Positions 1-64,000 of a stretch of DNA of 64,000 nt are shown in pieces (position 1 is the first letter of the stretch; every line of letters starts with the position of its first letter). Under the pieces are notes generated by a model. The model was not told the origin of the DNA, did not search any database, and worked only from the letters and a program-made list of their open reading frames with translations. The position numbers were made by a program, and so were the translations under genes. This stretch comes from Candidatus Hydrogenedentota bacterium. GTDB taxonomy: Bacteria; Hydrogenedentota; Hydrogenedentia; Hydrogenedentales; SLHB01. The stretch is from positions 62,001-126,000 of the forward strand of contig JAKPDK010000182.1 in assembly GCA_029552745.1 (NCBI GenBank). Direction: 5' to 3'.

Positions 1-9
1 GAGATTTCT

Positions 10-1200
10 ATGTTCATCGTCTTTTCTGTATCCGTATTCTTTGCTGCAGGAATGGATGCGCCGGAAGCTGTTGCCACGGCTACGTTCGACGTACCTGTCT
101 TACCACCGGAACATGTGCGCGTGACAGACGAGAAGACGGGTGCGTCATTGGTGTTCGTCACTTCGGACCCCGCACCGGACAATAATCTTTATTTTCATGA
201 GCGCTCTTGGCTGTGTGATGAATCGTTGTTGTTATTCACGTCGCAACGTGACGAAGGCGGTCTCATGGGATACATCATGGCGACGGGAGAACTGGTGCGG
301 TTTACTACTCCGGAGGGGGGACTTGGCGGCGCCACGGCCGATGTGAAACGTCCGGTGTTTTATGCGTTACGTGGACGTGAGGTGTTGGAAGTCATGCCCA
401 AGCTCGAATTGTCAGCGGATCCCGCCGTACGTTCTAAGGTTTCGATTACGGTGCGTCGGATTGCACGTATTCCGGAAGGGCATACAACTTCTTTGAATGG
501 CAACTGTGATGGTACGCGCCTTTCGGTTGGAATCACGTCGTCTGGTGATCCGGCGGTACCGTCGATTTTTACGATTGACGTGACTACTGGGGAAACGCGC
601 GAGGTGTGTCGTCTATCCGAGCCGCCGGGGTACGGGGGTCATGTTCAGTGGAGTCACGATGATCCGAATTTGTTGAGTTTTGCGGGACGGGAACAGCGAT
701 TGATGGTTGTAGACGTGCGGGACGGCGTCCCTCGAAATGTTTACAAGGCACGGGAGGATGAATTGGTAACTCATGAAAGTTGGTGGGTAAATCATCACAT
801 GTTGTTTTGTGGCGGTACACATCCGAAACCTACAGAAGACAGTCATGTCAAGGTGTTGGACTTAAACACGGGCATTGTTCGTGTGGTAGGAGCGGGTGCT
901 TGGTGGGAAGGCGCCATGCCATCGGAACTTGCGAAAGTGAATTGGTGGCATGCTTCCGGGAGTGATGATGGACGATGGGTTGCGGCAGACAATTGGCATG
1001 GGGACATCATGCTGTTTGAGGGCAAAACGACGCGGCCGCGCTTGTTGACGCAGGGGCACCGGACTTATGGGAAAGGCGCCCATCCTCATGTTGGCTGGGA
1101 CCGGAGTGGGAAAGCCGTGGTGTTTGCGTCCGAAAAACACGGCAATCCAGATGTCTGTATTGCGTATATCCCGGAATCATGGCAAAAAGAAAATCCGTGA
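10..1200 (+). CDS. Oligogalacturonate lyase-like beta-propeller protein (PL22 family)
   Basis: A 396-residue protein that reads as one seven-bladed-propeller-like domain. The family (PL22) cleaves oligogalacturonides by beta-elimination with a metal held by histidines and a glutamine. Visible family marks are a GHVQWSHDD segment, a THESWW segment, NWWHAS followed by DDGRW, and GAHPH near the C terminus, whose two histidines match the metal ligands of the family. The N terminus (hydrophobic run FIVFSVSVFFAAG) looks like a signal peptide, but the frame is open to the window edge, so the true start may lie upstream. It ends 25 bases before a strong terminator. Assignment to PL22 rather than a generic WD40-like propeller is inferred from motif memory, not a search. 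Confidence 0.7.
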   Translation: MFIVFSVSVFFAAGMDAPEAVATATFDVPVLPPEHVRVTDEKTGASLVFVTSDPAPDNNLYFHERSWLCDESLLLFTSQRDEGGLMGYIMATGELVRFTTPEGGLGGATADVKRPVFYALRGREVLEVMPKLELSADPAVRSKVSITVRRIARIPEGHTTSLNGNCDGTRLSVGITSSGDPAVPSIFTIDVTTGETREVCRLSEPPGYGGHVQWSHDDPNLLSFAGREQRLMVVDVRDGVPRNVYKAREDELVTHESWWVNHHMLFCGGTHPKPTEDSHVKVLDLNTGIVRVVGAGAWWEGAMPSELAKVNWWHASGSDDGRWVAADNWHGDIMLFEGKTTRPRLLTQGHRTYGKGAHPHVGWDRSGKAVVFASEKHGNPDVCIAYIPESWQKENP

Positions 1201-1224
1201 GTTCTCGAGATCACAAAAGAGAAG

Positions 1225-1255
1225 AAAGCCCTTTCTCGCGGGAAAGGGCTTTTTT
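1225..1255. terminator. Intrinsic terminator, probably bidirectional
   Basis: An eleven-base stem (AAAGCCCTTTC with its complement) closes a six-base loop and is followed by a run of T on the + strand. On the other strand the hairpin is followed by a pyrimidine-rich stretch. It lies between two convergent genes (stops at 1200 and 1272) and can serve both. Confidence 0.8.
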
Positions 1256-1271
1256 ACGTTAAGTAGCATTT

Positions 1272-3656
1272 TTATTTTTTTAACAACCAGACTTCAGCGA
1301 CTTGGCACCCTCGACCTTCAATAAGGTTCCACGAAAGTTCCAGTGAGCCGTCCTTTGTGGCGTCTGTGGGGATGTCAAACTCGACGGGCTCAATGGGGTT
1401 GGGTTGAGGCATAGGACCATGGATCTCGAAGGTGCCATCTGCAGTGAGTTTCATAGTGGCGCGGAAGCGCCCCGCGTAAGTAACGCGCAATTTGTAGGCA
1501 GCGTTTGGATCAAGGTTGTCATATTTCACAATCAACGGTGTTCCAAAGAGAGTTTGTGCCTGATCCTGCCACGAAAGCCGCATGGATGAAGTGGAATACT
1601 CGCATTGAGGTGATTGAACGTATCCGGGATCTTCTTCCCAAGATTTTTGTTTCACCAAGTGCGGCTGCTTTTGTGGATTGCCCAAATCATCATAGAACCC
1701 GCCTTCACCAGGGTTTTCCCAGTTGAGCACTTTTTCTAAAAGCTCTTTTTGGGTGGCTTCGTTGCGGGCAACGAGGATGTTTTGGAATTGTTTTTCAAGC
1801 CAAGGGCGATCGTTTAGGGGTTGGTCGAGCCAGTCCAAGACAGCGCCTCGTTCGGAGTTCTTTGCCAAGAAGGGTTCCTTTACACTCAGTTGGAAGCCGA
1901 TGCTGTCCAGCAGCTGGCGCCCGAGCGTCTCGATGTGTTTTCTGAATTCGGCACCCGGCGGGGCGTCATCCAGCGCGGCAAGTTCTGCGCCGGCTTGATT
2001 GACCGCTTCCCGAATGCCTTTTTGAGGATACTGGCGTAAGGCGGCGTAGGCTTTTTCCTCCGCTTTTGCTTCCGCGGCGGCTTTTTCTTTCACGTACATG
2101 TCATAATACGCGCGAAACAGATACATCTGAAGACGCCAGTTATTTTGTAGTAATTCGGGCTCTTTGTCAGCGATGTTCTTCCATAGTGCCAGGGTTTTTT
2201 CAATGGTCGTATTTTTGGAGATAGGACCGCGCCAGTTTTCTTCAAGTAGGAAAAGTCCATCGGCGCCGACGTCGGCGTAAGCATCGCCGAAGAACACCTT
2301 GGCATATTCTTTTGCGACCTCTTTGATGTTCGTATCGGGGTCCCATCCTAGGGCGCTCCAGAGGATCTTGTTGAAGTCATCATGGATTCCATCCGAATAC
2401 GTGACAAATCCCGATGTCAGCGGTGCGTAATGATTGTGTATATATCCCATGTCTTTGGGGCGCGGCGCGATGGGTTCCCTACCAAGCGTATGGGCGAAAG
2501 CGCGGTCCCAATCTGGCACAGGGTATTGACAGCGGACACAATGGGTGATGTCGGGGTAATGGCGCACGAGATATTGTTGAGGTGTACGCTGGCGCAGTTC
2601 TTCCAAGGTCATTTTGATCCAAGGTCCAAATGCGACGCCTGTCAGCCAGTTCGGCTTTTTTTCTTCCAAGTAACGGAAAAAGTAGTCATTTTCGGGATGT
2701 TCGAATGTCTGGTTGGACACCCAGAGTTGGGCGTTGGGATGAGTTTCATGAAGCAGGGGTGCCATTTTCTCCAGCCAGGGCATGAGATATTCCGCGGGGT
2801 TTTCGCCGTCATCACCGCCCGGGACTAGGACCACATCGATACGTTTGCAGCTCTCAAAAATCTGGCGGCGAATCTTGAGGGCTTTTTCTGCCTCTTCTGG
2901 TTTAGAGAGGTCTTCCAAAGCAGGTATCCAAAACATGACATCTAACCCGTAGGAAGCAATGAGGTTCGCCAGGTCGATGTTCATGTCCCACATTTTTCGT
3001 TTCATCACAGGCCCGTCGACGAGTTCGGGATCAAAAGAGGGGATCAATTCAATGCCATTGGTACCGAACAGAATGAGGTCGCGGATGTATTGCTCGTAGG
3101 TGGCTAAATCCCAGGCGTCGTAACTATTTGCGGTGTTGCGATAGCCGAGCTGATGACCGCGAATGGGATATTTGGGGGATGTGGCAATACGCGTATCTTT
3201 GGGCAACGTGAAAATCTGTTTGCCGAAGTGCGCCACCCGAATGAGACGTCCCGCCGCGAACAAGGCGCCGCGTACGTCTTTGCCGACGCACCACACCGAG
3301 GCGCCTCCCCCGGGCGCTGGATGCACCCAGAGTGCGTACGATTCTGGTTTGTCAGGCACTTGGCATCCTTGAGGGGGCTGCGGTGCACCAGCGGGCAACG
3401 TATCGACCGTGGTAACAACGATGGCGGTGCGATCGCCTTCAGGCATAGAACGCGTAAGGGACAAACGGAGTCCGGAACGTCGTTCTATCTCGTCGCGGAG
3501 CATGGAGACGGCTTTTGTACCGGGTTCCCCGGGTACCGCGCGAACAATGACCGCACCTCGAAGGTCCAAATCGTCTGCGGCTGCATATTGTCTTGGATAA
3601 GCCCAAATTACTAGCCCCGTGAGTGCAAGTAGTCCGATCAAGCATCGTTCCCACAT
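1272..3656 (-). CDS. Secreted glycoside-hydrolase-like protein (alpha-glucuronidase / GH20-type zincin-like N-terminal fold)
   Basis: 794 residues from the ATG at 3656, which has AAAGGAG eight bases upstream; a longer frame to 3701 lacks such a site. Residues 1-28 are a signal peptide (MWERCLIGLLALTGLVIWA core). The next 130 residues fit the small alpha/beta domain found in front of GH20, GH84 and GH67 barrels (ending in GALFAAGRLIRV). A barrel-like region follows with YDAWDLATYEQYIRDLILFG, VLVPGGDDGENP and SNQTFEHPEND; helices occupy roughly 470-640 and a beta-rich C-terminal domain ends the protein. The substrate cannot be told from sequence. It would act outside the cytoplasm on glycans. 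No catalytic residue can be assigned with certainty, although the GGDDGE segment is a reasonable candidate. Confidence 0.6.
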   Translation of the reverse strand: MWERCLIGLLALTGLVIWAYPRQYAAADDLDLRGAVIVRAVPGEPGTKAVSMLRDEIERRSGLRLSLTRSMPEGDRTAIVVTTVDTLPAGAPQPPQGCQVPDKPESYALWVHPAPGGGASVWCVGKDVRGALFAAGRLIRVAHFGKQIFTLPKDTRIATSPKYPIRGHQLGYRNTANSYDAWDLATYEQYIRDLILFGTNGIELIPSFDPELVDGPVMKRKMWDMNIDLANLIASYGLDVMFWIPALEDLSKPEEAEKALKIRRQIFESCKRIDVVLVPGGDDGENPAEYLMPWLEKMAPLLHETHPNAQLWVSNQTFEHPENDYFFRYLEEKKPNWLTGVAFGPWIKMTLEELRQRTPQQYLVRHYPDITHCVRCQYPVPDWDRAFAHTLGREPIAPRPKDMGYIHNHYAPLTSGFVTYSDGIHDDFNKILWSALGWDPDTNIKEVAKEYAKVFFGDAYADVGADGLFLLEENWRGPISKNTTIEKTLALWKNIADKEPELLQNNWRLQMYLFRAYYDMYVKEKAAAEAKAEEKAYAALRQYPQKGIREAVNQAGAELAALDDAPPGAEFRKHIETLGRQLLDSIGFQLSVKEPFLAKNSERGAVLDWLDQPLNDRPWLEKQFQNILVARNEATQKELLEKVLNWENPGEGGFYDDLGNPQKQPHLVKQKSWEEDPGYVQSPQCEYSTSSMRLSWQDQAQTLFGTPLIVKYDNLDPNAAYKLRVTYAGRFRATMKLTADGTFEIHGPMPQPNPIEPVEFDIPTDATKDGSLELSWNLIEGRGCQVAEVWLLKK

Positions 3657-3713
3657 CGTACATCTCCTTTTACTGTTTTTGGTTGGGGGTACGAAATCCA
3701 ATAAACTGTGAGT

Positions 3714-4532
3714 CTATACGTGAGTGCCTAGCCCGCGCAACAAAACGCCTACTCCATAGGCGACACCGGCTGCAAGTGCCCCCACAAGCAACATTTCCAA
3801 GCCACTGCGCCAAGGATTGCGTCGGGTCACCAATACTTTGGCTGCACCAAGGACAAACAGGGCGACAGCCGAGAGGATGAGAGAGGTGGGAAAGGCGGCT
3901 TGGGGAGGTATGGTAACTACTAACCCGAGCAAGTAGACGAGCAGTGGCACCGAACCGGCGACAATGAAAGCGACAAACGTTGCAAGGGCGTTCAGCAGCG
4001 GCACGCGGTCGTCGCGCAGTAACTCTAATTCCTCCAGCATCATGGCATCGAGCCAACGTTTGGGCTCGCGGGTCTTGATAGCGACCATTTGCTGAGCTTC
4101 TTCTTCCGAATAGCCTTGCTCCCGGTATAAGACAAGCAGCTCGGTTCGCTCGCCTTCCGGAAAGTGTTCGATTTCCCATTGTTCCCGTTCGCGTTCTTTG
4201 TCATAGTATTCTTGTTCACTTCTTAATGAGAGATAGGCGCCAGTTGCCATGGAAAATCCGTCTGCGAAAAGGTTTGCCAAGCCCAAGATGAGGACAACAC
4301 CGGCGCCGAGGTCTGCACCTGCGACACCGCTCACTACAGCGAACGTCGTGATGATGCCGTCGAGTCCACCATAAACCATTTCGCCCAGATATTGGGATGC
4401 GGTGCCGCCATGCTCTTCTCGAGCCATGTCTGCGATTTTTTCGGGGGCGTGCGCGGCGGCAGCGGTGGACTTATCGCGTTTGGCAAATCCTTCTTGCGCT
4501 AATTTCAGTCGTGGATCACTTTTTCTTGCCAT
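3714..4532 (-). CDS. VIT1/CCC1-family Fe2+/Mn2+ membrane transporter
   Basis: 272 residues. The family moves ferrous iron or manganese across membranes. The protein shows the first transmembrane segment with GGLDGIITTFAVVSG, then a second with LFADGFSMATGAYLS, a long acidic cytoplasmic stretch (QEYYDKEREREQ to about residue 165, rich in Glu, as in the metal-binding domain of the family), and three further hydrophobic segments (about 185-270). GAGGAG lies upstream of the ATG. The stop codon of the upstream gene is only nine bases away, so the two are probably co-transcribed. Pairing with a glycosidase-like gene is unexpected. Confidence 0.85.
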   Translation of the reverse strand: MARKSDPRLKLAQEGFAKRDKSTAAAAHAPEKIADMAREEHGGTASQYLGEMVYGGLDGIITTFAVVSGVAGADLGAGVVLILGLANLFADGFSMATGAYLSLRSEQEYYDKEREREQWEIEHFPEGERTELLVLYREQGYSEEEAQQMVAIKTREPKRWLDAMMLEELELLRDDRVPLLNALATFVAFIVAGSVPLLVYLLGLVVTIPPQAAFPTSLILSAVALFVLGAAKVLVTRRNPWRSGLEMLLVGALAAGVAYGVGVLLRGLGTHV

Positions 4533-4541
4533 AACGTTTGT

Positions 4542-6320
4542 CTACTCCTCGAAATAAGGTTGAACCTGAATGTAATTAAACATCAATTCTTGTCCTTCTG
4601 GACCGCCGCTTTCTAAATCGGAGACCCAATCGGAGAGTATGAGTTCGGCCGTTGGGTGCAAGGCACGGAACATGACTTGGTGATGGTTGAACCACGCGGG
4701 ACCATTCTTGAACGGTAATTGCTCATGAGACCACGGGCTACTCACGGGGACGGCGGCATAGGAGCCCGATGGAAGGATCTCTGCATTTTTGATGATTAGT
4801 GATACGCCGTGTTTTTTCTGGTCTGATCTTCCCTGAATAATGTCTTGATAATCTGCGGTGATCATTTGAGCGGTGTAGACTTTGCCGGGCACGAGGTTCT
4901 GAATGGTTTGCAACGCCTTGTTGGGTTTGTGGGCGCTGCGTTTCATCCAAAGGTAGGCGTTTCCAGAAGGATAATCGGGCTCTCCTCCACGGTGCCAATA
5001 TCGGTTCTGGGCGCGGGCATACCGCTCCAGATACCTGGGCACGATGCTGCTCTCTTCAGCGGGTTGCAAAGTCCATCCGGAGGAACCGTCGAGAAAATCA
5101 GGGTTTTGTACGTGGGGGAGCATGTACGTCCAGCCATATCGTTCGGATAATAAGTCTGTGGCGCCCTCCAGACAATAATGACGGTACAAGGCGCTCTGCC
5201 AGCGCAAGAGCTCTTCGTTTGCCGCACCGCTATACCACCAATGGATGCCAAATAAACCGTCAAAGGCGGGGTGAGTTGCGAGGTATTGCATTTGCATATC
5301 CATCCAGACCTTGTAGTTTACGTCGGGTTGGACATCCAAATCGGGTCCTGTGGCGAAAATACCCAGCACCAAAACCATCTGACGTTGGCAATTTGGAAAA
5401 CGAGCCTGCCACAAACTGATTTCTTTACCCAGCAAGGATTCCATCAATCCGCGGGCTTCCTCTTCGGTAGGCATTTCATGATGATAGCGTTCCCACGCCA
5501 TGTAGAAGCCGGAATCAAAGACTGTGCGGACCAGTTCCCTGGCTTCGGGGCGGCTATGCATGCCGGGACCGCCGCAATAGGCATAGAAGGCTTTTCCTGT
5601 TCCGGCGACTTGTTGCCCAAGCAAACGCATTCCTTCGATCCAAGCAGGATAAAGAGGGTGTTGACGTCCGGAGAATTCGTCGGCAATAAGTCCTGACAAT
5701 CGGGTATCCTGGAAACCGGGCGAGTTGTACCAATACTGGAATGCGGCATCTCCTGTCAGATCGTTGTGGTGCGGGAGGCTGCCGTAGGCGATAAACTTGC
5801 GTCCTAGACTTGTCCATTCGTTGATTTGCGGGTCTATATTCTTTTCTGGAAAACCTACGACGGTGTTTACGCTGGAAAGCGCGTTTGTTGTAAGCCATTC
5901 CCAGGAAAACTCTCCCAATTGCGGAAATCGCGGCTCTTGGGGATACCGCACAAAATGCGTTTCAGGCACGGTTCGTACGACGACCTTGACGACGTCGTTG
6001 CCTGCGATGTTGTGTACCTGCAACGTATGGACACCGGCTTTTAGCCACTGCATGGTTTCGCAATGCGCCTTGTCCCACGGGTAGGCAGGGCATGCGGCGC
6101 CGTCAATTAAGAATTCAGCTTTTGGATATGCGGAAATATACACCCAGCCGGTACGGGGGTTCTGGAACGAATATTCCTTGGAAGGGTCGACGGGAGAGAC
6201 ATTCAGGACCTCGGTGGTAAAGTTGTTGAGTTTTCTGGGCGCAGTATCCACGTCGGTATGCATGGTACCCAAGCCTGTGAGTGCTATTGCGGTTAAAGGA
6301 AGCCATAAGGTAATAATCAT
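4542..6320 (-). CDS. Putative secreted glycosidase-like protein, family not recognised
   Basis: 592 residues with a short N-terminal hydrophobic segment (MIITLWLPLTAIALTGLG) that may be a signal peptide. An AAGGAAAAGG site precedes the ATG. Residues about 30-125 are beta-rich (WVYISAYPKAEFLIDG, AGVHTLQVHN) and look like a carbohydrate-binding or PA14-like module; the centre has barrel-like features (SGLIADEFSGRQHP with Asp-Glu, FDGLFGIHWWYSGAANEELLRWQ); the last 180 residues are another beta domain (NPDFLDGSSGWTLQP), typical of a carbohydrate-binding module. The Asp-Glu of IADEF is a plausible catalytic site by analogy. I do not recognise the family. First gene of a two-gene leftward unit with the metal transporter. 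Confidence 0.55.
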   Translation of the reverse strand: MIITLWLPLTAIALTGLGTMHTDVDTAPRKLNNFTTEVLNVSPVDPSKEYSFQNPRTGWVYISAYPKAEFLIDGAACPAYPWDKAHCETMQWLKAGVHTLQVHNIAGNDVVKVVVRTVPETHFVRYPQEPRFPQLGEFSWEWLTTNALSSVNTVVGFPEKNIDPQINEWTSLGRKFIAYGSLPHHNDLTGDAAFQYWYNSPGFQDTRLSGLIADEFSGRQHPLYPAWIEGMRLLGQQVAGTGKAFYAYCGGPGMHSRPEARELVRTVFDSGFYMAWERYHHEMPTEEEARGLMESLLGKEISLWQARFPNCQRQMVLVLGIFATGPDLDVQPDVNYKVWMDMQMQYLATHPAFDGLFGIHWWYSGAANEELLRWQSALYRHYCLEGATDLLSERYGWTYMLPHVQNPDFLDGSSGWTLQPAEESSIVPRYLERYARAQNRYWHRGGEPDYPSGNAYLWMKRSAHKPNKALQTIQNLVPGKVYTAQMITADYQDIIQGRSDQKKHGVSLIIKNAEILPSGSYAAVPVSSPWSHEQLPFKNGPAWFNHHQVMFRALHPTAELILSDWVSDLESGGPEGQELMFNYIQVQPYFEE

Positions 6321-6420
6321 AGCCTTTTCCTTTCCGTTCTAAAGGAGATTAAGGACTATTTTACCTTACCCCCGCCATTCAGTATTCGCAAATTTTTGAC
6401 GTAGGATGTCTGAGTTTTCT

Positions 6421-6449
6421 TTGTTTCGAATAATATCAGTGTTTATAAC
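6421..6449 (+). promoter_or_regulatory. Possible sigma-70 promoter of katG
   Basis: TTGTTT and TATAAC are separated by 17 bases, roughly 105 bases before the katG start. The -10 is a five-of-six match, the -35 weak. No clear PerR or OxyR box was identified. Confidence 0.35.
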
Positions 6450-6499
6450 GTTCCTTACAACAACAGAGGGATTGGACAAAATCTGTCCCCAAAGAATAG

Positions 6500-8731
<2,232 letters not shown>

Positions 8732-8922
8732 TTCGCATAAGGCTACAGATAGCAATTGATTCCAGTGGCCCACAAGGTACCCAGTTGTCCCGAGAAAGAA
8801 ATGACGCGATAGCTTCAGGGTGTACCGGGGACTTCGTCGCTCGCAGTGCCCGTGGGGGGTAATCTGCGGGAGTGTGTCGTCTAAGATACATGAGGACCTG
8901 CCGCGCTCCTACCCCGCCGGTA

Positions 8923-9207
8923 TCATTGCGAGGAGTGCCGACAGGCACGACGCGGCAATCCCCTCGGGTGCTTGGGGATGACAAGACAAGGTGGGTCAGG
9001 CATTCTTGCCTGCGATTTAACAATGCCCTCGGGAAATGGAGATAGCCTTATCTCTGCCTTTGGCGCTTCTACACAACGCGGTTAAGGGGATTGCTTCGTC
9101 GTTTCGAAGACTTGCTCTTTGCAATGACAACAGGGCGCCCTGAACGGATCGCGCTGGTCGTGGGCAAGGACAGGGAGGGCGAGTATGGAAACTCGCCCCC
9201 ACATGGG
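8923..9207. repeat. Composite dispersed repeat locus 1 (in the 8732-9448 gap)
   Basis: The 717-base gap after katG holds no convincing gene. At 8923-8968 lies the forward arm (TCATTGCGAGGAG, a small GTGCC/GGCAC hairpin, then GGCAATCCCC). At 9080-9131 is the inverted arm, read on the other strand as ATTGCAAAGAGCAAG and GAAGCAATCCCC. A third module at 9153-9207 contains a GGGCGAGT/ACTCGCCC hairpin and is similar to 54575-54628. The remainder is unassigned. Confidence 0.85.
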
Positions 9208-9448
9208 ATAGCAGGGAATTGTCAATGCTTTTATGACCGCGGCGCAACGCCTCGCAACTGCCAGCCAATGCGAACGTCTAGGCGCGCAAAATCTCGCGCA
9301 CAAAAATTGCTGTTTGCCCTGAGGGAGCATACTAGGGGCTAAAGAGAGTGAAGGGATGGGTGTGGTTTACCCTAATAGACGAGTGGGAGTATTATAGAAG
9401 CGGGATCGAAGTCTTTTTTTCGGCACTTATAGTGAAGGGCGGATTTGT

Positions 9449-9646
9449 ATGAGGAACACCACTGTTAAATGTAGCGCATGCGGTTGGTGGGATTTAAGTA
9501 TGAAGTACGGCAGTAATACGCGATGTACCCGCTGTGGGATGGATTTGTATTCCGTGGTGGGCGCGGAAGGACGAGCTGCGTTTGATAAAGCGCCCGGTGT
9601 CCGTGCTTCTCAGGCTGATAATTCCGCGATGAAGGAAGAAGATTAG
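9449..9646 (+). CDS. Small zinc-ribbon protein, function unknown
   Basis: 65 residues with two CxxC knuckles, CSAC at 8-11 and CTRC at 27-30, spaced as in a zinc ribbon. The tail after residue 45 is low-complexity and charged. The ribosome binding site (AGGGCGG) is modest. Such mini-ribbons are common, and no role follows from the sequence. The gene is read in the same direction as the MscS-type channel 90 bases downstream but need not share its promoter. Confidence 0.6.
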   Translation: MRNTTVKCSACGWWDLSMKYGSNTRCTRCGMDLYSVVGAEGRAAFDKAPGVRASQADNSAMKEED

Positions 9647-9735
9647 GGCGCAGAGGATTCTTGGCGTTCCATTTTCTACGTGGAAAGTCTTCGTCTTTTT
9701 TCTGAAGTGTTGTTTTGGCTCATAAGGTAGTTGCG

Positions 9736-12174
9736 ATGGGGTTTGATCGTATACAACGCACTTTTAGGATGGGCGCGTTTCGCTGGCGAGGTCTTTTGCA
9801 GTGGATTTCGACGGTACTGACGCTAGGGGCGCTTTTTATTGCGGCTCCTCGGGCTTATTGCCAATCGATACCCACGCTTTCTACATCGTCTCGTACGGAG
9901 CAAGCCCCCAAAGACACAGACCCCTTTGACACGCAATCCCTTGATGACCTGGTGGGCTCGTGCGAGCAAGAACTGCAGCGCGCGCGGGATGACCTGGAAC
10001 GGGTGCGGAGGTCGGAACAAGAGGGCACGGCGCGCCAGCTGGGGGCGAGTGACGAAGAAATAGCAGAACGCACGATGCTGCTGAAAGACATCGTCGTTTC
10101 TCTTGAGCAACGGTTAAAGGTGCTTCGGCGGATAAAGACGATCCGGCAAAATGTTGAGGCTCTGGCAAGGGAACGGTCTGCATGGGATGGCTTTAAGGAC
10201 ACGGCGGCTGTAACCATTGATTTTGTTGATTCGCTTAGGGACACGATGGAGATTCGCCGTCAGGATTTGCGTGCTGCGAAGGCAGAGTTGGCGCTTGCTG
10301 ATAAGAAGATCCCTACACTCCGTGCCGCCCAAAGCGATGCGGAACGTGATCTTCTGAAACAGAAGGAAACGCTTGATCGAAACACGGATCCGGCGCAAAA
10401 ACCACTTTTGGAATGGCGTCAAGAACTAGCCTCGATACGCGTTTATAAAGCGACGGCCGAGTTAGACCAAGCTTTAGCCGAGCAGCGCGCCGCAAAAGAA
10501 GCTGCCCAGTTTTATACACAAGCCATAGACTTTCTCCAAACTCAGTTACAAGTAGCTAACCAACTGGCGCCCATTTCCTCTGAAATGCTTCAGGCGAAGT
10601 TGGAATCGCTTGCGGCAATGCGCGCCCAGACTGAGAAGGAGCTGGAACGGGCGCGTAAGGCGCAGACAACGGCGGCTACCGCCTTGGAAGAAGTTCGTGC
10701 GAAATTGGCTGCGTTGCAGAACGCAGGCGAAAGCGAGGAAGTTCGGGCGCAGCAAGCGTTGTTGAAGCCCTTGGAAGAGGAACGGGAAGCCTTAGCCGAA
10801 ACGGCACGGACGCGTGTGGATGTTTATGAGTTGGTTTTGACGCTCATCGGCATGCAAGAGAAGTTGTGGAAACAGCGTTTTGATATGCGTATGGCGTTGA
10901 CGGGGGATGTTGGTAAGCGGGCGGACGCTTTGGATCGGGCAAAGAATCTGATTGAAGCGACTCGGGGCAAGCTGACGCAACCTCGGCTGGATCTGGAAGC
11001 CAATGAGTACCGTACCCGGGCGTTGATTAGTGCCGCTGAGGAACGGCTCTCGTTGTTGGCGGATGATTCCCCGGAAAGAGGTCAGGTCAGCAGGATGTTG
11101 GAGAGTTACTACGAGCGGGGCGAGATTTGTCGGCTCGGTTTACAACGCATCGGGGATGTCGACCGTTTGCTCGACAGGTGGGAAAATGAAAACGAGCAGT
11201 ACGCGAGTTCTCGGTCGTGGTTGGAACGTGTTTATGCGGCTGCACGGGATGTGCGTCTATGGGGAGGGCGCATTTGGGGACTGGAACTGCTACGTGTCGG
11301 TGATACGGTTATTTCCATTGATAAAGTGTTGACGGTGTTGGTTATTGTCCTGGTGGGAGTATTTGTTTCCCGACGGATTGCGTTACGCATTCGGCGCTTG
11401 GCGCTTGCGAAGTTACGCATCGAAGAGTCGGTCGCAGTGCCCATAGAGGTCGGCGTGTTTTACACGTTGATTATGTTGACCGTGCTGTTTGCGTTGAGCG
11501 TCGTTCACATTCCCCTGACTGTGTTTGCTTATCTGGGTGGGGCACTCGCCATTGGCGTTGGTTTTGGTGCGCAGAATCTCATCGGTAATTTCATCAGCGG
11601 CATCATCATGTTGCTGGAGCGTCCGATAAAGATTGGGGACATTGTGGAAGTGGACGGGGTTTTCGGCATCGTCAGGAAGATTGGGGGGCGGTGTAGTCAT
11701 CTTCGCCGTTTCGATGGGATTGATATGTTGGTTCCGAATAGTTCTTTTTTGGAGAAGAACGTTGTTAATTGGACGTTATCTGATCGGAAAGTCCGTTTTT
11801 CTATCTCCGTAGGCGTTGCCTATGGTTCTCCTACCCGCGAGGTAGAGCGAATTATTCTGCAAGCAGCAGAGGAACATCCCCGCGTGTTGACCGAACCTGC
11901 TCCGGTTGTCATTTTTGAAGAGTTCGCTGATAATGCCCTGGTGTTTGTTTGTTATTTTTGGATAGAACTCATCCGTGAAGTAGATTCCCGCATGGTACGG
12001 AGCGACTTGCGTCACCGGGTTGACGAACTCTTGCGTGCCGCAAATATTATTATTGCCTTTCCGCAGCGGGATGTGCATTTGGATGTGCAGCATCCGGTAC
12101 AGGTGACTCTTGTGCAGGCAGAAGAGGGACATGCGGCAAATGGGGGTACTTCAGAAGAAACGCCTAGCCGTTAG
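9736..12174 (+). CDS. Large MscS-family mechanosensitive channel with periplasmic coiled-coil domain
   Basis: 812 residues from the ATG at 9736, which has AAGGT seven bases ahead; a TTG at 9715 is possible but has no site. A signal peptide (residues about 20-45, ending APRAYC) leads into a long charged, helical region to about residue 480 that is strongly coiled-coil, as in MscK/MscM-type channels. Two or more membrane segments (VLTVLVIVLVGVFV, VGVFYTLIMLTVLFALSV) precede the pore helix, with the family marks GGALAIGVGFGAQNLIGNFISG and LERPIKIGDIVEV, then the vestibule domain. Such channels release solutes on hypo-osmotic shock. It converges with, and overlaps by 11 bases, the deacetylase gene. 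Confidence 0.9.
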   Translation: MGFDRIQRTFRMGAFRWRGLLQWISTVLTLGALFIAAPRAYCQSIPTLSTSSRTEQAPKDTDPFDTQSLDDLVGSCEQELQRARDDLERVRRSEQEGTARQLGASDEEIAERTMLLKDIVVSLEQRLKVLRRIKTIRQNVEALARERSAWDGFKDTAAVTIDFVDSLRDTMEIRRQDLRAAKAELALADKKIPTLRAAQSDAERDLLKQKETLDRNTDPAQKPLLEWRQELASIRVYKATAELDQALAEQRAAKEAAQFYTQAIDFLQTQLQVANQLAPISSEMLQAKLESLAAMRAQTEKELERARKAQTTAATALEEVRAKLAALQNAGESEEVRAQQALLKPLEEEREALAETARTRVDVYELVLTLIGMQEKLWKQRFDMRMALTGDVGKRADALDRAKNLIEATRGKLTQPRLDLEANEYRTRALISAAEERLSLLADDSPERGQVSRMLESYYERGEICRLGLQRIGDVDRLLDRWENENEQYASSRSWLERVYAAARDVRLWGGRIWGLELLRVGDTVISIDKVLTVLVIVLVGVFVSRRIALRIRRLALAKLRIEESVAVPIEVGVFYTLIMLTVLFALSVVHIPLTVFAYLGGALAIGVGFGAQNLIGNFISGIIMLLERPIKIGDIVEVDGVFGIVRKIGGRCSHLRRFDGIDMLVPNSSFLEKNVVNWTLSDRKVRFSISVGVAYGSPTREVERIILQAAEEHPRVLTEPAPVVIFEEFADNALVFVCYFWIELIREVDSRMVRSDLRHRVDELLRAANIIIAFPQRDVHLDVQHPVQVTLVQAEEGHAANGGTSEETPSR

Positions 12175-13006
12175 GACGCGTCTGGAGAGCGGCGCGTAAC
12201 TCGGAAAACGTCGACAGGCGCAGCTCATTTTCGCGGGCGTAGTTTATCGTCATTTCTACCATACGCATATTCGGGTCAAGGATAGTCAAACTCCAAGGGT
12301 GCCACGCGAAGTTCACCTCGGGTACTTGTTCGCGTACAGCAAGGTCGATAAATGGTTTGCTGTTATATCTGAACTCCTCTTCCGGAGTTCTTACATAGTC
12401 CTGGGGTACCGCTTCGGGCATTTGTACGGGGAAGAGCAAAAGCAAGATAGGTTGTTTGACGTTGTGTCCTTTGAGTAGGTTTTCATGCCATCCACACACG
12501 GGGATTTCCCACAATTCCGGGTAGCCTTCCTCCGCGTAGGTGAAAGGACTTCGCAAGGGTGCGGGTAGCGAGAAATCGGGACCCCACGCCGCGGAACTGA
12601 TATAGGTGTAACCGGCTTGGCGGAGAACGCTTAAGGCTTCTTCTTTTCCGCGTAAACCGTCGGGTGCCCCCACGGGGGTGCGAAAGCCGACTACCGGGGT
12701 TTCAAAGGTATCTTCGAGTAATTTTTTACTTTCGACTAGCTCGCGATGGTATCGGTCGGGTGTACCTGCCTTACCAAATCTCGGCGTGTCAACCAAGGGC
12801 ATGTGGGTGTATGTGTGACAAGCGATCTCAAAAAGGGGGTTGTCTTTGAGCAGCGCTTGATACTCCGACTTTTTTTCTTCGAGCAAACGGGCGACAATGA
12901 AAAACGTTGCGGGCGCTTGGAGCCGTTCATGCACTCTCACGATGTTTTTAACGCCTTCGAGACAACCCGGGGCTTCCGTGTCGTAGGAGGGGAGAAAGTG
13001 AATCAT
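12164..13006 (-). CDS. Polysaccharide deacetylase (NodB-like)
   Basis: 280 residues from the ATG at 13006 (GAAAGG ten bases upstream); a frame extending to 13090 adds 28 residues that do not look like domain sequence. The NodB family removes N- or O-acetyl groups from glycans with a metal ion. Motif 1 is SYDTEAPG with the base/metal Asp, motif 2 is CHTYTHMPL with the two metal histidines, and motif 3 is GFRTPVGAP. A later HPWSL supplies the C-terminal histidine. No signal peptide is apparent, so it is probably cytoplasmic or acts on a soluble sugar. Divergent from the response regulator downstream. Confidence 0.85.
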   Translation of the reverse strand: MIHFLPSYDTEAPGCLEGVKNIVRVHERLQAPATFFIVARLLEEKKSEYQALLKDNPLFEIACHTYTHMPLVDTPRFGKAGTPDRYHRELVESKKLLEDTFETPVVGFRTPVGAPDGLRGKEEALSVLRQAGYTYISSAAWGPDFSLPAPLRSPFTYAEEGYPELWEIPVCGWHENLLKGHNVKQPILLLLFPVQMPEAVPQDYVRTPEEEFRYNSKPFIDLAVREQVPEVNFAWHPWSLTILDPNMRMVEMTINYARENELRLSTFSELRAALQTRPNG

Positions 13007-13035
13007 ACCTATGCGGCCTTTCGTTTTTTCCTGAG

Positions 13036-13064
13036 TTGACGGGGAAAAGATTGTCGTGTAGATT
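13036..13064 (+). promoter_or_regulatory. Possible promoter for the NtrC-type regulator
   Basis: TTGACG and TAGATT are separated by 17 bases, about 80 bases before the GTG start at 13144. The -35 is good, the -10 mediocre. Confidence 0.3.
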
Positions 13065-13143
13065 GTATAGCCATAGGGCGTGGTATTCAAAAGTACTTTT
13101 TGCTGTGACAGATTGGACTATACCGATACGGGGAGTTTGATGC

Positions 13144-14568
13144 GTGGGACCCTATCTTCCGTCATCGTTACCGGTACTGTTGGTAGATGATGATCCCAAC
13201 ACCTTGAAAGCGTTTCAAACGGTGCTGGAACAAAACGGTATCGGTCGCGTGCTCACGGCTTTGAATGCCCGCCATGCCGAAGACATTCTTCGTCGAGAAG
13301 AAATCGGTGCCATGTTGCTGGACCTGCGTATGCCGGAGGTCTCCGGGGAGGAGCTATTGTCCCGCACGGTGGCAGAGTTTCCGGAGATTCCGGTAATTAT
13401 CGTCACGGGCTCTGCGGAAATTGATGTCGCGGTAGATTGTATGCGGCGGGGCGCGTTTGATTTTATCGTCAAACCGGTAGACCCGAGCCGTCTGATGCCG
13501 TCGTTACGACGTGCGCTTGAGTTGCGGGAGTTGCGAAATGAGTTTACCGCAGTGGCACAAGGGCTTTTGTACGGGACGATTCAAAACGTCGATGCCTTTG
13601 CTTCCATTGTTACCAACAATCCCGTGATGCTTCGTCTACTTCAATATGCGGAGATTATCGCCAAGACGCCAAAACCTGTGTTGATAACCGGCGAGACGGG
13701 CGTGGGAAAAGATGTGTTGGCACGTGCCATTCACGCGGCTTCCGGTCGGGCGGGAGATTTCGTTGCCGTCAATGTGGGTGGCTTGGAAGATACTACATTT
13801 TCAGATACGCTGTTTGGGCATGTGCGCGGGGCATACACGGGCGCGGATGAGGTCAGAGCCGGGTTGATCGAACGGGCACAACACGGAACCTTGTTTTTGG
13901 ACGAGATTGGCGATCTTGCCCCCGCGTCTCAGCTCAAACTGCTGCGTCTGATTGAAGAGCACGAGTATTATCCGCTCGGTTCGGATTTTTCCAAAGTTAC
14001 TGATGCGCGGTTTATCTGTGCGACCAATCAGGACCTCGAGGAGCTGCAGAAGGCGGGCAGGTTCAGGAAAGACCTATATTACCGCCTGAAAACACATGAG
14101 ATCGCATTACCGCCGCTGCGCGAACGGTTGGACGATCTTCCGTTGCTGTTGGAATATTTTATCCAAAAATCGGCTAAAGCCCTGGGCAAGGAGCCGCCGA
14201 TAGTGTCGCCTCAAGTGTTCGAGGCTTTAGAGAGCTACGATTTTCCAGGCAACGTGCGCGAGCTGGAAGCGTTGGTGTACGACGCGGTCAGCCGTCACAC
14301 AGGCGAAATGCTTTCGGTCGAGAGTTTTCCGTTGCATGTACGCGCTGGTTTGCGGTCTAACCGCAGGAAACTTTTTGGGAGGCAAGCGGAGGCAAATCCT
14401 TTATCGGATTGGGTGCGCTTACCCACTCTCCATGAAATGCAACATCTACTGATTCACGAAGCGCTACGGCGCACCCGGAATAATCGGACATTGGCGGCGC
14501 GCCTGTTGGGCATTTCACGTCCCACACTGCTTAGTCATCTGAAAGACGACGTACAGGCAATCTCATGA
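13144..14568 (+). CDS. Sigma-54-dependent response regulator (NtrC family)
   Basis: 474 residues in three domains. Receiver: acidic pocket Asp15-Asp17, phospho-acceptor Asp60 (LLDLRMPE), Thr88 and Lys110. AAA+ domain: Walker A GETGVGKD at 183-190, the sigma-54 contact loop as GAYTGA at 229-234 (Tyr in place of the common Phe), Walker B TLFLDEIGD. C terminus: Fis-type helix-turn-helix (RTLAARLLGISRPTLLSHLK). The start is GTG, with GGGGAG nine bases upstream; the nearby ATG at 13140 is out of frame. No sensor kinase lies in the window, so the signal is unknown. It would activate sigma-54 promoters when phosphorylated. Confidence 0.92.
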   Translation: MGPYLPSSLPVLLVDDDPNTLKAFQTVLEQNGIGRVLTALNARHAEDILRREEIGAMLLDLRMPEVSGEELLSRTVAEFPEIPVIIVTGSAEIDVAVDCMRRGAFDFIVKPVDPSRLMPSLRRALELRELRNEFTAVAQGLLYGTIQNVDAFASIVTNNPVMLRLLQYAEIIAKTPKPVLITGETGVGKDVLARAIHAASGRAGDFVAVNVGGLEDTTFSDTLFGHVRGAYTGADEVRAGLIERAQHGTLFLDEIGDLAPASQLKLLRLIEEHEYYPLGSDFSKVTDARFICATNQDLEELQKAGRFRKDLYYRLKTHEIALPPLRERLDDLPLLLEYFIQKSAKALGKEPPIVSPQVFEALESYDFPGNVRELEALVYDAVSRHTGEMLSVESFPLHVRAGLRSNRRKLFGRQAEANPLSDWVRLPTLHEMQHLLIHEALRRTRNNRTLAARLLGISRPTLLSHLKDDVQAIS

Positions 14569-14580
14569 CGTCGGCTAGCG

Positions 14581-15798
14581 TCAGGCGGATTCCGTTTCTT
14601 TGCCCTTTAGGGCGAACCACAAGGTGCCGATCAACCCAAAGGCGAAGGCAGTCCCGAAATTGACGGCGGGACCTTGTTGCCAAAGGAAACCGCTGAGAAA
14701 CGCCGAAACCGACACGACAACATCGCGCACGAGATAGTACAGACCGAACATGCCGGCTTTGTGTCCTTCGGGGGCCAGGTCCATGATGAGCGCCTTGCGG
14801 GTGGGTTCTCCAAACTCTTTCAATCCGCGTAGTACAAAGGCGGGGATTAGCCAAAGAAAGGAATGGCAGAAGAACAACACAGCGGGGAACGCCGTGAAGA
14901 AAACGAAGGTCATCACGACAAAAGGTTTTTTGCGACTTTTGTCGGCAAGATAGGCAACAGGGATATAAACTAACATTGCCGTCACCATCTCAATCGCAGT
15001 CAGGGTACCGAACTCTACGCCATCGACCGGATGGGAGATGGTCTTCATGCACCAAATGGCGATAAAAGCGTAAGGAATTTGCTCACAGTACCGTATCAGG
15101 ATATCGGCCACAAGTAGTTGTCGCAGCGAAGGGGTCATGGCGCGCCACAGCCCCCGGAAACCTAACTGCGAGGACTCTTCTTTTTTGTCTATGTTAATTT
15201 TGCGATCATCCTCGATAAAAAGTTGTTGAAAGATCATGGCGACAACTGCCATCACGAGCGCGCAACCGAATGCGGCACGGACACCGGCTATTTCTCCCCA
15301 GGTGACGATGAACACACCCCCTACGACAGGTCCAAGCGCCATAGGAATGCGCCGAACCAACGAATGCATAGAGACGCCCATCGTTCGTTTTGTTTTTGGA
15401 AGGGATTTTGCCACGATGTCCATGGTCGCGGGCAGCGAAATGGCGGTCCAGGAGAGAAAAAAGACCGAGCCGGCGAAGACTGCTGCCCAATGGGGGATCA
15501 GAATGACGATGAGGAAACCGAGCACGGCAAGGCAGTTGAATAGGAATAAGGCGCGTTTCGACCCTAAGCGTTCGGCGAGATAGCCGCCGGGAAAGGAGTA
15601 CAAGGCTGACAGAAGATTGTCGAGTCCGTTCAGGGCGCCTACGAGGATTTCGCCCGAACCAAGCGCCAGCAAATAGACCGGCAAAAAGCGCTCCGCCATT
15701 TTTTCGCCCATGCCGATCAATACAGCCATGGTCAGGATACCGAACATGCTGCGACGCAGGGCGAAAAACTCCAGGCTCTTACGAAGGTCTTGTTTCAT
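14581..15798 (-). CDS. Major facilitator superfamily transporter
   Basis: 405 residues with about twelve hydrophobic segments and the MFS loop 2-3 signature as GGYLAERLGSKRALF. A central cytoplasmic loop (residues about 195-215, IEDDRKINIDKKEESS) divides the two halves, and the second half has a matching YLADKSRKKP. GGAAG precedes the ATG. Substrate unknown. It lies 88 bases downstream of the ceramidase-like gene on the same strand, so co-transcription is possible. Convergent with the NtrC-type regulator, with stops 12 bases apart. Confidence 0.85.
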   Translation of the reverse strand: MKQDLRKSLEFFALRRSMFGILTMAVLIGMGEKMAERFLPVYLLALGSGEILVGALNGLDNLLSALYSFPGGYLAERLGSKRALFLFNCLAVLGFLIVILIPHWAAVFAGSVFFLSWTAISLPATMDIVAKSLPKTKRTMGVSMHSLVRRIPMALGPVVGGVFIVTWGEIAGVRAAFGCALVMAVVAMIFQQLFIEDDRKINIDKKEESSQLGFRGLWRAMTPSLRQLLVADILIRYCEQIPYAFIAIWCMKTISHPVDGVEFGTLTAIEMVTAMLVYIPVAYLADKSRKKPFVVMTFVFFTAFPAVLFFCHSFLWLIPAFVLRGLKEFGEPTRKALIMDLAPEGHKAGMFGLYYLVRDVVVSVSAFLSGFLWQQGPAVNFGTAFAFGLIGTLWFALKGKETESA

Positions 15799-15886
15799 AG
15801 TGGGTCTTCCGCTGCTGACAATCTACGGGGTATTGGGAGCGGTAGAGTTTCCTGTGAAGGGTATAGGCTGCCAACATCAGTTTTTC

Positions 15887-17305
15887 CTACTCGTTCCTTG
15901 GCTGATTTTTGGAAGCAAGTTGCTGCAGTCCTTCAAGAGCCGATGTGTCGCCGGTAGGCCAGACGCGCCGCTGCGGTAACTGTTCCAGTTCAGGTTTTGC
16001 CTGTTTGAATAGGTCAGTCAGCAGGCGTGACGCCATTTTGACGACAGCGCTACCGACGGTCGGTTCGAGCATGCTGGTGCGGGCGGTGAGCACTTCGTAC
16101 CCACCCCCTTCGAATGCCTCCGGGGTACATATGTAGCCGTTGTACCCGTTTGCTAATTCCACACAACAGGTGTGTAGGAATGGGGATTGGTCGCGGACGG
16201 TGAGTGCAAAAGACTGGAACAATTCTCCCGGCACGCCCCATAATGCGGCGTCCGCGATTCGGACGGCGAAGATCTCCAGCGGACGAGAGGACATTTTGCG
16301 TCGGAGCTTTGCCACCTCTAAAAGTTCTTTGGCGAAAATGGTGTCCACGTCGCGGGGCGTGACAGGATGTTTTGCCAACAATTTGCGGGCTTCTTGTAAG
16401 GCTTGTGGGGAAATCTTACGGAGAGCAGCGCGCACAACGCCGCGGCGCAAACCGATGGACGCGTCGTTATATGGGGTGGCGCGGGCGATGGCTTGAAGGG
16501 CAGCCCCGGCGACAATGCGGCCTGACCGTTCTGCCCAGTGGACGCCCATTTCGATGGGGCGTGGGCTACGATTATCTACTTGGGTGACATCGCCACAGGC
16601 GCCGTTCAAAAACACCACGCCGAACTCGGGTCCGTACACGGATTTTAGCGTGTCTACAATCCATTTCACGTAGTCGGCAGAGTAGTAGAGTCCGTTGACA
16701 TGAGTGGCGTGGCAAGCGAAGTTGACGATACAGCCCCAGGGTTTCCATGATTCGGGGTCGAAAAAAGAAAACACCGTGACGCGCGGGTCTTCGGGTCCTG
16801 CCGGAGCTAATGCATCGGGATTCATCTTACCTGGGTGTGTTATTTGCGACCCGTCGCGCATTAGGAATCTGCGGTTGAACGCCACTCCATGGGCTAGTTC
16901 GGATTCAATGCCTAGAAACGCCGATTGACGTAAGCGGAATGCTTCCGAAATGGATGCGGCGATTTGTTGAGCAACGAAATTCTGGTATTCGGGGTCTTCT
17001 GCGGTAGTCAACATGGAACATATCGGACCGCCGGAATGGGTATGTGTGGCAGCGATAAAGCAATTGGTTCCGGGTATCCCGCACATGCGTTGCGCCTCTC
17101 GGCGTGCGGCTGCCACCAAGGTTTCCGGCACCACGATGGCATCCACTTGCACAAAGGCAACACAAGATACTTCATCGTCGATCACAACCGAACGGACAAA
17201 TAAATCATCATGGATCCCCCTGGCAAAACGTCGTTCGAACAATCCCGGCATTTCCTTGCCCGGCGAGGGCGTGATACATCTTGCCGCAAATCCTACTGTT
17301 AGCAT
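15887..17305 (-). CDS. Neutral/alkaline ceramidase-like hydrolase (N-terminal domain only)
   Basis: 472 residues. The opening VGFAARCITPSPGKEMPG and ATHTHSGGP match the catalytic domain of neutral ceramidases, where the histidines bind zinc; NFACHATHVNGLYYSADY and FLNGACGDVTQ are further family marks. True ceramidases are about 650 residues or more with a C-terminal immunoglobulin-like domain; that part is missing here, and there is no signal peptide. Short bacterial relatives of this kind are common in Planctomycetes and are usually annotated as hypothetical. Activity on ceramide is therefore doubtful. AAAGGT stands eleven bases before the ATG. Confidence 0.75.
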   Translation of the reverse strand: MLTVGFAARCITPSPGKEMPGLFERRFARGIHDDLFVRSVVIDDEVSCVAFVQVDAIVVPETLVAAARREAQRMCGIPGTNCFIAATHTHSGGPICSMLTTAEDPEYQNFVAQQIAASISEAFRLRQSAFLGIESELAHGVAFNRRFLMRDGSQITHPGKMNPDALAPAGPEDPRVTVFSFFDPESWKPWGCIVNFACHATHVNGLYYSADYVKWIVDTLKSVYGPEFGVVFLNGACGDVTQVDNRSPRPIEMGVHWAERSGRIVAGAALQAIARATPYNDASIGLRRGVVRAALRKISPQALQEARKLLAKHPVTPRDVDTIFAKELLEVAKLRRKMSSRPLEIFAVRIADAALWGVPGELFQSFALTVRDQSPFLHTCCVELANGYNGYICTPEAFEGGGYEVLTARTSMLEPTVGSAVVKMASRLLTDLFKQAKPELEQLPQRRVWPTGDTSALEGLQQLASKNQPRNE

Positions 17306-17427
17306 TATTTTGGCTACCTTTGTGAAGAGACAACGACGGTAGATTATGCTCTTTCCGGTGAACCAAAGTCACGTGCATGTATAAACCCAGTACCTTGGGC
17401 AGTTTTGTTACGTTGGGTTGAGGAATG

Positions 17428-17450
17428 GAAGAGAAGATTTTCCATGAAGG
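17428..17450. repeat. Copy A of an exact 23-base repeat
   Basis: The 23 bases here (core AGAAGATTTTCCATGAAGG) recur exactly at 54131-54153. In both places they flank a composite dispersed repeat locus. Confidence 0.8.
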
Positions 17451-17586
17451 TTATTGAGAGGAAGGCACTGACGCGTAGCGTCATAGATAGGTTAGATCTA
17501 TCTATACCGCCTTAGTCCCCCGCACGCGAGGGGACACAGCGGGCTGAACCCTGCGCAGGGGATAGACAGCCTTCCCCCCGGTTCTC

Positions 17587-17834
17587 CTTGCGAGGAGCAA
17601 GTCTTCGAAGCGACGAAGCAATCCCCTCAACCGCGTAGCGGAAGAGGGCAACGGGCAGGGCAGAGTCCTGGGTTATTTCCAATTCCCGAGGGGATTGCCG
17701 CGTCGTGCCTAGCGGTACTCCTCCCAATGACAACGTGGGAGACGTAGCGTAAGAGGACCCGGGCAAGGTCGGGGGACATCTCCGTATGCTTATGGGGATT
17801 ACGGCGTCGCCCCTTCGGGGCTCCTCGTCATGAC
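17587..17834. repeat. Composite dispersed repeat locus 2 (in the 17306-17991 gap)
   Basis: Forward arm at 17587-17635 (TGCGAGGAGCAAG, then GAAGCAATCCCCTC), inverted arm at 17685-17733, and a second, partial inverted arm at 17799-17834 whose hairpin is GCCCC/GGGGC. The rest of the 686-base gap shows no gene apart from the 23-base repeat at 17428 and the ribosome binding site of the ATP sulfurylase gene. Confidence 0.85.
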
Positions 17835-17991
17835 CAGGGAGAAGACATAGGCGCTACTATTCGCAACGCCGTCGCATATTTTGATACACTCTCGTGACTC
17901 GTAACTTGGGACACGAACGAGTCGAAGATGGGCACACTCGTTTCCGGTCTTGTCTAAGTGTTTTTTGTTTGTGCCAAGAGAGGAGAAGACG

Positions 17992-19149
17992 ATGTCATTA
18001 TTACCGCATGGCGGCAAGTTAGTTGACCGTTTTGTCAAAGGCGATCGCCGACAGGAGGTTTTGGAAAAAGTCTGTGCGTTGCCTCGACTGAAAATTGATG
18101 CGTATGCCGCATTTGACCTTGATGGGATTGCGAAGGGCATTTTCAGTCCGTTGGAAGGTTTCATGGGGGAAGAAGAGACGCGACGAGTTCTGGATGACAT
18201 GCATCTGAAACCCGGGATACCGTGGACCATCCCGATCTTGTTGTCGGCTCCGCGGGAGATGGCAGACCGTTTTGAAACGGGCGGCATGGTTGCGTTGGAA
18301 GACGACGAGGGGGAAATTGCGGGGGTACTTCATCTTCAGGAGAAATTCACTGTTGATAAGCGCGAATTGGCGCAAAAAGTGTATGGAACAACCGATGAAA
18401 ACCATCCCGGAGTCAAGTATACCTACGAGCTGGGGGATGTCTTTCTGGCTGGTCCTGTGGATGTGCTCAAAGAACGGACGATTGAGTTTCAGGAGTACAA
18501 CTTGCCTCCGAGTCGCACGAGAGAAGAATTTGCGCGACGTGGATGGCGCAGCATTGTAGCCTTTCAGACGCGTAACCCGATTCACCGGGCACATGAATAT
18601 CTCACCAAATGCGCGTTGGAAATTTGCGACGGGTTATTGATTCATCCACTGATGGGCACCACGAAGCGTGATGACATCCCCGGCGATGTGCGGATGCGGT
18701 GTTATCAAGTGCTTCTCGAAAATTACTACCCGAAAGAACACGTGATGTTGTCCTTGATGCCGGTAAACATGCGGTATGCCGGACCTAAAGAAGCGATCAT
18801 GCATGCGATCATCCGCAAAAACTATGGCTGTACCCATTTTATTGTGGGGAGAGACCATGCGGGCGTGGGCAACTATTATGGCAGCTACGAGGCACAGGAA
18901 ATCTTCAGTCGGTTTGACTCTGCAGAAATAGGAATCACGCCGCTCTTTTTCGATAACGCGTTTTATAGCAAACGAACAGGCAGCATGGCCACGAAAAAGA
19001 CATGTCCCGGCACGGAAGCGGAGCGAATTTCACTGAGTGGTACTCGTGTGCGCGAAATGTTGAAAGCCGGTGAGATGCCCCCTCCGGAGTTCACCCGACC
19101 TGAAGTGGCGAAGATCCTTATCGAATGGGCACGGAAAGGCGCCGAATAG
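17992..19149 (+). CDS. sat: Sulfate adenylyltransferase (ATP sulfurylase)
   Basis: 385 residues from the ATG with GAGGAG six bases upstream. The enzyme makes adenosine 5'-phosphosulfate (APS) from ATP and sulfate in the cytoplasm. The PUA-like N-terminal domain (to about residue 160) is followed by the catalytic domain with FQTRNPIHRAHE (the QxRNP and HxxH motifs), GTTKRDD, and VGRDHAG; the end has SGTRVREML and PPEFTRP, as in single-chain Sat of the Aquifex/dissimilatory type. No APS reductase or active APS kinase is next to it, but the third gene downstream resembles a broken APS kinase. First gene of an apparent four-gene rightward cluster. Confidence 0.95.
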   Translation: MSLLPHGGKLVDRFVKGDRRQEVLEKVCALPRLKIDAYAAFDLDGIAKGIFSPLEGFMGEEETRRVLDDMHLKPGIPWTIPILLSAPREMADRFETGGMVALEDDEGEIAGVLHLQEKFTVDKRELAQKVYGTTDENHPGVKYTYELGDVFLAGPVDVLKERTIEFQEYNLPPSRTREEFARRGWRSIVAFQTRNPIHRAHEYLTKCALEICDGLLIHPLMGTTKRDDIPGDVRMRCYQVLLENYYPKEHVMLSLMPVNMRYAGPKEAIMHAIIRKNYGCTHFIVGRDHAGVGNYYGSYEAQEIFSRFDSAEIGITPLFFDNAFYSKRTGSMATKKTCPGTEAERISLSGTRVREMLKAGEMPPPEFTRPEVAKILIEWARKGAE

Positions 19150-19166
19150 GTTTGAAGATATTTCGT

Positions 19167-20555
19167 ATGGGAAATCGATCAAAACGGTTACTGGTCATTG
19201 GTTTGGACTGTGCGACGCCGCAGTTTGTTTTTGGCCCGGAACGTTTTGAACTGCCGAATCTTGCCCGGCTGATGTCCGAAGGGTGTTGGGGCCCGATGCA
19301 GACCTGTCACCCTCCGATCACGGTGCCGGCATGGGCTGTGATGATGTCGAGCAAGGACCCGGGAACGCTGGGGGTGTACGGGTTTCGAAACCGTGCGGAC
19401 TATTCTTATAACGGGATGACAACGGCAAACGCAGCGGCTATTAAGGAGCCACGTTTGTGGGATATTCTCAGTCAACACGGTAAAAAGAGCGTCGTGCTTG
19501 CCGTTCCACAGACGTATCCGGTAAAACCTGTGAATGGTTGGCTCGTGGGGGGATTCCTCACGCCGGATACGAAGACAGCGTACACCTATCCGAAGTCGCT
19601 CAAGACAGAACTTGAACGTGAAGTGGGTGAATATATTATTGATGTGAAAGATTTTCGGACGGAAGATCGGCATGGGTTGCTAAAACGCATCTATGCATTG
19701 ATGGAAAACCGATTTGCTCAGGCGGAATACCTGATAAGAACAAGACCTTGGGACTTTTTCATGATGGTGGAGATGGGGGTGGATCGGCTTCATCATGCGT
19801 TTTGGCGATTCACCGACCCATCGCACCCACTTTTCGAACCGGACAATGAGTTTCGCGCGGTCATTCGCGATTACTATCAAGCCGTTGACCGCCGTATTGG
19901 GAATCTCTTGCAGCACGTGGATGAAGACACGGCGATTCTGGTGGTTTCCGACCATGGCGCGCGGGCGATGCATGGAGGAGTATGCCTCAACGAATGGCTG
20001 ATGCGGCAGGGGTATTTGGTATTGCAGGAGACGTTGGAGGGGCGCAAACGGATTGAGGATTGCTCGATAGACTGGAGCCGCACGCGGGCGTGGGGGAGCG
20101 GGGGTTACTACGGACGCATATTTTTTAATGTCGAGGGACGCGAACCGAATGGGGTAGTGCCGGCAGCATCCTACGAAGCGTTCCGAAGCAAGATGATAGA
20201 AGAAATTGAAGGCATGAAGGGACCTGACGGGTCTTTGTTGGGAAATAAAGTCTATCGCCCCCAGGAACTTTACGCCAACGTTCGTGGCATTGCGCCGGAT
20301 TTATTTGTGTATTTTGGCAATCTGGCATGGCGCTCTGTGGGGAGTGTCGGGTTTTCAGACGTGTTTACGTTCGAAAATGACACCGGGCCAGATGACGCTG
20401 ACCACGATTTCCACGGCATTTTTATCTTGAGAGATGCGTCAGCACGCACAGGCAAAGTCTATCCGGTGGTGAATATCCTGGATATTGCCCCTACCTTGCT
20501 AGATATTTTGGGTGTGCCGATTCCTTCTGACATGCAGGGCAGGGTTTTGCAATAA
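19167..20555 (+). CDS. Type I phosphodiesterase / alkaline-phosphatase-superfamily hydrolase
   Basis: 462 residues. LVIGLDCATPQ carries the first metal Asp, CHPPITVPAWAVMMSS the likely nucleophile Thr, VDRLHHAFW a metal Asp/His pair and VSDHGARAMHGG the second metal site, the full set for nucleotide pyrophosphatase/phosphodiesterases. No signal peptide is seen, so it is probably cytoplasmic. The start at 19167 avoids overlap with sat; its ribosome binding site is weak, which suggests coupling to sat (17 bases away). In this family substrates range from nucleotides to phosphoglycolipids; a role in handling APS, PAPS or a sulfated or phosphorylated glycan is inference from context. Confidence 0.85.
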   Translation: MGNRSKRLLVIGLDCATPQFVFGPERFELPNLARLMSEGCWGPMQTCHPPITVPAWAVMMSSKDPGTLGVYGFRNRADYSYNGMTTANAAAIKEPRLWDILSQHGKKSVVLAVPQTYPVKPVNGWLVGGFLTPDTKTAYTYPKSLKTELEREVGEYIIDVKDFRTEDRHGLLKRIYALMENRFAQAEYLIRTRPWDFFMMVEMGVDRLHHAFWRFTDPSHPLFEPDNEFRAVIRDYYQAVDRRIGNLLQHVDEDTAILVVSDHGARAMHGGVCLNEWLMRQGYLVLQETLEGRKRIEDCSIDWSRTRAWGSGGYYGRIFFNVEGREPNGVVPAASYEAFRSKMIEEIEGMKGPDGSLLGNKVYRPQELYANVRGIAPDLFVYFGNLAWRSVGSVGFSDVFTFENDTGPDDADHDFHGIFILRDASARTGKVYPVVNILDIAPTLLDILGVPIPSDMQGRVLQ

Positions 20556-20568
20556 GGAGGAAACAGAG

Positions 20569-20955
20569 ATGGCGCGAGGCACGGCACTGAGGTTACGCGG
20601 CGAGTTCCGCGAAGATACGGCGAAGGCACTCGCTCAGCGGCTGATCGAATTGGGGAAAGGGGCGGAGATTTTTGACGACGCTCTCGTATCCCGACTAGGA
20701 CCTGCCGCGGGACTTGCGTGTCGTTTGCTGGTGCGAAACGGCGTCTTTGTTGTGATCGTTTCTGAACACGTAGAACCGGACTGCGAATGCAAGTGTATCG
20801 CCCTTGATCCCCATGATACTCCGGATTTCGCAGCGGAAAAAATATTGGATATGTTGGCTCATGAAAATCTGGTCTCGATCGAGTCGCATGACTATTCCCC
20901 CGACGAAGAGGAAGAAATCCGACGACGCCTTGCCGACATCGGCTACATCGAGTGA
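20569..20955 (+). CDS. APS-kinase-like protein lacking a P-loop (putative)
   Basis: 128 residues, preceded by AAGGAGG and 13 bases after the phosphodiesterase stop. The chain can be laid on APS kinase: LRLRGEF..TAKALAQRL on the P-loop strand and helix, AEIFDD on the VEVLDGD strand, and CRLLVRNGVFVVIVSE on the very typical AKLLxRNGVIVIVA segment. The Walker A residues are gone: the GxxGxGKS/T stretch reads G-E-F-R-E-D-T, with no Lys. The C terminus (YSPDEEEEIRRRLADIGYIE) resembles the tail often seen on phosphodiesterases of the preceding type. If the alignment holds, it cannot bind ATP in the normal way and may be a binding or regulatory subunit. It also lies immediately behind sat and the phosphodiesterase, which supports the kinship. 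Alternative: an unrelated small alpha/beta protein. Confidence 0.55.
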   Translation: MARGTALRLRGEFREDTAKALAQRLIELGKGAEIFDDALVSRLGPAAGLACRLLVRNGVFVVIVSEHVEPDCECKCIALDPHDTPDFAAEKILDMLAHENLVSIESHDYSPDEEEEIRRRLADIGYIE

Positions 20956-20980
20956 TGTTTCACCGCAGACGAAGCGGTCG

Positions 20981-22036
20981 TTGCGGATTGGTGTCAACAC
21001 CATCTACTTGGTGCCGGGAAGCGGCGAAGAAGAGTATTTCCTACGCTGTCTGCTCCGCACATTTTCCCTTGAACATCCCGAAATTGAACTTGTCCTGTTC
21101 ACCGACCCGGTAAATGATGTGGCTTTTGCTTCATGGCAGCGGGTATGTTTGGAAGGAGCGGAACGCGAGACACGTTTTTCGCGTATCGAACACATGCTTC
21201 AAGAAATTGTGCAAGCGGAACAGGTCGATCGTCTTTTGACTCCCTTCATCACGGCGCCGGTCCACTGTCCCGTGCCGACGGTTCCCTATATTATGGAGCC
21301 CGAGATGTTGGATGTGACGATGGAAGGCGGCGGCTTTTGGATCAACCGAAAAGTGAAAGACCTCGTCCGCGCGGCTCAAAACGCGGCAGCGCTGATTGTC
21401 CCAACCGAGTTTGCCCGAAAGCGTATGCTGCGAACGCTCGAAATCCCTATGAATAAGATGGTCGTGGCGCCGCCGGGAGTGAATCACGCAGTAACGGAGC
21501 CTCAACCTTGCACGATTGAAACCCCATACATTCTCACTGTGGGTCCCACCCATCCCCACCGAAATACAGAACGACTCTTACAAGCCTTTGAACGTATTCG
21601 GGACAAAATCCCTCATAACCTCGTGGTGGTTGGGGAAGCCGGGGAAGCGGAACCTGCGTCTTGGGGGCCGCGCGTGCTGCGTATTCAGCGGTGTCCGTCC
21701 GAACAACTCGCGGGGTTGTACCAGCATTGTGATCTCGTTGTTTGCCCTCTGTTGGAGCCTTGTTCCGGCATCTCCGTGCTCGAAGCCCTGTACTGCGGGG
21801 CGCGTGTGGTAGCCGGGAAAGTGGGGGCGATCCCCGAGGTGGCTCGTAGTGCGCCTGTCTATTGCGAGCCTACCCAAGTCTCTTCCATCGCGGCGACGAT
21901 CCTCTATGCGCTGAACGAAGAGGAACCTTACCGAAAGCAGCGCATACGCTCAGGTAAGCAAATCGCCGGCGAGTACACATGGTCGCGCTGCACAGAACGT
22001 GTCCTTATCGCCCTGCGCCGCCGCCCGGAAACGTGA
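20981..22036 (+). CDS. GT4-family glycosyltransferase
   Basis: 351 residues from a TTG at 20981, chosen because the product then begins MRIGVNTIYLVPG, the usual first strand of GT-B enzymes; the upstream ATG codons at 20804 and 20888 lie inside the preceding gene and would add non-domain sequence. The C-terminal half has the acceptor/donor marks YILTVGPTHPHRNTERLLQAF and EPCSGISVLEALYCGA, the Glu-x7-Glu signature of GT4 enzymes. It transfers a sugar from a nucleotide donor, probably at the cytoplasmic side of the membrane. The acceptor is unknown. Last gene of the sat cluster, so a link between sulfate activation and glycan assembly is possible. Confidence 0.8.
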   Translation: MRIGVNTIYLVPGSGEEEYFLRCLLRTFSLEHPEIELVLFTDPVNDVAFASWQRVCLEGAERETRFSRIEHMLQEIVQAEQVDRLLTPFITAPVHCPVPTVPYIMEPEMLDVTMEGGGFWINRKVKDLVRAAQNAAALIVPTEFARKRMLRTLEIPMNKMVVAPPGVNHAVTEPQPCTIETPYILTVGPTHPHRNTERLLQAFERIRDKIPHNLVVVGEAGEAEPASWGPRVLRIQRCPSEQLAGLYQHCDLVVCPLLEPCSGISVLEALYCGARVVAGKVGAIPEVARSAPVYCEPTQVSSIAATILYALNEEEPYRKQRIRSGKQIAGEYTWSRCTERVLIALRRRPET

Positions 22037-22057
22037 TTTAACAGCGTTGGCACCCTG

Positions 22058-22389
22058 CCATTGCGAAGAGTGGTGAAGGGGCGACGCGGCAAGTGCGCCG
22101 GAGATGCATGGGTGAGAACCCCAAGTGCCGCGGGTATTCTTCCCTGCGGTCCCCTTGCGCCACTTGTCCCCTGTTGTCATTGCGAGGAGTCCGAAGGGGC
22201 GACGTGCCAATCCCCCTGGGAATCGGAGATAACCCCGGACTCTGTTTTACCCGTCGTTCTCTTGCGCTACGTCTCCCGCCGATGTCATTGCGAGGAGTGC
22301 CGTAGGCACGACGCGGCAATGCCCTCGGGAATTCCGGGAGAAACCCGGGGTCGGGATAGGGCGCAACGCGTTGCGCCCCTACAAAAGGC
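22058..22389. repeat. Composite dispersed repeat locus 3 (in the 22037-22541 gap)
   Basis: Three forward arms in tandem: 22058-22094 (degenerate), 22173-22220 and 22283-22333. They are followed by the near-perfect palindrome GGGCGCAACGCGTTGCGCCC with CTACAA at 22359-22389. The hairpin in each arm differs in sequence but keeps pairing. No gene is seen in this 505-base gap. Confidence 0.85.
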
Positions 22390-22541
22390 ATTGGGATTTC
22401 TTTTGGTCTGCCATAGGGTGTGAATTGCTCAAGCGTCGCCTTTAGAGAGACGGCAGTTCCTATCCCTCTTCTTGCGAAGAGGATGATATGGGAGTATGCT
22501 CAAGCCAAGGTGCGTAACGAATTTTTGGGGGCTAGAAGGCT

Positions 22542-25409
22542 ATGTGTGTACTGCACGTGAAAGCATTTCCTGGTGTTCTTTGTCTGGGGATTTTTTTGGT
22601 CGTTTTCATTCTGGGGGCACACAGAAGCGCCGAGGCGGTGGAGCAGCTGGCGCCACGGCTGGCGGTTCCAGCGCGTCCCGTCACTGTGGTGGTTCCAGCG
22701 GAAGGTCCGCCTACGGTTGACGGAGTTCTCAACGACAAATGTTGGGAGAAATCCTCGGTTATTCGTCCTTTCACCTTGACGTACCAGAGTGCGTTTGCGC
22801 CCTATCGTGCGGAGGCAATGCTCGCTTTTTCGGAGCAAGAACTGTATGTAGGCATGCGGGTGTTTGATATCGAAACGTCTGACGGATTGGGTCTTGCTCC
22901 GGTGGGTATTGCGGATCCGTGTGTCGCTGAGTTTCTGATTGCAGCGGAGCAACCGGAAACATTTTACAAGGTTGCGGTGAACTCCAAGGGAGAGACGTTC
23001 ACTTCTCAGCCGATGGCGAAGGCGCTGCCATGGCGGGTGGTTCCACGTGCGGCGATGCAACGCCACGAAGGACACTGGGAAGCAGAATTTGCGATCCCCT
23101 TTGATGGGGTGGACTTGGCGAAGCCTACCGTGACATGTTCTTCTCCTGCTGTGCGTTGGCATATCAATATCGGCTGGCGGACAGCCACACGGACGAACTA
23201 TGGGGCATGGGCAACGACACATGCGTGGTTTTACGAGCCGCAGTTTTTTGGTGAGATTTTCTTTGGGGGTCGAGCGTGGCCTCATGCAGAGTTACTGTCG
23301 GCTTCGGCGGCACAGGTAGGCACGAATACTTTGCCCGTCAGGGTGTGGAATGGGGGTTCAACGACGCGCCGATTCGAGACCACAGTCGTAGTAGATGACA
23401 ATGTAAGTCGCCGTGTGGTTTTTTGTCGGAAGGACGAGGTAAATGCGTGCCAGACATTGGACATACCTTGTTCTTATGAGCTTGAGGACGGATTGCGAGG
23501 GGTTGCGACGGTAGAGGTTCGGACGGAGGGGGAAGCGCCACCATTCTTCCGTCAGTCTGTGGTGGTTGATTTGCCCCGCGTGCGCGCGCTGGTATCTGAT
23601 ATCCGCGCACTGTTACGTCGGCTGCAGGAATCTCGTCTCTCCAAGCGATCTTCTGCGGCGATTGAGCGAAGACAAATCGCGAAGGAGTTGAATCAAATTG
23701 CAAAAGGTCTTGAGGCAGCCCATCAATCTCGTCAGGCTTGGTTAACTGCCGAACCGTTGTTGCGGCGGCTTCTTGCCCGGGCTCAGAAACTGGATTGGCT
23801 GGTGACATATGGGTGGAAGCCGGAAGAGAGGGCGTTTGTCGGCGGTGTTGTTTCCTCTCTGCAAAAAATTATAAGAGACACGGCTTATCTTGGCCATCCG
23901 GCTGAGACGCTTCCGTTGAGCGCCATGCGAGGCGAAGTGGAAGGGTTTCACTTGCTGGTGATTCCCCTGTATCAACGGCTCACGGGCATTCGGCTTGAGG
24001 TAAGCGCGCTGGAAGGTCCGTCGGGAGCCCAGATTCCAGCCGAAAATGTGTCCATTTTCTGGGAAGATTTTGTCGAGTCGCGTCCCGCGCGATATCCGAC
24101 TGATGGCACCCGGTGGTACGGCGATCCGCTAATTCCGCTCGAGTATGCCCCAACCGTTTTGGAGCCCGATACGTTACATCAACCCTTTTGGATCTCTGTG
24201 CGGGTGCCTTATGGAATACCGCATGGCATTTACACCGGGACGCTGACCGTATCGGCTCACAATGCCGCGCCGTGGCATGTGACACTTCGGCTGCGAGTGT
24301 TCGATGTGGATTTACCGGAACGTCCGGTGTTGAAGACGTCGCTTTGGTTGAATCCGGAACGCACGCAGCAGTGGTATGGCTGGGACACGATTCCTGCGGA
24401 CGTGGCGCGCCGGCAAATGGCATTTCTGCTGGAACACCGAGTGAATCCTTGTTGGTTCGGTCCTGTCGGGGACGAAGCAGATGTTGCTTGGCAACTGCAA
24501 CGTGGGCTGAACTGTGTGATGCTCGGTGTGGCGGATGCCTGGCCTGTGCCACCCAAGATGGACGCTCAGATTCAGCGGTGGTACGACTTTTTCAAGGCGC
24601 ATGGTTTGCTTCATATGGCATACATTTACGCGCAAGACGAGCCCAGTCCTCAAGACTATCCTAAGGTACGACAAACTATGGAACGTGTTGCCGAGCGTTG
24701 GCCAGGTGTACGTCGCATGTGTACGGCGTTTCCGCCCGTTCCCTTATTGGAAGGGGCAGTGGATACATGGGTGGTGGGCCCGAATTTGTTCGATTATGAT
24801 GCGGTTGCGGCGCGCGTTCAGGCGGGGGATGAACTGTGGCTCTACTTATCTGCGAGCGTTCGTAGACCTTATGCCGCCCAGCTTTATCTCGATTACACCG
24901 CCTTGGAGCATCGTCTTATTGGATGGTACTGTTGGAAATACGGCGCCACGGGGTTTTTGTATTGGGGTATTAACGAATGGGAATCGAACCGCGTGCCTTG
25001 GTCGGGGCGTTCGGAGATAGATGATGCTATTCGAGCGGGCAAGCGCTGGCCGGAAGTGCCGTGGAACTCGTGGACCTATCTCGATTGTAACGGGGAGGCA
25101 CAGTACATCTACCCAGGACGGAACGGCGAGTTTTGGAGCAGTGTCCGTTTTGAAATTTTGCGGGATTCCTTTGAAGACTATGATTATCTCGCGTTGTTGC
25201 GGGAAGTAAGCAAGGAACTTGCCGCAGCCAGGATTCCACATACAGAAGCCCTGTTGCGCCAAGCCGAGCGGCTTCTTATTCTTAGTCCACCGCTTCTTAG
25301 TGATCTAACCTGCGCAACGAACGAGCCCAACATGTTGTTGCAACGGCGGGAAGCCATTGCCGAATGTTTGGAAGAAATGGAACATGTTTTGGCGATAAAG
25401 GCACCGTAG
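22542..25409 (+). CDS. Secreted DUF4091 / GH123-like glycan hydrolase with CBM9-like domain
   Basis: 955 residues. Residues about 8-32 form a signal peptide (VLCLGIFLVVFILGAHRSAEA). Residues about 45-240 look like a CBM9/DOMON-type carbohydrate-binding module (PPTVDGVLNDKCWEKS, WHINIGWRTATRTNYGAWA). The C-terminal half is a barrel of the DUF4091 type, with YIYAQDEPSPQDYPKV near residue 700 supplying the Asp-Glu pair that acts in GH123 beta-N-acetylgalactosaminidases, and the closing FEDYDYLALLREV typical of DUF4091. The ribosome binding site is not clear (an AAGG only two bases away), so the start is less sure. First of three tightly spaced genes. Confidence 0.75.
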   Translation: MCVLHVKAFPGVLCLGIFLVVFILGAHRSAEAVEQLAPRLAVPARPVTVVVPAEGPPTVDGVLNDKCWEKSSVIRPFTLTYQSAFAPYRAEAMLAFSEQELYVGMRVFDIETSDGLGLAPVGIADPCVAEFLIAAEQPETFYKVAVNSKGETFTSQPMAKALPWRVVPRAAMQRHEGHWEAEFAIPFDGVDLAKPTVTCSSPAVRWHINIGWRTATRTNYGAWATTHAWFYEPQFFGEIFFGGRAWPHAELLSASAAQVGTNTLPVRVWNGGSTTRRFETTVVVDDNVSRRVVFCRKDEVNACQTLDIPCSYELEDGLRGVATVEVRTEGEAPPFFRQSVVVDLPRVRALVSDIRALLRRLQESRLSKRSSAAIERRQIAKELNQIAKGLEAAHQSRQAWLTAEPLLRRLLARAQKLDWLVTYGWKPEERAFVGGVVSSLQKIIRDTAYLGHPAETLPLSAMRGEVEGFHLLVIPLYQRLTGIRLEVSALEGPSGAQIPAENVSIFWEDFVESRPARYPTDGTRWYGDPLIPLEYAPTVLEPDTLHQPFWISVRVPYGIPHGIYTGTLTVSAHNAAPWHVTLRLRVFDVDLPERPVLKTSLWLNPERTQQWYGWDTIPADVARRQMAFLLEHRVNPCWFGPVGDEADVAWQLQRGLNCVMLGVADAWPVPPKMDAQIQRWYDFFKAHGLLHMAYIYAQDEPSPQDYPKVRQTMERVAERWPGVRRMCTAFPPVPLLEGAVDTWVVGPNLFDYDAVAARVQAGDELWLYLSASVRRPYAAQLYLDYTALEHRLIGWYCWKYGATGFLYWGINEWESNRVPWSGRSEIDDAIRAGKRWPEVPWNSWTYLDCNGEAQYIYPGRNGEFWSSVRFEILRDSFEDYDYLALLREVSKELAAARIPHTEALLRQAERLLILSPPLLSDLTCATNEPNMLLQRREAIAECLEEMEHVLAIKAP

Positions 25410-25410
25410 T

Positions 25411-27384
25411 ATGGGTAGACATCGTCTGTTTTTATGTTTATCTCTTGCGGCAACTTGTTTTTTGTCGAGCTGGTCACAAGAAGGAGCCAGCCCCTGTCGT
25501 ATCGGGGTGCAATTTCACCTATCTTCAGCCGACCCCTCCGGAGAGACCTGTCTGCGACACCTGCGTGCTTTTGTGGAACAGGGAATGGCGTCATACGGAT
25601 TGTTGGTAGGACGATTATCCGATGAACCTTTGGAACGCGTAGTCCATTACCTTGTCGAACGAGATGTCCCTTTTCTGATTCAGCATGCGTTTGTATCTGT
25701 TTCCGGGTCGGTGCCTCGTTATTACACCGCGTCGCAACTTCAACGAGTTCAAGAGATCGCGGGAGACAAGTTTTTGGGGGTGCATTGGGGGGAGCTTGAT
25801 TCCTCAGGCCTCAAACCGGAGGACTATTTACCTGCGCCGTTGAAAACATCTTACACGCGGCAAGAAGTCAAGACAGCATTTTTGAGGTATCTCAGCCACA
25901 CTGTAAGTGAGTTTCGCAAGGAAAACCCAGGCGTGCCGATTGCGCACAGCAGCGCGACGCTTTCGCATTGGCTGTTTGCGGAAGCTGGGGTAGACATGAT
26001 TTGCAGCGAAGTCGGAGAGAACATACCAACCATCAACATGATGCTGGCGTCGAATCGCGGCACCGCGCGTGCTTATCAAAAACCGTGGATGATCGATCAC
26101 TCCACGTGGTGGGCACCCCGAGGTCATGCGGGGGTGCAGGTGTCGCCACGCGAAGGGCATACGCCGTGGTGTTTTTTCACGTCCTTATTGGAAGCAGCAA
26201 TGGGAGGCACCGACTATGCGCAGCTCGAAGTCGATTGGGCGGCGTACGACAAAGACTACAACCTGCTTCCATGGGGCGAGGCGTTGCGGCGTGTTCATGC
26301 GTTAGCTACCCTGGTGGGCCCCCGGGGCGAGACCCTTACTCCCTTCGCCATCATGCTTGGACATGAGAACGGTTGGCCTGGAGTGGGTTGGCGGGTTGGC
26401 GACGTCCGCAACGCGGGGTTGTTTGATGGCATTCGTCATGAATTTATGCAGACGCGAGATGCTGACCTTTCGCTAAAAATTTTGGACATTTTTTATCCCC
26501 AATTTGAGCGCTGTGGCTGGGACCCTGAATACCCAGGATTCTTGGTCGAAAGCCCGTTTGGCCCGTTGGACATCGTTCCGGATAATCTTCCTGCGGAGGC
26601 ATATGACCGATATCGCGTCTTGGTCGCGCTGGGCTACCATCACGCATCCCAATCGCGGCTCGAAACATGGGAAGCTTATGTTCGTAAAGGGGGTATTTTG
26701 ATCTGCGCGGATACAGCTTTGTTGGACGAGAAAGAACGGCCAGTGAATGCGCGAAGCGTGGAGCCGTTGCTGGGATGTCTGCCGGACTTTAGTAAACGTA
26801 AACTGATTTCACTCTACCAACCTCGTAGTTATATGGAAGCCGTGGAAGGGCTAGCGGACGCCGGAGAACGTGTGGAGTGGCAATGGCACCGTCTTCACCC
26901 CGTGAAACTTACCAGCGGACGTGTGGTAGCGCGGTTAAACGATGTTCCCTACCTTGTCGAGAACCGCCTGGGACAAGGTCGTGTGTTCTTTATCACAGCA
27001 TGGAACGGTGTGGGGAGTAGCAACAAAGAAAGAGGTCCCGAGCCGTTCTTGTACGCGAACATTCTCTATCATTTTCTTCATACGCTAAATGACCATGTGG
27101 GGATAGGGATAGAATGCTCGCCTTGGACGGGTCTAGATTATATCGCTAATAGAAAACCGGATGGTTCGGTGTGGTTGTTGGTTATGAATCACAACGATAT
27201 GGATTATCGCCGAGACGTTGTGATGAGACGATGCGGAGAGCTTTCGTCCGTCCGTACCGTTGTTCAGGGTGATTGGAAAAAATGGAGAGAAGGCGGAACC
27301 GTGGTGTACAGCAAAACGGGCGATGGGTTGCAATGGTCTTTTGAAATTTCCCCAAAGAGTTTCGTTCTTTTTGCCTTGGAGTAA
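25411..27384 (+). CDS. Secreted putative glycoside hydrolase with GATase-1-like domain
   Basis: 657 residues; the ATG begins one base after the preceding stop, with AAAGG inside the upstream gene, so translation is probably coupled. An N-terminal signal peptide (LFLCLSLAATCFLSSWS) is followed by a barrel-like domain to about residue 350 (LGVHWGELDSSG, FFTSLLEAAMGGTDYAQLE), then an alpha/beta domain resembling the beta-galactosidase trimerisation/GATase-1 fold (YRVLVALGYHHASQSRLETWEAYVRKGGILIC) and a beta-sheet end domain. No known family is certain. The acid in HWGELD is a candidate catalytic residue. Probably works with its neighbours on the same extracellular glycan. Confidence 0.55.
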   Translation: MGRHRLFLCLSLAATCFLSSWSQEGASPCRIGVQFHLSSADPSGETCLRHLRAFVEQGMASYGLLVGRLSDEPLERVVHYLVERDVPFLIQHAFVSVSGSVPRYYTASQLQRVQEIAGDKFLGVHWGELDSSGLKPEDYLPAPLKTSYTRQEVKTAFLRYLSHTVSEFRKENPGVPIAHSSATLSHWLFAEAGVDMICSEVGENIPTINMMLASNRGTARAYQKPWMIDHSTWWAPRGHAGVQVSPREGHTPWCFFTSLLEAAMGGTDYAQLEVDWAAYDKDYNLLPWGEALRRVHALATLVGPRGETLTPFAIMLGHENGWPGVGWRVGDVRNAGLFDGIRHEFMQTRDADLSLKILDIFYPQFERCGWDPEYPGFLVESPFGPLDIVPDNLPAEAYDRYRVLVALGYHHASQSRLETWEAYVRKGGILICADTALLDEKERPVNARSVEPLLGCLPDFSKRKLISLYQPRSYMEAVEGLADAGERVEWQWHRLHPVKLTSGRVVARLNDVPYLVENRLGQGRVFFITAWNGVGSSNKERGPEPFLYANILYHFLHTLNDHVGIGIECSPWTGLDYIANRKPDGSVWLLVMNHNDMDYRRDVVMRRCGELSSVRTVVQGDWKKWREGGTVVYSKTGDGLQWSFEISPKSFVLFALE

Positions 27385-27444
27385 CCGACTCCAAATGCAA
27401 GACTGTGACTTTTCTGACCTTCGTAACTTTGGTAAGGAGTACGA

Positions 27445-29745
27445 ATGAAAGAGACGGCGGATTTTCGAAATCTCTTGGCTTATTTTGAGACAGGCCAACC
27501 TCATCAGCAGCTGGGCATTTTTTTGCACGACCCTGAGAAATACGAAATCCAGACGCGCGGGGGAACGTGTTGTCTGTATTTGCCGCCAACACGCAATTAT
27601 TACGCAGAAGATACGTGGGAGTTCTCCTTTTACAATGAGGCAATGGCCCGGCGACCGACGCTACTTGTAGAGTTGGAGTATTGGGATGAGGGATTTGGTG
27701 TAATCGCCGTGCAAAGACTCGCCAAAGCGGTGTTCCAACCAGAATTCGTCCAACCGATACAGAACGTGTCGTACACGCGTTTGGATTCCAGACAGTTCCG
27801 ACGGGCAGCATTTCAGTTTGATCAGGGCTTGAAAGAATCCGAAACGGAGGGGGTAGCCCACTTTCGCCTGACGGGTATCCAGTACCTACGATCTGTTCGG
27901 GTGTATGAGTCGGCGCCGACCGAGTATTGGGAGACCTTGGGACGTGGGATTCCTGAAACCACGCAGCCTGTGAAGCATCTCAACCGCCAAATGGAAGTGG
28001 TGTGCAGTTTGCCTGGAGCATCCGTGGGCACCGCCGAGGACGATATGGAGCGAGGGAAGGCGCTGCTTCGTGAATTTTTGCCTTTTGCGAAAGCGCTTGG
28101 GTTTACTGCCATTGAAAGCTATGTCCGATGGAACTATGTCGAGCCGCAAATGGGGACTTTTGATTGGTCTCGCTACGATGGCATCGTGGCGGAGCTTCAA
28201 CGGTACAACATGAAGTGGTTTCCTCTCTTGATCGTGGGAAGCGCTTATACGTTGCCAGATTGGTTTGCCGCCTCATCGGAAAACATAGGATTTCGGTGTT
28301 TGGAGCACGGATTGGAAAATCCCATTCAGAGCATATGGAGTCCGTATCATAAGAAACACGTGACGCGCTTTTTGCGGGCGTTTGGCAGCCATTACGAGCC
28401 TATGGGCTGTCTTCAGGGGGTACGTTTGGGACCGTCGGGAAACTATGGGGAGTCTCAGTATCCTGCCGGCGGAAACTGGGGTTTTCATGGGCAACCGATG
28501 CACATTCACATTGGCATGTGGTGCGGGGACCCCTATGCGGAAGAGGATTTTCGACGGTTTTTGCGGGAGCGTTACGGATCGGTTGAGCATCTCAATGCTG
28601 CCTGGCAATGCCATTACAAATCGTTTGACGAAGTCCGGCCTATTTTGCCGGATCATTGTTTATCAAAACGACAGCGTGTCGATCTGTACACGTGGTACAC
28701 GGATTCCATGAGCGCGTGGTGTGAGTGGTGGGCGATAGAGGCGCGCCGTGCCATGCCGCATACACCCATTTATCAATCTGCGGGGGGTTGGGGTGCCGCG
28801 GAAATCGGTACGGACTATTCGGCGCAGACGAAAAGCATGTTAAAAATCAACGGCGGTATTCGGTTGACGAATGAATTGGACAGTTTTCACCAGTGTTTTT
28901 ATGCGACGCGGCTTGCGGCAACGGCAGCTCGGCTCTATAAAGTACCTCTTGGTTTTGAGCCCGCGATGGGGCATACAGCACGAGGCGTAGCGGGTCGACT
29001 TTTCAATTGCATCACAAATAACGGGGACCACTTCTTTACGTATCATGCCAATGTTTTTCATCAGCAGGCTGCCATTGAGAACTGGTTGAAACATTACCCA
29101 TTCTTTGATGATCGTACGGAGCCCTTGGTCGAAGTGGCAGTATATTATCCACAAACCAACAACTTCTTGTCGCACGACACGTTTCGTTTTCTCAATGCTT
29201 GGGGATTTAACCCGTTTGCCCGCGAGATCAGGAATTGTGTCGAAATAGATTACTTGGACGATCGACTGATACAGGAGGGTTTTCTATCTCGGTATAAGGT
29301 TCTGGTATTTGCGTGGGGAGACTTCGTGGAGCGAGATACGCTTGAGGAAATCGATAGGTGGTTGCGCCACGGCGGCGTTATCATTTTCCCTTATTTTTTG
29401 AATATGCAGCTTGCCACCGTGGAAGACGACACGACTATTTTCCGGCGATGGAATCAAGGAGATGTCGGCGACGGTAGGTTTTACCGATATGTTGGCGACG
29501 ATGAACCACCGAGCTGTTATGCACGTTACGTGAGGGATGTCTTGCTGAGCCTGCGGGAGCTTTCGGAGGTGACGCACGTTGCCTTGGAAATACAGCGTGC
29601 GGCGCAGGATGTATTTGTCAGTACGCGCAAGGATGGTTCCTTTTGGATATTGAATTTTGGTGATGAGGAGAGGCTGCTGGTACATCCTCGTGTGGAAACA
29701 ACGCGCTTGGCGCCGTACACGTTTACCCGAGTGAATCTGCGTTAA
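27445..29745 (+). CDS. GH42-like beta-galactosidase-fold hydrolase, apparently cytoplasmic
   Basis: 766 residues with AAGGAG before the ATG and no signal peptide, unlike the two genes upstream. Residues 1-170 are beta-rich; the barrel begins near 200 with AIESYVRWNYVEPQMGTFDW, the standard GH42/GH14 opening, and GNYGES at 333-338 carries the likely acid/base Glu. Residues about 560-690 form the GATase-1-like trimerisation domain (YKVLVFAWGDFVERDTLEEIDRWLRHGG). A plausible reading is that the two secreted proteins release oligosaccharides which this enzyme breaks down after uptake, but no transporter is encoded nearby. Its stop codon shares bases with the stop of the convergent amidohydrolase gene (29742-29745, TTAA). 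Confidence 0.7.
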   Translation: MKETADFRNLLAYFETGQPHQQLGIFLHDPEKYEIQTRGGTCCLYLPPTRNYYAEDTWEFSFYNEAMARRPTLLVELEYWDEGFGVIAVQRLAKAVFQPEFVQPIQNVSYTRLDSRQFRRAAFQFDQGLKESETEGVAHFRLTGIQYLRSVRVYESAPTEYWETLGRGIPETTQPVKHLNRQMEVVCSLPGASVGTAEDDMERGKALLREFLPFAKALGFTAIESYVRWNYVEPQMGTFDWSRYDGIVAELQRYNMKWFPLLIVGSAYTLPDWFAASSENIGFRCLEHGLENPIQSIWSPYHKKHVTRFLRAFGSHYEPMGCLQGVRLGPSGNYGESQYPAGGNWGFHGQPMHIHIGMWCGDPYAEEDFRRFLRERYGSVEHLNAAWQCHYKSFDEVRPILPDHCLSKRQRVDLYTWYTDSMSAWCEWWAIEARRAMPHTPIYQSAGGWGAAEIGTDYSAQTKSMLKINGGIRLTNELDSFHQCFYATRLAATAARLYKVPLGFEPAMGHTARGVAGRLFNCITNNGDHFFTYHANVFHQQAAIENWLKHYPFFDDRTEPLVEVAVYYPQTNNFLSHDTFRFLNAWGFNPFAREIRNCVEIDYLDDRLIQEGFLSRYKVLVFAWGDFVERDTLEEIDRWLRHGGVIIFPYFLNMQLATVEDDTTIFRRWNQGDVGDGRFYRYVGDDEPPSCYARYVRDVLLSLRELSEVTHVALEIQRAAQDVFVSTRKDGSFWILNFGDEERLLVHPRVETTRLAPYTFTRVNLR

Positions 29746-30551
29746 GAACCGGAGCCAGCAGAAGCGAGCAGGGTTTGCGCATTTCCAAAGAAAAGGGCTT
29801 GTTCCAATTTATTGTCCAATTTCAGACTACGGACAAACTCCACAACCGTTTTCTGATCTGCCCAAGGAGAGTCCGTTCCGAAGAAAATGCATTCGGCAGG
29901 GTGTGCCGATAGAAGATATTTTGCCTTTTCAGGGGACATGAACTGCAAAGCATAAGAAATATCCGTACGGATAGGCTTCCCCAGCAAATGTTTCTCGACT
30001 TCGTCCCAATCCTCCCAGGCTCCGAAGTGCGTGGTAACAACCTTCAACCGCGGAAAGGTGTTCACGAGACGTAAAATGCGCTGCGGGTCGGCACGACGGA
30101 CTCGTTCAAACGCCATGTCAAAACCTGTATGGAGTAAGAGAATCAAATTAGCTTTCTCCAGGGCGTCGTATAAAGGGAAAACCCGTTCTTCATCCACAAA
30201 GAACTCTTGATAGTAAGGATGGAGTTTGATTCCCTTGAAGCCTGAGGATGCTATGGTGAAGACCTTTTGCACTGCCTCAGGATCCGCCGGGTGTACGGAA
30301 GGGAAAGGAATGATCCGTGAAGAGGCGATGCTTTTTGACCATGTCAGAATACTCTCGAACTGTTCCGGACGTGTAGCAATCGAAGCCACGACGCTCGCCG
30401 TTATCCCCGCGTTATCCATGGAAGCGATAAGAGAGGAAACTTTACCGTCGAGGTAAGCCTGGATATTTCCTTCTTTTGCCAGGTGCGGAACGGCACGCTC
30501 GGCGATGCGGTCGGGAAATGCGTGGGTGTGGAAATCAATAATACCGCTCAT
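29742..30551 (-). CDS. Amidohydrolase-family TIM-barrel protein (amidohydrolase 2)
   Basis: 269 residues from the ATG at 30551. The metal-binding opening is IIDFHTHAFPD (HxH), with HPYYQEF (His), LLLHTGF (His), TTHFGAW and GTDSPW (the Asp that ends the metal site). This set is typical of the PF04909 family, which contains decarboxylases and hydrolases. The ATG overlaps the stop of the radical SAM gene as ATGA (30548-30551), so the two are translationally coupled and probably act on related molecules. The longer frame to 30680 lies inside the radical SAM gene and is not used. Confidence 0.82.
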   Translation of the reverse strand: MSGIIDFHTHAFPDRIAERAVPHLAKEGNIQAYLDGKVSSLIASMDNAGITASVVASIATRPEQFESILTWSKSIASSRIIPFPSVHPADPEAVQKVFTIASSGFKGIKLHPYYQEFFVDEERVFPLYDALEKANLILLLHTGFDMAFERVRRADPQRILRLVNTFPRLKVVTTHFGAWEDWDEVEKHLLGKPIRTDISYALQFMSPEKAKYLLSAHPAECIFFGTDSPWADQKTVVEFVRSLKLDNKLEQALFFGNAQTLLASAGSGS

Positions 30552-32062
30552 GATTTCTCTGCCTTCGTTGCTGTGTTCTTTATGTTTGATTTTTCGAGCT
30601 CGATGTGGATTTCGCCTTCCTGTATTCTGCGCAAGATGTCCCAGTAAGCCCCGCGGGCTCCGGCTCGAATGGCAGCGCATAAAACCTCATTATTGTCGTA
30701 ATTGTAGTTTTTGTTTGTGTCCGTCGTATTGGGAAGGAAAAAAAGGGAATCGCCTTGAACAAGCGACGCCACGTAGTCGTAAATGTTTTCGCCGATTTCA
30801 CGTTCGACATAGAAGATAGGTTTTAGCAGATCCTCATTTTCTTGGCGACAACCCTGGAGATTCGGGTTTTCATCTAAATGTCCTTGTTGTTTTATTTCTG
30901 CAGCAAGAGGCGTATTCGGATAGATACGCACCCCACAGGACAGGCCGACCCGGTCCGGGCGAATGCGTTGCATGTCGCCGACTGCTCGTTTCAAAGTTTC
31001 CCGTGTTTCTCCGAACGCACCCAACAACATGTCACACATACATACGATACCGGCGCCACGACAAGACTCCACGGCGTTTTGAATTGCCGCCACGTTATGC
31101 CTTTTCCCGAGGCGTTTCAAGATTTCCGGTACGGTATGGTCAACACCAAAATTCAGTCCTACGCAGCCAGCTTTTGCCATGAGGTTGGCGGTGTCTTTGT
31201 CGACGTGTTCCGGTACAGCATAAGCATACCACTTGATGTGAGAGGCAAGCCCACTGCGTACCAACTCTTCGCAGACGCTTCGCGCATGAACAAGAGGTAC
31301 ATTAAACTCACTGTCGCAAAAGTGAAAGACGTCAATCCCCTGTTCACAGAGGAGGCGGATTTCTGCCGCCACGGAAGCGGGCTGGCGCAATCGGAGCCTC
31401 CTACCCTTGGCAACGGGATCAACACAGTATGTGCAGGGACGATCACACCCACTCTTCGTTTCGATGTTGCCCTGTCCGCCTTCCAGGTAATAACGATAAT
31501 TATCGAAAAATCTGCGGGAAGGGACATACGAGATATTGGGTTCTATAATCGAAGGATCTCGGGGGCTGTTTGGGGGCGAGTTTGTTCGCGCGATGACTCC
31601 AGGAATGTTCGGGGCGTGTTCGCCTGCGCTAAGACAATCCAGTAGAGCCACGAAAGCCTTGTGTCCGTCGCCGATGACGCCGTAATCCGCCTGTGTGTAT
31701 CTCAAGATTTCTGCCGGCGCAATAGAAAATCCCACGCCGCCTAACACAATTGGGGCAGGAGTGAACCGACGTACAGCAGCGACGATGGCGGTGGTATCTT
31801 CCAATACGAAATGTTGGGTGGCGAAGTAGGCATCGTCAATATTGCGAACTGAGAAGCCCACCGCAATCGGCTGGGTATTACTGACAACATCGGCGAGTGC
31901 TTTTTCCCAGTCCGGCGCAAAAGAAAGATCGCATACCATGGGCTCATAACCGTGTGAAACGAGCGCATCAGCGATATAGTCCAACCCTATCGGAGCAATC
32001 GGCGGCTGCATCCGGTTCGGATTGACAAGGATAACTTCTTTGTGTGCTGAAGACATGACCAT
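30548..32062 (-). CDS. B12-binding-type radical SAM protein
   Basis: 504 residues (a second ATG at 32056 is equally likely). The N-terminal 150 residues are of the cobalamin-binding Rossmann type (ILVNPNRMQPPIAPIGLDYIADALVSHG), although the classic DxHxxG cobalamin-ligand motif is not evident. The radical SAM cluster motif is Cys206, Cys210, Cys213 (SGCDRPCTYC), followed by the barrel with FHFCDSEFN and MCDMLLGAFGET. The C-terminal about 110 residues are acidic and Asn-rich. Such enzymes do methylations and rearrangements on small molecules; the coupled amidohydrolase suggests one pathway. The substrate is unknown. Confidence 0.85.
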   Translation of the reverse strand: MVMSSAHKEVILVNPNRMQPPIAPIGLDYIADALVSHGYEPMVCDLSFAPDWEKALADVVSNTQPIAVGFSVRNIDDAYFATQHFVLEDTTAIVAAVRRFTPAPIVLGGVGFSIAPAEILRYTQADYGVIGDGHKAFVALLDCLSAGEHAPNIPGVIARTNSPPNSPRDPSIIEPNISYVPSRRFFDNYRYYLEGGQGNIETKSGCDRPCTYCVDPVAKGRRLRLRQPASVAAEIRLLCEQGIDVFHFCDSEFNVPLVHARSVCEELVRSGLASHIKWYAYAVPEHVDKDTANLMAKAGCVGLNFGVDHTVPEILKRLGKRHNVAAIQNAVESCRGAGIVCMCDMLLGAFGETRETLKRAVGDMQRIRPDRVGLSCGVRIYPNTPLAAEIKQQGHLDENPNLQGCRQENEDLLKPIFYVEREIGENIYDYVASLVQGDSLFFLPNTTDTNKNYNYDNNEVLCAAIRAGARGAYWDILRRIQEGEIHIELEKSNIKNTATKAEKS

Positions 32063-32194
32063 CGCTGTTGGTGAACTATTCCTAAGGTTTCTCTGCGTGT
32101 ATTGTGACGCAGTGCATCAAATGATTCCAACCTGCAACAATTCACAAACCTTCGGCTCTGCATCGAGAAGCTAGACCCGGGCTTATATGCCCGG

Positions 32195-32338
32195 TTGTCA
32201 TTGCGAGGAGCGAGTCCCCGAGTGACAAAACAATCCCTTCAACCGCGCAGCGTAAGAGGGCACAGCACCAGGACGGGTATTTTCAAGAATTTGTGAGGAG
32301 ATGCCACCTCGTGCTTAATATCACTCCTCGCAATGACA
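32195..32338. repeat. Composite dispersed repeat locus 4 (in the 32063-32604 gap)
   Basis: Forward arm at 32195-32252 (TTGTCATTGCGAGGAGCGAG, then CAATCCCTTCAACCGCG) and inverted arm at 32294-32338, making a large imperfect inverted repeat with a 41-base centre. The arms are more degenerate than at other loci. The rest of the gap, including the promoter region of the oxidoreductase gene, shows nothing I can name. Confidence 0.85.
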
Positions 32339-32604
32339 GTGGTCACGCCATAGCGCAATAGGACGCGGAAAAACTAGATATCTTTATTGGTCACAAGGAT
32401 TCATAATAGACTGAAAAGTACTTCTGAGTGCCACAAGTCAATGGCTCTTCTTAATAGAAAATCTTCTTTTCAGTTCCCGAACCTAAGATAACAAAACGTG
32501 CCAAAAGCACGTGACTTATACACAACTAGTATGTTCACCGGTTCGGTAGTGGTATGATGGTAGGGTATTTCGGAAGACATGTAGTAAGTAGGAAGGGATA
32601 ACAC

Positions 32605-33657
32605 ATGAACGCGCCGATAGGAATAGGAGTATTGAGTTTTGCCCATGGACACGTGGGTATGTATGTGCAGGTTATGAAAGACTTCCCGGACGTACGACTT
32701 GTCGCGGCGTATGATGACGACCCCAAACGGGGTCAAGCCATTTGCAGCAGCGTGGGGATGAAGTATTGTGCGCATGTAGAAGACGTTCTTTCAGACCGTG
32801 CCGTGCAGGCGGTGATGATCGGCAGTGAAACATCTCGTCATGCGGAATTGTGCATTGCAGCGGCACAAGCGGGTAAGCACATTCTGCTTCAGAAACCTAT
32901 GGCATTGACGCTGCAAGATTGCGACCGAATTGCCGACGCGGTGCATCGGGCGGGGGTGCATTTTTCGATGGCGTTTCAGATGAGACACGATCCCGTAAAC
33001 ATAAAGATCCGGGAGATCGTACAATCGGGAGAGCTCGGGGCGATTGCCATGATTCGTCGACGACATTGCATCGGTGTCCTTCTCGACCCTAACTTTATCA
33101 ATGGGCCCACGAATTGGCACATCCAAGCGGAGAAAAACCTGGGCATGTTTGCCGATGACGCTGCGCATCCGGCGGACTGGTTTCATTGGATTTTTGGACG
33201 TCCTAGGAGTGTCATTGCTGAAATAGACAATGTGATTACGAATGTGGCGCCGGACGATTGTGGGGTTGCCGTGTACCGATTCCCGAACAAGGCGATGGGA
33301 ATTTTGTTGAACAGTTCTGTGGTACGCGCTTCTGAAAACACCACCGAGATCTACGGAGAAAAAGGGGCTTTGATCCAGAATTACGGTGATGCGCCCTCGT
33401 GTAATGTGCCGAGATGTCCCGACGGTCCCACGCTGAAAGTGTTTCGGTATGATACGAACCAATGGGACATAATCGATGTTCCTCAGCCAAAGGACCACGG
33501 TGACCGCATTCGGGCCGTGCCTCGTCCTTGGGTGGACAGTTTGCTGCAGGAAAGCGATCCGCCGGCAAGTCTCGAAGATGGACGTGTTGCGTTGGAAATG
33601 GTCCTAGGTGCCTATCGATCTGCGCGAGAAGGACGCCGTGTGGAATTTCCTCTCTAA
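32605..33657 (+). CDS. Gfo/Idh/MocA-family oxidoreductase (1)
   Basis: 350 residues with AGGAAGGG before the ATG. The family oxidises or reduces sugars and cyclitols with NAD(P). The nucleotide-binding first strand is unusual: the GxGxxG loop reads GVLSFAHGHVG. The mid-domain motif normally EKP is QKPMAL, keeping the catalytic Lys. The C-terminal domain has FADDAAHPADWFHWIFG, matching the conserved helix with a catalytic His. Stands alone in its direction, 500 bases from the preceding gene; the SprT-like gene follows after 116 bases. Confidence 0.88.
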   Translation: MNAPIGIGVLSFAHGHVGMYVQVMKDFPDVRLVAAYDDDPKRGQAICSSVGMKYCAHVEDVLSDRAVQAVMIGSETSRHAELCIAAAQAGKHILLQKPMALTLQDCDRIADAVHRAGVHFSMAFQMRHDPVNIKIREIVQSGELGAIAMIRRRHCIGVLLDPNFINGPTNWHIQAEKNLGMFADDAAHPADWFHWIFGRPRSVIAEIDNVITNVAPDDCGVAVYRFPNKAMGILLNSSVVRASENTTEIYGEKGALIQNYGDAPSCNVPRCPDGPTLKVFRYDTNQWDIIDVPQPKDHGDRIRAVPRPWVDSLLQESDPPASLEDGRVALEMVLGAYRSAREGRRVEFPL

Positions 33658-33773
33658 AGGTCGAAGTGCCGCCGTGAGGAAATTTGGGACGAAGAAGGCG
33701 CTGGTGCGTTTTTCTATACCTTATTTGCAAAAAAGACCGCGAGACGCAGTTTGAGGTGGTTTCTGGAGACGCA

Positions 33774-34529
33774 ATGCCACCAACCATGGGGAACAAGATG
33801 CAAGTGACCGTATACGGCGAGCCCCAACAGTTAGAACTGTTTTGTAGGAACGAAGCGTCCCTTTCCCATGAGCTCGCGGAAATAATCCATGAACCGGTGG
33901 ATCTCTCGATAACAGACAACACCTCGTCGCTTGTTTCCTTTCGGTGGATTCCTGGCCGAGGTGTGCGTCTCCGCTTGCATCACATGTTCTTGCGGGCGCC
34001 GCGTGAAGTGATTGTGGCGTTGGCATGGTGGATGAAACGACGGCGGCGTTCTCATGCCGACCGGGTGATAGATGAGTACATTCGCACCCATCATTATCTC
34101 GTTCGGGATAAACCGCCCCGAAAGGTGACATTAAGAACCCAGGGTATTCACAGAGATTTGCAGTCCCTATATGATGAAGTGAACACGGAGTATTTTGACG
34201 GTAAGGTGTGCGCACGGATCACATGGGGAAAGTACGGAGCGCACCGCAAGAGGAAACGTTCCATTCGGTTTGGCAGTTACAACGCGCGTCAAAATGTCAT
34301 TCGTATTCATCCCGCTTTGGACTCATCACACGTTCCGGTTTTTTTCCTGAAGTTCATCGTATATCATGAGATGTTGCACGCCTATTTGGGAGTGAACGCG
34401 GGCGGGAGGAGTACGCGACGTATTCACACGGCGGAGTTTTACTGCTTGGAACGTCGCTACACGGATTATGATGCCGCGGTGGCGTGGCAACAGGATCCCA
34501 AGAATCTGCGTTTTCTATTAAGAAGGTAG
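33774..34529 (+). CDS. SprT-like zinc metallopeptidase
   Basis: 251 residues from the ATG at 33774 (GGAG six bases ahead); an in-frame TTG at 33684 would add poorly conserved sequence. The zincin motif is VYHEMLHAYLG (His198, Glu199, His202), and the third ligand is probably the His of RRIHTAEFYCLERRY, as in the SprT/Spartan family. SprT-like eukaryotic relatives cut DNA-protein crosslinks; the bacterial role is poorly defined. A basic stretch (KRKRSIRFG) suggests nucleic acid contact. The N-terminal 110 residues are not recognised. Confidence 0.75.
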   Translation: MPPTMGNKMQVTVYGEPQQLELFCRNEASLSHELAEIIHEPVDLSITDNTSSLVSFRWIPGRGVRLRLHHMFLRAPREVIVALAWWMKRRRRSHADRVIDEYIRTHHYLVRDKPPRKVTLRTQGIHRDLQSLYDEVNTEYFDGKVCARITWGKYGAHRKRKRSIRFGSYNARQNVIRIHPALDSSHVPVFFLKFIVYHEMLHAYLGVNAGGRSTRRIHTAEFYCLERRYTDYDAAVAWQQDPKNLRFLLRR

Positions 34530-34539
34530 GCGTTATCTC

Positions 34540-35019
34540 ATGCTGACGCAAATCCAAAAGACGGCGGCGTTTACCGTGTTTCTGGTGCTTGCTTCGCTGG
34601 TAGCGATGCTTTTTTCCTATCGTGCGGCATATCATATGGTACGATCGGGAACGAGCTTGGTTTTGGGAAAAGAGCATGCTGAACAGGCACAACAGTTGCG
34701 GCAGTACCGTAACGAACTAGTGCAGCTTGCTTCGGAGTTTATGGAGCGTTCGAAACGATATCCGGGACCCGGCACGGAAGAGTTCAAAAAATGGATAGAT
34801 CAAGACTTTTCGCCGCGGTTTAATGAATTCCGGCGGTCCCTTCTTGACGCGCAATTACCTGCGGAACCTATGGCGGCTTTGCTTCAGGCGGCGGAAAAAC
34901 TGGCTGCTGCCTTGTTGCAGCCCGAACGCGGTGATTTGCGGGTATTGGCAACCGATCAAGCCCTGGAAGCCGCGTCGGTAGTGGATGGTTTCCTACAGGG
35001 CTGGGCAAGTCCCCAGTGA
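34540..35019 (+). CDS. Single-pass membrane protein, function unknown
   Basis: 159 residues. One N-terminal transmembrane helix (AAFTVFLVLASLVAMLFSY) is followed by an all-helical, probably extracytoplasmic domain rich in Ala, Gln and Glu. No family recognised. The ATG is ten bases after the SprT-like stop, with an AAGGTAGG that overlaps that stop, so the two genes are likely co-expressed. Confidence 0.6.
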   Translation: MLTQIQKTAAFTVFLVLASLVAMLFSYRAAYHMVRSGTSLVLGKEHAEQAQQLRQYRNELVQLASEFMERSKRYPGPGTEEFKKWIDQDFSPRFNEFRRSLLDAQLPAEPMAALLQAAEKLAAALLQPERGDLRVLATDQALEAASVVDGFLQGWASPQ

Positions 35020-35168
35020 CGCTATAGGGTATACAGGGTAGTTTAAAATAATAGAAAGGCGAATTTTTTGATTCTTGTCAACGAAAAAGAAGCCCGTAAG
35101 AAAATTGCTATGTGCAAATCCTGTAACGTTTTGCATCATGTGTTGTATGGTGTGCCAGAGGTTACGAC

Positions 35169-35807
35169 ATGCGCGTGCAGGCCGGGACGGCACTTCAAAA
35201 GCCGAGGCAAGACCGCCGAATGAATCTTTTTGACCTTACAGATGAAGGATTGATGTTGGCGGTCGCTCAAGGAGACCGGTCTGCGCTGGCGGAACTCGTG
35301 CGCCGCTATCAAAACGATATTTTTCGGTTTTGTCTTTATTACATGAAAGACACCGAAGAGGCCAAAGAGCTCGTGCAAGAGACCTTTATTCGCGTGTATG
35401 CGGCACGGCAGCGGTTTGATGGAGCTAGGAAGTTCCGTCCGTGGATACTTTGCATTGCTCGTAATCTGTGCCTAAACGAGTTGAAACGAAAGAAGCCGAT
35501 GGCAGTCGAAGAGATCGAGGACTATGCGGCGGCTTCGTTTCGTAACGCGGTGGCGCCGTTTCCTATGATGAGCGACGGTCCCGATGTACAGTTGATGGCA
35601 TCGGAAAGGCGAAACTTGGTGGCGGCGGCGCTCAAAAATTTGGATGCAGAAGCCCGCGAACTCATTATCATGAGATTTTTTGAGCGGTTGGCAGCGAAAG
35701 ATATAGCCGAGATCACGGGAAGTACCGAAGGTGCTGTGCGGACTCGGTTGCATCGCGTGTTGAAAATGCTTAGGGATACATATAGCGAAGCGAGAGGCGA
35801 TTTTTAG
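35169..35807 (+). CDS. ECF-type RNA polymerase sigma factor (1)
   Basis: 212 residues from the ATG at 35169 (AGAGG ahead); an ATG at 35220, giving MNLFDLTDEGLMLAV, is a good alternative and closer to the usual ECF start. Region 2 is EELVRRYQND-like (AELVRRYQNDIFRFC, AKELVQETFIRVY), region 4 is RELIIMRFFERLAAKDIAEITGSTEGAVRTRLHR, the -35-reading helix-turn-helix. It would direct polymerase to a small regulon when released by its anti-sigma partner, the next gene, which begins three bases after the stop. The peptide cluster behind is a possible target, but no matching promoter pair was identified. Confidence 0.92.
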   Translation: MRVQAGTALQKPRQDRRMNLFDLTDEGLMLAVAQGDRSALAELVRRYQNDIFRFCLYYMKDTEEAKELVQETFIRVYAARQRFDGARKFRPWILCIARNLCLNELKRKKPMAVEEIEDYAAASFRNAVAPFPMMSDGPDVQLMASERRNLVAAALKNLDAEARELIIMRFFERLAAKDIAEITGSTEGAVRTRLHRVLKMLRDTYSEARGDF

Positions 35808-35809
35808 TT

Positions 35810-37624
35810 ATGCGGTATCAAGACGATTATGAAGAGCTGATCGCATACCTCGAGGGTTCCCTCGACGAGGTGGCGGCAGCGCGTCTTGAAAAGCGTCTCG
35901 CGGAATCCGCTGTGCTTCGCGCCGAGTGCGAATGGTTGCGACAGGTTATTGCCGATGCCGACGCTCTACGTACGGGGTCTTATCAAATCGATGTGGTAGG
36001 TTCCGTAATGGAAAAGATCAACGAGGAACCTGTTGGCGTCGACTTTTCTCTTTTGGCAGATTGTTTGGAAGGCGGACGCACGTGCAACGACTCGACGGAC
36101 ATCATGTCGCACTCTAACTGGGATAACGAATCACGTGCGGCGGGTAAGTGGCTGCGAGGTTTTATGATGGCGTGCCAAGAACTCCAGGAGGAGCACGCCA
36201 GACGGACTCCCCGAATTGATTGTGTGGATTCGGTGCTTTCGGTTATCGTTGCGGGCGAGTCCAGCAGCGCACGGAAAGATTTCAAACGCAGGAAGGTAAG
36301 TGTTCGGCGAATCGTTTTGGGGGGATGGTTAGCTGCGGCAGCCGCGACGTTTGTGTTGGCGGGCTCCCTCTTTGTTGCGTTACGTGAGAAACCTTCAGCC
36401 TCCACGGCTGTTTCTCAATCAAGCGTTACCGATATTTCGCAAAAGCGGACTGCCGACCCTAAGGGGGATTTTCCAAAAATCTCCGGAAACCGGTTCAGCG
36501 TTTTGCAAGAAAAGGTTGGGCGGCCGTGGCAAAAGGTCGCTTCTGACGAGAAGATTGTTTTTGAGGCGGTGCCTGCTCCGGTGCTAAAGGGATTAACTCC
36601 CGATACGCTGGTGTCGACCTGGCGCCGAATCGGGACCGATGCTTCGGCTTGGACGCAGATTCGCCAGTGGGCAACCTTGAGCACAGAACAGGCGCACGAC
36701 ATTTTTGCCGCAAAACAACACATCCCGGAGGCAGTGGTCGGCGCATCAGCGGCGCTTTTGCCAGAAGAACGCGAAATAGCGTTATTGACCGCCATCGGCC
36801 ATATGCCTGGCGATCCGGCCGTGAGGTTTGCTTTGGCGAAAGATTATTACGGCAAGCCCCAAGAGACTACGGCGGCAACCGAGACGTTGAATAGTTTGCA
36901 ATCCCTTGATAAGGAGAACGCCCTGCCGTTGTACCTCGAAGCCAGACTTCGGCTCGATTCGGGAGATGTGTCCGGAGCGCTGACGTTATTGGATCGTGCG
37001 CGCGAAATGGAGCGGGCATCGGCCTACGCGCTTCGGACGGCGCAGTTCCGGGAGCAAGCGTTGGTCGCATCGGGGATGTCCGAAGAAATCGCGCGTCTAT
37101 TAACGGCGATGACCGCTGGCATGGATGAATACGATTTCCTTTGCCAACTGGGACATGATTTGTTACAATATGGACGTTATCTTGCTGATAACGGCGACAC
37201 GAGCAGTGCGGAGGCGATTTATCAGTCTGTGCGTCGCTTAGGACAACAGTTGAATAATGGAGCAGACTTTTTGCCGGAACAAATGGCCGCGCTAGATGTG
37301 GAACGACAAGCCGTTGTGATGATGCAGGATTTATATACGGCTTTGGGTTCCGAGGAAGGCGTGGAAGCGTTAGCGAATCAGGCGTTGGATCTGATAGGCC
37401 GTATTGAAGGCATAGAAGGTTTCGCCCGTGGGGTGGAAGAGTTTCTCGCTGCCACCACCGATGTGAATACGTGGCTGCAGTGGGCGGATGCATTATTGGG
37501 TAATGGTATACGGCCGCTACTAGACATGTTTCGGCAAGGACGATTTGATGTGGGGACCTTTATCAGGGGCTTTTCGGCGCCAAAATCGTTGTTGACCGCC
37601 CTGAATCATTTGCAGGGCTTGTAA
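35810..37624 (+). CDS. Large anti-sigma-factor-like membrane protein with duplicated N-terminal module and helical-repeat domain
   Basis: 604 residues. Residues 1-71 have the ELIAYLEGSLDEVAAARLEKRL helix pair of anti-sigma domains but lack the zinc-finger His and Cys. Residues 77-147 look like a second, diverged copy: WLRQVIADADAL..IDVVGSVMEKI (43-70) is echoed by WLRGFMMACQEL..IDCVDSVLSVI (115-146). One membrane helix lies at about 168-190, so residues 195-604 would be outside. That part is helical and TPR-like (LPLYLEARLRLDSGDVSGALTLLDRAREM). Typical anti-sigma proteins are 150-300 residues, so this one is unusually long. The sensor role of the outer part is inference. Confidence 0.7.
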   Translation: MRYQDDYEELIAYLEGSLDEVAAARLEKRLAESAVLRAECEWLRQVIADADALRTGSYQIDVVGSVMEKINEEPVGVDFSLLADCLEGGRTCNDSTDIMSHSNWDNESRAAGKWLRGFMMACQELQEEHARRTPRIDCVDSVLSVIVAGESSSARKDFKRRKVSVRRIVLGGWLAAAAATFVLAGSLFVALREKPSASTAVSQSSVTDISQKRTADPKGDFPKISGNRFSVLQEKVGRPWQKVASDEKIVFEAVPAPVLKGLTPDTLVSTWRRIGTDASAWTQIRQWATLSTEQAHDIFAAKQHIPEAVVGASAALLPEEREIALLTAIGHMPGDPAVRFALAKDYYGKPQETTAATETLNSLQSLDKENALPLYLEARLRLDSGDVSGALTLLDRAREMERASAYALRTAQFREQALVASGMSEEIARLLTAMTAGMDEYDFLCQLGHDLLQYGRYLADNGDTSSAEAIYQSVRRLGQQLNNGADFLPEQMAALDVERQAVVMMQDLYTALGSEEGVEALANQALDLIGRIEGIEGFARGVEEFLAATTDVNTWLQWADALLGNGIRPLLDMFRQGRFDVGTFIRGFSAPKSLLTALNHLQGL

Positions 37625-37662
37625 AATGAAAAGAAAAAGTGTATTGTAGTCAAGTGTTAATG

Positions 37663-37668
37663 TATAAT
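37663..37668 (+). promoter_or_regulatory. Possible -10 box ahead of the small-peptide cluster
   Basis: A perfect TATAAT, 39 bases after the anti-sigma stop and about 105 bases before the first peptide gene. No good -35 is present at the right distance. Confidence 0.3.
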
Positions 37669-37774
37669 CGAGGATATAACTAGGCGTTACAAGTTACCTG
37701 GAAAGGGTAGCTTAGAGCGGATACGGAGAAGAAAGTTTTAGGGAAGACGGAAGGAGAAGGGAGGTGAATGCCTG

Positions 37775-37930
37775 ATGAAACATCTGAAGGTGCTGTCTGA
37801 GAAGAAGCCGATGAAAGCCGAAGAGGTGGCATGGATTCAACTGAAAGACCTGATCGGTTCCGCAGCTGGTTTGTCGGATGAGCAGGTTTATTGGTTGCAG
37901 GCCCAGTGGGATAATTGGCTTCAGAAGTAA
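37775..37930 (+). CDS. Short MKH-type peptide 1 (51 residues)
   Basis: An ATG frame of 51 codons preceded by GGGAGGTGA. It begins MKHLKVLSEKK and ends DEQVYWLQAQWDNWLQK. Four Trp (20, 40, 45, 48), no Cys, no signal peptide or membrane helix. The first eight residues match peptides 2 and 3 at Met1, Lys2, His3 and Ser8, with hydrophobic residues at 4 and 7. Residues 16-51 could form amphipathic helices. It lies behind the ECF/anti-sigma pair. No known family; could be a secreted or modified peptide precursor, a small regulator, or a toxin. Existence as a gene is supported mainly by the start signal and the shared N terminus. Confidence 0.6.
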   Translation: MKHLKVLSEKKPMKAEEVAWIQLKDLIGSAAGLSDEQVYWLQAQWDNWLQK

Positions 37931-37945
37931 GCGGAGGTTGGGTGA

Positions 37946-38089
37946 TTGCTCAACCGAAGTGCGGAAGGAGACATTGGGGCGAACAAGGCTGATTGCGCTG
38001 ACTCCTCCCAACGTTTCCAACCTATGTCCGAAAGGACAATCGTTGAAAAGTTGAAACTGTGGGTCGCGTTTGGCAACAAACGCAAATAA
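37946..38089 (+). CDS. Possible additional small ORF with TTG start (47 residues)
   Basis: GGAGG lies eight bases before a TTG that opens 47 codons, ending VEKLKLWVAFGNKRK. It fills most of the space between peptides 1 and 2. It lacks the MKH N terminus and has one Cys. An alternative reading is a leader or untranslated spacer. Weak evidence. Confidence 0.25.
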   Translation: MLNRSAEGDIGANKADCADSSQRFQPMSERTIVEKLKLWVAFGNKRK

Positions 38090-38119
38090 TGAGGTGTGTT
38101 TCGCGAAAGGATTGAGGAG

Positions 38120-38323
38120 ATGAAACACGTAAGATCAGTCTCGAAAAAGGCCACCCCGTCGAAGGCATTTGTATGGGAGTGGTTTGTTAACACCAAGACG
38201 AGCCCTTGGAGTGCCGGGATAATTCCAAGTAAGCTGAACGCCGCTGGCGATGCTTATTACTCAGATGCTCTGTGGAACTCCTCGGACTCTATCGATCCGA
38301 CGGATCCAGCGGATATTCCGTAA
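38120..38323 (+). CDS. Short MKH-type peptide 2 (67 residues)
   Basis: Begins MKHVRSVSKKATPSK and ends with an acidic, Pro-rich tail (SIDPTDPADIP). Trp at 19, 21, 30 and 52, no Cys. The ATG at 38120 has AAAGG nine bases upstream and GAGGAG directly abutting; a GTG at 38096 in frame is less likely because the MKH signature would then be internal. Separated from peptide 3 by 97 bases holding a GAGTAGC/GCTACTC hairpin. A basic first third and acidic last third give a strong charge gradient. No family recognised. Confidence 0.6.
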   Translation: MKHVRSVSKKATPSKAFVWEWFVNTKTSPWSAGIIPSKLNAAGDAYYSDALWNSSDSIDPTDPADIP

Positions 38324-38333
38324 AAGGCTTGTT

Positions 38334-38374
38334 GAGTAGCGGCTAATGACGGCACAATGTCTTTAGTGCTACTC
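38334..38374 (+). promoter_or_regulatory. Hairpin between peptides 2 and 3
   Basis: GAGTAGC and GCTACTC pair perfectly around a 27-base loop. No T-run follows, so it is more likely an mRNA processing or stability element, or an attenuator, than a terminator. Confidence 0.35.
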
Positions 38375-38420
38375 ACAAACGCAGGTTTAGAGTAACAAAT
38401 TTGACAGGAGGTGACACTCG

Positions 38421-38642
38421 ATGAAGCATATTTCGCGCGTTTCCGGACGGCCTGCAGTAGCAGCAGATGCGGGTCCATTGACGAACTTCAATAAACCAAC
38501 CCCGGGGTTGCTGGGTTGGAACGAGATCGGCGATGTTCCGATTCAGATCGCGACGATCGTGGACAATTTGCCTGTGGCAGGCGCTTTCTGGCGCATTTTG
38601 CCGACGGGCGTCTCCAAATCCGGCGACGGGAACTACGATTAA
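38421..38642 (+). CDS. Short MKH-type peptide 3 (73 residues)
   Basis: Begins MKHISRVSGRPAVAA and ends PTGVSKSGDGNYD. AGGAGG is nine bases before the ATG, one of the best ribosome binding sites of the window. Gly/Pro-rich, Trp at 33 and 57, no Cys. It shares only the first eight positions with peptides 1 and 2; the remaining sequence is unrelated. That pattern, a constant head and variable body, is what one sees in families of exported or modified precursor peptides, but no processing or export gene lies within the cluster. Followed 43 bases later by a terminator. Confidence 0.62.
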   Translation: MKHISRVSGRPAVAADAGPLTNFNKPTPGLLGWNEIGDVPIQIATIVDNLPVAGAFWRILPTGVSKSGDGNYD

Positions 38643-38684
38643 TTTTCTTGTTCCTTCAGCAAGCTAGTTCGCTTCAGTTCGGTT

Positions 38685-38724
38685 GAGCCGTAGTGGAAAA
38701 GAGGCCTCTGCGGCTCTTTTTTAT
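38685..38724 (+). terminator. Intrinsic terminator closing the peptide cluster
   Basis: GAGCCG pairs with CGGCTC, an inner AGAGG/CCTCT hairpin lies in the loop, and six T follow. Placed between peptide 3 and the convergent MshEN protein gene. Confidence 0.7.
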
Positions 38725-38822
38725 TTCTTGGCTCCTGGCTAAAGAGAATAGTCGCCAGGAGGGGTTGGACTGCTTTCCTTCAATAAACGAAAAAGGTAAC
38801 TGTATCCTGTGGTAACAGCACG

Positions 38823-39983
38823 TTACCCATAGTACTTCTGGATGGCTTGTTCGATCTCGCTGCGTACGGCGACGACTACGGAGACACGTTTCCGTGTGGT
38901 CAACTCAATGTCGTCAATCGCGATTAGATCAAGGGGATTTGACATCGCGACTACGATTTCCTCGTCGGATAATCGGAGCGGCAGCGCCATGTGAAGTTTA
39001 GCAACTTTAGGGGTCAGGGAGCGCAGTGCTGACAGTTCCGGCGTTTCGCTGGAAAGTTGTACGAAGGGTATTCCGAGTTGTGTTGCCAAGACCTGCGCTA
39101 TGACGTTTTCGCCTGTGTATCCTTTTTCGATGAGAATGTCACCGAGTTTTTTGTGTGGGGCTCCGACCTGAGTCATGAGGGCCTCATCCAGTTGTTTTTG
39201 GGAGATAATGCCTGCGCGGCACAGAATGTCACCTAAGCGTAGGCGGCTCCCGTCCGCGGCGACGGCAGCAATATTCAGGGATGGTGCAGCCGATGCGGCG
39301 TGAGCGTCACCCGGCTCGCCTCCTAAAGACTTCCGTAACCGTTCGACTTGTTCGCGGAGTGTGCGCGCATCTTCCCGGGCAATATCGCGTTGCCGCAACG
39401 CCTCAGCTAATTCGCTTCGAAGTATTGTGGTATCTGTCTGCGATTCGAGGGCGAGTCGTGCTTCCTCCAGAGAGGCTTTTGCAGCTGCCAGTTCTCGGCA
39501 CATTTCCTCCCGGTCACGCGTTGCTTCCTGGAGCAATTCCTTCAGTCTACTTATTTCTTCGTCTTTTTCGGAATACGCCGAAGATGATGCGAGCTCTGCG
39601 GCAAGACGATCCCGTTCGAGCCGTAACTCGTCGGCTTCGCGCAATAATCGGGCAAATTCTTGTGCTTGGCGGGTTTGCTGGGCCCGCAGCCGGTCGCATT
39701 CTTGTGCGAGGTTGGTCTTAGCTTGCTGTGCAGATAAAAGTTCGGAGCGGAGATTATCAAGTTCTGCGCGGACTTGTGCGAGCTCTGCGCGAATGTCGGC
39801 ATTTTGTTCTGAAGTCTCTTTGGCAAGGTCTCTCATGGGCGTATCTTGAATGCGTTTCGCCAACGATTCTTTTAGTCCTGTCAACTCCTGTATCAATCGA
39901 TTGTGACCTTCGGCGATTTCTTTTTTCCAGGTTGCGATGGCATTCTCGATACGACTTAATGCGGTTTCGGATTCGCTATTCAT
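38823..39983 (-). CDS. Coiled-coil protein with C-terminal MshEN (GspE N-terminal) domain
   Basis: 386 residues from the ATG at 39983 (GGGGA eight bases ahead). Residues 1-225 are almost continuous coiled coil (heptads rich in Leu, Glu, Arg). Residues 248-386 are an MshEN/T2SSE N-terminal domain with two 24-residue repeats, LRLGDILCRAGIISQKQLDEAL (249-270 area) and KLGDILIEKGYTGENVIAQVL (279-299), the arrangement that binds cyclic di-GMP in MshE. The ATPase that normally follows this domain in GspE/PilB is absent. It may be a free-standing c-di-GMP receptor that polymerises or tethers a partner through the coiled coil. No signal peptide. Confidence 0.8.
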   Translation of the reverse strand: MNSESETALSRIENAIATWKKEIAEGHNRLIQELTGLKESLAKRIQDTPMRDLAKETSEQNADIRAELAQVRAELDNLRSELLSAQQAKTNLAQECDRLRAQQTRQAQEFARLLREADELRLERDRLAAELASSSAYSEKDEEISRLKELLQEATRDREEMCRELAAAKASLEEARLALESQTDTTILRSELAEALRQRDIAREDARTLREQVERLRKSLGGEPGDAHAASAAPSLNIAAVAADGSRLRLGDILCRAGIISQKQLDEALMTQVGAPHKKLGDILIEKGYTGENVIAQVLATQLGIPFVQLSSETPELSALRSLTPKVAKLHMALPLRLSDEEIVVAMSNPLDLIAIDDIELTTRKRVSVVVAVRSEIEQAIQKYYG

Positions 39984-40161
39984 GTCTACTATCCCCATGC
40001 TGACTTGCTGCGTGTATGGGTGCTTGTAAAAAGCGTTCCACCGGGCTCTTCTATTATAGACTAAACAAAGGCCAAGATGAACTATGTTTACAAATGCCCC
40101 TTCGCCCTTTTTTTTGCGCCATAGGGATACCTATTCTCGCCCGTCTTTCAGAATACACCAG

Positions 40162-42516
40162 TCAGTTTTCTTTGAAAGGTTCTGTGGCGGTTTTTTCGTC
40201 GATGAACCCGTAATATCGTGCACGCCAGTATGCGTCAATAAAAGACGCCCCGCCGAGTTCGCGTCGGGTGTTTTTGGTGAATTGAAGACATAAACCGGCA
40301 TAGGACCATGTGGCGCCCTCGTCCTTGGAAACAAAGAGGCCTGCAGGAGTCCCTACAAACACCCATTCTGTATTCCGTGGAGCAAAAACAGTTTTTACCA
40401 CAGGTATATCCAGACCTTCAACGGCCGGTTTCCAAGTGATGCCTCCATCGGTGCTACGCAATATTCCGCTCGTATCCGCAGGCGCGAACAGGACACGAGC
40501 GTCGCGCGGGCTGATGGCAGGCGTTTCGATGCGATGGGGGATCATGATCCTGGCAAGAGCCGCCATACCGCCCTCTGCAAATTGCTGATAGATTGTTCGG
40601 AGGTCGTTGCTCCAGGTCATACCGCCGTCTTCGGTTTGCCGTAGTAAAGAAAATACGCCCAATTTTCCATATTCCCCCCACACCCCTATGACAGCCCGTT
40701 CTGGGTTTGAGGGGTCGGTAACTAGCCATGGATAGTTTCGGGTAACTTCCTGAAACCCGAGTTGCGCTCCGCGTAGCCAGTCGGGCGTGTCCAACCTACG
40801 TACAAAAAGCGTGCCATCGATTACAGCGTAGATTCGCGATGGTTTACCCAGCGCTACATGGAAAGACCGGCGGTTCCCCGAGGGCAAGGCGTCCGTTAGA
40901 ATTTCCCATTTCTCGCCGCGGAACTTTTCTCCGAAGTCGATGCTGCGCCAGACGCCGTTGTCGGAAACGGCGTACAAGATATTTTCATTTTCGGGGTCGA
41001 GCAAAATATCGATGGGGGAGCTTGATGTGGGAACCGGCAGGCGTTTCCATGAGGCTCCGCCGGTGGTGCTCATGTAGAAACCATCTTCGCAGGCAGCGTA
41101 CAGCATGCGAATCCGTGGCCCAGCCTCTATGGCTTTTGCACGAGTCGGCGGGTCTGCTGCGATGGCCTCCCAGCCGTTTTCAGAACTAGCCCCATCGCGG
41201 CTTTTATAGATGTCGCCTATTTCGTCCACCGCGTAGATTACCATGGGGTCTTCCTTGGGAACGGCAACATCCGTCACGATGCGGCTCCACCAGCCATCCG
41301 GATTTAGGAGGTTTCCTTTCCATATATACTCGTTATCCCAGGCAGCTGCATAGACGGGATAAGGGGGCTTCAAATCCTTGCGTATGCTGTTCATCCGGGG
41401 ACGGAGGGTCATGTCGGTGGGGAAGGTTTGAAGCGAATATAGAGCTTCTTGAAGAGCCTTCTTGCCGGCGTCTGATTGGGCGACATCGGGCGCAAGGCTC
41501 ATATAGATGTAGGTGAAGAGACTCTGCGCATCATTTTTGTGATTTTCCCAAAGTCCGTCGGCAACCACGCGAAACGCCGCAAGCAGTTCGGGATCTGTTT
41601 CGATCCGGAAGAGGTTTTCCAAGTGGCAGAAGACGTGCTCGGCGTCGTCGAAGTCCTTTTCGGTCCTGAATGTCTTAAGTCCTCGCACACCGTACTGCGC
41701 AATAAGTCGGTCATACACTTCTTTGTACTTTTCATTTCCAGTAGCGTGGTGAGCGACTTTTGCGCCGGCAATAGCCATCATGATCCGTGTGTTAAGTGTT
41801 TTGCCGTCGGTCAATCCCAGGATTGGCACTGGCTCGCCAAGGTCACCGATGATGGTCAGGTTATTATCTACCCAGTATCCCACCAGGGCGTCGATAGCTT
41901 CTCGGCACCGGTCTTTTTGTTCTCCTTCCGCCACGAGATCATAGTACTGACCTAGCCCATGGATGGCGTCGCTGTAATTGTGATGGCTAGGATCGCCGAC
42001 CCAGCGGAAGGCTTGTCCATCCACTTCGCCCTGGTGCCAGTAAGGGAGTTTACTCGAAGCAAACCGCTCCGCATAGGTTTCGCCATGACCGAGAAAATAG
42101 CCGCGTGCCTGCAATCCGCGTTTTCCGGTCACGCGTTGGCAACGATAGACGGCTTCAAAGATCTCATCGGCACGTTTCTTGGCAGTTTCTAATTCTTGCT
42201 GGGAGGCGCCGGATTTTTTCAGGAAAGCGTATCGGTAGGCGGCGCCGGCCAGGTAATTGGATGTCCAGCAAACGGCGTGTTGGATATCAGCAAAAGGGTT
42301 TGCCGTGGTTATATCGATTGCGCCGCCATCAGCAGGGACTTCCACCATAGACGGATACAAACCCAGGATGTTATGGCGCAAGAGGATATTCTCTTCGATT
42401 TTCTGTTCTTTCACGTTGAGGGGGAGTTTCCAACTTTCGTCTTGCATCCCGTAGGCGTTTGCAAAAATCATCAACCTTGCCATAACCAGCCATCCCACTA
42501 AGTGTGTTGTTTTCAT
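40162..42516 (-). CDS. Secreted alpha-helical-barrel protein with BNR/sialidase-like propeller
   Basis: 784 residues from the ATG at 42516 (GGAG nine bases ahead); the longest frame to 42630 reaches back into the upstream gene. A signal peptide (HLVGWLVMARLMIFANAYG) leads to a helical domain, about residues 35-390, with an (alpha/alpha)-barrel look (HHNYSDAIHGLGQYYDLVA). The second half holds BNR/sortilin-type repeats with Asp-box-like turns: SRDGASSENGW, STTGGASWKRL, TEDGGMTWSND, STDGGITWKP, SKDEGATWSY. These beta-propellers bind or cut glycans. Function probably extracellular glycan degradation. Last gene of a four-gene leftward cluster. Confidence 0.7.
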   Translation of the reverse strand: MKTTHLVGWLVMARLMIFANAYGMQDESWKLPLNVKEQKIEENILLRHNILGLYPSMVEVPADGGAIDITTANPFADIQHAVCWTSNYLAGAAYRYAFLKKSGASQQELETAKKRADEIFEAVYRCQRVTGKRGLQARGYFLGHGETYAERFASSKLPYWHQGEVDGQAFRWVGDPSHHNYSDAIHGLGQYYDLVAEGEQKDRCREAIDALVGYWVDNNLTIIGDLGEPVPILGLTDGKTLNTRIMMAIAGAKVAHHATGNEKYKEVYDRLIAQYGVRGLKTFRTEKDFDDAEHVFCHLENLFRIETDPELLAAFRVVADGLWENHKNDAQSLFTYIYMSLAPDVAQSDAGKKALQEALYSLQTFPTDMTLRPRMNSIRKDLKPPYPVYAAAWDNEYIWKGNLLNPDGWWSRIVTDVAVPKEDPMVIYAVDEIGDIYKSRDGASSENGWEAIAADPPTRAKAIEAGPRIRMLYAACEDGFYMSTTGGASWKRLPVPTSSSPIDILLDPENENILYAVSDNGVWRSIDFGEKFRGEKWEILTDALPSGNRRSFHVALGKPSRIYAVIDGTLFVRRLDTPDWLRGAQLGFQEVTRNYPWLVTDPSNPERAVIGVWGEYGKLGVFSLLRQTEDGGMTWSNDLRTIYQQFAEGGMAALARIMIPHRIETPAISPRDARVLFAPADTSGILRSTDGGITWKPAVEGLDIPVVKTVFAPRNTEWVFVGTPAGLFVSKDEGATWSYAGLCLQFTKNTRRELGGASFIDAYWRARYYGFIDEKTATEPFKEN

Positions 42517-42560
42517 AACGACCATCTCCAGAGTGTTTTCGGTTAGTTTTGTTCTGGTAT

Positions 42561-43598
42561 CTATGCCACAGGTACGGATCGCCCCGACCTGGCGGACTCG
42601 TAACACGCTGCAATGATTTTTTGGCTCCACACGCCAGCCTGTGCATTTACGGGTGGGTCTGCATCAAAAAGGACCGCTCTCGAGAACGCCTCGACCTCGG
42701 CATAATACATATTCACAGGCTTCGGGGCAATCCGTATACCCTCACGGCTGTCCCTGTCCTGCTGTGCGTTATAATCTGCAGGTATCTCGCGGAAATAGGC
42801 GGTCATTTCGCCCAATTCTCCCTGGCCAATCGTGTGTTCGGCCAGAATACTGCCGTTGGATCCGTAAAGCTCCAATCGGTTCTTGGTGCTTTCATCGGGC
42901 ACATTAAAAAAGGCTTCCACAATGCCCTTCGCTCCGCATTGAAACTCTAATGCAACGATCGCGGAATCTTCGCTGGGATAGGCGTGTATTCGATTTCCGA
43001 TGGTGCAATAGACGGAAGCGACTTTCCCGAAAAACATCTCCAGTAAGTCGATGCAATGACAGCCCATGTCGATTAGACTCCCTCCGCCGCCGGTGGCTGG
43101 GTCTTGTCGCCATGCCCCTGGAATAGGAGGATACCAACAGGTTGCTTGAGCGCGAGCATAGACAGGAGTGCCGAGTTTCCCTTCTTCAATGAGCTTAAGC
43201 GCTTCCTGATGTTGGGCGTGAAACCGCATCATGAATCCAACCCCAAACTTTACATTATGTCTTGAGCAGATTGCGGCCATTTCTTCGGCTTCTTGAACGG
43301 TACGTCCGAGAGGTTTTTCGCAAAAAACGTGTTTTCCTGCTTTGGCGGCATTTATGACCTGACGGCAATGCTCGGATACGGGCGTGGCGACATAGACCAC
43401 ATCACATGGGCTTGACAACAATTCTTCTTCGGAGGCACAAGCGATTGCTCCAAATCGCTGGGCGACTTCGCGGTTTATTTCCGGGTCCTTGTCATACACA
43501 GCGACAAGGTCAGCGCTTTCGCTCTGCATCAATCCTTCAGGAATGGTGCGCCGCTTTGCTATGCCTCCCGAACCCAATATTCCCCAACGTGTTTGCAT
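42561..43598 (-). CDS. Gfo/Idh/MocA-family oxidoreductase (2)
   Basis: 345 residues with GAGGAGG upstream of the ATG. Complete family signature: nucleotide loop GILGSGGIA, CEKPLGR with the catalytic Lys, and GGGGSLIDMGCHCIDLLEM with the conserved Asp and His of the active site helix. Uses NAD(P) to oxidise a sugar or its derivative in the cytoplasm. The neighbour 245 bases upstream is a sugar isomerase/epimerase-like barrel, a pairing typical of inositol- or uncommon-sugar catabolism. The gap between them (43599-43844) shows no gene. Confidence 0.92.
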   Translation of the reverse strand: MQTRWGILGSGGIAKRRTIPEGLMQSESADLVAVYDKDPEINREVAQRFGAIACASEEELLSSPCDVVYVATPVSEHCRQVINAAKAGKHVFCEKPLGRTVQEAEEMAAICSRHNVKFGVGFMMRFHAQHQEALKLIEEGKLGTPVYARAQATCWYPPIPGAWRQDPATGGGGSLIDMGCHCIDLLEMFFGKVASVYCTIGNRIHAYPSEDSAIVALEFQCGAKGIVEAFFNVPDESTKNRLELYGSNGSILAEHTIGQGELGEMTAYFREIPADYNAQQDRDSREGIRIAPKPVNMYYAEVEAFSRAVLFDADPPVNAQAGVWSQKIIAACYESARSGRSVPVA

Positions 43599-43844
43599 CA
43601 GGATCCTCCTCTATCTCGATATAACGCGTATATCGTGTCACGCCCCGACCATCGCACCCATCATTCGTTGAGATAGGATTTCCAATTCGCTTCGGCGCCA
43701 CATTAAGCTGCGCCTTCCTAAAAAAGCGTACTTGGTGCCTGCGATTTTTGCAACTTTGTTTTCGGTTGGTTCGAGGCAAAAAGTACGGCGTGAAAGACAA
43801 AAAAGAGAAGATATGCCTGGAGATCTCTCCGCGTCGAGGAACTC

Positions 43845-44636
43845 TTATTCCTGTTCCTGGAGATACTCCTTGATTGCCGCAAGGTTTTCGGGACCCACTT
43901 TTTCAGGCGGTCCACAATGGTTTTCGATAGTGACATGTTCCACAATATCGTCTCGTTTCAGCGCCAACAATTGTCCGCGCCAATCGCAGACGCCTTTTCC
44001 GACGGGGCACCATTGCCAACCACCGTCTGATGTCGGCAAGACATCTTTCACGTGGACATTGAAAATAAATGGTTTTACCAATTCATACCCATGCGGATAG
44101 CCCCTGGAGGCGCCTTCTTTCAGATTCGCAAGGTCCCAGTTGGCGCCGACGTTGGGGCGGGCGATGGCTTCTAATAGTTCTTTGATCCGTTCCGGGGTGT
44201 TAAATTTGCAGTGGGTTTCATTTTCAATCGCGATGGAAACCCTTTTTTCATCGGCACGATCGGCGAGGTCGCGCAAGAGTGCCACCGCCTCGGCGTCTGT
44301 GCCCGGCTGCATTTCAAACCCGAAACAAATCAATAGCGGAACTTCGCAAGCCTCCATGAAATCAAAGGTTAAGTCCAGCCCCTCTCCCAAGGCATACGAG
44401 ATCGCATCTTTGTCGTCGAGACGACACTTGAAGAAACCCGGAGATACGGCCGTGTAAAGGATGGAGTATTCGTCCTTCAGAACGATGAGGTCGTCCAACG
44501 TGTCCGGAGATATCCGCGGGAACCGTGCTCCCGCAACATTGCGTATTTCAAACCGCGTAACACCCCACTCAAGTCCCATTTCAATGGCTTCGCGAGGGTC
44601 TGCGGATAGTTCGTCCGTTACAAATCCAAATTCCAT
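43845..44636 (-). CDS. Sugar phosphate isomerase/epimerase-like TIM barrel (1)
   Basis: 263 residues; ATG at 44636 with AGGAGG six bases ahead (a TTG one codon earlier is not used). Xylose-isomerase-like/AP-endonuclease-2 fold. The metal ligands are visible as IAIENETHCK (Glu), ANWDLANL (Asp), NVHVKDVL (His-x-Lys-Asp) and TIENHCGP (Glu). Isomerises or epimerises a sugar or keto-acid in the cytoplasm; the substrate is unknown. Lies between the VOC-family gene (54 bases upstream) and the oxidoreductase. Confidence 0.88.
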   Translation of the reverse strand: MEFGFVTDELSADPREAIEMGLEWGVTRFEIRNVAGARFPRISPDTLDDLIVLKDEYSILYTAVSPGFFKCRLDDKDAISYALGEGLDLTFDFMEACEVPLLICFGFEMQPGTDAEAVALLRDLADRADEKRVSIAIENETHCKFNTPERIKELLEAIARPNVGANWDLANLKEGASRGYPHGYELVKPFIFNVHVKDVLPTSDGGWQWCPVGKGVCDWRGQLLALKRDDIVEHVTIENHCGPPEKVGPENLAAIKEYLQEQE

Positions 44637-44690
44637 CAATCACCTCCTCTTGCAACGATTACCTCGGCAATTCATTGAAAGAATACGGTC

Positions 44691-45080
44691 TCATGATGAC
44701 CTTATCCACTGTACAAATTCAATAATGTTTTCATCCGGGTCAGCAAAATAGACCCAACGCACCAAGCCGGCAATTTCCAAAGGTCCTTTTACGGGTTTTA
44801 TGCCGTGTTTTGCCAAGCGTGCAATGGGCTCTTCGAGCGAAGAAACCCCGATGGCGAAATGAGGGCTAAAGGTTGGAGACGTAGTCCGGACATGGCCTTT
44901 TTCACTGCCGATATGTCTCAGGAGCTCGATATTGCAACCTTCCAAGCCAACAAAAGCAAACTCCTCGCCATGTTCCTCGTCCACTTGACGAGACAATAGC
45001 GGCAACCCCAACACGTCGCTATAAAACCTAATCGCCTTGTCCATATCTGCAACTTCAAACGCCATGTGATCTGCTTTCAT
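44691..45080 (-). CDS. VOC-family (glyoxalase-like) metalloprotein
   Basis: 129 residues, AAAGGAAG upstream. The four metal ligands of glyoxalase-I-type enzymes are in place: His5, Glu52 (NIELL), His74 (PHFAIGV), Glu121 (IIEFVQW), one pair in each beta-alpha-beta module. VOC enzymes include glyoxalase I, epimerases and dioxygenases. With the sugar isomerase and dehydrogenase downstream, an epimerase or lyase role in sugar breakdown is as likely as methylglyoxal removal. First gene of the leftward cluster. Confidence 0.85.
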   Translation of the reverse strand: MKADHMAFEVADMDKAIRFYSDVLGLPLLSRQVDEEHGEEFAFVGLEGCNIELLRHIGSEKGHVRTTSPTFSPHFAIGVSSLEEPIARLAKHGIKPVKGPLEIAGLVRWVYFADPDENIIEFVQWIRSS

Positions 45081-45222
45081 TTCGGCACTTCCTTTCCCTA
45101 CTCCTTGAGGTACTCACTTTATCATAGGGTACAAGGAGCCACAAATTGCTCCATGAGGAGAAGAAGATGGTTATAAAAGAATCCCTCTTCGAACTTTGAT
45201 CAGGAAAACGATGCTTGACGTT

Positions 45223-46443
45223 TCATAAAAAGTCCAGCGTATCTTTTTCTTGTTCCCGCGGTTTGGACTCTGTTTTTTTATGTGTGTGCGTGGCCTTATG
45301 TGACTGAAAAACCAATAGGTTTTCTTTTGACAGAACGGTAAACGCCTGGAGTAACGGGAAAACGGCATCTTCTGATGTGCTCAAGTAGACCCAACGTGAC
45401 GCTCTCGTGATGGCGACGAAGAGGAGATGCGTAAGCTCTTCCAAGGACTTATTGGGAAAGTATTCCAGCGAGAGGCAAGGGAGCAATACAGAGTCAAACA
45501 TTAACCCTTTTGCGCTGTGGTAGGTCATTAGTTTAGGGCGACTTGACGTAAAATCCAGCGCATTTTGGGGTTCGACATCAATATGAGCTTCTTTCAGTTT
45601 GTTTGTAAAGCTGAATACTAACTTGCGCATAGGCACGAGAATGCCGATGTTTTGGTCGACGAGGAGTCTTTGTTGGAGCACTTCGACGAGACGTTCTATC
45701 TCTTGTTTTGAATTTCCCGCTTGATAAAGCAAAGGGGTCTCGCCTTCTGTCGGTGCCACACGTACTTGTGAAAGATAGTCGTTTCGTGTCCGATGGTCCG
45801 GCAAGAGCTGCGCGGCGAGTCGTACAATGCCGGGGGTACAACGGTACGCGTCGGTTAAGGAAAGGCTTCGTCCCTGAAGTCCCAACGCAGCCAAACAAGT
45901 CGCTTCGGTTGAACCCTGTGGGTAAATCTGTTGTTTATTGTCAAAGCAAACCGTAACATGCCGTGCGACACGTCGCAAGGTTTGAAAGGCCATGGCATCG
46001 AGATCTTGACCTTCGTCGACCAGCACAAAATTATAAAGCGGTAGGCGGACTTTGTTGAGGGCGACGCAATGCGCTACGGCTGCTCGAATGGCGGAGAAGT
46101 CGGGATGATTCCGTTTTTCATTCCACGGTATCACCGGGCTTATATGTTGAATATGAAAATGATGACACCAGTCATCATAGGTCGTGACAGCTTTTGTAGG
46201 AATGTCCAACAGTTCTAGCGCGGAGCGAATATATTTTTTCAATACGTTTGTATAGACAAGGATGCGGAATTCTGCATCGTTTCCGCCAAATTTACGCCGT
46301 AGTAAGGCGGCACGATGTACCAACACTTGTGTCTTCCCCGACCCGGGCGGGCCGAAGATAAAGTGGTTTTGATGAGTGGGCAGGGAAATGGCCTGACGTT
46401 GGGCCGCCGTCATTTTTTCAATGGGTAACAACCAAGTCGTCAT
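45223..46443 (-). CDS. Compact UvrD/Rep-like superfamily 1 helicase or NTPase
   Basis: 406 residues, roughly half the size of UvrD. Motif I is GPPGSGKT (31-38), motif II VDEGQD (142-147), then FDNKQQIYP, a late YHSAKGLMFDSVLLP (motif V) and LFVAITRAS (motif VI, with the arginine finger). The 1B and 2B insertions that give UvrD its bulk seem to be missing, so it may be a translocase or signalling NTPase, not a strong unwinding enzyme. The C-terminal 35 residues are charged and low-complexity. The ATG overlaps the stop of the Hsp70-like gene as ATGA (46440-46443), implying coupled translation and a shared job. Confidence 0.85.
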   Translation of the reverse strand: MTTWLLPIEKMTAAQRQAISLPTHQNHFIFGPPGSGKTQVLVHRAALLRRKFGGNDAEFRILVYTNVLKKYIRSALELLDIPTKAVTTYDDWCHHFHIQHISPVIPWNEKRNHPDFSAIRAAVAHCVALNKVRLPLYNFVLVDEGQDLDAMAFQTLRRVARHVTVCFDNKQQIYPQGSTEATCLAALGLQGRSLSLTDAYRCTPGIVRLAAQLLPDHRTRNDYLSQVRVAPTEGETPLLYQAGNSKQEIERLVEVLQQRLLVDQNIGILVPMRKLVFSFTNKLKEAHIDVEPQNALDFTSSRPKLMTYHSAKGLMFDSVLLPCLSLEYFPNKSLEELTHLLFVAITRASRWVYLSTSEDAVFPLLQAFTVLSKENLLVFQSHKATHTHKKTESKPREQEKDTLDFL

Positions 46444-48857
46444 ATTTTCCGCAACGCTGTCTTTATTTGGGGTAGATATCCAGCTGAGATATCATCCGTG
46501 GAATGTCTACTTGAACGTCTTTTTAACTCGTCGGCGGCATTTTGGACGCCGGTGCTGTCCCCCAGAAGCTCAGCAGTTGTTCGATACCAACCCAGTTCCC
46601 AATCGCTTAAGGTGGGCAAAGGCCCGAATTTTTTAAAAGCTTCTTTTAGTTCGGCTTGTGCCTGCTGAGTATGACCCAGGGCTTTTAAGATCATGGCGTG
46701 AAGCGTTCTATATGGCGGTTCGTCAGTTATGGAAAGTGCTTTTTCAATGGTTGCTCGGGCTTCTTTGTACCGTTTTCGTTTTTCTTGGGCTAACGCCAGA
46801 TTAAAAAGAGGTGTTGTTTCTTTTGGGTTAGCTTGAAAGGCTTCCAGGTAGGCCTTTTCCTCGTTTTCCCAATCCCCTTTTTCGCCGTAATAGATACCCA
46901 GTAAATTCAGCAGATACGCATCGGGTTTGTTTTTACGTCTCAATGCCTGTTTGAGGTAGAAAATCGCCTTGTCGGTTTGTCCCAATTCTTGGTAATCACG
47001 AGCCAGTTCGCCTAGCGTGTCGGCGACTTGCGATCCGCGGATGTAGCCCGTTCTCAATAGTTCTTCCTTTTCTTCGATTTTCTGGCGCAACGCATCGGGA
47101 TTGACAACCACCGCAAGTGGGTTTTCGATGATGCATTCAAAGGGAGGATCTTTATGCCGTTTGGGTAGGGTGAGCTTGAGGTTGAGGCACTGGTTGCTGT
47201 CCATCGACACGCTTAAGCAGAGTTGATCGCCTTGGTTCACAGGGGGCGAAATATCCCAGACAGCTGTAAACACGGTTTGGTTTTCGTCGGCGCTTACGAG
47301 TTCCACCCGCAACGGAATAGGTTCTCTCAGCGAAGTTTTCGGAACTACCAATTCATGAAAATCTATGAATTGATCTTCTCCCGGGAAAGGTAATACGGCG
47401 CCTTTTGGGATCAATTCCAATAACCCGGATTCTGTACGAATCGCAATGCTATCGTTTGAGATGGGCTGAATGAGGGGTTTTTGGAATAGGGCTAACGATA
47501 AAGCGTGGTAAGCAGCACCGCGCGCCACACTAAGTTGGACGGATTCCTCGTTTTCGTAAACCAGTAGTCGGGCTTTCTTGAAGAATTGATTTACGGCTCT
47601 TTGTACTTGAGGAATTAAACTGCTTCCACCCACGAGCAGACAGAGGTCAATTTCACGGGGTTCTAGCCTACTTCGGTCAAGAACATCCAAGATGGGTGCA
47701 AAAATGGAACAAGTTAGGTGGTATTCCGTTTCCCGTGCGTATACGAATTCCGTATCGAGGAAAGGTTTCAATACCTCCTCAAATTCTTCTGCAGTAAGAC
47801 GGGGAGAGGTCAATGTTAATGAAGGATGCGCTGGACAGGGGCAAGGCCAAGAGCCGGGTTGGGATTTTTCAACGCGCGATTTGGTACCATCTTCATATTT
47901 CCCAAATGCTTGAAGACGAGCTATTTCGAGGCAAAGTCCAACTTTCAAAGCTTCTGCAACCCCCAAAAGGGCTGGTTCGATGTAGTACTTTCTCGCTTCG
48001 AAGTCCAGCATATGCATGTCGATGTGATTTTGTTGAATTACTTGGGGTATCAGCACTTCATGGACGATAGCGGCATCAATATCTCCACCACCGAGTCGGT
48101 GATAGCGAGAAACACCGATGGGAGATATATTCAGGCGGTTGCTGTGTTTGTCCTGAATTATATGGAACACAGCGACATCGCACGTGCCTCCGCCAAAATC
48201 AAAAACGAGCAGATTCTGCTCGCGAGTAAACTCACCGCTCGTAATAAGCTGGTGCCTTGCAGAGTAATCGAGAAAAGCGGCTACGGGTTCATCAAGCAAA
48301 TCGCCGGGTTTTATAGATAACCCGGCAAGTTCTGCGGCACGCAAGGTATCCCTACGCTGCGAGATTTGAAACGATGCCGGCACAGTGACGACGACCCGAT
48401 CGATGTCTTTTTTGTCCGCCTTGAGGGCGGCTTCTTTTAGAAACGCTAAGACTTTTCCTCCGATTTCAGGGGGCGATCTAAAACCTTCGGGTGCCAGGTG
48501 ATAGGTACGTCTTGTGCCCATTTCATTTTTGCATTCGTAGAAAATATCTTTATTCCGTCTTAATTGGGCGTTGGCACGCAGACGTTTTGCCCCTTCACCG
48601 ATCCAGACTTGGTCGTCGTATAAGGCAACTACGGAAGGTACTAGCGCGCTCGAATACGCACCCGTGGGGGTGGGTTGTTTGACATCAAGACACTCGACAG
48701 TCGGCGGGGTGGTGTAGGAAGGAGACCAAATAATCTGCGCAACAGTAGAGTTGGTTGTGCCTAGGTCGATGCCAAGCACACGGACGGAGCTGGTCGAACC
48801 CCTTTTCAAAAGATCGTTTGATTCGGGAAAAATCGCAAGAACCTGGTTTTGGTCCAT
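46440..48857 (-). CDS. Hsp70/DnaK-like ATPase fused to a TPR domain
   Basis: 805 residues from the ATG at 48857 with GGGAGAG five bases ahead. The actin-like ATPase domain is complete: GIDLGTTNSTVAQ (phosphate 1), FDFGGGTCDVAVF (phosphate 2), LLVGGSSLIPQVQ (adenosine), plus VTVPASFQISQRRDTLRAAELAGL. It contains an insert with a Cys-Pro-rich stretch (WPCPCPAHP). The normal substrate-binding lid is replaced by a shorter beta domain and, at about 605-740, several TPR units (KAIFYLKQALRRKNKPDAYL). No DnaJ or GrpE gene is near. It is not the housekeeping DnaK. Upstream partner of the helicase gene, with which it overlaps by four bases. Confidence 0.88.
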   Translation of the reverse strand: MDQNQVLAIFPESNDLLKRGSTSSVRVLGIDLGTTNSTVAQIIWSPSYTTPPTVECLDVKQPTPTGAYSSALVPSVVALYDDQVWIGEGAKRLRANAQLRRNKDIFYECKNEMGTRRTYHLAPEGFRSPPEIGGKVLAFLKEAALKADKKDIDRVVVTVPASFQISQRRDTLRAAELAGLSIKPGDLLDEPVAAFLDYSARHQLITSGEFTREQNLLVFDFGGGTCDVAVFHIIQDKHSNRLNISPIGVSRYHRLGGGDIDAAIVHEVLIPQVIQQNHIDMHMLDFEARKYYIEPALLGVAEALKVGLCLEIARLQAFGKYEDGTKSRVEKSQPGSWPCPCPAHPSLTLTSPRLTAEEFEEVLKPFLDTEFVYARETEYHLTCSIFAPILDVLDRSRLEPREIDLCLLVGGSSLIPQVQRAVNQFFKKARLLVYENEESVQLSVARGAAYHALSLALFQKPLIQPISNDSIAIRTESGLLELIPKGAVLPFPGEDQFIDFHELVVPKTSLREPIPLRVELVSADENQTVFTAVWDISPPVNQGDQLCLSVSMDSNQCLNLKLTLPKRHKDPPFECIIENPLAVVVNPDALRQKIEEKEELLRTGYIRGSQVADTLGELARDYQELGQTDKAIFYLKQALRRKNKPDAYLLNLLGIYYGEKGDWENEEKAYLEAFQANPKETTPLFNLALAQEKRKRYKEARATIEKALSITDEPPYRTLHAMILKALGHTQQAQAELKEAFKKFGPLPTLSDWELGWYRTTAELLGDSTGVQNAADELKRRSSRHSTDDISAGYLPQIKTALRKI

Positions 48858-49098
48858 TTTAACTCTCCCATGCGATTCGGAATTGATTCTCGAAATAGGG
48901 TTGGAAATCTTCTCCTGTCTTCCATTGCGATATGTTTTATGAAGCAAGATCTATTGCGGTCTCGCCTTATTTGAGTCTTATATATACTATTTCTCGCACG
49001 CCATTCTCCAAGTCGATCGCGCTTGTGAAGAGATTCTCCTGCAAAGCCCGCTCAAATTTCTTAATTCGGCGTGTGATGGGATAGCTAGTATTGTACGG

Positions 49099-51639
49099 TC
49101 AAGACGAGAAGCGGGTGTTGCGTTTGACGATACGAACGGAGGCGGGGTCGATTTCCAGGAGTACGCACAGGTCTCGGATTCGAAGACTGCGCTGATCAAT
49201 GATTCGGGTCTCTAGGTGGATGCAAACCGTTTTATTGTCTTCTCTCTGTACGTGCAGGTGGGTAATCATCGGTTTGACGTTGATAAAGGAGCTTTTCCCT
49301 CCTTCTTTGGATTTACGTTCGATTTGGATTTCTTCCTGTTTCATCAGACTTTCTATGCGTTCCTTTAATAGTCGTTCGTCGATATCGACGAAAATGTCGT
49401 AGACAAAGCCTGCCACCTGGCTGTTTAGACTTGGAGCGTTGAGCGGCACTTCACATACATCAAGAATGAAGAGGCCCTCCGGCAGTACGGAAGTCAGCCG
49501 CCTGCGCAATTTTTCGGGCGAAATATGCGCGGTAAGTATGACATCCATGTAATCCCCCTCGGACTCCTCTCCTACCGGCGGGGCACTGGCAAAACTCACT
49601 TTAGGGTGAGCATGAAATCCCTGGGAATATGCCAACGGAGCGTCTGCACGACGGAGTGAACGTATCCATGCCGATGTCAGCTCAAGGTGCGAAAGGAAAC
49701 GCGCCAAGCCTTTTCTACCCACCCGAAATCGCAAGCGTTGTATGGGCGGGGGTGCATTTTCCGTCGTCGGGCAGGCACTTGTTTGTGGTGTGATTTCTGC
49801 GGCGCCTTCCATAGCGCGTTTGAGGATTTCATTACACAGGGGACGGTCGGGGGCGGACACGCCACACGAATGACAACCGACACGTCGGCAGTCGGGGCGG
49901 TGTTCTTCTTCCTGGGCGCGACACCATTCGGCTTTAAGCCATGCTTTGGAGATTAGGGGGTCAATAAAATCCCACGGCAGGGTCTCATCGAGTTGTCGTT
50001 GTCGATAGGCGTAGTCCACCGAGAAGCCCGTGGTTGCTATGGCATCCTGCCATGCTTGGAAATTCAGGTATTCGTCCCACGAGTCGAGGCGGGCGCCGCG
50101 TTTCCACGCCTCCTCCAATACGCTAGCGACGCTCCGATCACTGCGGGATATAAGACCTTCGATGAAGGTAGATTGTGGTGCGTGGTATCCGAATTTGATG
50201 GCGCGGTATTTTAGAAGGCGTTTTCGCAAGATATCTTGACGTCGCCTCGTTTCTTCTAAAGAAATCTGTTCTGCCCATTGGAACGGGGTGAACGGTTTAG
50301 GGACAAACGTTGAAACGCCGATGTGAATACGTGCCTGAGGGTTGGCTTTTCGTCCCGTTTCTAGGGCACGAACGCACAGGTCGACGATCGCTTCTATGTC
50401 TTCATCGCGTTCACCGGGCAAACCGATCATGAAATACGCCTTGATGTGGGTCCACCCTCGACGAAACGCTTCTGCGCACATTTCGAGCAAATCTTCGTCG
50501 GGTAGCCATTTGTTAATGACGGCACGCAAGCGAGGGGTCGCCGCTTCGGGTGCGACTGTCAGTCCCGTGCGACGTACATCAGCGGTCAATTCCGCCAACT
50601 CGATGGAAAACGTATCTAACCGGAGAGAAGGCAGGGAGACACTGGTTCTTCGGGCTTTGGCTTGTTGCGCTGATTGAAAAACGAGCGCCCGTGCCCGTGA
50701 ATAGTCGCAGGTAGACAGAGATACCAGGGACACCTCTTCGTACCCCGTTTGGCTGACCAATTTTTCAAAAAGGGATTCGATTTTTTCGAGTTCCCGTTCT
50801 CTTACGGGACGCGAAATCATGCCGGCTTGACAAAAGCGGCACCCGTGCGTACATCCACGCATGATTTCCATTCCCGCTCGATCGTGGATCTGTTGGGTGA
50901 AGGGTACCACGAGGCGGGTGGGAAAATAGGCTTCGTTCAAGTTCCTGACGAGACGTTTGCGAACCTTGGGCGCAGCGGGATCGGGTACGGTTCGCCCATC
51001 TGGGAGGGTCACCACGGGATACAATGCTGGGACATAGACGCCTTCGATTTTTGCGAGCTGCTCGAGACGAACCCCCCGAGGCGCGTTCTTTGTTGCTCGG
51101 AGACATTCGGCGATCTCCAATATGACGTCTTCGCCGTCGCCGATGACGAAAAAATCGATAAAAGGCGCCAAAGGTTCCGGGTTGAATGCCCCTGGACCGC
51201 CTGCAGCGATCAGCGGGTCGTCATCGCGTCGCGCAGAGGAACGAAGAGGCAATCCAGCGAGGTCAATACAGTTCAAGACAGTAGTGTACGTCAGTTCTGA
51301 CTGAAGCGTAAAGCCGATCAGATCTAGGCTACCAAGGGGATCTTTCGATTCATGGGCAAATAGGGGCAGTCGACGTTCGCGCAGCAGCCGTTCCATGTCT
51401 GGAGCCGGCGCGTAGGCGCGCTCACACCAACACCAAGACAGCCGATTGAGAATGGCATAAAGGACTAACAATCCCAGATTACCAAGTCCCATATCGTACA
51501 GGTCTGGAAATACAAGGGCGACGCGTAAATCCACCGAACGGGGATCCTTATGGATGGCGTTGTACTCGGTGCCGAGATAACGTGACGCCTTTTCTACACG
51601 GGGGAATACTTCCCTTTCCAATATCTCCAAAAGGCTCAT
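49099..51639 (-). CDS. TIGR03960-type B12-binding radical SAM protein fused to a TIGR03936 (DUF2344) domain
   Basis: 846 residues. N-terminal cobalamin-type Rossmann region (VALVFPDLYDMGLGNLGL), then the radical SAM motif Cys263, Cys267, Cys270 (RGCTHGCRFC) and TVAPEAATPRLRAVINKW. The last 230 residues form the DUF2344 domain (RLRFRVGRKGLARFLSHLELTSAW, YSQGFHAHPKVSFA). In many bacteria the two parts are separate or fused and lie beside ribonuclease G and the ribosomal protein L21 gene; here the context is different. Probably a housekeeping RNA or protein modification enzyme. The ATG directly follows the stop of the amidohydrolase gene (TGA then ATG), so both belong to one transcript. Confidence 0.92.
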   Translation of the reverse strand: MSLLEILEREVFPRVEKASRYLGTEYNAIHKDPRSVDLRVALVFPDLYDMGLGNLGLLVLYAILNRLSWCWCERAYAPAPDMERLLRERRLPLFAHESKDPLGSLDLIGFTLQSELTYTTVLNCIDLAGLPLRSSARRDDDPLIAAGGPGAFNPEPLAPFIDFFVIGDGEDVILEIAECLRATKNAPRGVRLEQLAKIEGVYVPALYPVVTLPDGRTVPDPAAPKVRKRLVRNLNEAYFPTRLVVPFTQQIHDRAGMEIMRGCTHGCRFCQAGMISRPVRERELEKIESLFEKLVSQTGYEEVSLVSLSTCDYSRARALVFQSAQQAKARRTSVSLPSLRLDTFSIELAELTADVRRTGLTVAPEAATPRLRAVINKWLPDEDLLEMCAEAFRRGWTHIKAYFMIGLPGERDEDIEAIVDLCVRALETGRKANPQARIHIGVSTFVPKPFTPFQWAEQISLEETRRRQDILRKRLLKYRAIKFGYHAPQSTFIEGLISRSDRSVASVLEEAWKRGARLDSWDEYLNFQAWQDAIATTGFSVDYAYRQRQLDETLPWDFIDPLISKAWLKAEWCRAQEEEHRPDCRRVGCHSCGVSAPDRPLCNEILKRAMEGAAEITPQTSACPTTENAPPPIQRLRFRVGRKGLARFLSHLELTSAWIRSLRRADAPLAYSQGFHAHPKVSFASAPPVGEESEGDYMDVILTAHISPEKLRRRLTSVLPEGLFILDVCEVPLNAPSLNSQVAGFVYDIFVDIDERLLKERIESLMKQEEIQIERKSKEGGKSSFINVKPMITHLHVQREDNKTVCIHLETRIIDQRSLRIRDLCVLLEIDPASVRIVKRNTRFSS

Positions 51640-53007
51640 TCAGGCTTCACCGGTAGACTTGTTTTGCAGGCAAGAAGGAACGCACTGGTTTCGCAGGGTG
51701 CGTTCTCGGTCGAAGACTTCAGCGGCGTTGTCGTGCATGATGCGTTGAGCGATGAAAGGTACATCGCTTTCGCGTAACCAACCCTCCTCGACCAATTCGG
51801 CCAAGGCTTGTGCGAGACCGTGCCGTGCAATACTCGCGTGTCCCGGCAGCAGCTCGATCATGCGATAGTCTCCGCCGAACGTGAATAGTTTGTTTACGGG
51901 GGCAGCGGTTAGAAACTCCTTGACAAACCGCACGCTGGCTCGTGGATTGACAATCCAAGCCCAACACATATCCACGTAGGCGTTCGGGTAGTGTTTCGCA
52001 AGGGCGATCGCTTCGTCTTGATAGGGATAGTTGATATGAAAGATGTCAAATCGCGCGTTGGGATAAAGTCTCAGCAAGCGACACAGGTCGGCGGCGTTTT
52101 GTCGAACGTGTTCCAGTGGCATCGATCCTGTACCTGCAAAATATCCACAGTGGAGTTTGATGGTGAGATCGAATTCGATTGCTTTGCGCACGCAGTAGTG
52201 AAACAAGTGATCTTGCAGCGCTTTGTGTTCGGCGGCGGTTAGCGCTGACGGGTCTTGGCGAAAGCGGGCAAACAAAGGCGCGGCGTCTTCGTCGGACACG
52301 TACTCAAAATCGAGTCGCCGTTGATAGGCACATTGGTTTTTTGTGGCGATGGCACGTGGGGCATAGGTCTCAAACGCGTGATCAATAGCGGCATGCCACT
52401 CTTTCAAATTTTGGATGGTCTTACCATACCACCGTTCCACGCGTTCTACATGGATGCCTGTGCTTAAGAGTACGGTGCTCAGATCTTGTCCCAATAATTC
52501 TGGCTGTTCCGTTTCGCGAAAAATCGGCAGCCAGCCGTCTGGATCTACGGCGTTGACGTGGGCGTACGCCACTCGTGCCGTTTCCATGATCTGATGATAA
52601 AAACCGGGGTGGACGCCGTTGTGGATTTTCTCCGAAACGATTTCGCAAGTGTTCTCGTTGAGGTCATCTACGTCGAAGAGGATTTGGAGACTCCGTCGAA
52701 TGGCTTGCCCATAGCCTGTCTGTCGGATATGGCTATAATGGGGCGCTATCAATTTCCATTTCGCCGAGACGTCCAGTTCTTTCCCCCAAAGTTGTTCGAC
52801 TTTGATGCGGGACATACCCGACGAAATCAAGTCTGCATTGGCATAATTAAAAAATAGTAAGCTGAAGTCATTTGGAGGCAGGGGATATTCGTCTGGATTG
52901 CTGCGGCGTGAGACACGGAACGACTCCTCGAAGAGATGCTCGTGGGTGTCTATCAATGGGATCTGATCGAGTAATTCGGCAATGTCCTGACGGATGCCTG
53001 TTGTCAT
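51640..53007 (-). CDS. Amidohydrolase-family protein (uronate-isomerase-like)
   Basis: 455 residues, GAAAGG upstream. Metal-site marks are IDTHEHLFEE (HxH), LHCGYFAGTG (His), FDIFHINYPY (His) and TFGGDYRMIELL (Asp). The overall length and layout resemble uronate isomerase relatives and bacterial amidohydrolase-2 proteins of about 450 residues; the substrate could be a uronic acid or a lactone. Co-directional with the radical SAM gene downstream, with zero spacing, and separated from the reductase gene upstream by a terminator. Confidence 0.8.
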   Translation of the reverse strand: MTTGIRQDIAELLDQIPLIDTHEHLFEESFRVSRRSNPDEYPLPPNDFSLLFFNYANADLISSGMSRIKVEQLWGKELDVSAKWKLIAPHYSHIRQTGYGQAIRRSLQILFDVDDLNENTCEIVSEKIHNGVHPGFYHQIMETARVAYAHVNAVDPDGWLPIFRETEQPELLGQDLSTVLLSTGIHVERVERWYGKTIQNLKEWHAAIDHAFETYAPRAIATKNQCAYQRRLDFEYVSDEDAAPLFARFRQDPSALTAAEHKALQDHLFHYCVRKAIEFDLTIKLHCGYFAGTGSMPLEHVRQNAADLCRLLRLYPNARFDIFHINYPYQDEAIALAKHYPNAYVDMCWAWIVNPRASVRFVKEFLTAAPVNKLFTFGGDYRMIELLPGHASIARHGLAQALAELVEEGWLRESDVPFIAQRIMHDNAAEVFDRERTLRNQCVPSCLQNKSTGEA

Positions 53008-53046
53008 GGATGCGCCTTTCAGGGTTCCTGCTTTCGAGTATAAAAA

Positions 53047-53076
53047 CGCACGCCGGTCGGACCATTACCGACCGGC
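53047..53076 (-). terminator. Intrinsic terminator after the ferredoxin-NADP reductase gene
   Basis: A nine-base perfect stem GCCGGTCGG/CCGACCGGC with a seven-base loop; on the - strand five T follow after five bases. It separates the reductase gene from the amidohydrolase operon. Confidence 0.8.
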
Positions 53077-53103
53077 GGCGAGTTTCTCAACACATTGTTA
53101 GGA

Positions 53104-53970
53104 TCAGTAAATCAACTCGAACCATCGCCCTTGCGATACCAGATTTGCCTTCGTGCGCCGCCAAATTTCTTCCGAACCGGCAATCTTTGCCATCGCCTTG
53201 TCCAGATTTTCGCGCGCACTTTCCAGCCCCGCCACATACACATTCGTCAACGGGTCTTGAATCATTGACCAAACTTCTGCACTGTTTTCTTCGATGCTTC
53301 GGTCAAGCGCCACCGGGGCGTTCAATGCGGGACGGGGGCTAAGGGCTTCAAATGCTTTGAACGTTTCCTGATCGTAATAATTGCTGAAGTCATTGCGAAT
53401 GTCGTTCATATAAAGCAATTCGAGACCGCGCTTGGCTCCGTAGAACAGTCTCACCTTGCCCTTCCATTGTCCTTTTTCCTTGAAAATACGCTTGACAAAT
53501 GCGCGAAACGGCGCGATACCGGTGCCCATGCCAATCATGAGCAAATTGATATGAGGATCGCTAGGCAGGGCAAACGCGCCCCCATAAGGTCCTGTGATCG
53601 TAATTTCATCCCCCGGTACCCGGTCGCATAGATAGTTCGAAGCTATGCCTTTTCGTTCTTCACCGCTGAATTCATCAATGTAAAAACAACGCCGCACGGC
53701 TATCGCGAAACGTTTGTGGTCACCCTCTTCGCCCTCGGCGCTGCTAGCGATGGAATACAATCGAAAATGGGGCTTCCCGCCTAGCGATGGATCGCCCGGG
53801 GCTAGTACCCCAATGTTCTGGCCTTCTACGTATTTGAAGGCAGGGTCATCCACCTCTAAAACAATATGACGCACTTCAACCTCGCTGTCTTCCGGGGTGA
53901 TTCGGTGAGACTCGATGACCTTCGCTTTATACTGCTGGGTGGTGTCGTATTCGCTTAACCGATGATGCAT
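53104..53970 (-). CDS. Plant-type ferredoxin-NADP(+) reductase
   Basis: 288 residues from the ATG at 53970 (GAGGAA ten bases ahead); the longest frame to 54066 and the ATG at 53988 are alternatives. FAD-binding RLYSIAS (70-76), GIASNYLCD (108-116), NADP-binding GPYGG and IGMGTGIAPFR (146-156), and a C-terminal aromatic residue in GRWFELIY, the Tyr that stacks on the flavin in chloroplast-type enzymes. It moves electrons between NADPH and ferredoxin or flavodoxin. The two radical SAM enzymes in the window need reduced ferredoxin or flavodoxin, but there is no ferredoxin gene here. Confidence 0.92.
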   Translation of the reverse strand: MHHRLSEYDTTQQYKAKVIESHRITPEDSEVEVRHIVLEVDDPAFKYVEGQNIGVLAPGDPSLGGKPHFRLYSIASSAEGEEGDHKRFAIAVRRCFYIDEFSGEERKGIASNYLCDRVPGDEITITGPYGGAFALPSDPHINLLMIGMGTGIAPFRAFVKRIFKEKGQWKGKVRLFYGAKRGLELLYMNDIRNDFSNYYDQETFKAFEALSPRPALNAPVALDRSIEENSAEVWSMIQDPLTNVYVAGLESARENLDKAMAKIAGSEEIWRRTKANLVSQGRWFELIY

Positions 53971-54130
53971 GGCTTGTTCGTTCCTCATTCTGTTGTTCTT
54001 GTGGACACACCAACTGCGTGTCTTATCGCGCACAATTACGCCTAATCCTACTCTTCTCGGGTGCAAACTTTCAACTCATTGTATTCGTCCAGTACCTTTG
54101 CCTCTTTTTAGTTATGTCGGATGAGAAACT

Positions 54131-54153
54131 GAAGAGAAGATTTTCCATGAAGG
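54131..54153. repeat. Copy B of an exact 23-base repeat
   Basis: Identical to 17428-17450. Here it runs directly into the forward arm of a composite repeat, which begins at 54152. Confidence 0.8.
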
Positions 54154-54690
54154 GCATTGCGCGGAGTGCCGCTAGGCACGACGTGGCAATCCCCTTGGGA
54201 ATTGGGGGGATAACCTGGGGGTCGGTACAGGGCGCAACGCGTTGCGCCCCTACAAGACGGGCGGAGAATTACCGTGTCTGAAACTTTCTTAGTGGCTAGC
54301 CCTGGTAGGGGTTTGTGGATAGGTATGCTCCCCTCAGTCCCCCCGCATGCGGGGGATGAAAGGGGGGCTTGACCGCATCCCCGGGACTGCAAATTGTATG
54401 TCCCGCCTTGTCATTGCGAGGAGTGCCGCTAGGCACGACGTGGCAATCCCCTTGGGAATTGGGGGATAGCAGCATCCGTGCACTAGGTCCTCTTGCGCTA
54501 TGCGGATGAGGGGATTGCTTCGTCGCTCGGGGACTCGCTCCTCGCAATGACAACAGGAGTAATCGGCAACGCAGGCTGGTTGTGGGCTGACACAAGGAGG
54601 GCGAGCGCGGGGACTCGTCCCCACAAGGAAAACCTGAAGGCGCTGTGGGGGAAAGTTGGGGTAGGGCACAACACGTTGCGGCCCTTAAAA
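54152..54690. repeat. Composite dispersed repeat locus 5, the largest (in the 53971-54743 gap)
   Basis: Forward arms at 54152-54209 and 54409-54468, nearly identical (GTGCC/GGCAC hairpin, then GGCAATCCCCTTGGGAATTG). Palindrome GGGCGCAACGCGTTGCGCCC at 54230-54249 and a degenerate copy at 54661-54690. Inverted arm at 54507-54555. Third module at 54575-54628, similar to 9153-9207. No gene is supported in this gap; the short frames in it are translations of the repeats. Confidence 0.88.
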
Positions 54691-54743
54691 GACCAGAGAA
54701 CTAGCGCTGTCACACGTACCGCAGGTGAAAAAAGTAGGGTTGA

Positions 54744-55784
54744 CTAGCGGGGTTCAGCACCTCGGGGCGTAAGCCGTTCCATCCGTTTTTGCCAATCACG
54801 CAAAAAGGCCTCGCGCCAGCGACTGACCGTTTTTGCCCCCGGGAACTTTCCTTCAGCCAGTTCGGGGTCGGGATTATCCGTCCAATAAGAGGGGCTGTGT
54901 TCGGTGGCAATGAAGCTGCCGCCCCAATGACTTTCAGTGGGTTCGTTGGGGTTGCCTCGTAACAAGTAAAGCACAGAGGGGGTGTCACCCATTTTGATGT
55001 GACTTAACTTCTGAACCAATAAATCTCCGAGTGCGCCGCGGTTCCGAACGTGATGTTCGAGGAATACCCCGTTTTCGAGGTCCCCCGTTTGGTTGCCGCC
55101 GACGTACATACCCCGAAACGTGGTATTCGCCTCTATCCACCACAAGTCCTTGTGCTGGTTGTATAGGTAATCCCGTGCGGCACGGTCCTGTGAGGTGTTC
55201 CACGAGCCGATCGAATAAATGCGGAGTTTGCTCTTGATATCTGGGGCATCATGTACGGCTTGTGCCACATCGGTAATACAACCCCACACAAGAACATAGA
55301 CGGGACGAGGGTCTGGCGCTCGACATCGGTCAATGATCCAAAGAGAACCTTCCGTGGGACTACGGAATCCATCTGAAGGCGCCGGGTCTACAGCACCCTG
55401 TTTGACAAGGCTACGCAACCTGGTTGGGGAAGGATAGTCTTTGGAGTTGCGGATCAGATCGGGATAATCCGCTTCGTAGGCATTTAGAACTTCATGGATA
55501 TGTTCCGCTCGCCCCTTTTGGGGAGGCGACGAAATGAGCCCTTCTATATCGAACACGTCGGCATACACAAGAAAGTGAACCATAGACTGGTAATCGTCCG
55601 GATCGGAGCCGCCGATATCGGTGGAAACAATCACACGGTATCGTTCGCCGGCAAGGGCGCCCTGTTGAGGAACGGTCATTTCTTGAGCATGAAGGCTCCA
55701 AGGCATTATTGGGGTGAGAAACAGGACGTGGGCGCAACAGATGCCCATCAATTTCCAGCCGCAGACTCTTCTCCCAAAGGGCAT
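54744..55784 (-). CDS. DUF1593 (nucleoside-hydrolase-like) secreted protein
   Basis: 346 residues from the ATG at 55784; an in-frame TTG at 55829 exists. Signal peptide at about 10-34 (LMGICCAHVLFLTPIMPWSLHAQ). The calcium-binding opening of the inosine-uridine-hydrolase fold is STDIGGSDPDDYQSMVH, followed by LVWGCITDVAQAV and SIGSWNTSQDRAARDYLY, all marks of PF07632. Many secreted members occur in Planctomycetes and Bacteroidetes, with roles thought to be in glycan or nucleoside hydrolysis. The N-terminal location and the neighbouring ThuA-like gene suggest carbohydrate metabolism. Confidence 0.85.
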   Translation of the reverse strand: MPFGRRVCGWKLMGICCAHVLFLTPIMPWSLHAQEMTVPQQGALAGERYRVIVSTDIGGSDPDDYQSMVHFLVYADVFDIEGLISSPPQKGRAEHIHEVLNAYEADYPDLIRNSKDYPSPTRLRSLVKQGAVDPAPSDGFRSPTEGSLWIIDRCRAPDPRPVYVLVWGCITDVAQAVHDAPDIKSKLRIYSIGSWNTSQDRAARDYLYNQHKDLWWIEANTTFRGMYVGGNQTGDLENGVFLEHHVRNRGALGDLLVQKLSHIKMGDTPSVLYLLRGNPNEPTESHWGGSFIATEHSPSYWTDNPDPELAEGKFPGAKTVSRWREAFLRDWQKRMERLTPRGAEPR

Positions 55785-55870
55785 TTTCTTTGTCTCGCTA
55801 TCGGTTTCGTGCGAGGTGCTTCTCACCAAGCCCCGTTTCCCGCCGACATATCCGTTTTTTGTTGATTCCT

Positions 55871-56611
55871 CTAAGGCTGGGTCTTGACGTCTTCCAAAGG
55901 TTTAGTGTTTCCGCGGACGATGGTTTTCACGCCGGAGGGTGTTGCCCATTTCACCGCATTATAAATAACGTGGAGTACGTTTTCATTGTAATAGATCGGA
56001 AACGTTTCGTGTCCCGGACGGAAGTAGAAGACCTTGCCCTGTCCCCGGTGCCAACAGCAACCGCTGCGAAACACTTCACCACCGGCGAACCAACTGATAA
56101 AGACCAATTGATCGGGCTGGGGGATGTCGAAGTGTTCTCCGTACATTTCGGTGTGTTCCAATTCGAAGTACTCGGGTAGCCCCTCGGCGATGGGGTGGGC
56201 AGGGTCTACCACCCAAAGACGTTCTTTTTCGCCGATTTCACGCCATTTTAGGAAACAGCCCGTTCCCATTAGTCGCTTGAAAATCTTCGAGTAGTGCCCG
56301 GAATGCAGCACAATGAGGCCCATCCCTTCGAGAACCCGTTGGTGTACCCGCTCAACATTTTTGTCGGTCACCTGATCGTGTGCCATGTGTCCCCACCACG
56401 TCATGACATCCGTGTTCGCCAAGATGTCATCCGTCAGACCCTGTTGTTCGTGATCAAGTTCCGAGATGTGTACGGAAGCGATGCCGGGTTGTTTCTGCAA
56501 ATATTCGGCGATGGGAGCGCCTAGCCCTTTTGGATAGACTTTTCTTACGGTCTCATGTTTTTTTTCGTGCACGCCTTCGTTCCAGATGGTAACGCGTATT
56601 CCATTGCTCAT
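55871..56611 (-). CDS. ThuA-like protein (trehalose-utilisation family)
   Basis: 246 residues from the ATG at 56611, with GGAAAGGA eight bases ahead. The open frame runs on to 56911, but that part is a translation of the repeat tract. GATase-1-like fold: RVTIWNEGVHEKKH, VMTWWGHMAHDQV, GLIVLHSGHYSKIFKRLMG, PEYFELEHTEMYGEHF, GKVFYFRPGHETFPIY. ThuA members take part in disaccharide oxidation and are common beside Gfo/Idh/MocA genes. Upstream of the DUF1593 gene by 86 bases on the same strand. Confidence 0.88.
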   Translation of the reverse strand: MSNGIRVTIWNEGVHEKKHETVRKVYPKGLGAPIAEYLQKQPGIASVHISELDHEQQGLTDDILANTDVMTWWGHMAHDQVTDKNVERVHQRVLEGMGLIVLHSGHYSKIFKRLMGTGCFLKWREIGEKERLWVVDPAHPIAEGLPEYFELEHTEMYGEHFDIPQPDQLVFISWFAGGEVFRSGCCWHRGQGKVFYFRPGHETFPIYYNENVLHVIYNAVKWATPSGVKTIVRGNTKPLEDVKTQP

Positions 56612-56715
56612 AGTAGAGTCCTTTCCGATTGCTGACAGTCTGCATTTGGAGGAAAACGTTATTGTAAGATGGATATGGGGCACAATCAAACTTATTCGTC
56701 CAAGATCTTTGTGCG

Positions 56716-56865
56716 TGTCATTGCGAGGAGTGCCGCAGGCACGAGGCGGCAATCCCCTCAGGTGTGAAGGGGGAAACTCGGTAGTGGGATAGGGCGCAAC
56801 ACGTTGCGCGCCTGCAGAAGGCGGGGGACTGCTTCGTCCTTTCGGGCACTCGCTTCTCGCAAAGG
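56716..56865. repeat. Composite dispersed repeat locus 6 (in the 56612-57176 gap)
   Basis: Forward arm 56716-56762, palindromic module 56791-56818 (GGGCGCAACACGTTGCGCGCC) and inverted arm 56823-56865, the full three-part order in 150 bases. The remaining gap to 57176 carries only the leader of the small secreted protein gene. Confidence 0.85.
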
Positions 56866-57176
56866 TGTCGGGCCATATAAGCCCTGGTCTACCCTCTCGA
56901 TGCACTGCCAAACCTTTGTGAACTCATCTCTCGGCGCGGAAGAGAGGTAAGTCTTGGCGGTACATGACGTAACATCTTGTGCCTGTGTGACTTGCTTCTG
57001 TAACGAGAGAACTCAAAGCCGCTTTCATTGGCGGGGCGAGAAGCGGTGTCTCAAAAAAGTCTTGGCGTCTGACATAATTTGTGTTTCCGCGTGAATATAT
57101 AGGGTGGATGTTGGAGCAAAGGGTGCTCCAGCGGTAGAACAGGAACATGGGAAAAAAGAAAAGGAGGTAGAAAGCG

Positions 57177-57512
57177 ATGAAGAAACTTAGTGGAGTAGCG
57201 CTGGCGGTTTTGTTTGTGGCAAGCATTTGCCTTTCGGCGATGGCGGCTGACACCGTAGCTACTGTTACGGGAACCGTGTCGGTGGCAAACAATGTGCCGT
57301 CGATTAAAGTCGAGTCCGCAAAGGGCGCCGATGGCAAAGCGATTGCCGATCTTGCCGGCAAGAGCCTGACCGTTGTTGGTGCGAAAGTTGCCGACGTTTC
57401 CAAAATGAACGGCAAGAAGGTCGAGGCGACCGGCACGTTGAAAGAGAACAATACACAGATCGATGTGACGAGCTGCAAAGAAGTTGTTCCGCCTGCTGCG
57501 CCGAAGAAATAA
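57177..57512 (+). CDS. Small secreted protein, function unknown
   Basis: 111 residues with a clear signal peptide (LSGVALAVLFVASICLSAMAA) and a beta-rich, Val/Lys-rich mature part (TVTGTVSVANNVPSIKVES, KSLTVVGAKVADVSKMNGKKVEATGTL) that has the look of a small OB-fold or beta-barrel. GGAGG is nine bases before the ATG. A strong terminator follows at once, so it is a single-gene transcript. The layout (short secreted beta protein, strong signals) suggests an abundant envelope or periplasmic product. Confidence 0.7.
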   Translation: MKKLSGVALAVLFVASICLSAMAADTVATVTGTVSVANNVPSIKVESAKGADGKAIADLAGKSLTVVGAKVADVSKMNGKKVEATGTLKENNTQIDVTSCKEVVPPAAPKK

Positions 57513-57536
57513 GTTTAGTATTTTGGAGAGTTAAGG

Positions 57537-57571
57537 AAACCCCGCCGTGCCGGCGGGGTTTGTCTTTCTTT
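57537..57571 (+). terminator. Intrinsic terminator after the small secreted protein
   Basis: AAACCCCGCCG pairs perfectly with CGGCGGGGTTT around a three-base loop, then a T/C-rich run. Confidence 0.85.
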
Positions 57572-57630
57572 TGTTCGACGCATATGATAATGACGATTTA
57601 AGAGAGTGTTCCGCTGGTGATGAGGTGGCT

Positions 57631-58257
57631 ATGACGGACTTTTTGTCTGCTTTGGAGGAACACAAGGACGAGTTTTATAGATTCCTCCGTCGGACACTGT
57701 GGAATGCTGCGCAGGCGGACGATGTATTCGCCGATGCGGTGCTCACCGCCTATGAGAATTTTCATCGGTTCCAACCGGGTACGAATTTTCGTGCTTGGAT
57801 GTACCGGATTTTAGCTAACAAGTGCTTTTGTGCCAATCGGGAAACCAGCCGGAATAACTGTTCTCTTGACGACTTGGAAGAACCGGCCGTTTCAGATAAC
57901 GGTTATGAGAGTCTTCCCAAAAGTATTGAAAACCCGGAAGACGTCCTGGAGCTGTGTAGCGAGGAAGTCTACCAAGCCTTTGAGCAGCTCAATCCGGTGC
58001 AGCGCATGTGCATATTACTGAAAGATGTCGAGGGGTTTTCTTATAAAGAGATTGCTGAAATGTTGGACATACCCGGGGCATCTGTCATGACCCATCTCGC
58101 CCGAGGAAGAAAACGTCTTCGGGAGTTATTAGTAGGATACGCAAAAGAAAAAAGAATAGGGAGGTGTCATCAAAACGACATCCCAACTGAATATACTATA
58201 CGAAAGGAAGGTTCGCCCGTTGTGGCAGACACGGGGGAGTGGGTGACAACGGGCTAA
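57631..58257 (+). CDS. ECF-type RNA polymerase sigma factor (2)
   Basis: 208 residues from the ATG at 57631 with GAGGTGG five bases ahead; the longer frame starts inside the terminator and is not used. Region 2: FYRFLRRTLWNAAQADDVFADAVLTAYE and FRAWMYRILANKC. Region 4: VYQAFEQLNPVQRMCILLKDVEGFSYKEIAEMLDIPGASVMTHLARGRKRLRELL. After region 4 there are about 45 extra residues. The following gene, ten bases on, encodes a membrane protein that fits an anti-sigma partner. Confidence 0.9.
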   Translation: MTDFLSALEEHKDEFYRFLRRTLWNAAQADDVFADAVLTAYENFHRFQPGTNFRAWMYRILANKCFCANRETSRNNCSLDDLEEPAVSDNGYESLPKSIENPEDVLELCSEEVYQAFEQLNPVQRMCILLKDVEGFSYKEIAEMLDIPGASVMTHLARGRKRLRELLVGYAKEKRIGRCHQNDIPTEYTIRKEGSPVVADTGEWVTTG

Positions 58258-58267
58258 GGTGATTGAG

Positions 58268-59137
58268 ATGAAAGACGAAAAATGGATACGTGATAACATC
58301 GCTAGCCATTTGAGGGGCGGCGAGCCGTGTCCTGAGGGGCTTTGGTCACGTGTTAAGGGTGAAATCCGAGCCCGTGAGGCAGCGCGGCAACGCCGGCAGC
58401 GGAAAATACGACTGGTCTATACATCGTGTCTTGCTGCAGCAGCTTGTGCCGTTGTTGGGATAGGTATATTTTGGTTGCATCTGAGCACACAGCGACCAGT
58501 CGAAGATTCCGTTCCTGTTTTTTTAAGATTTACAGATGACGACATAGCCTCTGCGGAAAAAACGACAGAAGACCTTGCCTTTGAGCCTCCGCAGGCGCTA
58601 TTTGATCGTCATGGGACGCAACTGGCTTTCAACGAGGACAACCTAAAAAGCTCTGCTGATTACCCCTACCGGGTCGTTCTAACTCGGGAAGCGACATTTA
58701 AAAATGATTCTGTGATTGAAATACTTGTCCGACGCGAAGACGGCAATGCTGCCAAAGTCATTGCCGCGCGTCCGGGTGGACCTGCGGCACGAGAAATCGG
58801 CAAAGCCGTGGCAAACGGCGGGGTGCCTGTGGCTCGTAGCACTTCGAGTGCGGTCGTCAGTGCTGTGGGGAATAGTCCCACCGAAGACCTTGTTCGCTTG
58901 GTTTCCGCGGTGTCAGGAGATGCCCTATCTAACACGTTGCCGTCAAACACGACAGCCGAACCTGCCGTGCTGGAAGTGTCCAATCAGGACGTCCCTGTGG
59001 AATCTGTTGTTCCGGCGGAAGAACCGGCGGAAGTTGTGGCTGTGGAGGAGACTGTCCCATCCGTAGAGGATAATGGCAGTAACTCCCCGGAAGAAAACAC
59101 ATCTGCTCCCACACCGCTGATTGAAACGAGTTCCTGA
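58268..59137 (+). CDS. Putative anti-sigma membrane protein
   Basis: 289 residues from the ATG at 58268 (AAGG eight bases ahead; a GTG at 58259 is in frame). The N-terminal 45 residues are charged and helical, without a zinc site; one membrane helix (CLAAAACAVVGIGIFWLHL) lies at about 53-71. The outer part is partly ordered and ends in about 80 residues of Pro, Glu, Val and Ser-rich low complexity. Its place straight after an ECF sigma gene is the main evidence for an anti-sigma role. Confidence 0.55.
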   Translation: MKDEKWIRDNIASHLRGGEPCPEGLWSRVKGEIRAREAARQRRQRKIRLVYTSCLAAAACAVVGIGIFWLHLSTQRPVEDSVPVFLRFTDDDIASAEKTTEDLAFEPPQALFDRHGTQLAFNEDNLKSSADYPYRVVLTREATFKNDSVIEILVRREDGNAAKVIAARPGGPAAREIGKAVANGGVPVARSTSSAVVSAVGNSPTEDLVRLVSAVSGDALSNTLPSNTTAEPAVLEVSNQDVPVESVVPAEEPAEVVAVEETVPSVEDNGSNSPEENTSAPTPLIETSS

Positions 59138-59275
59138 TGACAAACATCGTGGTCGTTTGAGTGCTTTTTTGAAACCGCAAGGCAATTTCTGTTCTCTCCC
59201 CATCGAAAATCCCGTTCCCGAAACCGGATCATCTATAATGCGTGGCACAAAGTAACTTTTAGAGGGAGAGGAATA

Positions 59276-59518
59276 ATGAATATCCTTGAAGTGCGGGAAC
59301 TGTTCATGTGGTCCACTGTAATCAATCTCGCCATTTTGATCACCTGGTTTGTGCTGTGGAGTGTTTTTCAAAAACAGATGTACCACATGCAAAGCCGATA
59401 CATCACTCTGACACCGGAACAATATTCTTTACTCGTCTTCTGCGGGATGGGGTTGTATAAACTCGGGATTTTGTTTTTTAACCTAGTACCCTACGTGGCT
59501 TTGAGTATCGTAAAATAA
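59276..59518 (+). CDS. DUF6868-family small membrane protein
   Basis: 80 residues, AGGGAGAGGA before the ATG. Two membrane helices (STVINLAILITWFVLWSVF and GMGLYKLGILFFNLVPYVAL) flank a loop with RYITLTPEQYSLL. The order of WxxVIN, LxPEQY and GMGLYKLGILxFNLVPY fits DUF6868, whose function is unknown. Confidence 0.75.
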   Translation: MNILEVRELFMWSTVINLAILITWFVLWSVFQKQMYHMQSRYITLTPEQYSLLVFCGMGLYKLGILFFNLVPYVALSIVK

Positions 59519-59625
59519 AGGTCAGTTAAGAGTCACCGAGACGAGAATAGGCTAGACATATCAGCAGTGTTCTTGTAGAACCGGCGACAAGGCACTTGGA
59601 GCTTCATGGTACACGGGAAATAGTT

Positions 59626-60366
59626 ATGTCGTTGGAACGGAAAAGTATACAAAGAGGCAGTTGGTTTTTCCGGTGGCGCAGTTATCTTCCTCTTCTGTTG
59701 CTGGGAATTGTCTTACCTGCGCTACATGGTTTTACTTACCCCTTTGGGTCTCATACATGGGACAACGTATGGGACATGTTTTGTTTGTCCGTGTCTTTAT
59801 TTGGTCTAGGGATTCGGGCTTTTACGGTGGGATATGTTCCCGCTGGCACATCGGGGCGTAACACAAAAGAACAAATAGCGGACTCTCTAAACACGACAGG
59901 CATGTATTCCGTCGTCCGGAATCCGTTGTATCTTGGTAATTTTTTCATGGGGCTTGGGGTCATGCTTTTTGCGCGGGAATGGTGGTTAGGGCTGCTTTAC
60001 GCGTGTCTATTTTGGCTTTACTACGAACGGATTATCATGGCAGAGGAGTCGTACTTGCGAGCCAAATTTGGGTCGGTTTATGAAGAGTATTGCAACCGGA
60101 CGCCGGTGTTTTTTCCTAACTTCGGCCTGTGGCGTCCCCCAGATCTTCCTTTTTCGTGGAAAACGGTGCTTCGCAGGGAATATTCCGGGCTTTTTGGGGT
60201 CATCGCTGCGTTTGCGTTTTTAGAAACTGTCGCTGAGTACGTCGTAAACCGTCGAATTGTGGTCGACAAGCTGTGGGCGGTTATTTTTGTGTTAGGACTT
60301 CTCATTTATGCGACATTACGTGTCATCAAGAAGAAAACGACCTGGCTTGACGTACCAGGAAGGTAA
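59626..60366 (+). CDS. Isoprenylcysteine/phospholipid methyltransferase-like membrane protein
   Basis: 246 residues from the ATG at 59626; the frame also opens at a TTG at 59596. Several membrane helices. The SAM-binding signature of the ICMT/PEMT family is GMYSVVRNPLYLGNFF, followed by YYERIIMAEESYLRAKFGSVYEEYCNRTP. Long relatives with a further C-terminal domain of two helices include lipid A phosphate methyltransferases. It would methylate a lipid or a lipid-linked substrate in the membrane. Not obviously linked to the small DUF6868 protein upstream except by direction. Confidence 0.8.
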   Translation: MSLERKSIQRGSWFFRWRSYLPLLLLGIVLPALHGFTYPFGSHTWDNVWDMFCLSVSLFGLGIRAFTVGYVPAGTSGRNTKEQIADSLNTTGMYSVVRNPLYLGNFFMGLGVMLFAREWWLGLLYACLFWLYYERIIMAEESYLRAKFGSVYEEYCNRTPVFFPNFGLWRPPDLPFSWKTVLRREYSGLFGVIAAFAFLETVAEYVVNRRIVVDKLWAVIFVLGLLIYATLRVIKKKTTWLDVPGR

Positions 60367-60573
60367 TAGATGACTCGTCTATATCAAAATATGCGACATA
60401 CATTCCCTTTCGCGTGTCGCTAGTCGCTGCGAGAAATGAAAACACTAGATTCTCATCTGGAACACGGTCTTCTATTGCAATTAGTTGGCGTTCCAGAGTA
60501 ATCCGGGAACCCACTCGGGCAATGTAGATGCCTCGCCTTTGTACTACGCCTTCCTAAATTCTATGTCGTCACC

Positions 60574-60821
60574 CTGTCATTGCGAGGAGCCCCGAAGGGG
60601 CGACGCGGCAATCCCCTTGGGTATTCGGGGATAATCCCGCCGTTGCACTCAGTCCCCTTGCGTTTCGCGGTTGAGGGGCCACCCCCTGTGGTCGCCCGAC
60701 CGATCATTGCCTCACGCCTAAGTGGGAGACCAGGGAGGAGAGGGTGCAACGTGTTGCGCCCCTACAAGAAGTCAAGGGGATTGCAAGCTCGCGTCGGGGA
60801 TTCCGCTCCTCGCGATGGCAG
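60574..60821. repeat. Composite dispersed repeat locus 7 (in the 60367-60906 gap)
   Basis: Forward arm 60574-60630 with the hairpin GCCCC/GGGGC, palindromic module 60742-60768 (GGGTGCAACGTGTTGCGCCC), inverted arm 60773-60821. Same order as at locus 6. Nothing else is recognised in the gap. Confidence 0.85.
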
Positions 60822-60906
60822 CGTGAGTTACGGCGTCGTTTTGCCTAAGAGATGAAATTATCTATAATGGGCAGTGGCGGGAAACTAACTTCGGAAGGAG
60901 GTCAAA

Positions 60907-61722
60907 ATGAAACCGGGCATAAATCAATGGGCATTTCCAGGCGACATGTCAGCGATCGAATGTATTTCGGTTGCAAAGAGGATAGGCTTTGCCGCTTTTG
61001 AAGTCTGCATTGGCGACAAAGGACCTACGCGGCTGGACGCAACCGAGGGGGATATCCGGGCGATTCGCAAGCATGCCGATTCACAGGGTATAGCCCTCCA
61101 CAGTGTGGCAAGCGGGATGGGATGGCAATATCCTTTGAGTGCGACGGACCTCGGTGTGCGGCAAAAAGCGAAGGAACTGATCGCACGGGGGTTGGAAATT
61201 GCCTCTTGGTTGGGGGCGGATTCTCTTCTTGTCGTGCCCGGCGTGGTAGACAACCGGACCTCGTATGATGTTGCTTTGGAAAATGCGCTCTCGGGAGTAC
61301 GGGAACTTGTGCCCATTGCTGAACGTCTAAAAGTCACCTTGGCAATAGAGAACGTCTGGAACAAATTCTTGCTGAGTCCGACGGAAATGCGCGATTTCAT
61401 TGATCAATGTGAAAGTGAATACGTAGGGGCTTATGTGGACGTCGGTAATATGATTCCGTATGGATTTCCGGAACAATGGATCCGGATTTTGGGTAAGCGG
61501 GTTCGCGCAGTTCACATGAAAGACTTTCGTTCGTCTGTGGGTACGATGGGCGGTTTTGTGATGTTGATGGAAGGAGACGTGAATTGGCCTGCGGTGATGG
61601 CTGCCTTGCGGGAAATCGGTTATGATAAGTCCTTGACGGCGGAATATGGCGCTTACACCTATTCGAGGGAAGCGATGTTGGCTCACGTGTTAACCAGTTT
61701 GCAGACGATCTTGAGGCTCTAG
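60907..61722 (+). CDS. Sugar phosphate isomerase/epimerase-like TIM barrel (2)
   Basis: 271 residues, GAAGGAGG before the ATG. Xylose-isomerase-like barrel: LHSVASGMGW, LAIENVWNK (Glu ligand), YVDVGNM (Asp), AVHMKDFR (His-x-Lys-Asp), SLTAEYG (Glu). The metal-site residues match those of barrel 1 (43845), but the sequences are otherwise diverged. It is paired with an oxidoreductase 11 bases downstream, so both probably act on one sugar. Confidence 0.9.
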   Translation: MKPGINQWAFPGDMSAIECISVAKRIGFAAFEVCIGDKGPTRLDATEGDIRAIRKHADSQGIALHSVASGMGWQYPLSATDLGVRQKAKELIARGLEIASWLGADSLLVVPGVVDNRTSYDVALENALSGVRELVPIAERLKVTLAIENVWNKFLLSPTEMRDFIDQCESEYVGAYVDVGNMIPYGFPEQWIRILGKRVRAVHMKDFRSSVGTMGGFVMLMEGDVNWPAVMAALREIGYDKSLTAEYGAYTYSREAMLAHVLTSLQTILRL

Positions 61723-61733
61723 GGAGAGACGAA

Positions 61734-62708
61734 ATGAAGGTTGCTATCATTGGATGCGGCGGGATGGGAGCGGTTCATGCCCGTGTGGCGTCTCTTGCCG
61801 GGTTTCGCGTGGTAGCGTGTGGTGATGTTATTCGCGCGAAGGCGGAATCCTTGGCAAACCGTATTGGGGCGGAAGCCACAGACGATTGCTTAGGCTTAAT
61901 TCGTAAAGAGGGTATTGATATTGTAGCCATCACAACGCCGACACCGCAGCATGTGCCCTTCGTTATTGCCGCGGCGGAAGCCGGGAAACACGTTTTCTGT
62001 GAAAAGCCGTTGGGACGAACGGTGGAGGAATGCCAGGAGGCCGTCCGGGTGGCTCAGAAACATCGCGTAAAACTTTACGTGGGGCATGTGGTACGTTTTT
62101 TCCAGGAATTCGAGCGCATCCGGTCTGTGGTGTTGTCAGGGCGGATCGGTAAGGTGGGTTTTGTGAAAACCTACCGGGGCGGTATTTTCCCGCGGGGAGA
62201 GGGGCTTTGGTTTCGTGATTATGCCCAAAGTGGGGGTGTTACCCTGGACACGATCATTCACGATTTTGATTGGATTCGCTATATGTGGGGCGACCCGAAA
62301 CGAGTTTTTTGTCAGGCGTTGCTACGGGGAGACATCATTGATTACTCGCTGGTCACGTTGCGCATGAAGAACGACGTGCTTGCTCATGTGATTGGGACTT
62401 GGGCGCACCCGGGTGGATTTCGCGTAAAAGTGGAGGTTTGTGGCGACAAAGGGATGGTTGGATACGATAGTAACGAGGCGCCTATAGAAAGTATGAAACG
62501 GGAATCGGCTGGCGGGCAGCCAGGTATGATCGTGCCGGGTAGTCCTGTTCCGGTGAGTCCGTATCAATTGGAGTGGGAAGACTTTCGGGCTTGGTTAGAA
62601 GGTAAGACATCGCCTCGGGTGACAGCCGAAGACGCTGTGTGGGCAGTAAAGATTTCGTTGGCGGCGTTGGAATCCGCCAAAACGAAAGAGCCCGTTGTTT
62701 TTAACTGA
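61734..62708 (+). CDS. Gfo/Idh/MocA-family oxidoreductase (3)
   Basis: 324 residues, AGGGAGAG before the ATG. Nucleotide loop AIIGCGGMGAVHA, CEKPLGRTVEE with the catalytic Lys, and the active-site helix GGVTLDTIIHDFDWIRYMWG with Asp and His. Tight spacing to the isomerase-like gene. Third copy of the family in the window; all three differ enough to suggest separate substrates. Confidence 0.93.
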   Translation: MKVAIIGCGGMGAVHARVASLAGFRVVACGDVIRAKAESLANRIGAEATDDCLGLIRKEGIDIVAITTPTPQHVPFVIAAAEAGKHVFCEKPLGRTVEECQEAVRVAQKHRVKLYVGHVVRFFQEFERIRSVVLSGRIGKVGFVKTYRGGIFPRGEGLWFRDYAQSGGVTLDTIIHDFDWIRYMWGDPKRVFCQALLRGDIIDYSLVTLRMKNDVLAHVIGTWAHPGGFRVKVEVCGDKGMVGYDSNEAPIESMKRESAGGQPGMIVPGSPVPVSPYQLEWEDFRAWLEGKTSPRVTAEDAVWAVKISLAALESAKTKEPVVFN

Positions 62709-62723
62709 TTTCACTGTGAAATC
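62707..62723. repeat. Perfect short inverted repeat after oxidoreductase 3
   Basis: GATTTCAC and GTGAAATC are separated by one base and overlap the stop codon at 62706-62708. Could be an operator or a chance palindrome. Confidence 0.35.
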
Positions 62724-62741
62724 TGAAGAAAGGAACTCTTT

Positions 62742-63539
62742 ATGTCGGACGTTGAAACTAATCCATTTCCTGAACGGTCGCAAAGCCCGTCCCGTGGAAA
62801 TAATACGTGCCTCATTGTGGGGGGAATAGGCTGTCTGGCGGTTATCTTTTTAGTGATTATTGTTGCCGCTTTGTTGTATTCCGGCACGAAAACAGTGGTA
62901 TCGACCTTGGTAGAGCAGTTTACAGATGTGGCGCCGGCGTCTATGCCGGAAGTGGTGTTGACTGCGGAAGAGGTAGATTCTGCTATGCGCCGTTGGGATG
63001 AGTTCAAAAATGCGTTGTTGCAAAATCAGCCAGCGCCTACGCTTGTATTGACGTCTAACGATATCAATGCGCTCATCAAAAACCATCCGGATTGGGCGAT
63101 CGTCAAAGATCAAGCCTATGTAAACATCGAAGGAGATAAGGTTCAGGCGCAGGTTAGCGTCAGCCTGGAACCTTTTTCGACCATTCCTTTGTTTGGGAAG
63201 TATGTCAAAGGTCGGTATTTTAATGGCAAGGCAACGGTGGACGTGTTTGTGCGCAACGGGATGTTGTTTGTCACCGTAGAAGGTGCCGAGGTGAAGGGGC
63301 GGGCGCTTCCCCCAGAGGCGATTGCGGAATTGCGGCAGAAGAACATCGCTGAGGATATCCGCCAAAATCCGAATATCGCGGCAATACTGGACCGTGTCGA
63401 ACGTCTTGAAGTAGCGGACGGAAAAATTACCATTGTTCCTAAGATTGCCTCCGTTCAGACCAATTCACCGGGGGCATCGGAACAAGAGCCAGTTCAGGAA
63501 CCGGCAGCGTCGACTCCGGAACCGGTTTCAGCGTCTTGA
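62742..63539 (+). CDS. Single-pass membrane protein with extracytoplasmic domain, function unknown
   Basis: 265 residues, AAAGGA before the ATG. Short cytoplasmic head, one membrane helix (VGGIGCLAVIFLVIIVAALLY), then an outer alpha/beta domain with a short ordered core (LVLTSNDINALIKNHPDWA, VNIEGDKVQAQVSVSLE, GKATVDVFVRNGMLFVTVEGAEVKGRALP) that looks like a lipid-binding or LEA-like beta fold, and a Pro/Glu-rich tail. No family recognised. Confidence 0.65.
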   Translation: MSDVETNPFPERSQSPSRGNNTCLIVGGIGCLAVIFLVIIVAALLYSGTKTVVSTLVEQFTDVAPASMPEVVLTAEEVDSAMRRWDEFKNALLQNQPAPTLVLTSNDINALIKNHPDWAIVKDQAYVNIEGDKVQAQVSVSLEPFSTIPLFGKYVKGRYFNGKATVDVFVRNGMLFVTVEGAEVKGRALPPEAIAELRQKNIAEDIRQNPNIAAILDRVERLEVADGKITIVPKIASVQTNSPGASEQEPVQEPAASTPEPVSAS

Positions 63540-63572
63540 TCGGTCCTCCGAATACGGGGGGAGGAGGTGTAC

Positions 63573-64000
63573 GTGAGACGGCATGCTAGTATGTCAAAGC
63601 AAAAGGTGGGGGGACGTTTTTTTCTGAGTGGGTTCTTGGCTCTTGTGTTGCTATGCCCGCTGTGTCTTGGGGCGCCGCCGCGCGGACAGTTGCAAGACCT
63701 AGTTACTTTCCAAGGTGATGGGTTTTCGCTAACGTATCCCTCCAGTTGGTTGCCGCTTAATGAAATTTGGGAAACGTATCAATTCCGCGAAGATCCCTTC
63801 CTGCACGCACAAGAGATTTGGGGAGTTGCTGACCCGGGCAGTCGGACGCGATGGGAAAAATACACGACGGCGGTGCATGTCCTGCGACGACAGATGCCGA
63901 CCGGACAGACCTTGAGAGATGTCTTTCATGCCACGTATGCGGCGATGCCCGAATCTTGTGCTGTCTTGTATGAGTCTGAGAGTGAGCTTCATGGGTTGCC
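63573..64000 (+). CDS. Secreted PsbP/DUF1795-like protein, 3' end cut by the window edge
   Basis: An open frame from a GTG at 63573 (GAGGAGG five bases ahead) to the edge, at least 142 residues. Signal peptide around residues 12-34 (FFLSGFLALVLLCPLCLGAP). The mature start, FQGDGFSLTYPSSWLPL, is the typical first hairpin of PsbP-like/DUF1795 domains, which bind lipids or metals in the periplasm. An in-frame ATG at 63591 would place the ribosome binding site too far away. It follows the preceding membrane protein by 34 bases, so the two may form an envelope operon. Confidence 0.65.
   Translation, partial: MRRHASMSKQKVGGRFFLSGFLALVLLCPLCLGAPPRGQLQDLVTFQGDGFSLTYPSSWLPLNEIWETYQFREDPFLHAQEIWGVADPGSRTRWEKYTTAVHVLRRQMPTGQTLRDVFHATYAAMPESCAVLYESESELHGL

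Follow-up and report, generated by a model that had tools for sequence, protein, structure and literature searches.

Short peptides of Candidatus Hydrogenedentota with a common head as probable precursors handled in trans by a pseudo-radical-SAM/RRE/GNAT locus

Results

Genes and features of the locus

The window, that is, the whole stretch of 64,000 nucleotides analysed here, carries on its forward strand an ECF sigma factor gene, an anti-sigma factor gene and three short open reading frames in a row. The sigma factor (positions 35220 to 35807, 195 amino acids) matches the Pfam families Sigma70_r2 (1.2e-19) and Sigma70_r4_2 (2.3e-11). Its frame is open from 35169, but the homologous start in relatives suggests that translation begins at 35220. 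The following gene (35810 to 37624, same strand) encodes a protein with an N-terminal anti-sigma domain, one transmembrane helix at around residue 173 and a C-terminal TPR-like domain. It matches NF052375 of NCBIfam with 2.7e-6, a score under the cut-off of that model, and TPR_19 with 5e-4; an ortholog is present in 38 of 40 relatives. The Pfam matches to both sigma regions and the anti-sigma-like protein with its single helix confirm the pair that a preliminary description of this DNA had placed upstream of the peptides.

The three frames, also on the forward strand, were found as described at 37775 to 37930 (peptide 1, 51 residues), 38120 to 38323 (peptide 2, 67 residues) and 38421 to 38642 (peptide 3, 73 residues), each with a match to the Shine-Dalgarno sequence. 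The ribosome-binding block AAGGAGAAGGGAGGTGA of peptide 1 (37751 to 37767, forward strand) is near-invariant in 12 genomes. The translations are indeed devoid of cysteine and contain 4, 4 and 2 tryptophans; the bodies had been called Trp-rich, which holds for peptides 1 and 2 but only weakly for peptide 3. All three begin with the head pattern ATGAARCAYNTNNNNNNNNTNWSN (MKH-hyd-x-x-hyd-[ST]). The 64 kb contain exactly three matches to this pattern, those at the starts of the trio; 0.03 matches are expected, and none of 100 shuffles reached three. The peptides show no obvious single modifiable residue, and querying Pfam, NCBIfam and PDB with them returned nothing significant.

The spacer between peptides 1 and 2 (172 to 217 nucleotides) aligns poorly outside two short blocks, GCGGAAGGAG at 37961 to 37970 and CGAAAGG at 38104 to 38110, which are nearly invariant in 12 genomes. 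In alignment A5, the first of them (forward strand) is conserved in most of the 12 sequences while its flanks are not. No conserved open reading frame follows the GCGGAAGGAG block in the spacer of the 12 genomes, and Rfam gave zero matches on the region. The two blocks are possibly an RNA element.

The cluster had been said to be closed by a terminator. A likely intrinsic terminator lies at 38697 to 38722 (forward strand), where the MFE fold forms an AAAAGAG...CUCUUUU stem followed by a run of U. The stem and the U's are present, but the folding is not better than that of shuffles (z -1.2), and the stem at about 38697 to 38722 is not among the sites listed by a terminator scan. Convergent to the peptide cluster, the reverse strand encodes at 38823 to 39998 a coiled-coil protein with a C-terminal MshEN c-di-GMP-binding domain.

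Conservation of the peptides and of their head

Counting the genome of the window, 14 genomes of its family have an ortholog of peptide 1. The family has 12 other genomes in which the anti-sigma gene is directly followed by two to four short frames with the head, showing that frames and heads are conserved in relatives behind the same pair; in a thirteenth relative (G006), peptides 1 and 2 are located on another contig. Orthologs of peptide 2 were recognized by position and sequence, those of peptide 3 by position. The bodies, described as unrelated, are so between the three peptides, but each of them is conserved across species. The core of peptide 1 reads AWIQLKD...W...DNWLQK in the window copy and AWVELKN...DNWLQ across species, the tail of peptide 2 Y...LW...SIDP and ...Y.NALW...SLDPRD, respectively. 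In peptide 3, whose ninth residue is Gly rather than Lys, the motifs PGLLGxNEIGDV and KSG are conserved, with PGLLGxNELGD...KSG as the form across species.

Nonsynonymous changes are much rarer than synonymous ones. Calculated on close pairs only and where dS was defined, dN/dS is 0.07-0.13 for peptide 1 (three pairs), 0.17-0.22 for peptide 2 and 0.27-0.30 for peptide 3 (close pairs in both cases). The three frames are therefore real genes under purifying selection. That they are chance open reading frames with coincidental heads could be supposed from their shortness and from the lack of database family matches; this idea is refuted by the dN/dS and conservation data and by the phylum-specific recurrence of the head, and we regard its probability as negligible. 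In the other families of the order, the sigma/anti-sigma pair is kept and the peptides of the trio are absent.

The eight-residue head noticed at all three starts is in fact longer, with about 15 shared residues (MKH-hyd-x-x-hyd-[ST]-K-x-x-P-A-x-A). An exact search for its strict DNA form among 84,980 species gave 18 contigs, all of Candidatus Hydrogenedentota. A looser form gave 107 matches in 42 of the 68 genomes of the phylum, a handful of which are false (one contains a stop, a few have no ribosome-binding site or lie in long frames), and none with a reversed-pattern control. We collected 152 distinct head peptides of 26 to 73 residues, with ribosome-binding sites, from many loci. His3 and Ser/Thr8 served as selection criteria, and the positions standing out that were not selected are Lys9 (67%), proline at 11-12 and alanine at 14-15. 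Most of the information is held by positions 1 to 9, while the cores vary. Since the codons at the invariant residues vary, the constraint acts on the protein. Cysteine occurs in 39 of the 152 peptides, so that its absence describes the trio and not the family. A constant leader followed by a variable core, as in RiPP precursors, is found in the 152 peptides, together with purifying selection in the families of the trio.

The genome of the window itself contains about a dozen head peptides, counted as pattern matches. Besides the trio there are three in an operon on contig C109, three and a candidate with a GTG start near 128.6-129.4 kb of contig C27, and single ones on C25, at 224.6 kb of C109 and perhaps on C106. 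The row on C27 (L220) begins about 3 kb past the right end of the window; its peptides have 35 to 53 residues, with the GTG-start candidate in addition, and bodies unlike those of the trio.

Promoter motifs

A motif of the ECF autoregulatory type, TGTAACGTTT-N11-TTGTATGGT, lies upstream of the sigma factor gene at 35122 to 35151 (forward strand) and is the sole match in the window on both strands. Across the order, 25 of 39 loci have TGT[AG]A[CT]GTTT-N11-TTGTA or a near variant in front of the ECF gene, where shuffles predict 0.5. In the 4.36 Mb of the genome, the strict motif is found exactly twice, once at the ECF gene and once within the C109 operon, 125 bases 5′ of its second head peptide. 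A position weight matrix of the ECF sites matches 11 of 150 head peptides versus 2 of 341 other genes (p = 7e-5), and a related motif precedes 9 of the 20 first peptides of operons or satellites; these regulon tests were refined after the first hits and the p-values are indicative only. Two relatives (L289 and L292; G019 and G002) also have the motif some 640-670 bases ahead of a branched-chain-aminotransferase-like gene.

The motif marks the operon in the genome of the window and in some relatives, but it was not found directly upstream of the trio. Transcription of the trio by read-through from the ECF promoter is possible. Between the anti-sigma stop codon and peptide 1, most relatives conserve a TTGC[AT]T...CA[CA]AAT block (alignment A6), which corresponds in the window to a promoter-like block at 37640 to 37668 (forward strand) with TATAAT at 37663-37668 and, in this genome, a weak -35. 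The sigma/anti-sigma pair had been proposed as the switch of the peptides; this is supported only in part, in that the ECF motif links the sigma factor with the C109 operon, but the trio is preceded by a different, conserved promoter-like block.

The adjacency of the peptides to the ECF/anti-sigma genes in 13 genomes, with order and bodies conserved, would also be expected if the trio belonged to the signalling system itself, for instance as small modulators of the anti-sigma factor, its likeness to the operon peptides reflecting common ancestry of the head only. The same head is carried, however, by more than 100 peptides away from such a pair, and the pair exists without the peptides in the other families of the order, which makes this explanation quite improbable.

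The processing operon

Downstream of its head peptides, the operon codes for two GNAT proteins, a CPBP (CAAX-type) protease, an ABC ATPase, an ABC-2 permease and a protein of 600-700 residues, in this order. It is shared by at least nine loci, and in most genomes some of the head peptides lie there. The genome of the window has a complete operon with the same order at 170.3-177.7 kb of C109, another contig than that of the trio, in support of the earlier suggestion that the system handling the peptides is encoded elsewhere. Its CPBP protein contains the EExxxR motif, and its two stand-alone GNATs place acyltransferases of this family in the locus. The gene gltD (glutamate synthase small subunit) is often found directly upstream of the operon (L255, L262, L265, L161, L207, L275).

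Of the 68 genomes, 62 encode the large protein, among them all 25 of the family of the window. Every genome with the operon-type peptide (KADAFTDFLNAVWRAW...KKNE) also has the large protein, giving 54 genomes with both, none with the peptide only and 6 with neither (p = 2.7e-5), a co-occurrence due in part to linkage on one contig and to incomplete genomes. In one of the genomes with neither (G027), head peptides with their usual neighbour genes lie where a contig ends, and the assembly may lack the operon. The genome of the window has a single full-length copy of the large protein (175.8-177.7 kb of C109) and head peptides at several loci, which would be distributed precursors.

This protein (640 residues; 600-700 across loci) ends in a C-terminal GNAT. 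A profile built from 30 homologs finds CteB, the maturase of SCIFF ranthipeptides, as a full-length match over residues 4-435 (E 1e-43), followed by GNAT structures. Used by itself, the N-terminal segment of 82 residues hits the RRE region of CteB (E 2e-10), and no other PDB chain was above noise. The RRE of CteB binds residues 1-21 of CteA, the leader lying as a beta-strand (PMC8326336). By sequence homology, the large protein would thus be an RRE-bearing processing enzyme encoded in trans to the trio. The CxxxCxxC motif of radical-SAM enzymes is lost, being absent in all 30 aligned homologs (alignment A4, which leaves out three homologs); the invariant cysteines are four of the SPASM type (C392, C395, C401, C424) and two N-terminal ones (C25, C28). 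The homologs score under the cut-off of TIGR03974, and the GNAT part of the copy in the genome of the window is divergent, with no Pfam match. Because it is a pseudo-radical-SAM protein with a divergent GNAT part, it may be only a scaffold.

The relation to CteB extends to the leader. We used a SCIFF-like sequence composed for the test, which TIGR03973 scores with 78.7 bits, the model starting at KHI. Chimeras with Hydrogenedentota heads in place of the first eight residues gave 71.5-73.3 bits with full-length alignment, as compared to 63.2-65.6 bits with scrambled heads and 61.6 bits without a head. The head therefore fits the leader positions of the SCIFF model. TIGR03973, which describes six cysteines in about 45 residues, matches neither the window peptides nor the operon peptides, ruling out that the trio are SCIFF peptides themselves, and no SCIFF peptide was found in the genome of the window.

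The SCIFF-like leader and the presence of other radical-SAM-like proteins in the genome could mean that a true SCIFF-type radical-SAM maturase, encoded elsewhere, modifies the trio as a variant of the ranthipeptides. Yet no protein passed the SCIFF-maturase cut-off in the 13 genomes searched, the other radical-SAM-like matches in the genome of the window do not cover the N-terminal RRE positions, and the window peptides have no cysteine for a thioether in a genome devoid of SCIFF peptides; we hold such a maturase to be very improbable. A contrasting case is a full-length SCIFF-maturase-like radical SAM protein with the motif CNLACRYC in another genome of the phylum (G003; L320, contig C218; 280 bits), which has no head peptide nearby.

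The content of the operon bears on a further alternative, in which the head is purely an export or sorting signal: the pseudo-SAM/RRE protein would act as a chaperone that hands the peptides to the ABC transporter, the CPBP protease would remove the head, and the body would stay unmodified. The loss of the radical-SAM motif in all 30 aligned proteins and the presence of a transporter and of a CPBP protease with EExxxR agree with it, as do the extremely varied bodies in peptides of 28 to 73 residues, which speak against one defined chemistry. Two dedicated GNATs and a fused GNAT are, however, conserved in the operon and would be needless for pure export, and we judge this reading unlikely.

Discussion

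The trio probably consists of precursors that belong to a family of processed peptides not described so far. We consider it likely that they are SCIFF-like precursors served in trans by the pseudo-radical-SAM/RRE/GNAT locus, in analogy to the prochlorosins. The constant head had been read from the DNA as a recognition sequence of precursor peptides, and this is supported by the 152 peptides, the RRE operon and the fit to the SCIFF leader. The first 15 residues or so (about 1-15 in peptide 1) would be a SCIFF-type leader and the remainder (about 16-51) the core. The leader would be read by the RRE domain of the single-copy C109 protein; because this protein is not adjacent to the trio, we infer service in trans from the shared leader. 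The bound precursors would probably be acylated by the fused GNAT, by the two stand-alone GNATs or by both, after which the CPBP protease would cut them and the ABC transporter export them. In this way, a single processing locus would be responsible for the dozen or so precursors dispersed over the genome. Their expression may be tied at least partly to the ECF factor beside the trio, since the promoter motif of this factor recurs in the processing operon; the occurrence of the ECF/anti-sigma pair without peptides in many relatives counts against the proposed explanation.

The closest working analogy is that of the prochlorosins and synechococsins, in which one promiscuous processing locus acts on many scattered precursors whose leader is constant and whose cores vary (PMC10783134). 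The layout is the same, but ProcM is an unrelated enzyme (LanM), the leader is of the Nif11 type and the chemistry is that of lanthionines. SCIFF ranthipeptides (TIGR03973, with the maturase TIGR03974/CteB) share the M-K-H-I-x-T-L type of leader and a maturase homologous over the RRE, barrel and SPASM regions. In contrast to them, the Hydrogenedentota peptides have no six-cysteine core and are many and scattered, the large protein has no CxxxCxxC and carries a C-terminal GNAT, and the locus adds GNATs, a CPBP protease and an ABC exporter. For the putative acylation, the nearest precedent in chemistry is given by the selidamides, GNAT-acylated RiPPs that likewise have GNAT-family enzymes in their locus; phaeornamide differs by its NHLP-family precursor and lanthionine synthetase, and no pseudo-SAM/SPASM fusion is described there (PMC9505594). 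The selidamide type is defined by a fatty acyl group on a Lys or Orn side chain. Haloarchaeal proteins of NCBIfam TIGR04347 are likewise SPASM-bearing and annotated as pseudo-SAM, but the model matches only one of the 30 homologs of the large protein, weakly, and no link of TIGR04347-type proteins to a leader or a GNAT was found. In the literature searched, which covered few of the subscription journals, we found no described RiPP of Hydrogenedentota, no pseudo-SAM/SPASM RiPP and no paper on small peptides of this phylum.

A more far-reaching proposal is that a radical-SAM maturase without its catalytic cluster motif took on a new role as a scaffold that reads leaders and is fused to an acyltransferase. 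This would define a new RiPP class with a new kind of first enzyme, in which scattered SCIFF-leader precursors give acylated, exported peptides under ECF control throughout the phylum. We put it forward tentatively, as plausible and a little short of probable. If the explanation proposed here holds, the uncultured phylum Hydrogenedentota would possess a peptide pathway of its own that almost all its members share, and would illustrate how a radical-SAM enzyme may give up its chemistry while continuing to bind leaders. The 15-residue head is a ready handle for genome mining, and one RRE protein with about a dozen natural substrates in a genome and dedicated GNATs is a system that can be tested biochemically. 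To our knowledge, it is not settled what SCIFF peptides do in Clostridia, and a SCIFF relative under ECF-type control could help to explain why near-universal RiPPs exist.

Two further groups stand out among the head peptides. One, of 28-36 residues, has a body made nearly entirely of Pro, Ala, Lys and Val (PAPA...PVKPKPVK; L201, L202, L192, L197-L199 and other loci); one of its rows adjoins a sulfatase and another an ECF sigma factor fused to carboxypeptidase-regulatory-like domains. The other has bodies with two cysteines (WQD..C..KGG.xPLLT.L..KC; L159, L177, L187, L194, L200, L223 and, in the genome of the window, G000:C109:224562) and often lies beside large BACON/VWA-domain proteins and LRR proteins.

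Follow-up and report, generated by a model that had tools for sequence, protein, structure and literature searches.

The nearest described system to the gene pair reported here is the type III CoCoNuT, a predicted conflict system in which an Hsp70-like protein (CnuD) and an SF1 helicase (CnuH) are accompanied by McrBC homologues (PMC11090510). Both bring together an Hsp70-like protein and an SF1 helicase and are linked to DNA restriction systems, whereas CnuH is UPF1-like and the helicase of the present pair UvrD-like, and CnuD combines degenerate ATPase motifs with HEAT-like repeats where the Hsp70 of the pair has an intact active site and TPRs (PMC11090510). CoCoNuT also has McrB, McrC and coiled-coil/HEPN partners, which the pair is without; membership was rejected because no McrB-like GTPase or McrC was found among the neighbours read and the helicase is not UPF1-like. 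The GTPase-centred GAP1-N2 conflict systems, also predicted, include HSP70, GrpE, DnaJ and TPR parts, and the likeness lies in these Hsp70, TPR and J/GrpE-type chaperone components; however, GTPases form their core, accompanied by GrpE and DnaJ, none of which belongs to the pair, and the pair has a helicase (PMC7159879). No pair of Hsp70 and UvrD-like proteins was found described in the open-access papers searched, in agreement with the sequence-only reading, which could name no such system.

Among the models of the defence libraries, Gabija GajB and the PADLOC model NERD+UvrD are the closest to the helicase. Gabija consists of GajA (an OLD-like ATPase/TOPRIM nuclease) next to GajB. In contrast to GajB and NERD+UvrD, the helicase of the pair comes with no GajA or NERD domain, is about 200 residues shorter, and has a unique C-terminal tail and an obligate Hsp70-TPR neighbour; membership in Gabija was rejected since its partner is Hsp70-TPR, not GajA, at 20 of 20 paired loci. 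The class 1 DISARM locus comprises drmD, drmMI, drmA, drmB and drmC. In one genome (G129) the pair lies before DrmD and in one run with DrmMI, but the DISARM components include neither Hsp70-TPR nor a helicase of this type and most copies of the pair have no drm genes; as drm-like genes adjoin the pair in G129 only and none is near the window copy, this membership was rejected as well. In fold and active-site residues the two proteins resemble canonical DnaK and UvrD/PcrA respectively. UvrD, Rep and PcrA proper possess 1B and 2B subdomains and about 650-750 aa, and the helicase, which has 406 aa and no 1B/2B and scores hundreds of bits below the equivalog cut-offs, is not one of them; the SF1 motifs on its two RecA domains place it among the UvrD-like SF1 proteins.

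The window is the whole stretch of 64,000 nucleotides from a Candidatus Hydrogenedentota bacterium that was analysed, and the features of the pair within it are collected in Table 1.

Table 1. Coordinates of the Hsp70-TPR/helicase pair and its features in the window
Feature	Position	Strand	Basis and remarks
Hsp70-TPR gene (P0002)	46440..48857	(-)	805 aa; Pfam, AF2, Foldseek, 24 relatives
Compact SF1 (UvrD-like) helicase gene (P0001)	45223..46443	(-)	406 aa; Pfam, PADLOC, AF2, Foldseek
ATGA stop/start overlap	46440..46443	(-)	same 4-nt overlap at 13/18 other loci
Hsp70 nucleotide-binding domain, aa 25-458	47484..48785	(-)	AF2 boundaries
SBD-beta, aa 463-578, nine-strand beta domain	47124..47471	(-)	DSSP on model; DnaK alignment
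TPR array, five helical hairpins, aa 608-782, replacing lid	46512..47036	(-)	Pfam TPR families, AF2; kept across family
Helicase motif I / Walker A, GPPGSGKT	46330..46353	(-)	sequence; G34, G36, K37 invariant in 17
Helicase motif II / Walker B, LVDEGQD	46003..46023	(-)	sequence; D143 invariant, E144 >90%
Disordered C-terminal tail, ends EKDTLDFL; candidate docking peptide	45226..45288	(-)	pLDDT <50

Both open reading frames and the ATGA junction first noticed by the sequence-only reading were found in place, the stop codon TGA of the Hsp70-TPR gene (46442-46440) overlapping the ATG of the helicase gene (46443-46441). The start of the Hsp70-TPR gene is ambiguous, with an ATG at 48857 and an in-frame TTG at 48947. 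Fourteen of the 19 junctions that could be read, the window included, have the identical 4-nt overlap and the widest gap is 27 nt; its recurrence at other loci indicates that the overlap is not due to chance. The GC content of the pair (48.4% vs 52.4% for the window) is among the lowest 3% of stretches of equal length, and the flanking genes are metabolic-looking or otherwise unremarkable.

The full set of Hsp70 ATPase motifs claimed earlier is borne out by the Pfam match (HSP70 2e-32, together with several TPR families) and by the superfamily features that are present: the actin-fold NBD, the phosphate-1/2 and adenosine motifs and the catalytic residues (D31, T34/T35, K110, E190, D220 and T225 in the numbering of the window Hsp70-TPR). 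Foldseek with the model gave DnaK (2e-28), and in the PADLOC 2023 models the protein has one marginal match (E 0.009) and no other. Because the active-site residues are all kept in the family members whose sequences cover those positions, Hsp70-TPR is predicted, and expected, to hydrolyse ATP. In the AlphaFold model (pLDDT 86.5, alignment of 23 relatives) five hairpins stand C-terminal to SBD-beta, so that the TPR repeats do take the place of the normal lid, with the refinement that SBD-beta itself is retained and the helical lid alone is swapped. Arg167 of DnaK contacts the HPD motif of the J-domain. Compared with DnaK, Hsp70-TPR has, apart from the TPR array in place of the lid, an acidic J-contact residue, Asp in 17 of 19 paired proteins, which makes it unlikely that the protein works by the canonical J-protein cycle. 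With this substitution and no dnaJ or grpE recognised in the listed neighbourhoods of the pair, as the sequence-only reading had also remarked, assignment to the DnaK-DnaJ-GrpE system fails. The genome of the window (G000) encodes, besides canonical DnaK, two further, divergent Hsp70-like ORFs (471 and 352 aa; C25:241859-242842 and C26:70824-71129).

The helicase had been described as a UvrD-like protein of 406 residues with motifs I, II, V and VI; all four are present and Ia, III (DNKQQIY) and IV (AYRC) can be read too. Pfam (UvrD_C 4e-15, UvrD-helicase 3e-11), Foldseek with the model (UvrD 6e-14) and the nearest PADLOC models (NERD+UvrD 6e-27, GajB 9e-21) place it alike. Its AlphaFold model (pLDDT 88.8, alignment of 17 relatives) comprises RecA domains 1A and 2A without 1B/2B inserts and a disordered tail (386-406). 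Minimal motors without 1B and 2B may often need a partner. The C-terminal residue is Leu or Phe in 17 of 17 intact copies, usually preceded by an acidic cluster (the tails end for example in DDLDFL, DDYSVL or DEVSLF), the linker before the tail is variable, and four partnerless NERD-type relatives taken as controls have no such acidic-hydrophobic tail. The simplest reading is that the tail is a docking peptide for the TPR array, and it is put forward as a candidate only, because the carboxylate clamp sought in the TPR sequence is not clearly present on the TPR surface.

The idea of a dedicated two-gene system, raised by the sequence-only reading, is well supported by the distribution of the family: 20 of the 25 Hsp70-TPR loci read, in four phyla, have an adjacent, co-directional helicase (intact at 17 of the 20), so that most relatives keep the two genes together, and these co-diverge, are co-transferred and retain the overlap. 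A helicase profile cut-off of E<=1e-40 parts the family from other SF1 helicases. At this cut-off the helicase was found in 2 of 68 genomes of the phylum of the window (Hsp70-TPR in the same two), in 8 of 291 Armatimonadota (Hsp70-TPR in 12 of 291) and in 10 of 396 Acidobacteriota (Hsp70-TPR in 9 of 396), and among Pseudomonadota 1 of 398 genomes has a true member. The family is scarce (about 0.3-4% of genomes per phylum). Four further Pseudomonadota helicases (L063-L066, the same as L094-L097; E 1e-32 to 1e-36) were rejected as longer NERD-type proteins of about 610-635 aa without an Hsp70 partner.

The distances of Hsp70-TPR and helicase proteins are correlated (Mantel r=0.73, permutation p about 1e-4, 16 pairs), to which shared ancestry contributes, and the trees of both proteins have two groups with phyla mixed in each. 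With several proteins of Acidobacteriota, Pseudomonadota and Armatimonadota the window Hsp70-TPR shares 53-57% identity, but with the copy in its own order 40%. From such comparisons the pair is judged to have moved between phyla as one unit. It also decays often. The helicase is broken at three paired loci: in G290 near a contig end (L100:1-1723, G290:C117), with the remainder on another contig and an adjoining ORF that is transposase-like by eye, probably by insertion into the gene; in G236, where it is reduced to its first 110 aa beside an intact Hsp70-TPR, with a TnpB/OrfB-like gene about 3.5 kb away (L053:9506-14281); and in G516, by an in-frame stop and a contig end. A helicase remnant in G164 and a truncated Hsp70 at L010 are further decayed copies. 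Hsp70-TPR stands without the helicase at 5 of the 25 loci, namely in Armatimonadota G505-508 (the contig of G505 carries merely a partial gene) and as a second copy in G290. Three of G505-508 were placed in the tree, and because they nest within the paired clade (support 97/98) the loss of the helicase in this group is taken to be secondary. The neighbours of these solo genes (L089-L092) are ordinary, groEL (L091) and lysS (L090) among them, and the solo genes may have been domesticated for another role. Taken together, the pair is a genuine, conserved, mobile two-gene module.

At 7 of 21 loci (the 20 paired ones and the truncated L010) the pair lies within or next to co-oriented restriction or conflict genes. 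A type III Res and Mod precede it in G070 (PDLC03632 E=0), with the end of Mod 43 nt upstream; an Eco57I-type methylase and a PLD-SNF2 helicase (C3a139) are upstream in G684, and a PLD-SNF2 helicase with an ISP/IIG-type methylase in G290, which is of another phylum. HNH_2, DUF4007, an IIG-type methylase and GmrSD follow the pair in G335; at L007 the end of DuOB-DUF488 is 12 nt upstream, with CARF-type CRISPR ancillary genes nearby; and the truncated Hsp70 of L010 lies about 250 nt downstream of what is by eye the end of a restriction-type helicase, with no Pfam match. In G129 the pair directly precedes DrmD (3e-283; 30 nt downstream), after which come a 504-aa protein, a DpdE-like protein, DrmMI (5e-251), a DruE-like protein and several PADLOC candidate families.

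The 504-aa protein of G129 (L046:13373-14887, plus strand), between the DrmD-like and DpdE-like genes, carries an actin/Hsp70-like motif (ELVIGLDYGT); Pfam does not recognise it and PADLOC gives just a weak match (PDC-M61B). It is possibly a second Hsp70-fold protein in the DISARM-like operon. Further downstream a large defence island runs in one direction (L098:1-18100; G129:C21, about 24.5-42.6 kb) with DrmMI, PDC-S19, a ParA-like gene, PDC-M56A, a DruE-like helicase of 1691 aa, PDC-S11 and HEC-07.

The check for enrichment in defence islands that the sequence-only reading had proposed gave a divided picture. Of 20 genomes, 4 have an Eco57I methylase no more than 10 kb from the pair, where 0.19 would be expected (Poisson P about 4e-5), and 5 have any of three marker families there, where 0.85 would be expected (P about 0.002). 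The marker families were partly chosen once the neighbourhoods had been seen, though two of the four methylase cases surfaced only in a later search. On the other side, the neighbours of the window copy and about 11-12 other loci (11 in the count made for enrichment) are ordinary, with no defence genes. At the ordinary loci PADLOC gave lone, scattered matches; one to a Cas12f model, near the broken G236 copy, is taken to be the TnpB-like gene there.

The reading preferred here, held with about even confidence, is that the two genes make up a chaperone-translocase module of two components, which spreads by horizontal transfer and most likely defends against invading DNA, and the pair is probably an undescribed two-part, likely anti-phage, system. 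Defence is favoured because the pair is repeatedly embedded in or beside restriction or DISARM-like operons, and it draws support from the rarity, decayed copies, low GC and co-transfer of the pair and from the fact that the PADLOC models nearest to the helicase are defence helicases. Against it count that neither protein is a nuclease, that members were absent from the plasmids, phages and viral contigs searched, that no defence genes adjoin the window copy or about 12 other loci, and that one group keeps Hsp70-TPR without helicase beside housekeeping genes. Of the earlier suggestions, phage defence is the one that gained ground, through the embedding in restriction or DISARM-like operons, whereas a DNA-damage response and the removal of stalled complexes gained nothing specific.

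The best surviving alternative, considered unlikely, is a mobile genome-maintenance or stress module, in which Hsp70-TPR would remodel stalled protein-DNA or RNA polymerase complexes, the helicase would clear or unwind, and the restriction links would be passive co-location in islands. The ordinary neighbours at most loci, the window among them, would suit it, as would an Hsp70 with an intact predicted active site and a weak similarity of the helicase to HelD (E 4e-11), an RNA polymerase recycling motor, and its similarity to UvrD and PcrA. The patchy spread, cross-phylum transfer and decay are nevertheless unlike core repair genes, and the pair is directly in or beside restriction operons in both clades of the tree.

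It is distinctly improbable that the pair is an RNA-targeting conflict system in the manner of CnuD and CnuH, its Hsp70 binding RNA- or ribosome-linked substrates and its helicase working on RNA. A weak match of the helicase to Viral_helicase1, an SF1 RNA helicase family, and the CARF-type genes near L007 point that way, but the systems linked to the pair act mostly on DNA and the scanned neighbours have no McrB/McrC, HEPN or other RNase. The same component classes do occur in CoCoNuT type III, but there the motifs of CnuD are reported as degenerate while the Hsp70 catalytic residues of the pair are intact, and the helicase is UvrD-like, not UPF1-like (PMC11090510). The least probable reading is that Hsp70-TPR is a mere folding or assembly chaperone dedicated to the helicase and with no regulatory part, the function being that of the helicase alone. 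The two genes are tightly coupled, the chaperone is translated first, and the conserved disordered tail could serve as its recognition tag, all of which would agree with this reading. Against it, one Armatimonadota group and the second copy of G290 have Hsp70-TPR with no helicase, which is unexpected for a helper-only protein.

Within the defence reading a more specific proposal is offered tentatively: a J-protein-independent Hsp70 with a TPR docking array would control a minimal SF1 motor through the tail of that motor, acting alone in most hosts and joining, as an interchangeable accessory, restriction systems of unrelated kinds (type III, PLD-SNF2/IIG, DISARM-like), which would make it a new kind of defence module. 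In the mechanism that goes with the preferred reading, Hsp70-TPR, without a canonical J-protein, would bind its client via SBD-beta, and the TPR array would dock the helicase through the C-terminal acidic-hydrophobic tail of the latter. ATP cycling would then determine whether the helicase is loaded, held off or released on ssDNA or some other nucleic-acid intermediate. There the helicase would translocate and strip or unwind, by itself or in support of a restriction complex (type III Res/Mod, PLD-SNF2 with a type IIG-like methylase, or DrmD/DrmMI).

The Hsp70 proteins predicted to take part in prokaryotic conflict systems are poorly understood. In its logic the hypothesised interface between the helicase tail and the TPR array resembles the eukaryotic EEVD-TPR interaction, with the two parts exchanged, and a pair so small, conserved and experimentally tractable would make it possible to test directly if immunity uses a chaperone ATPase as the gate of a nucleic-acid motor.
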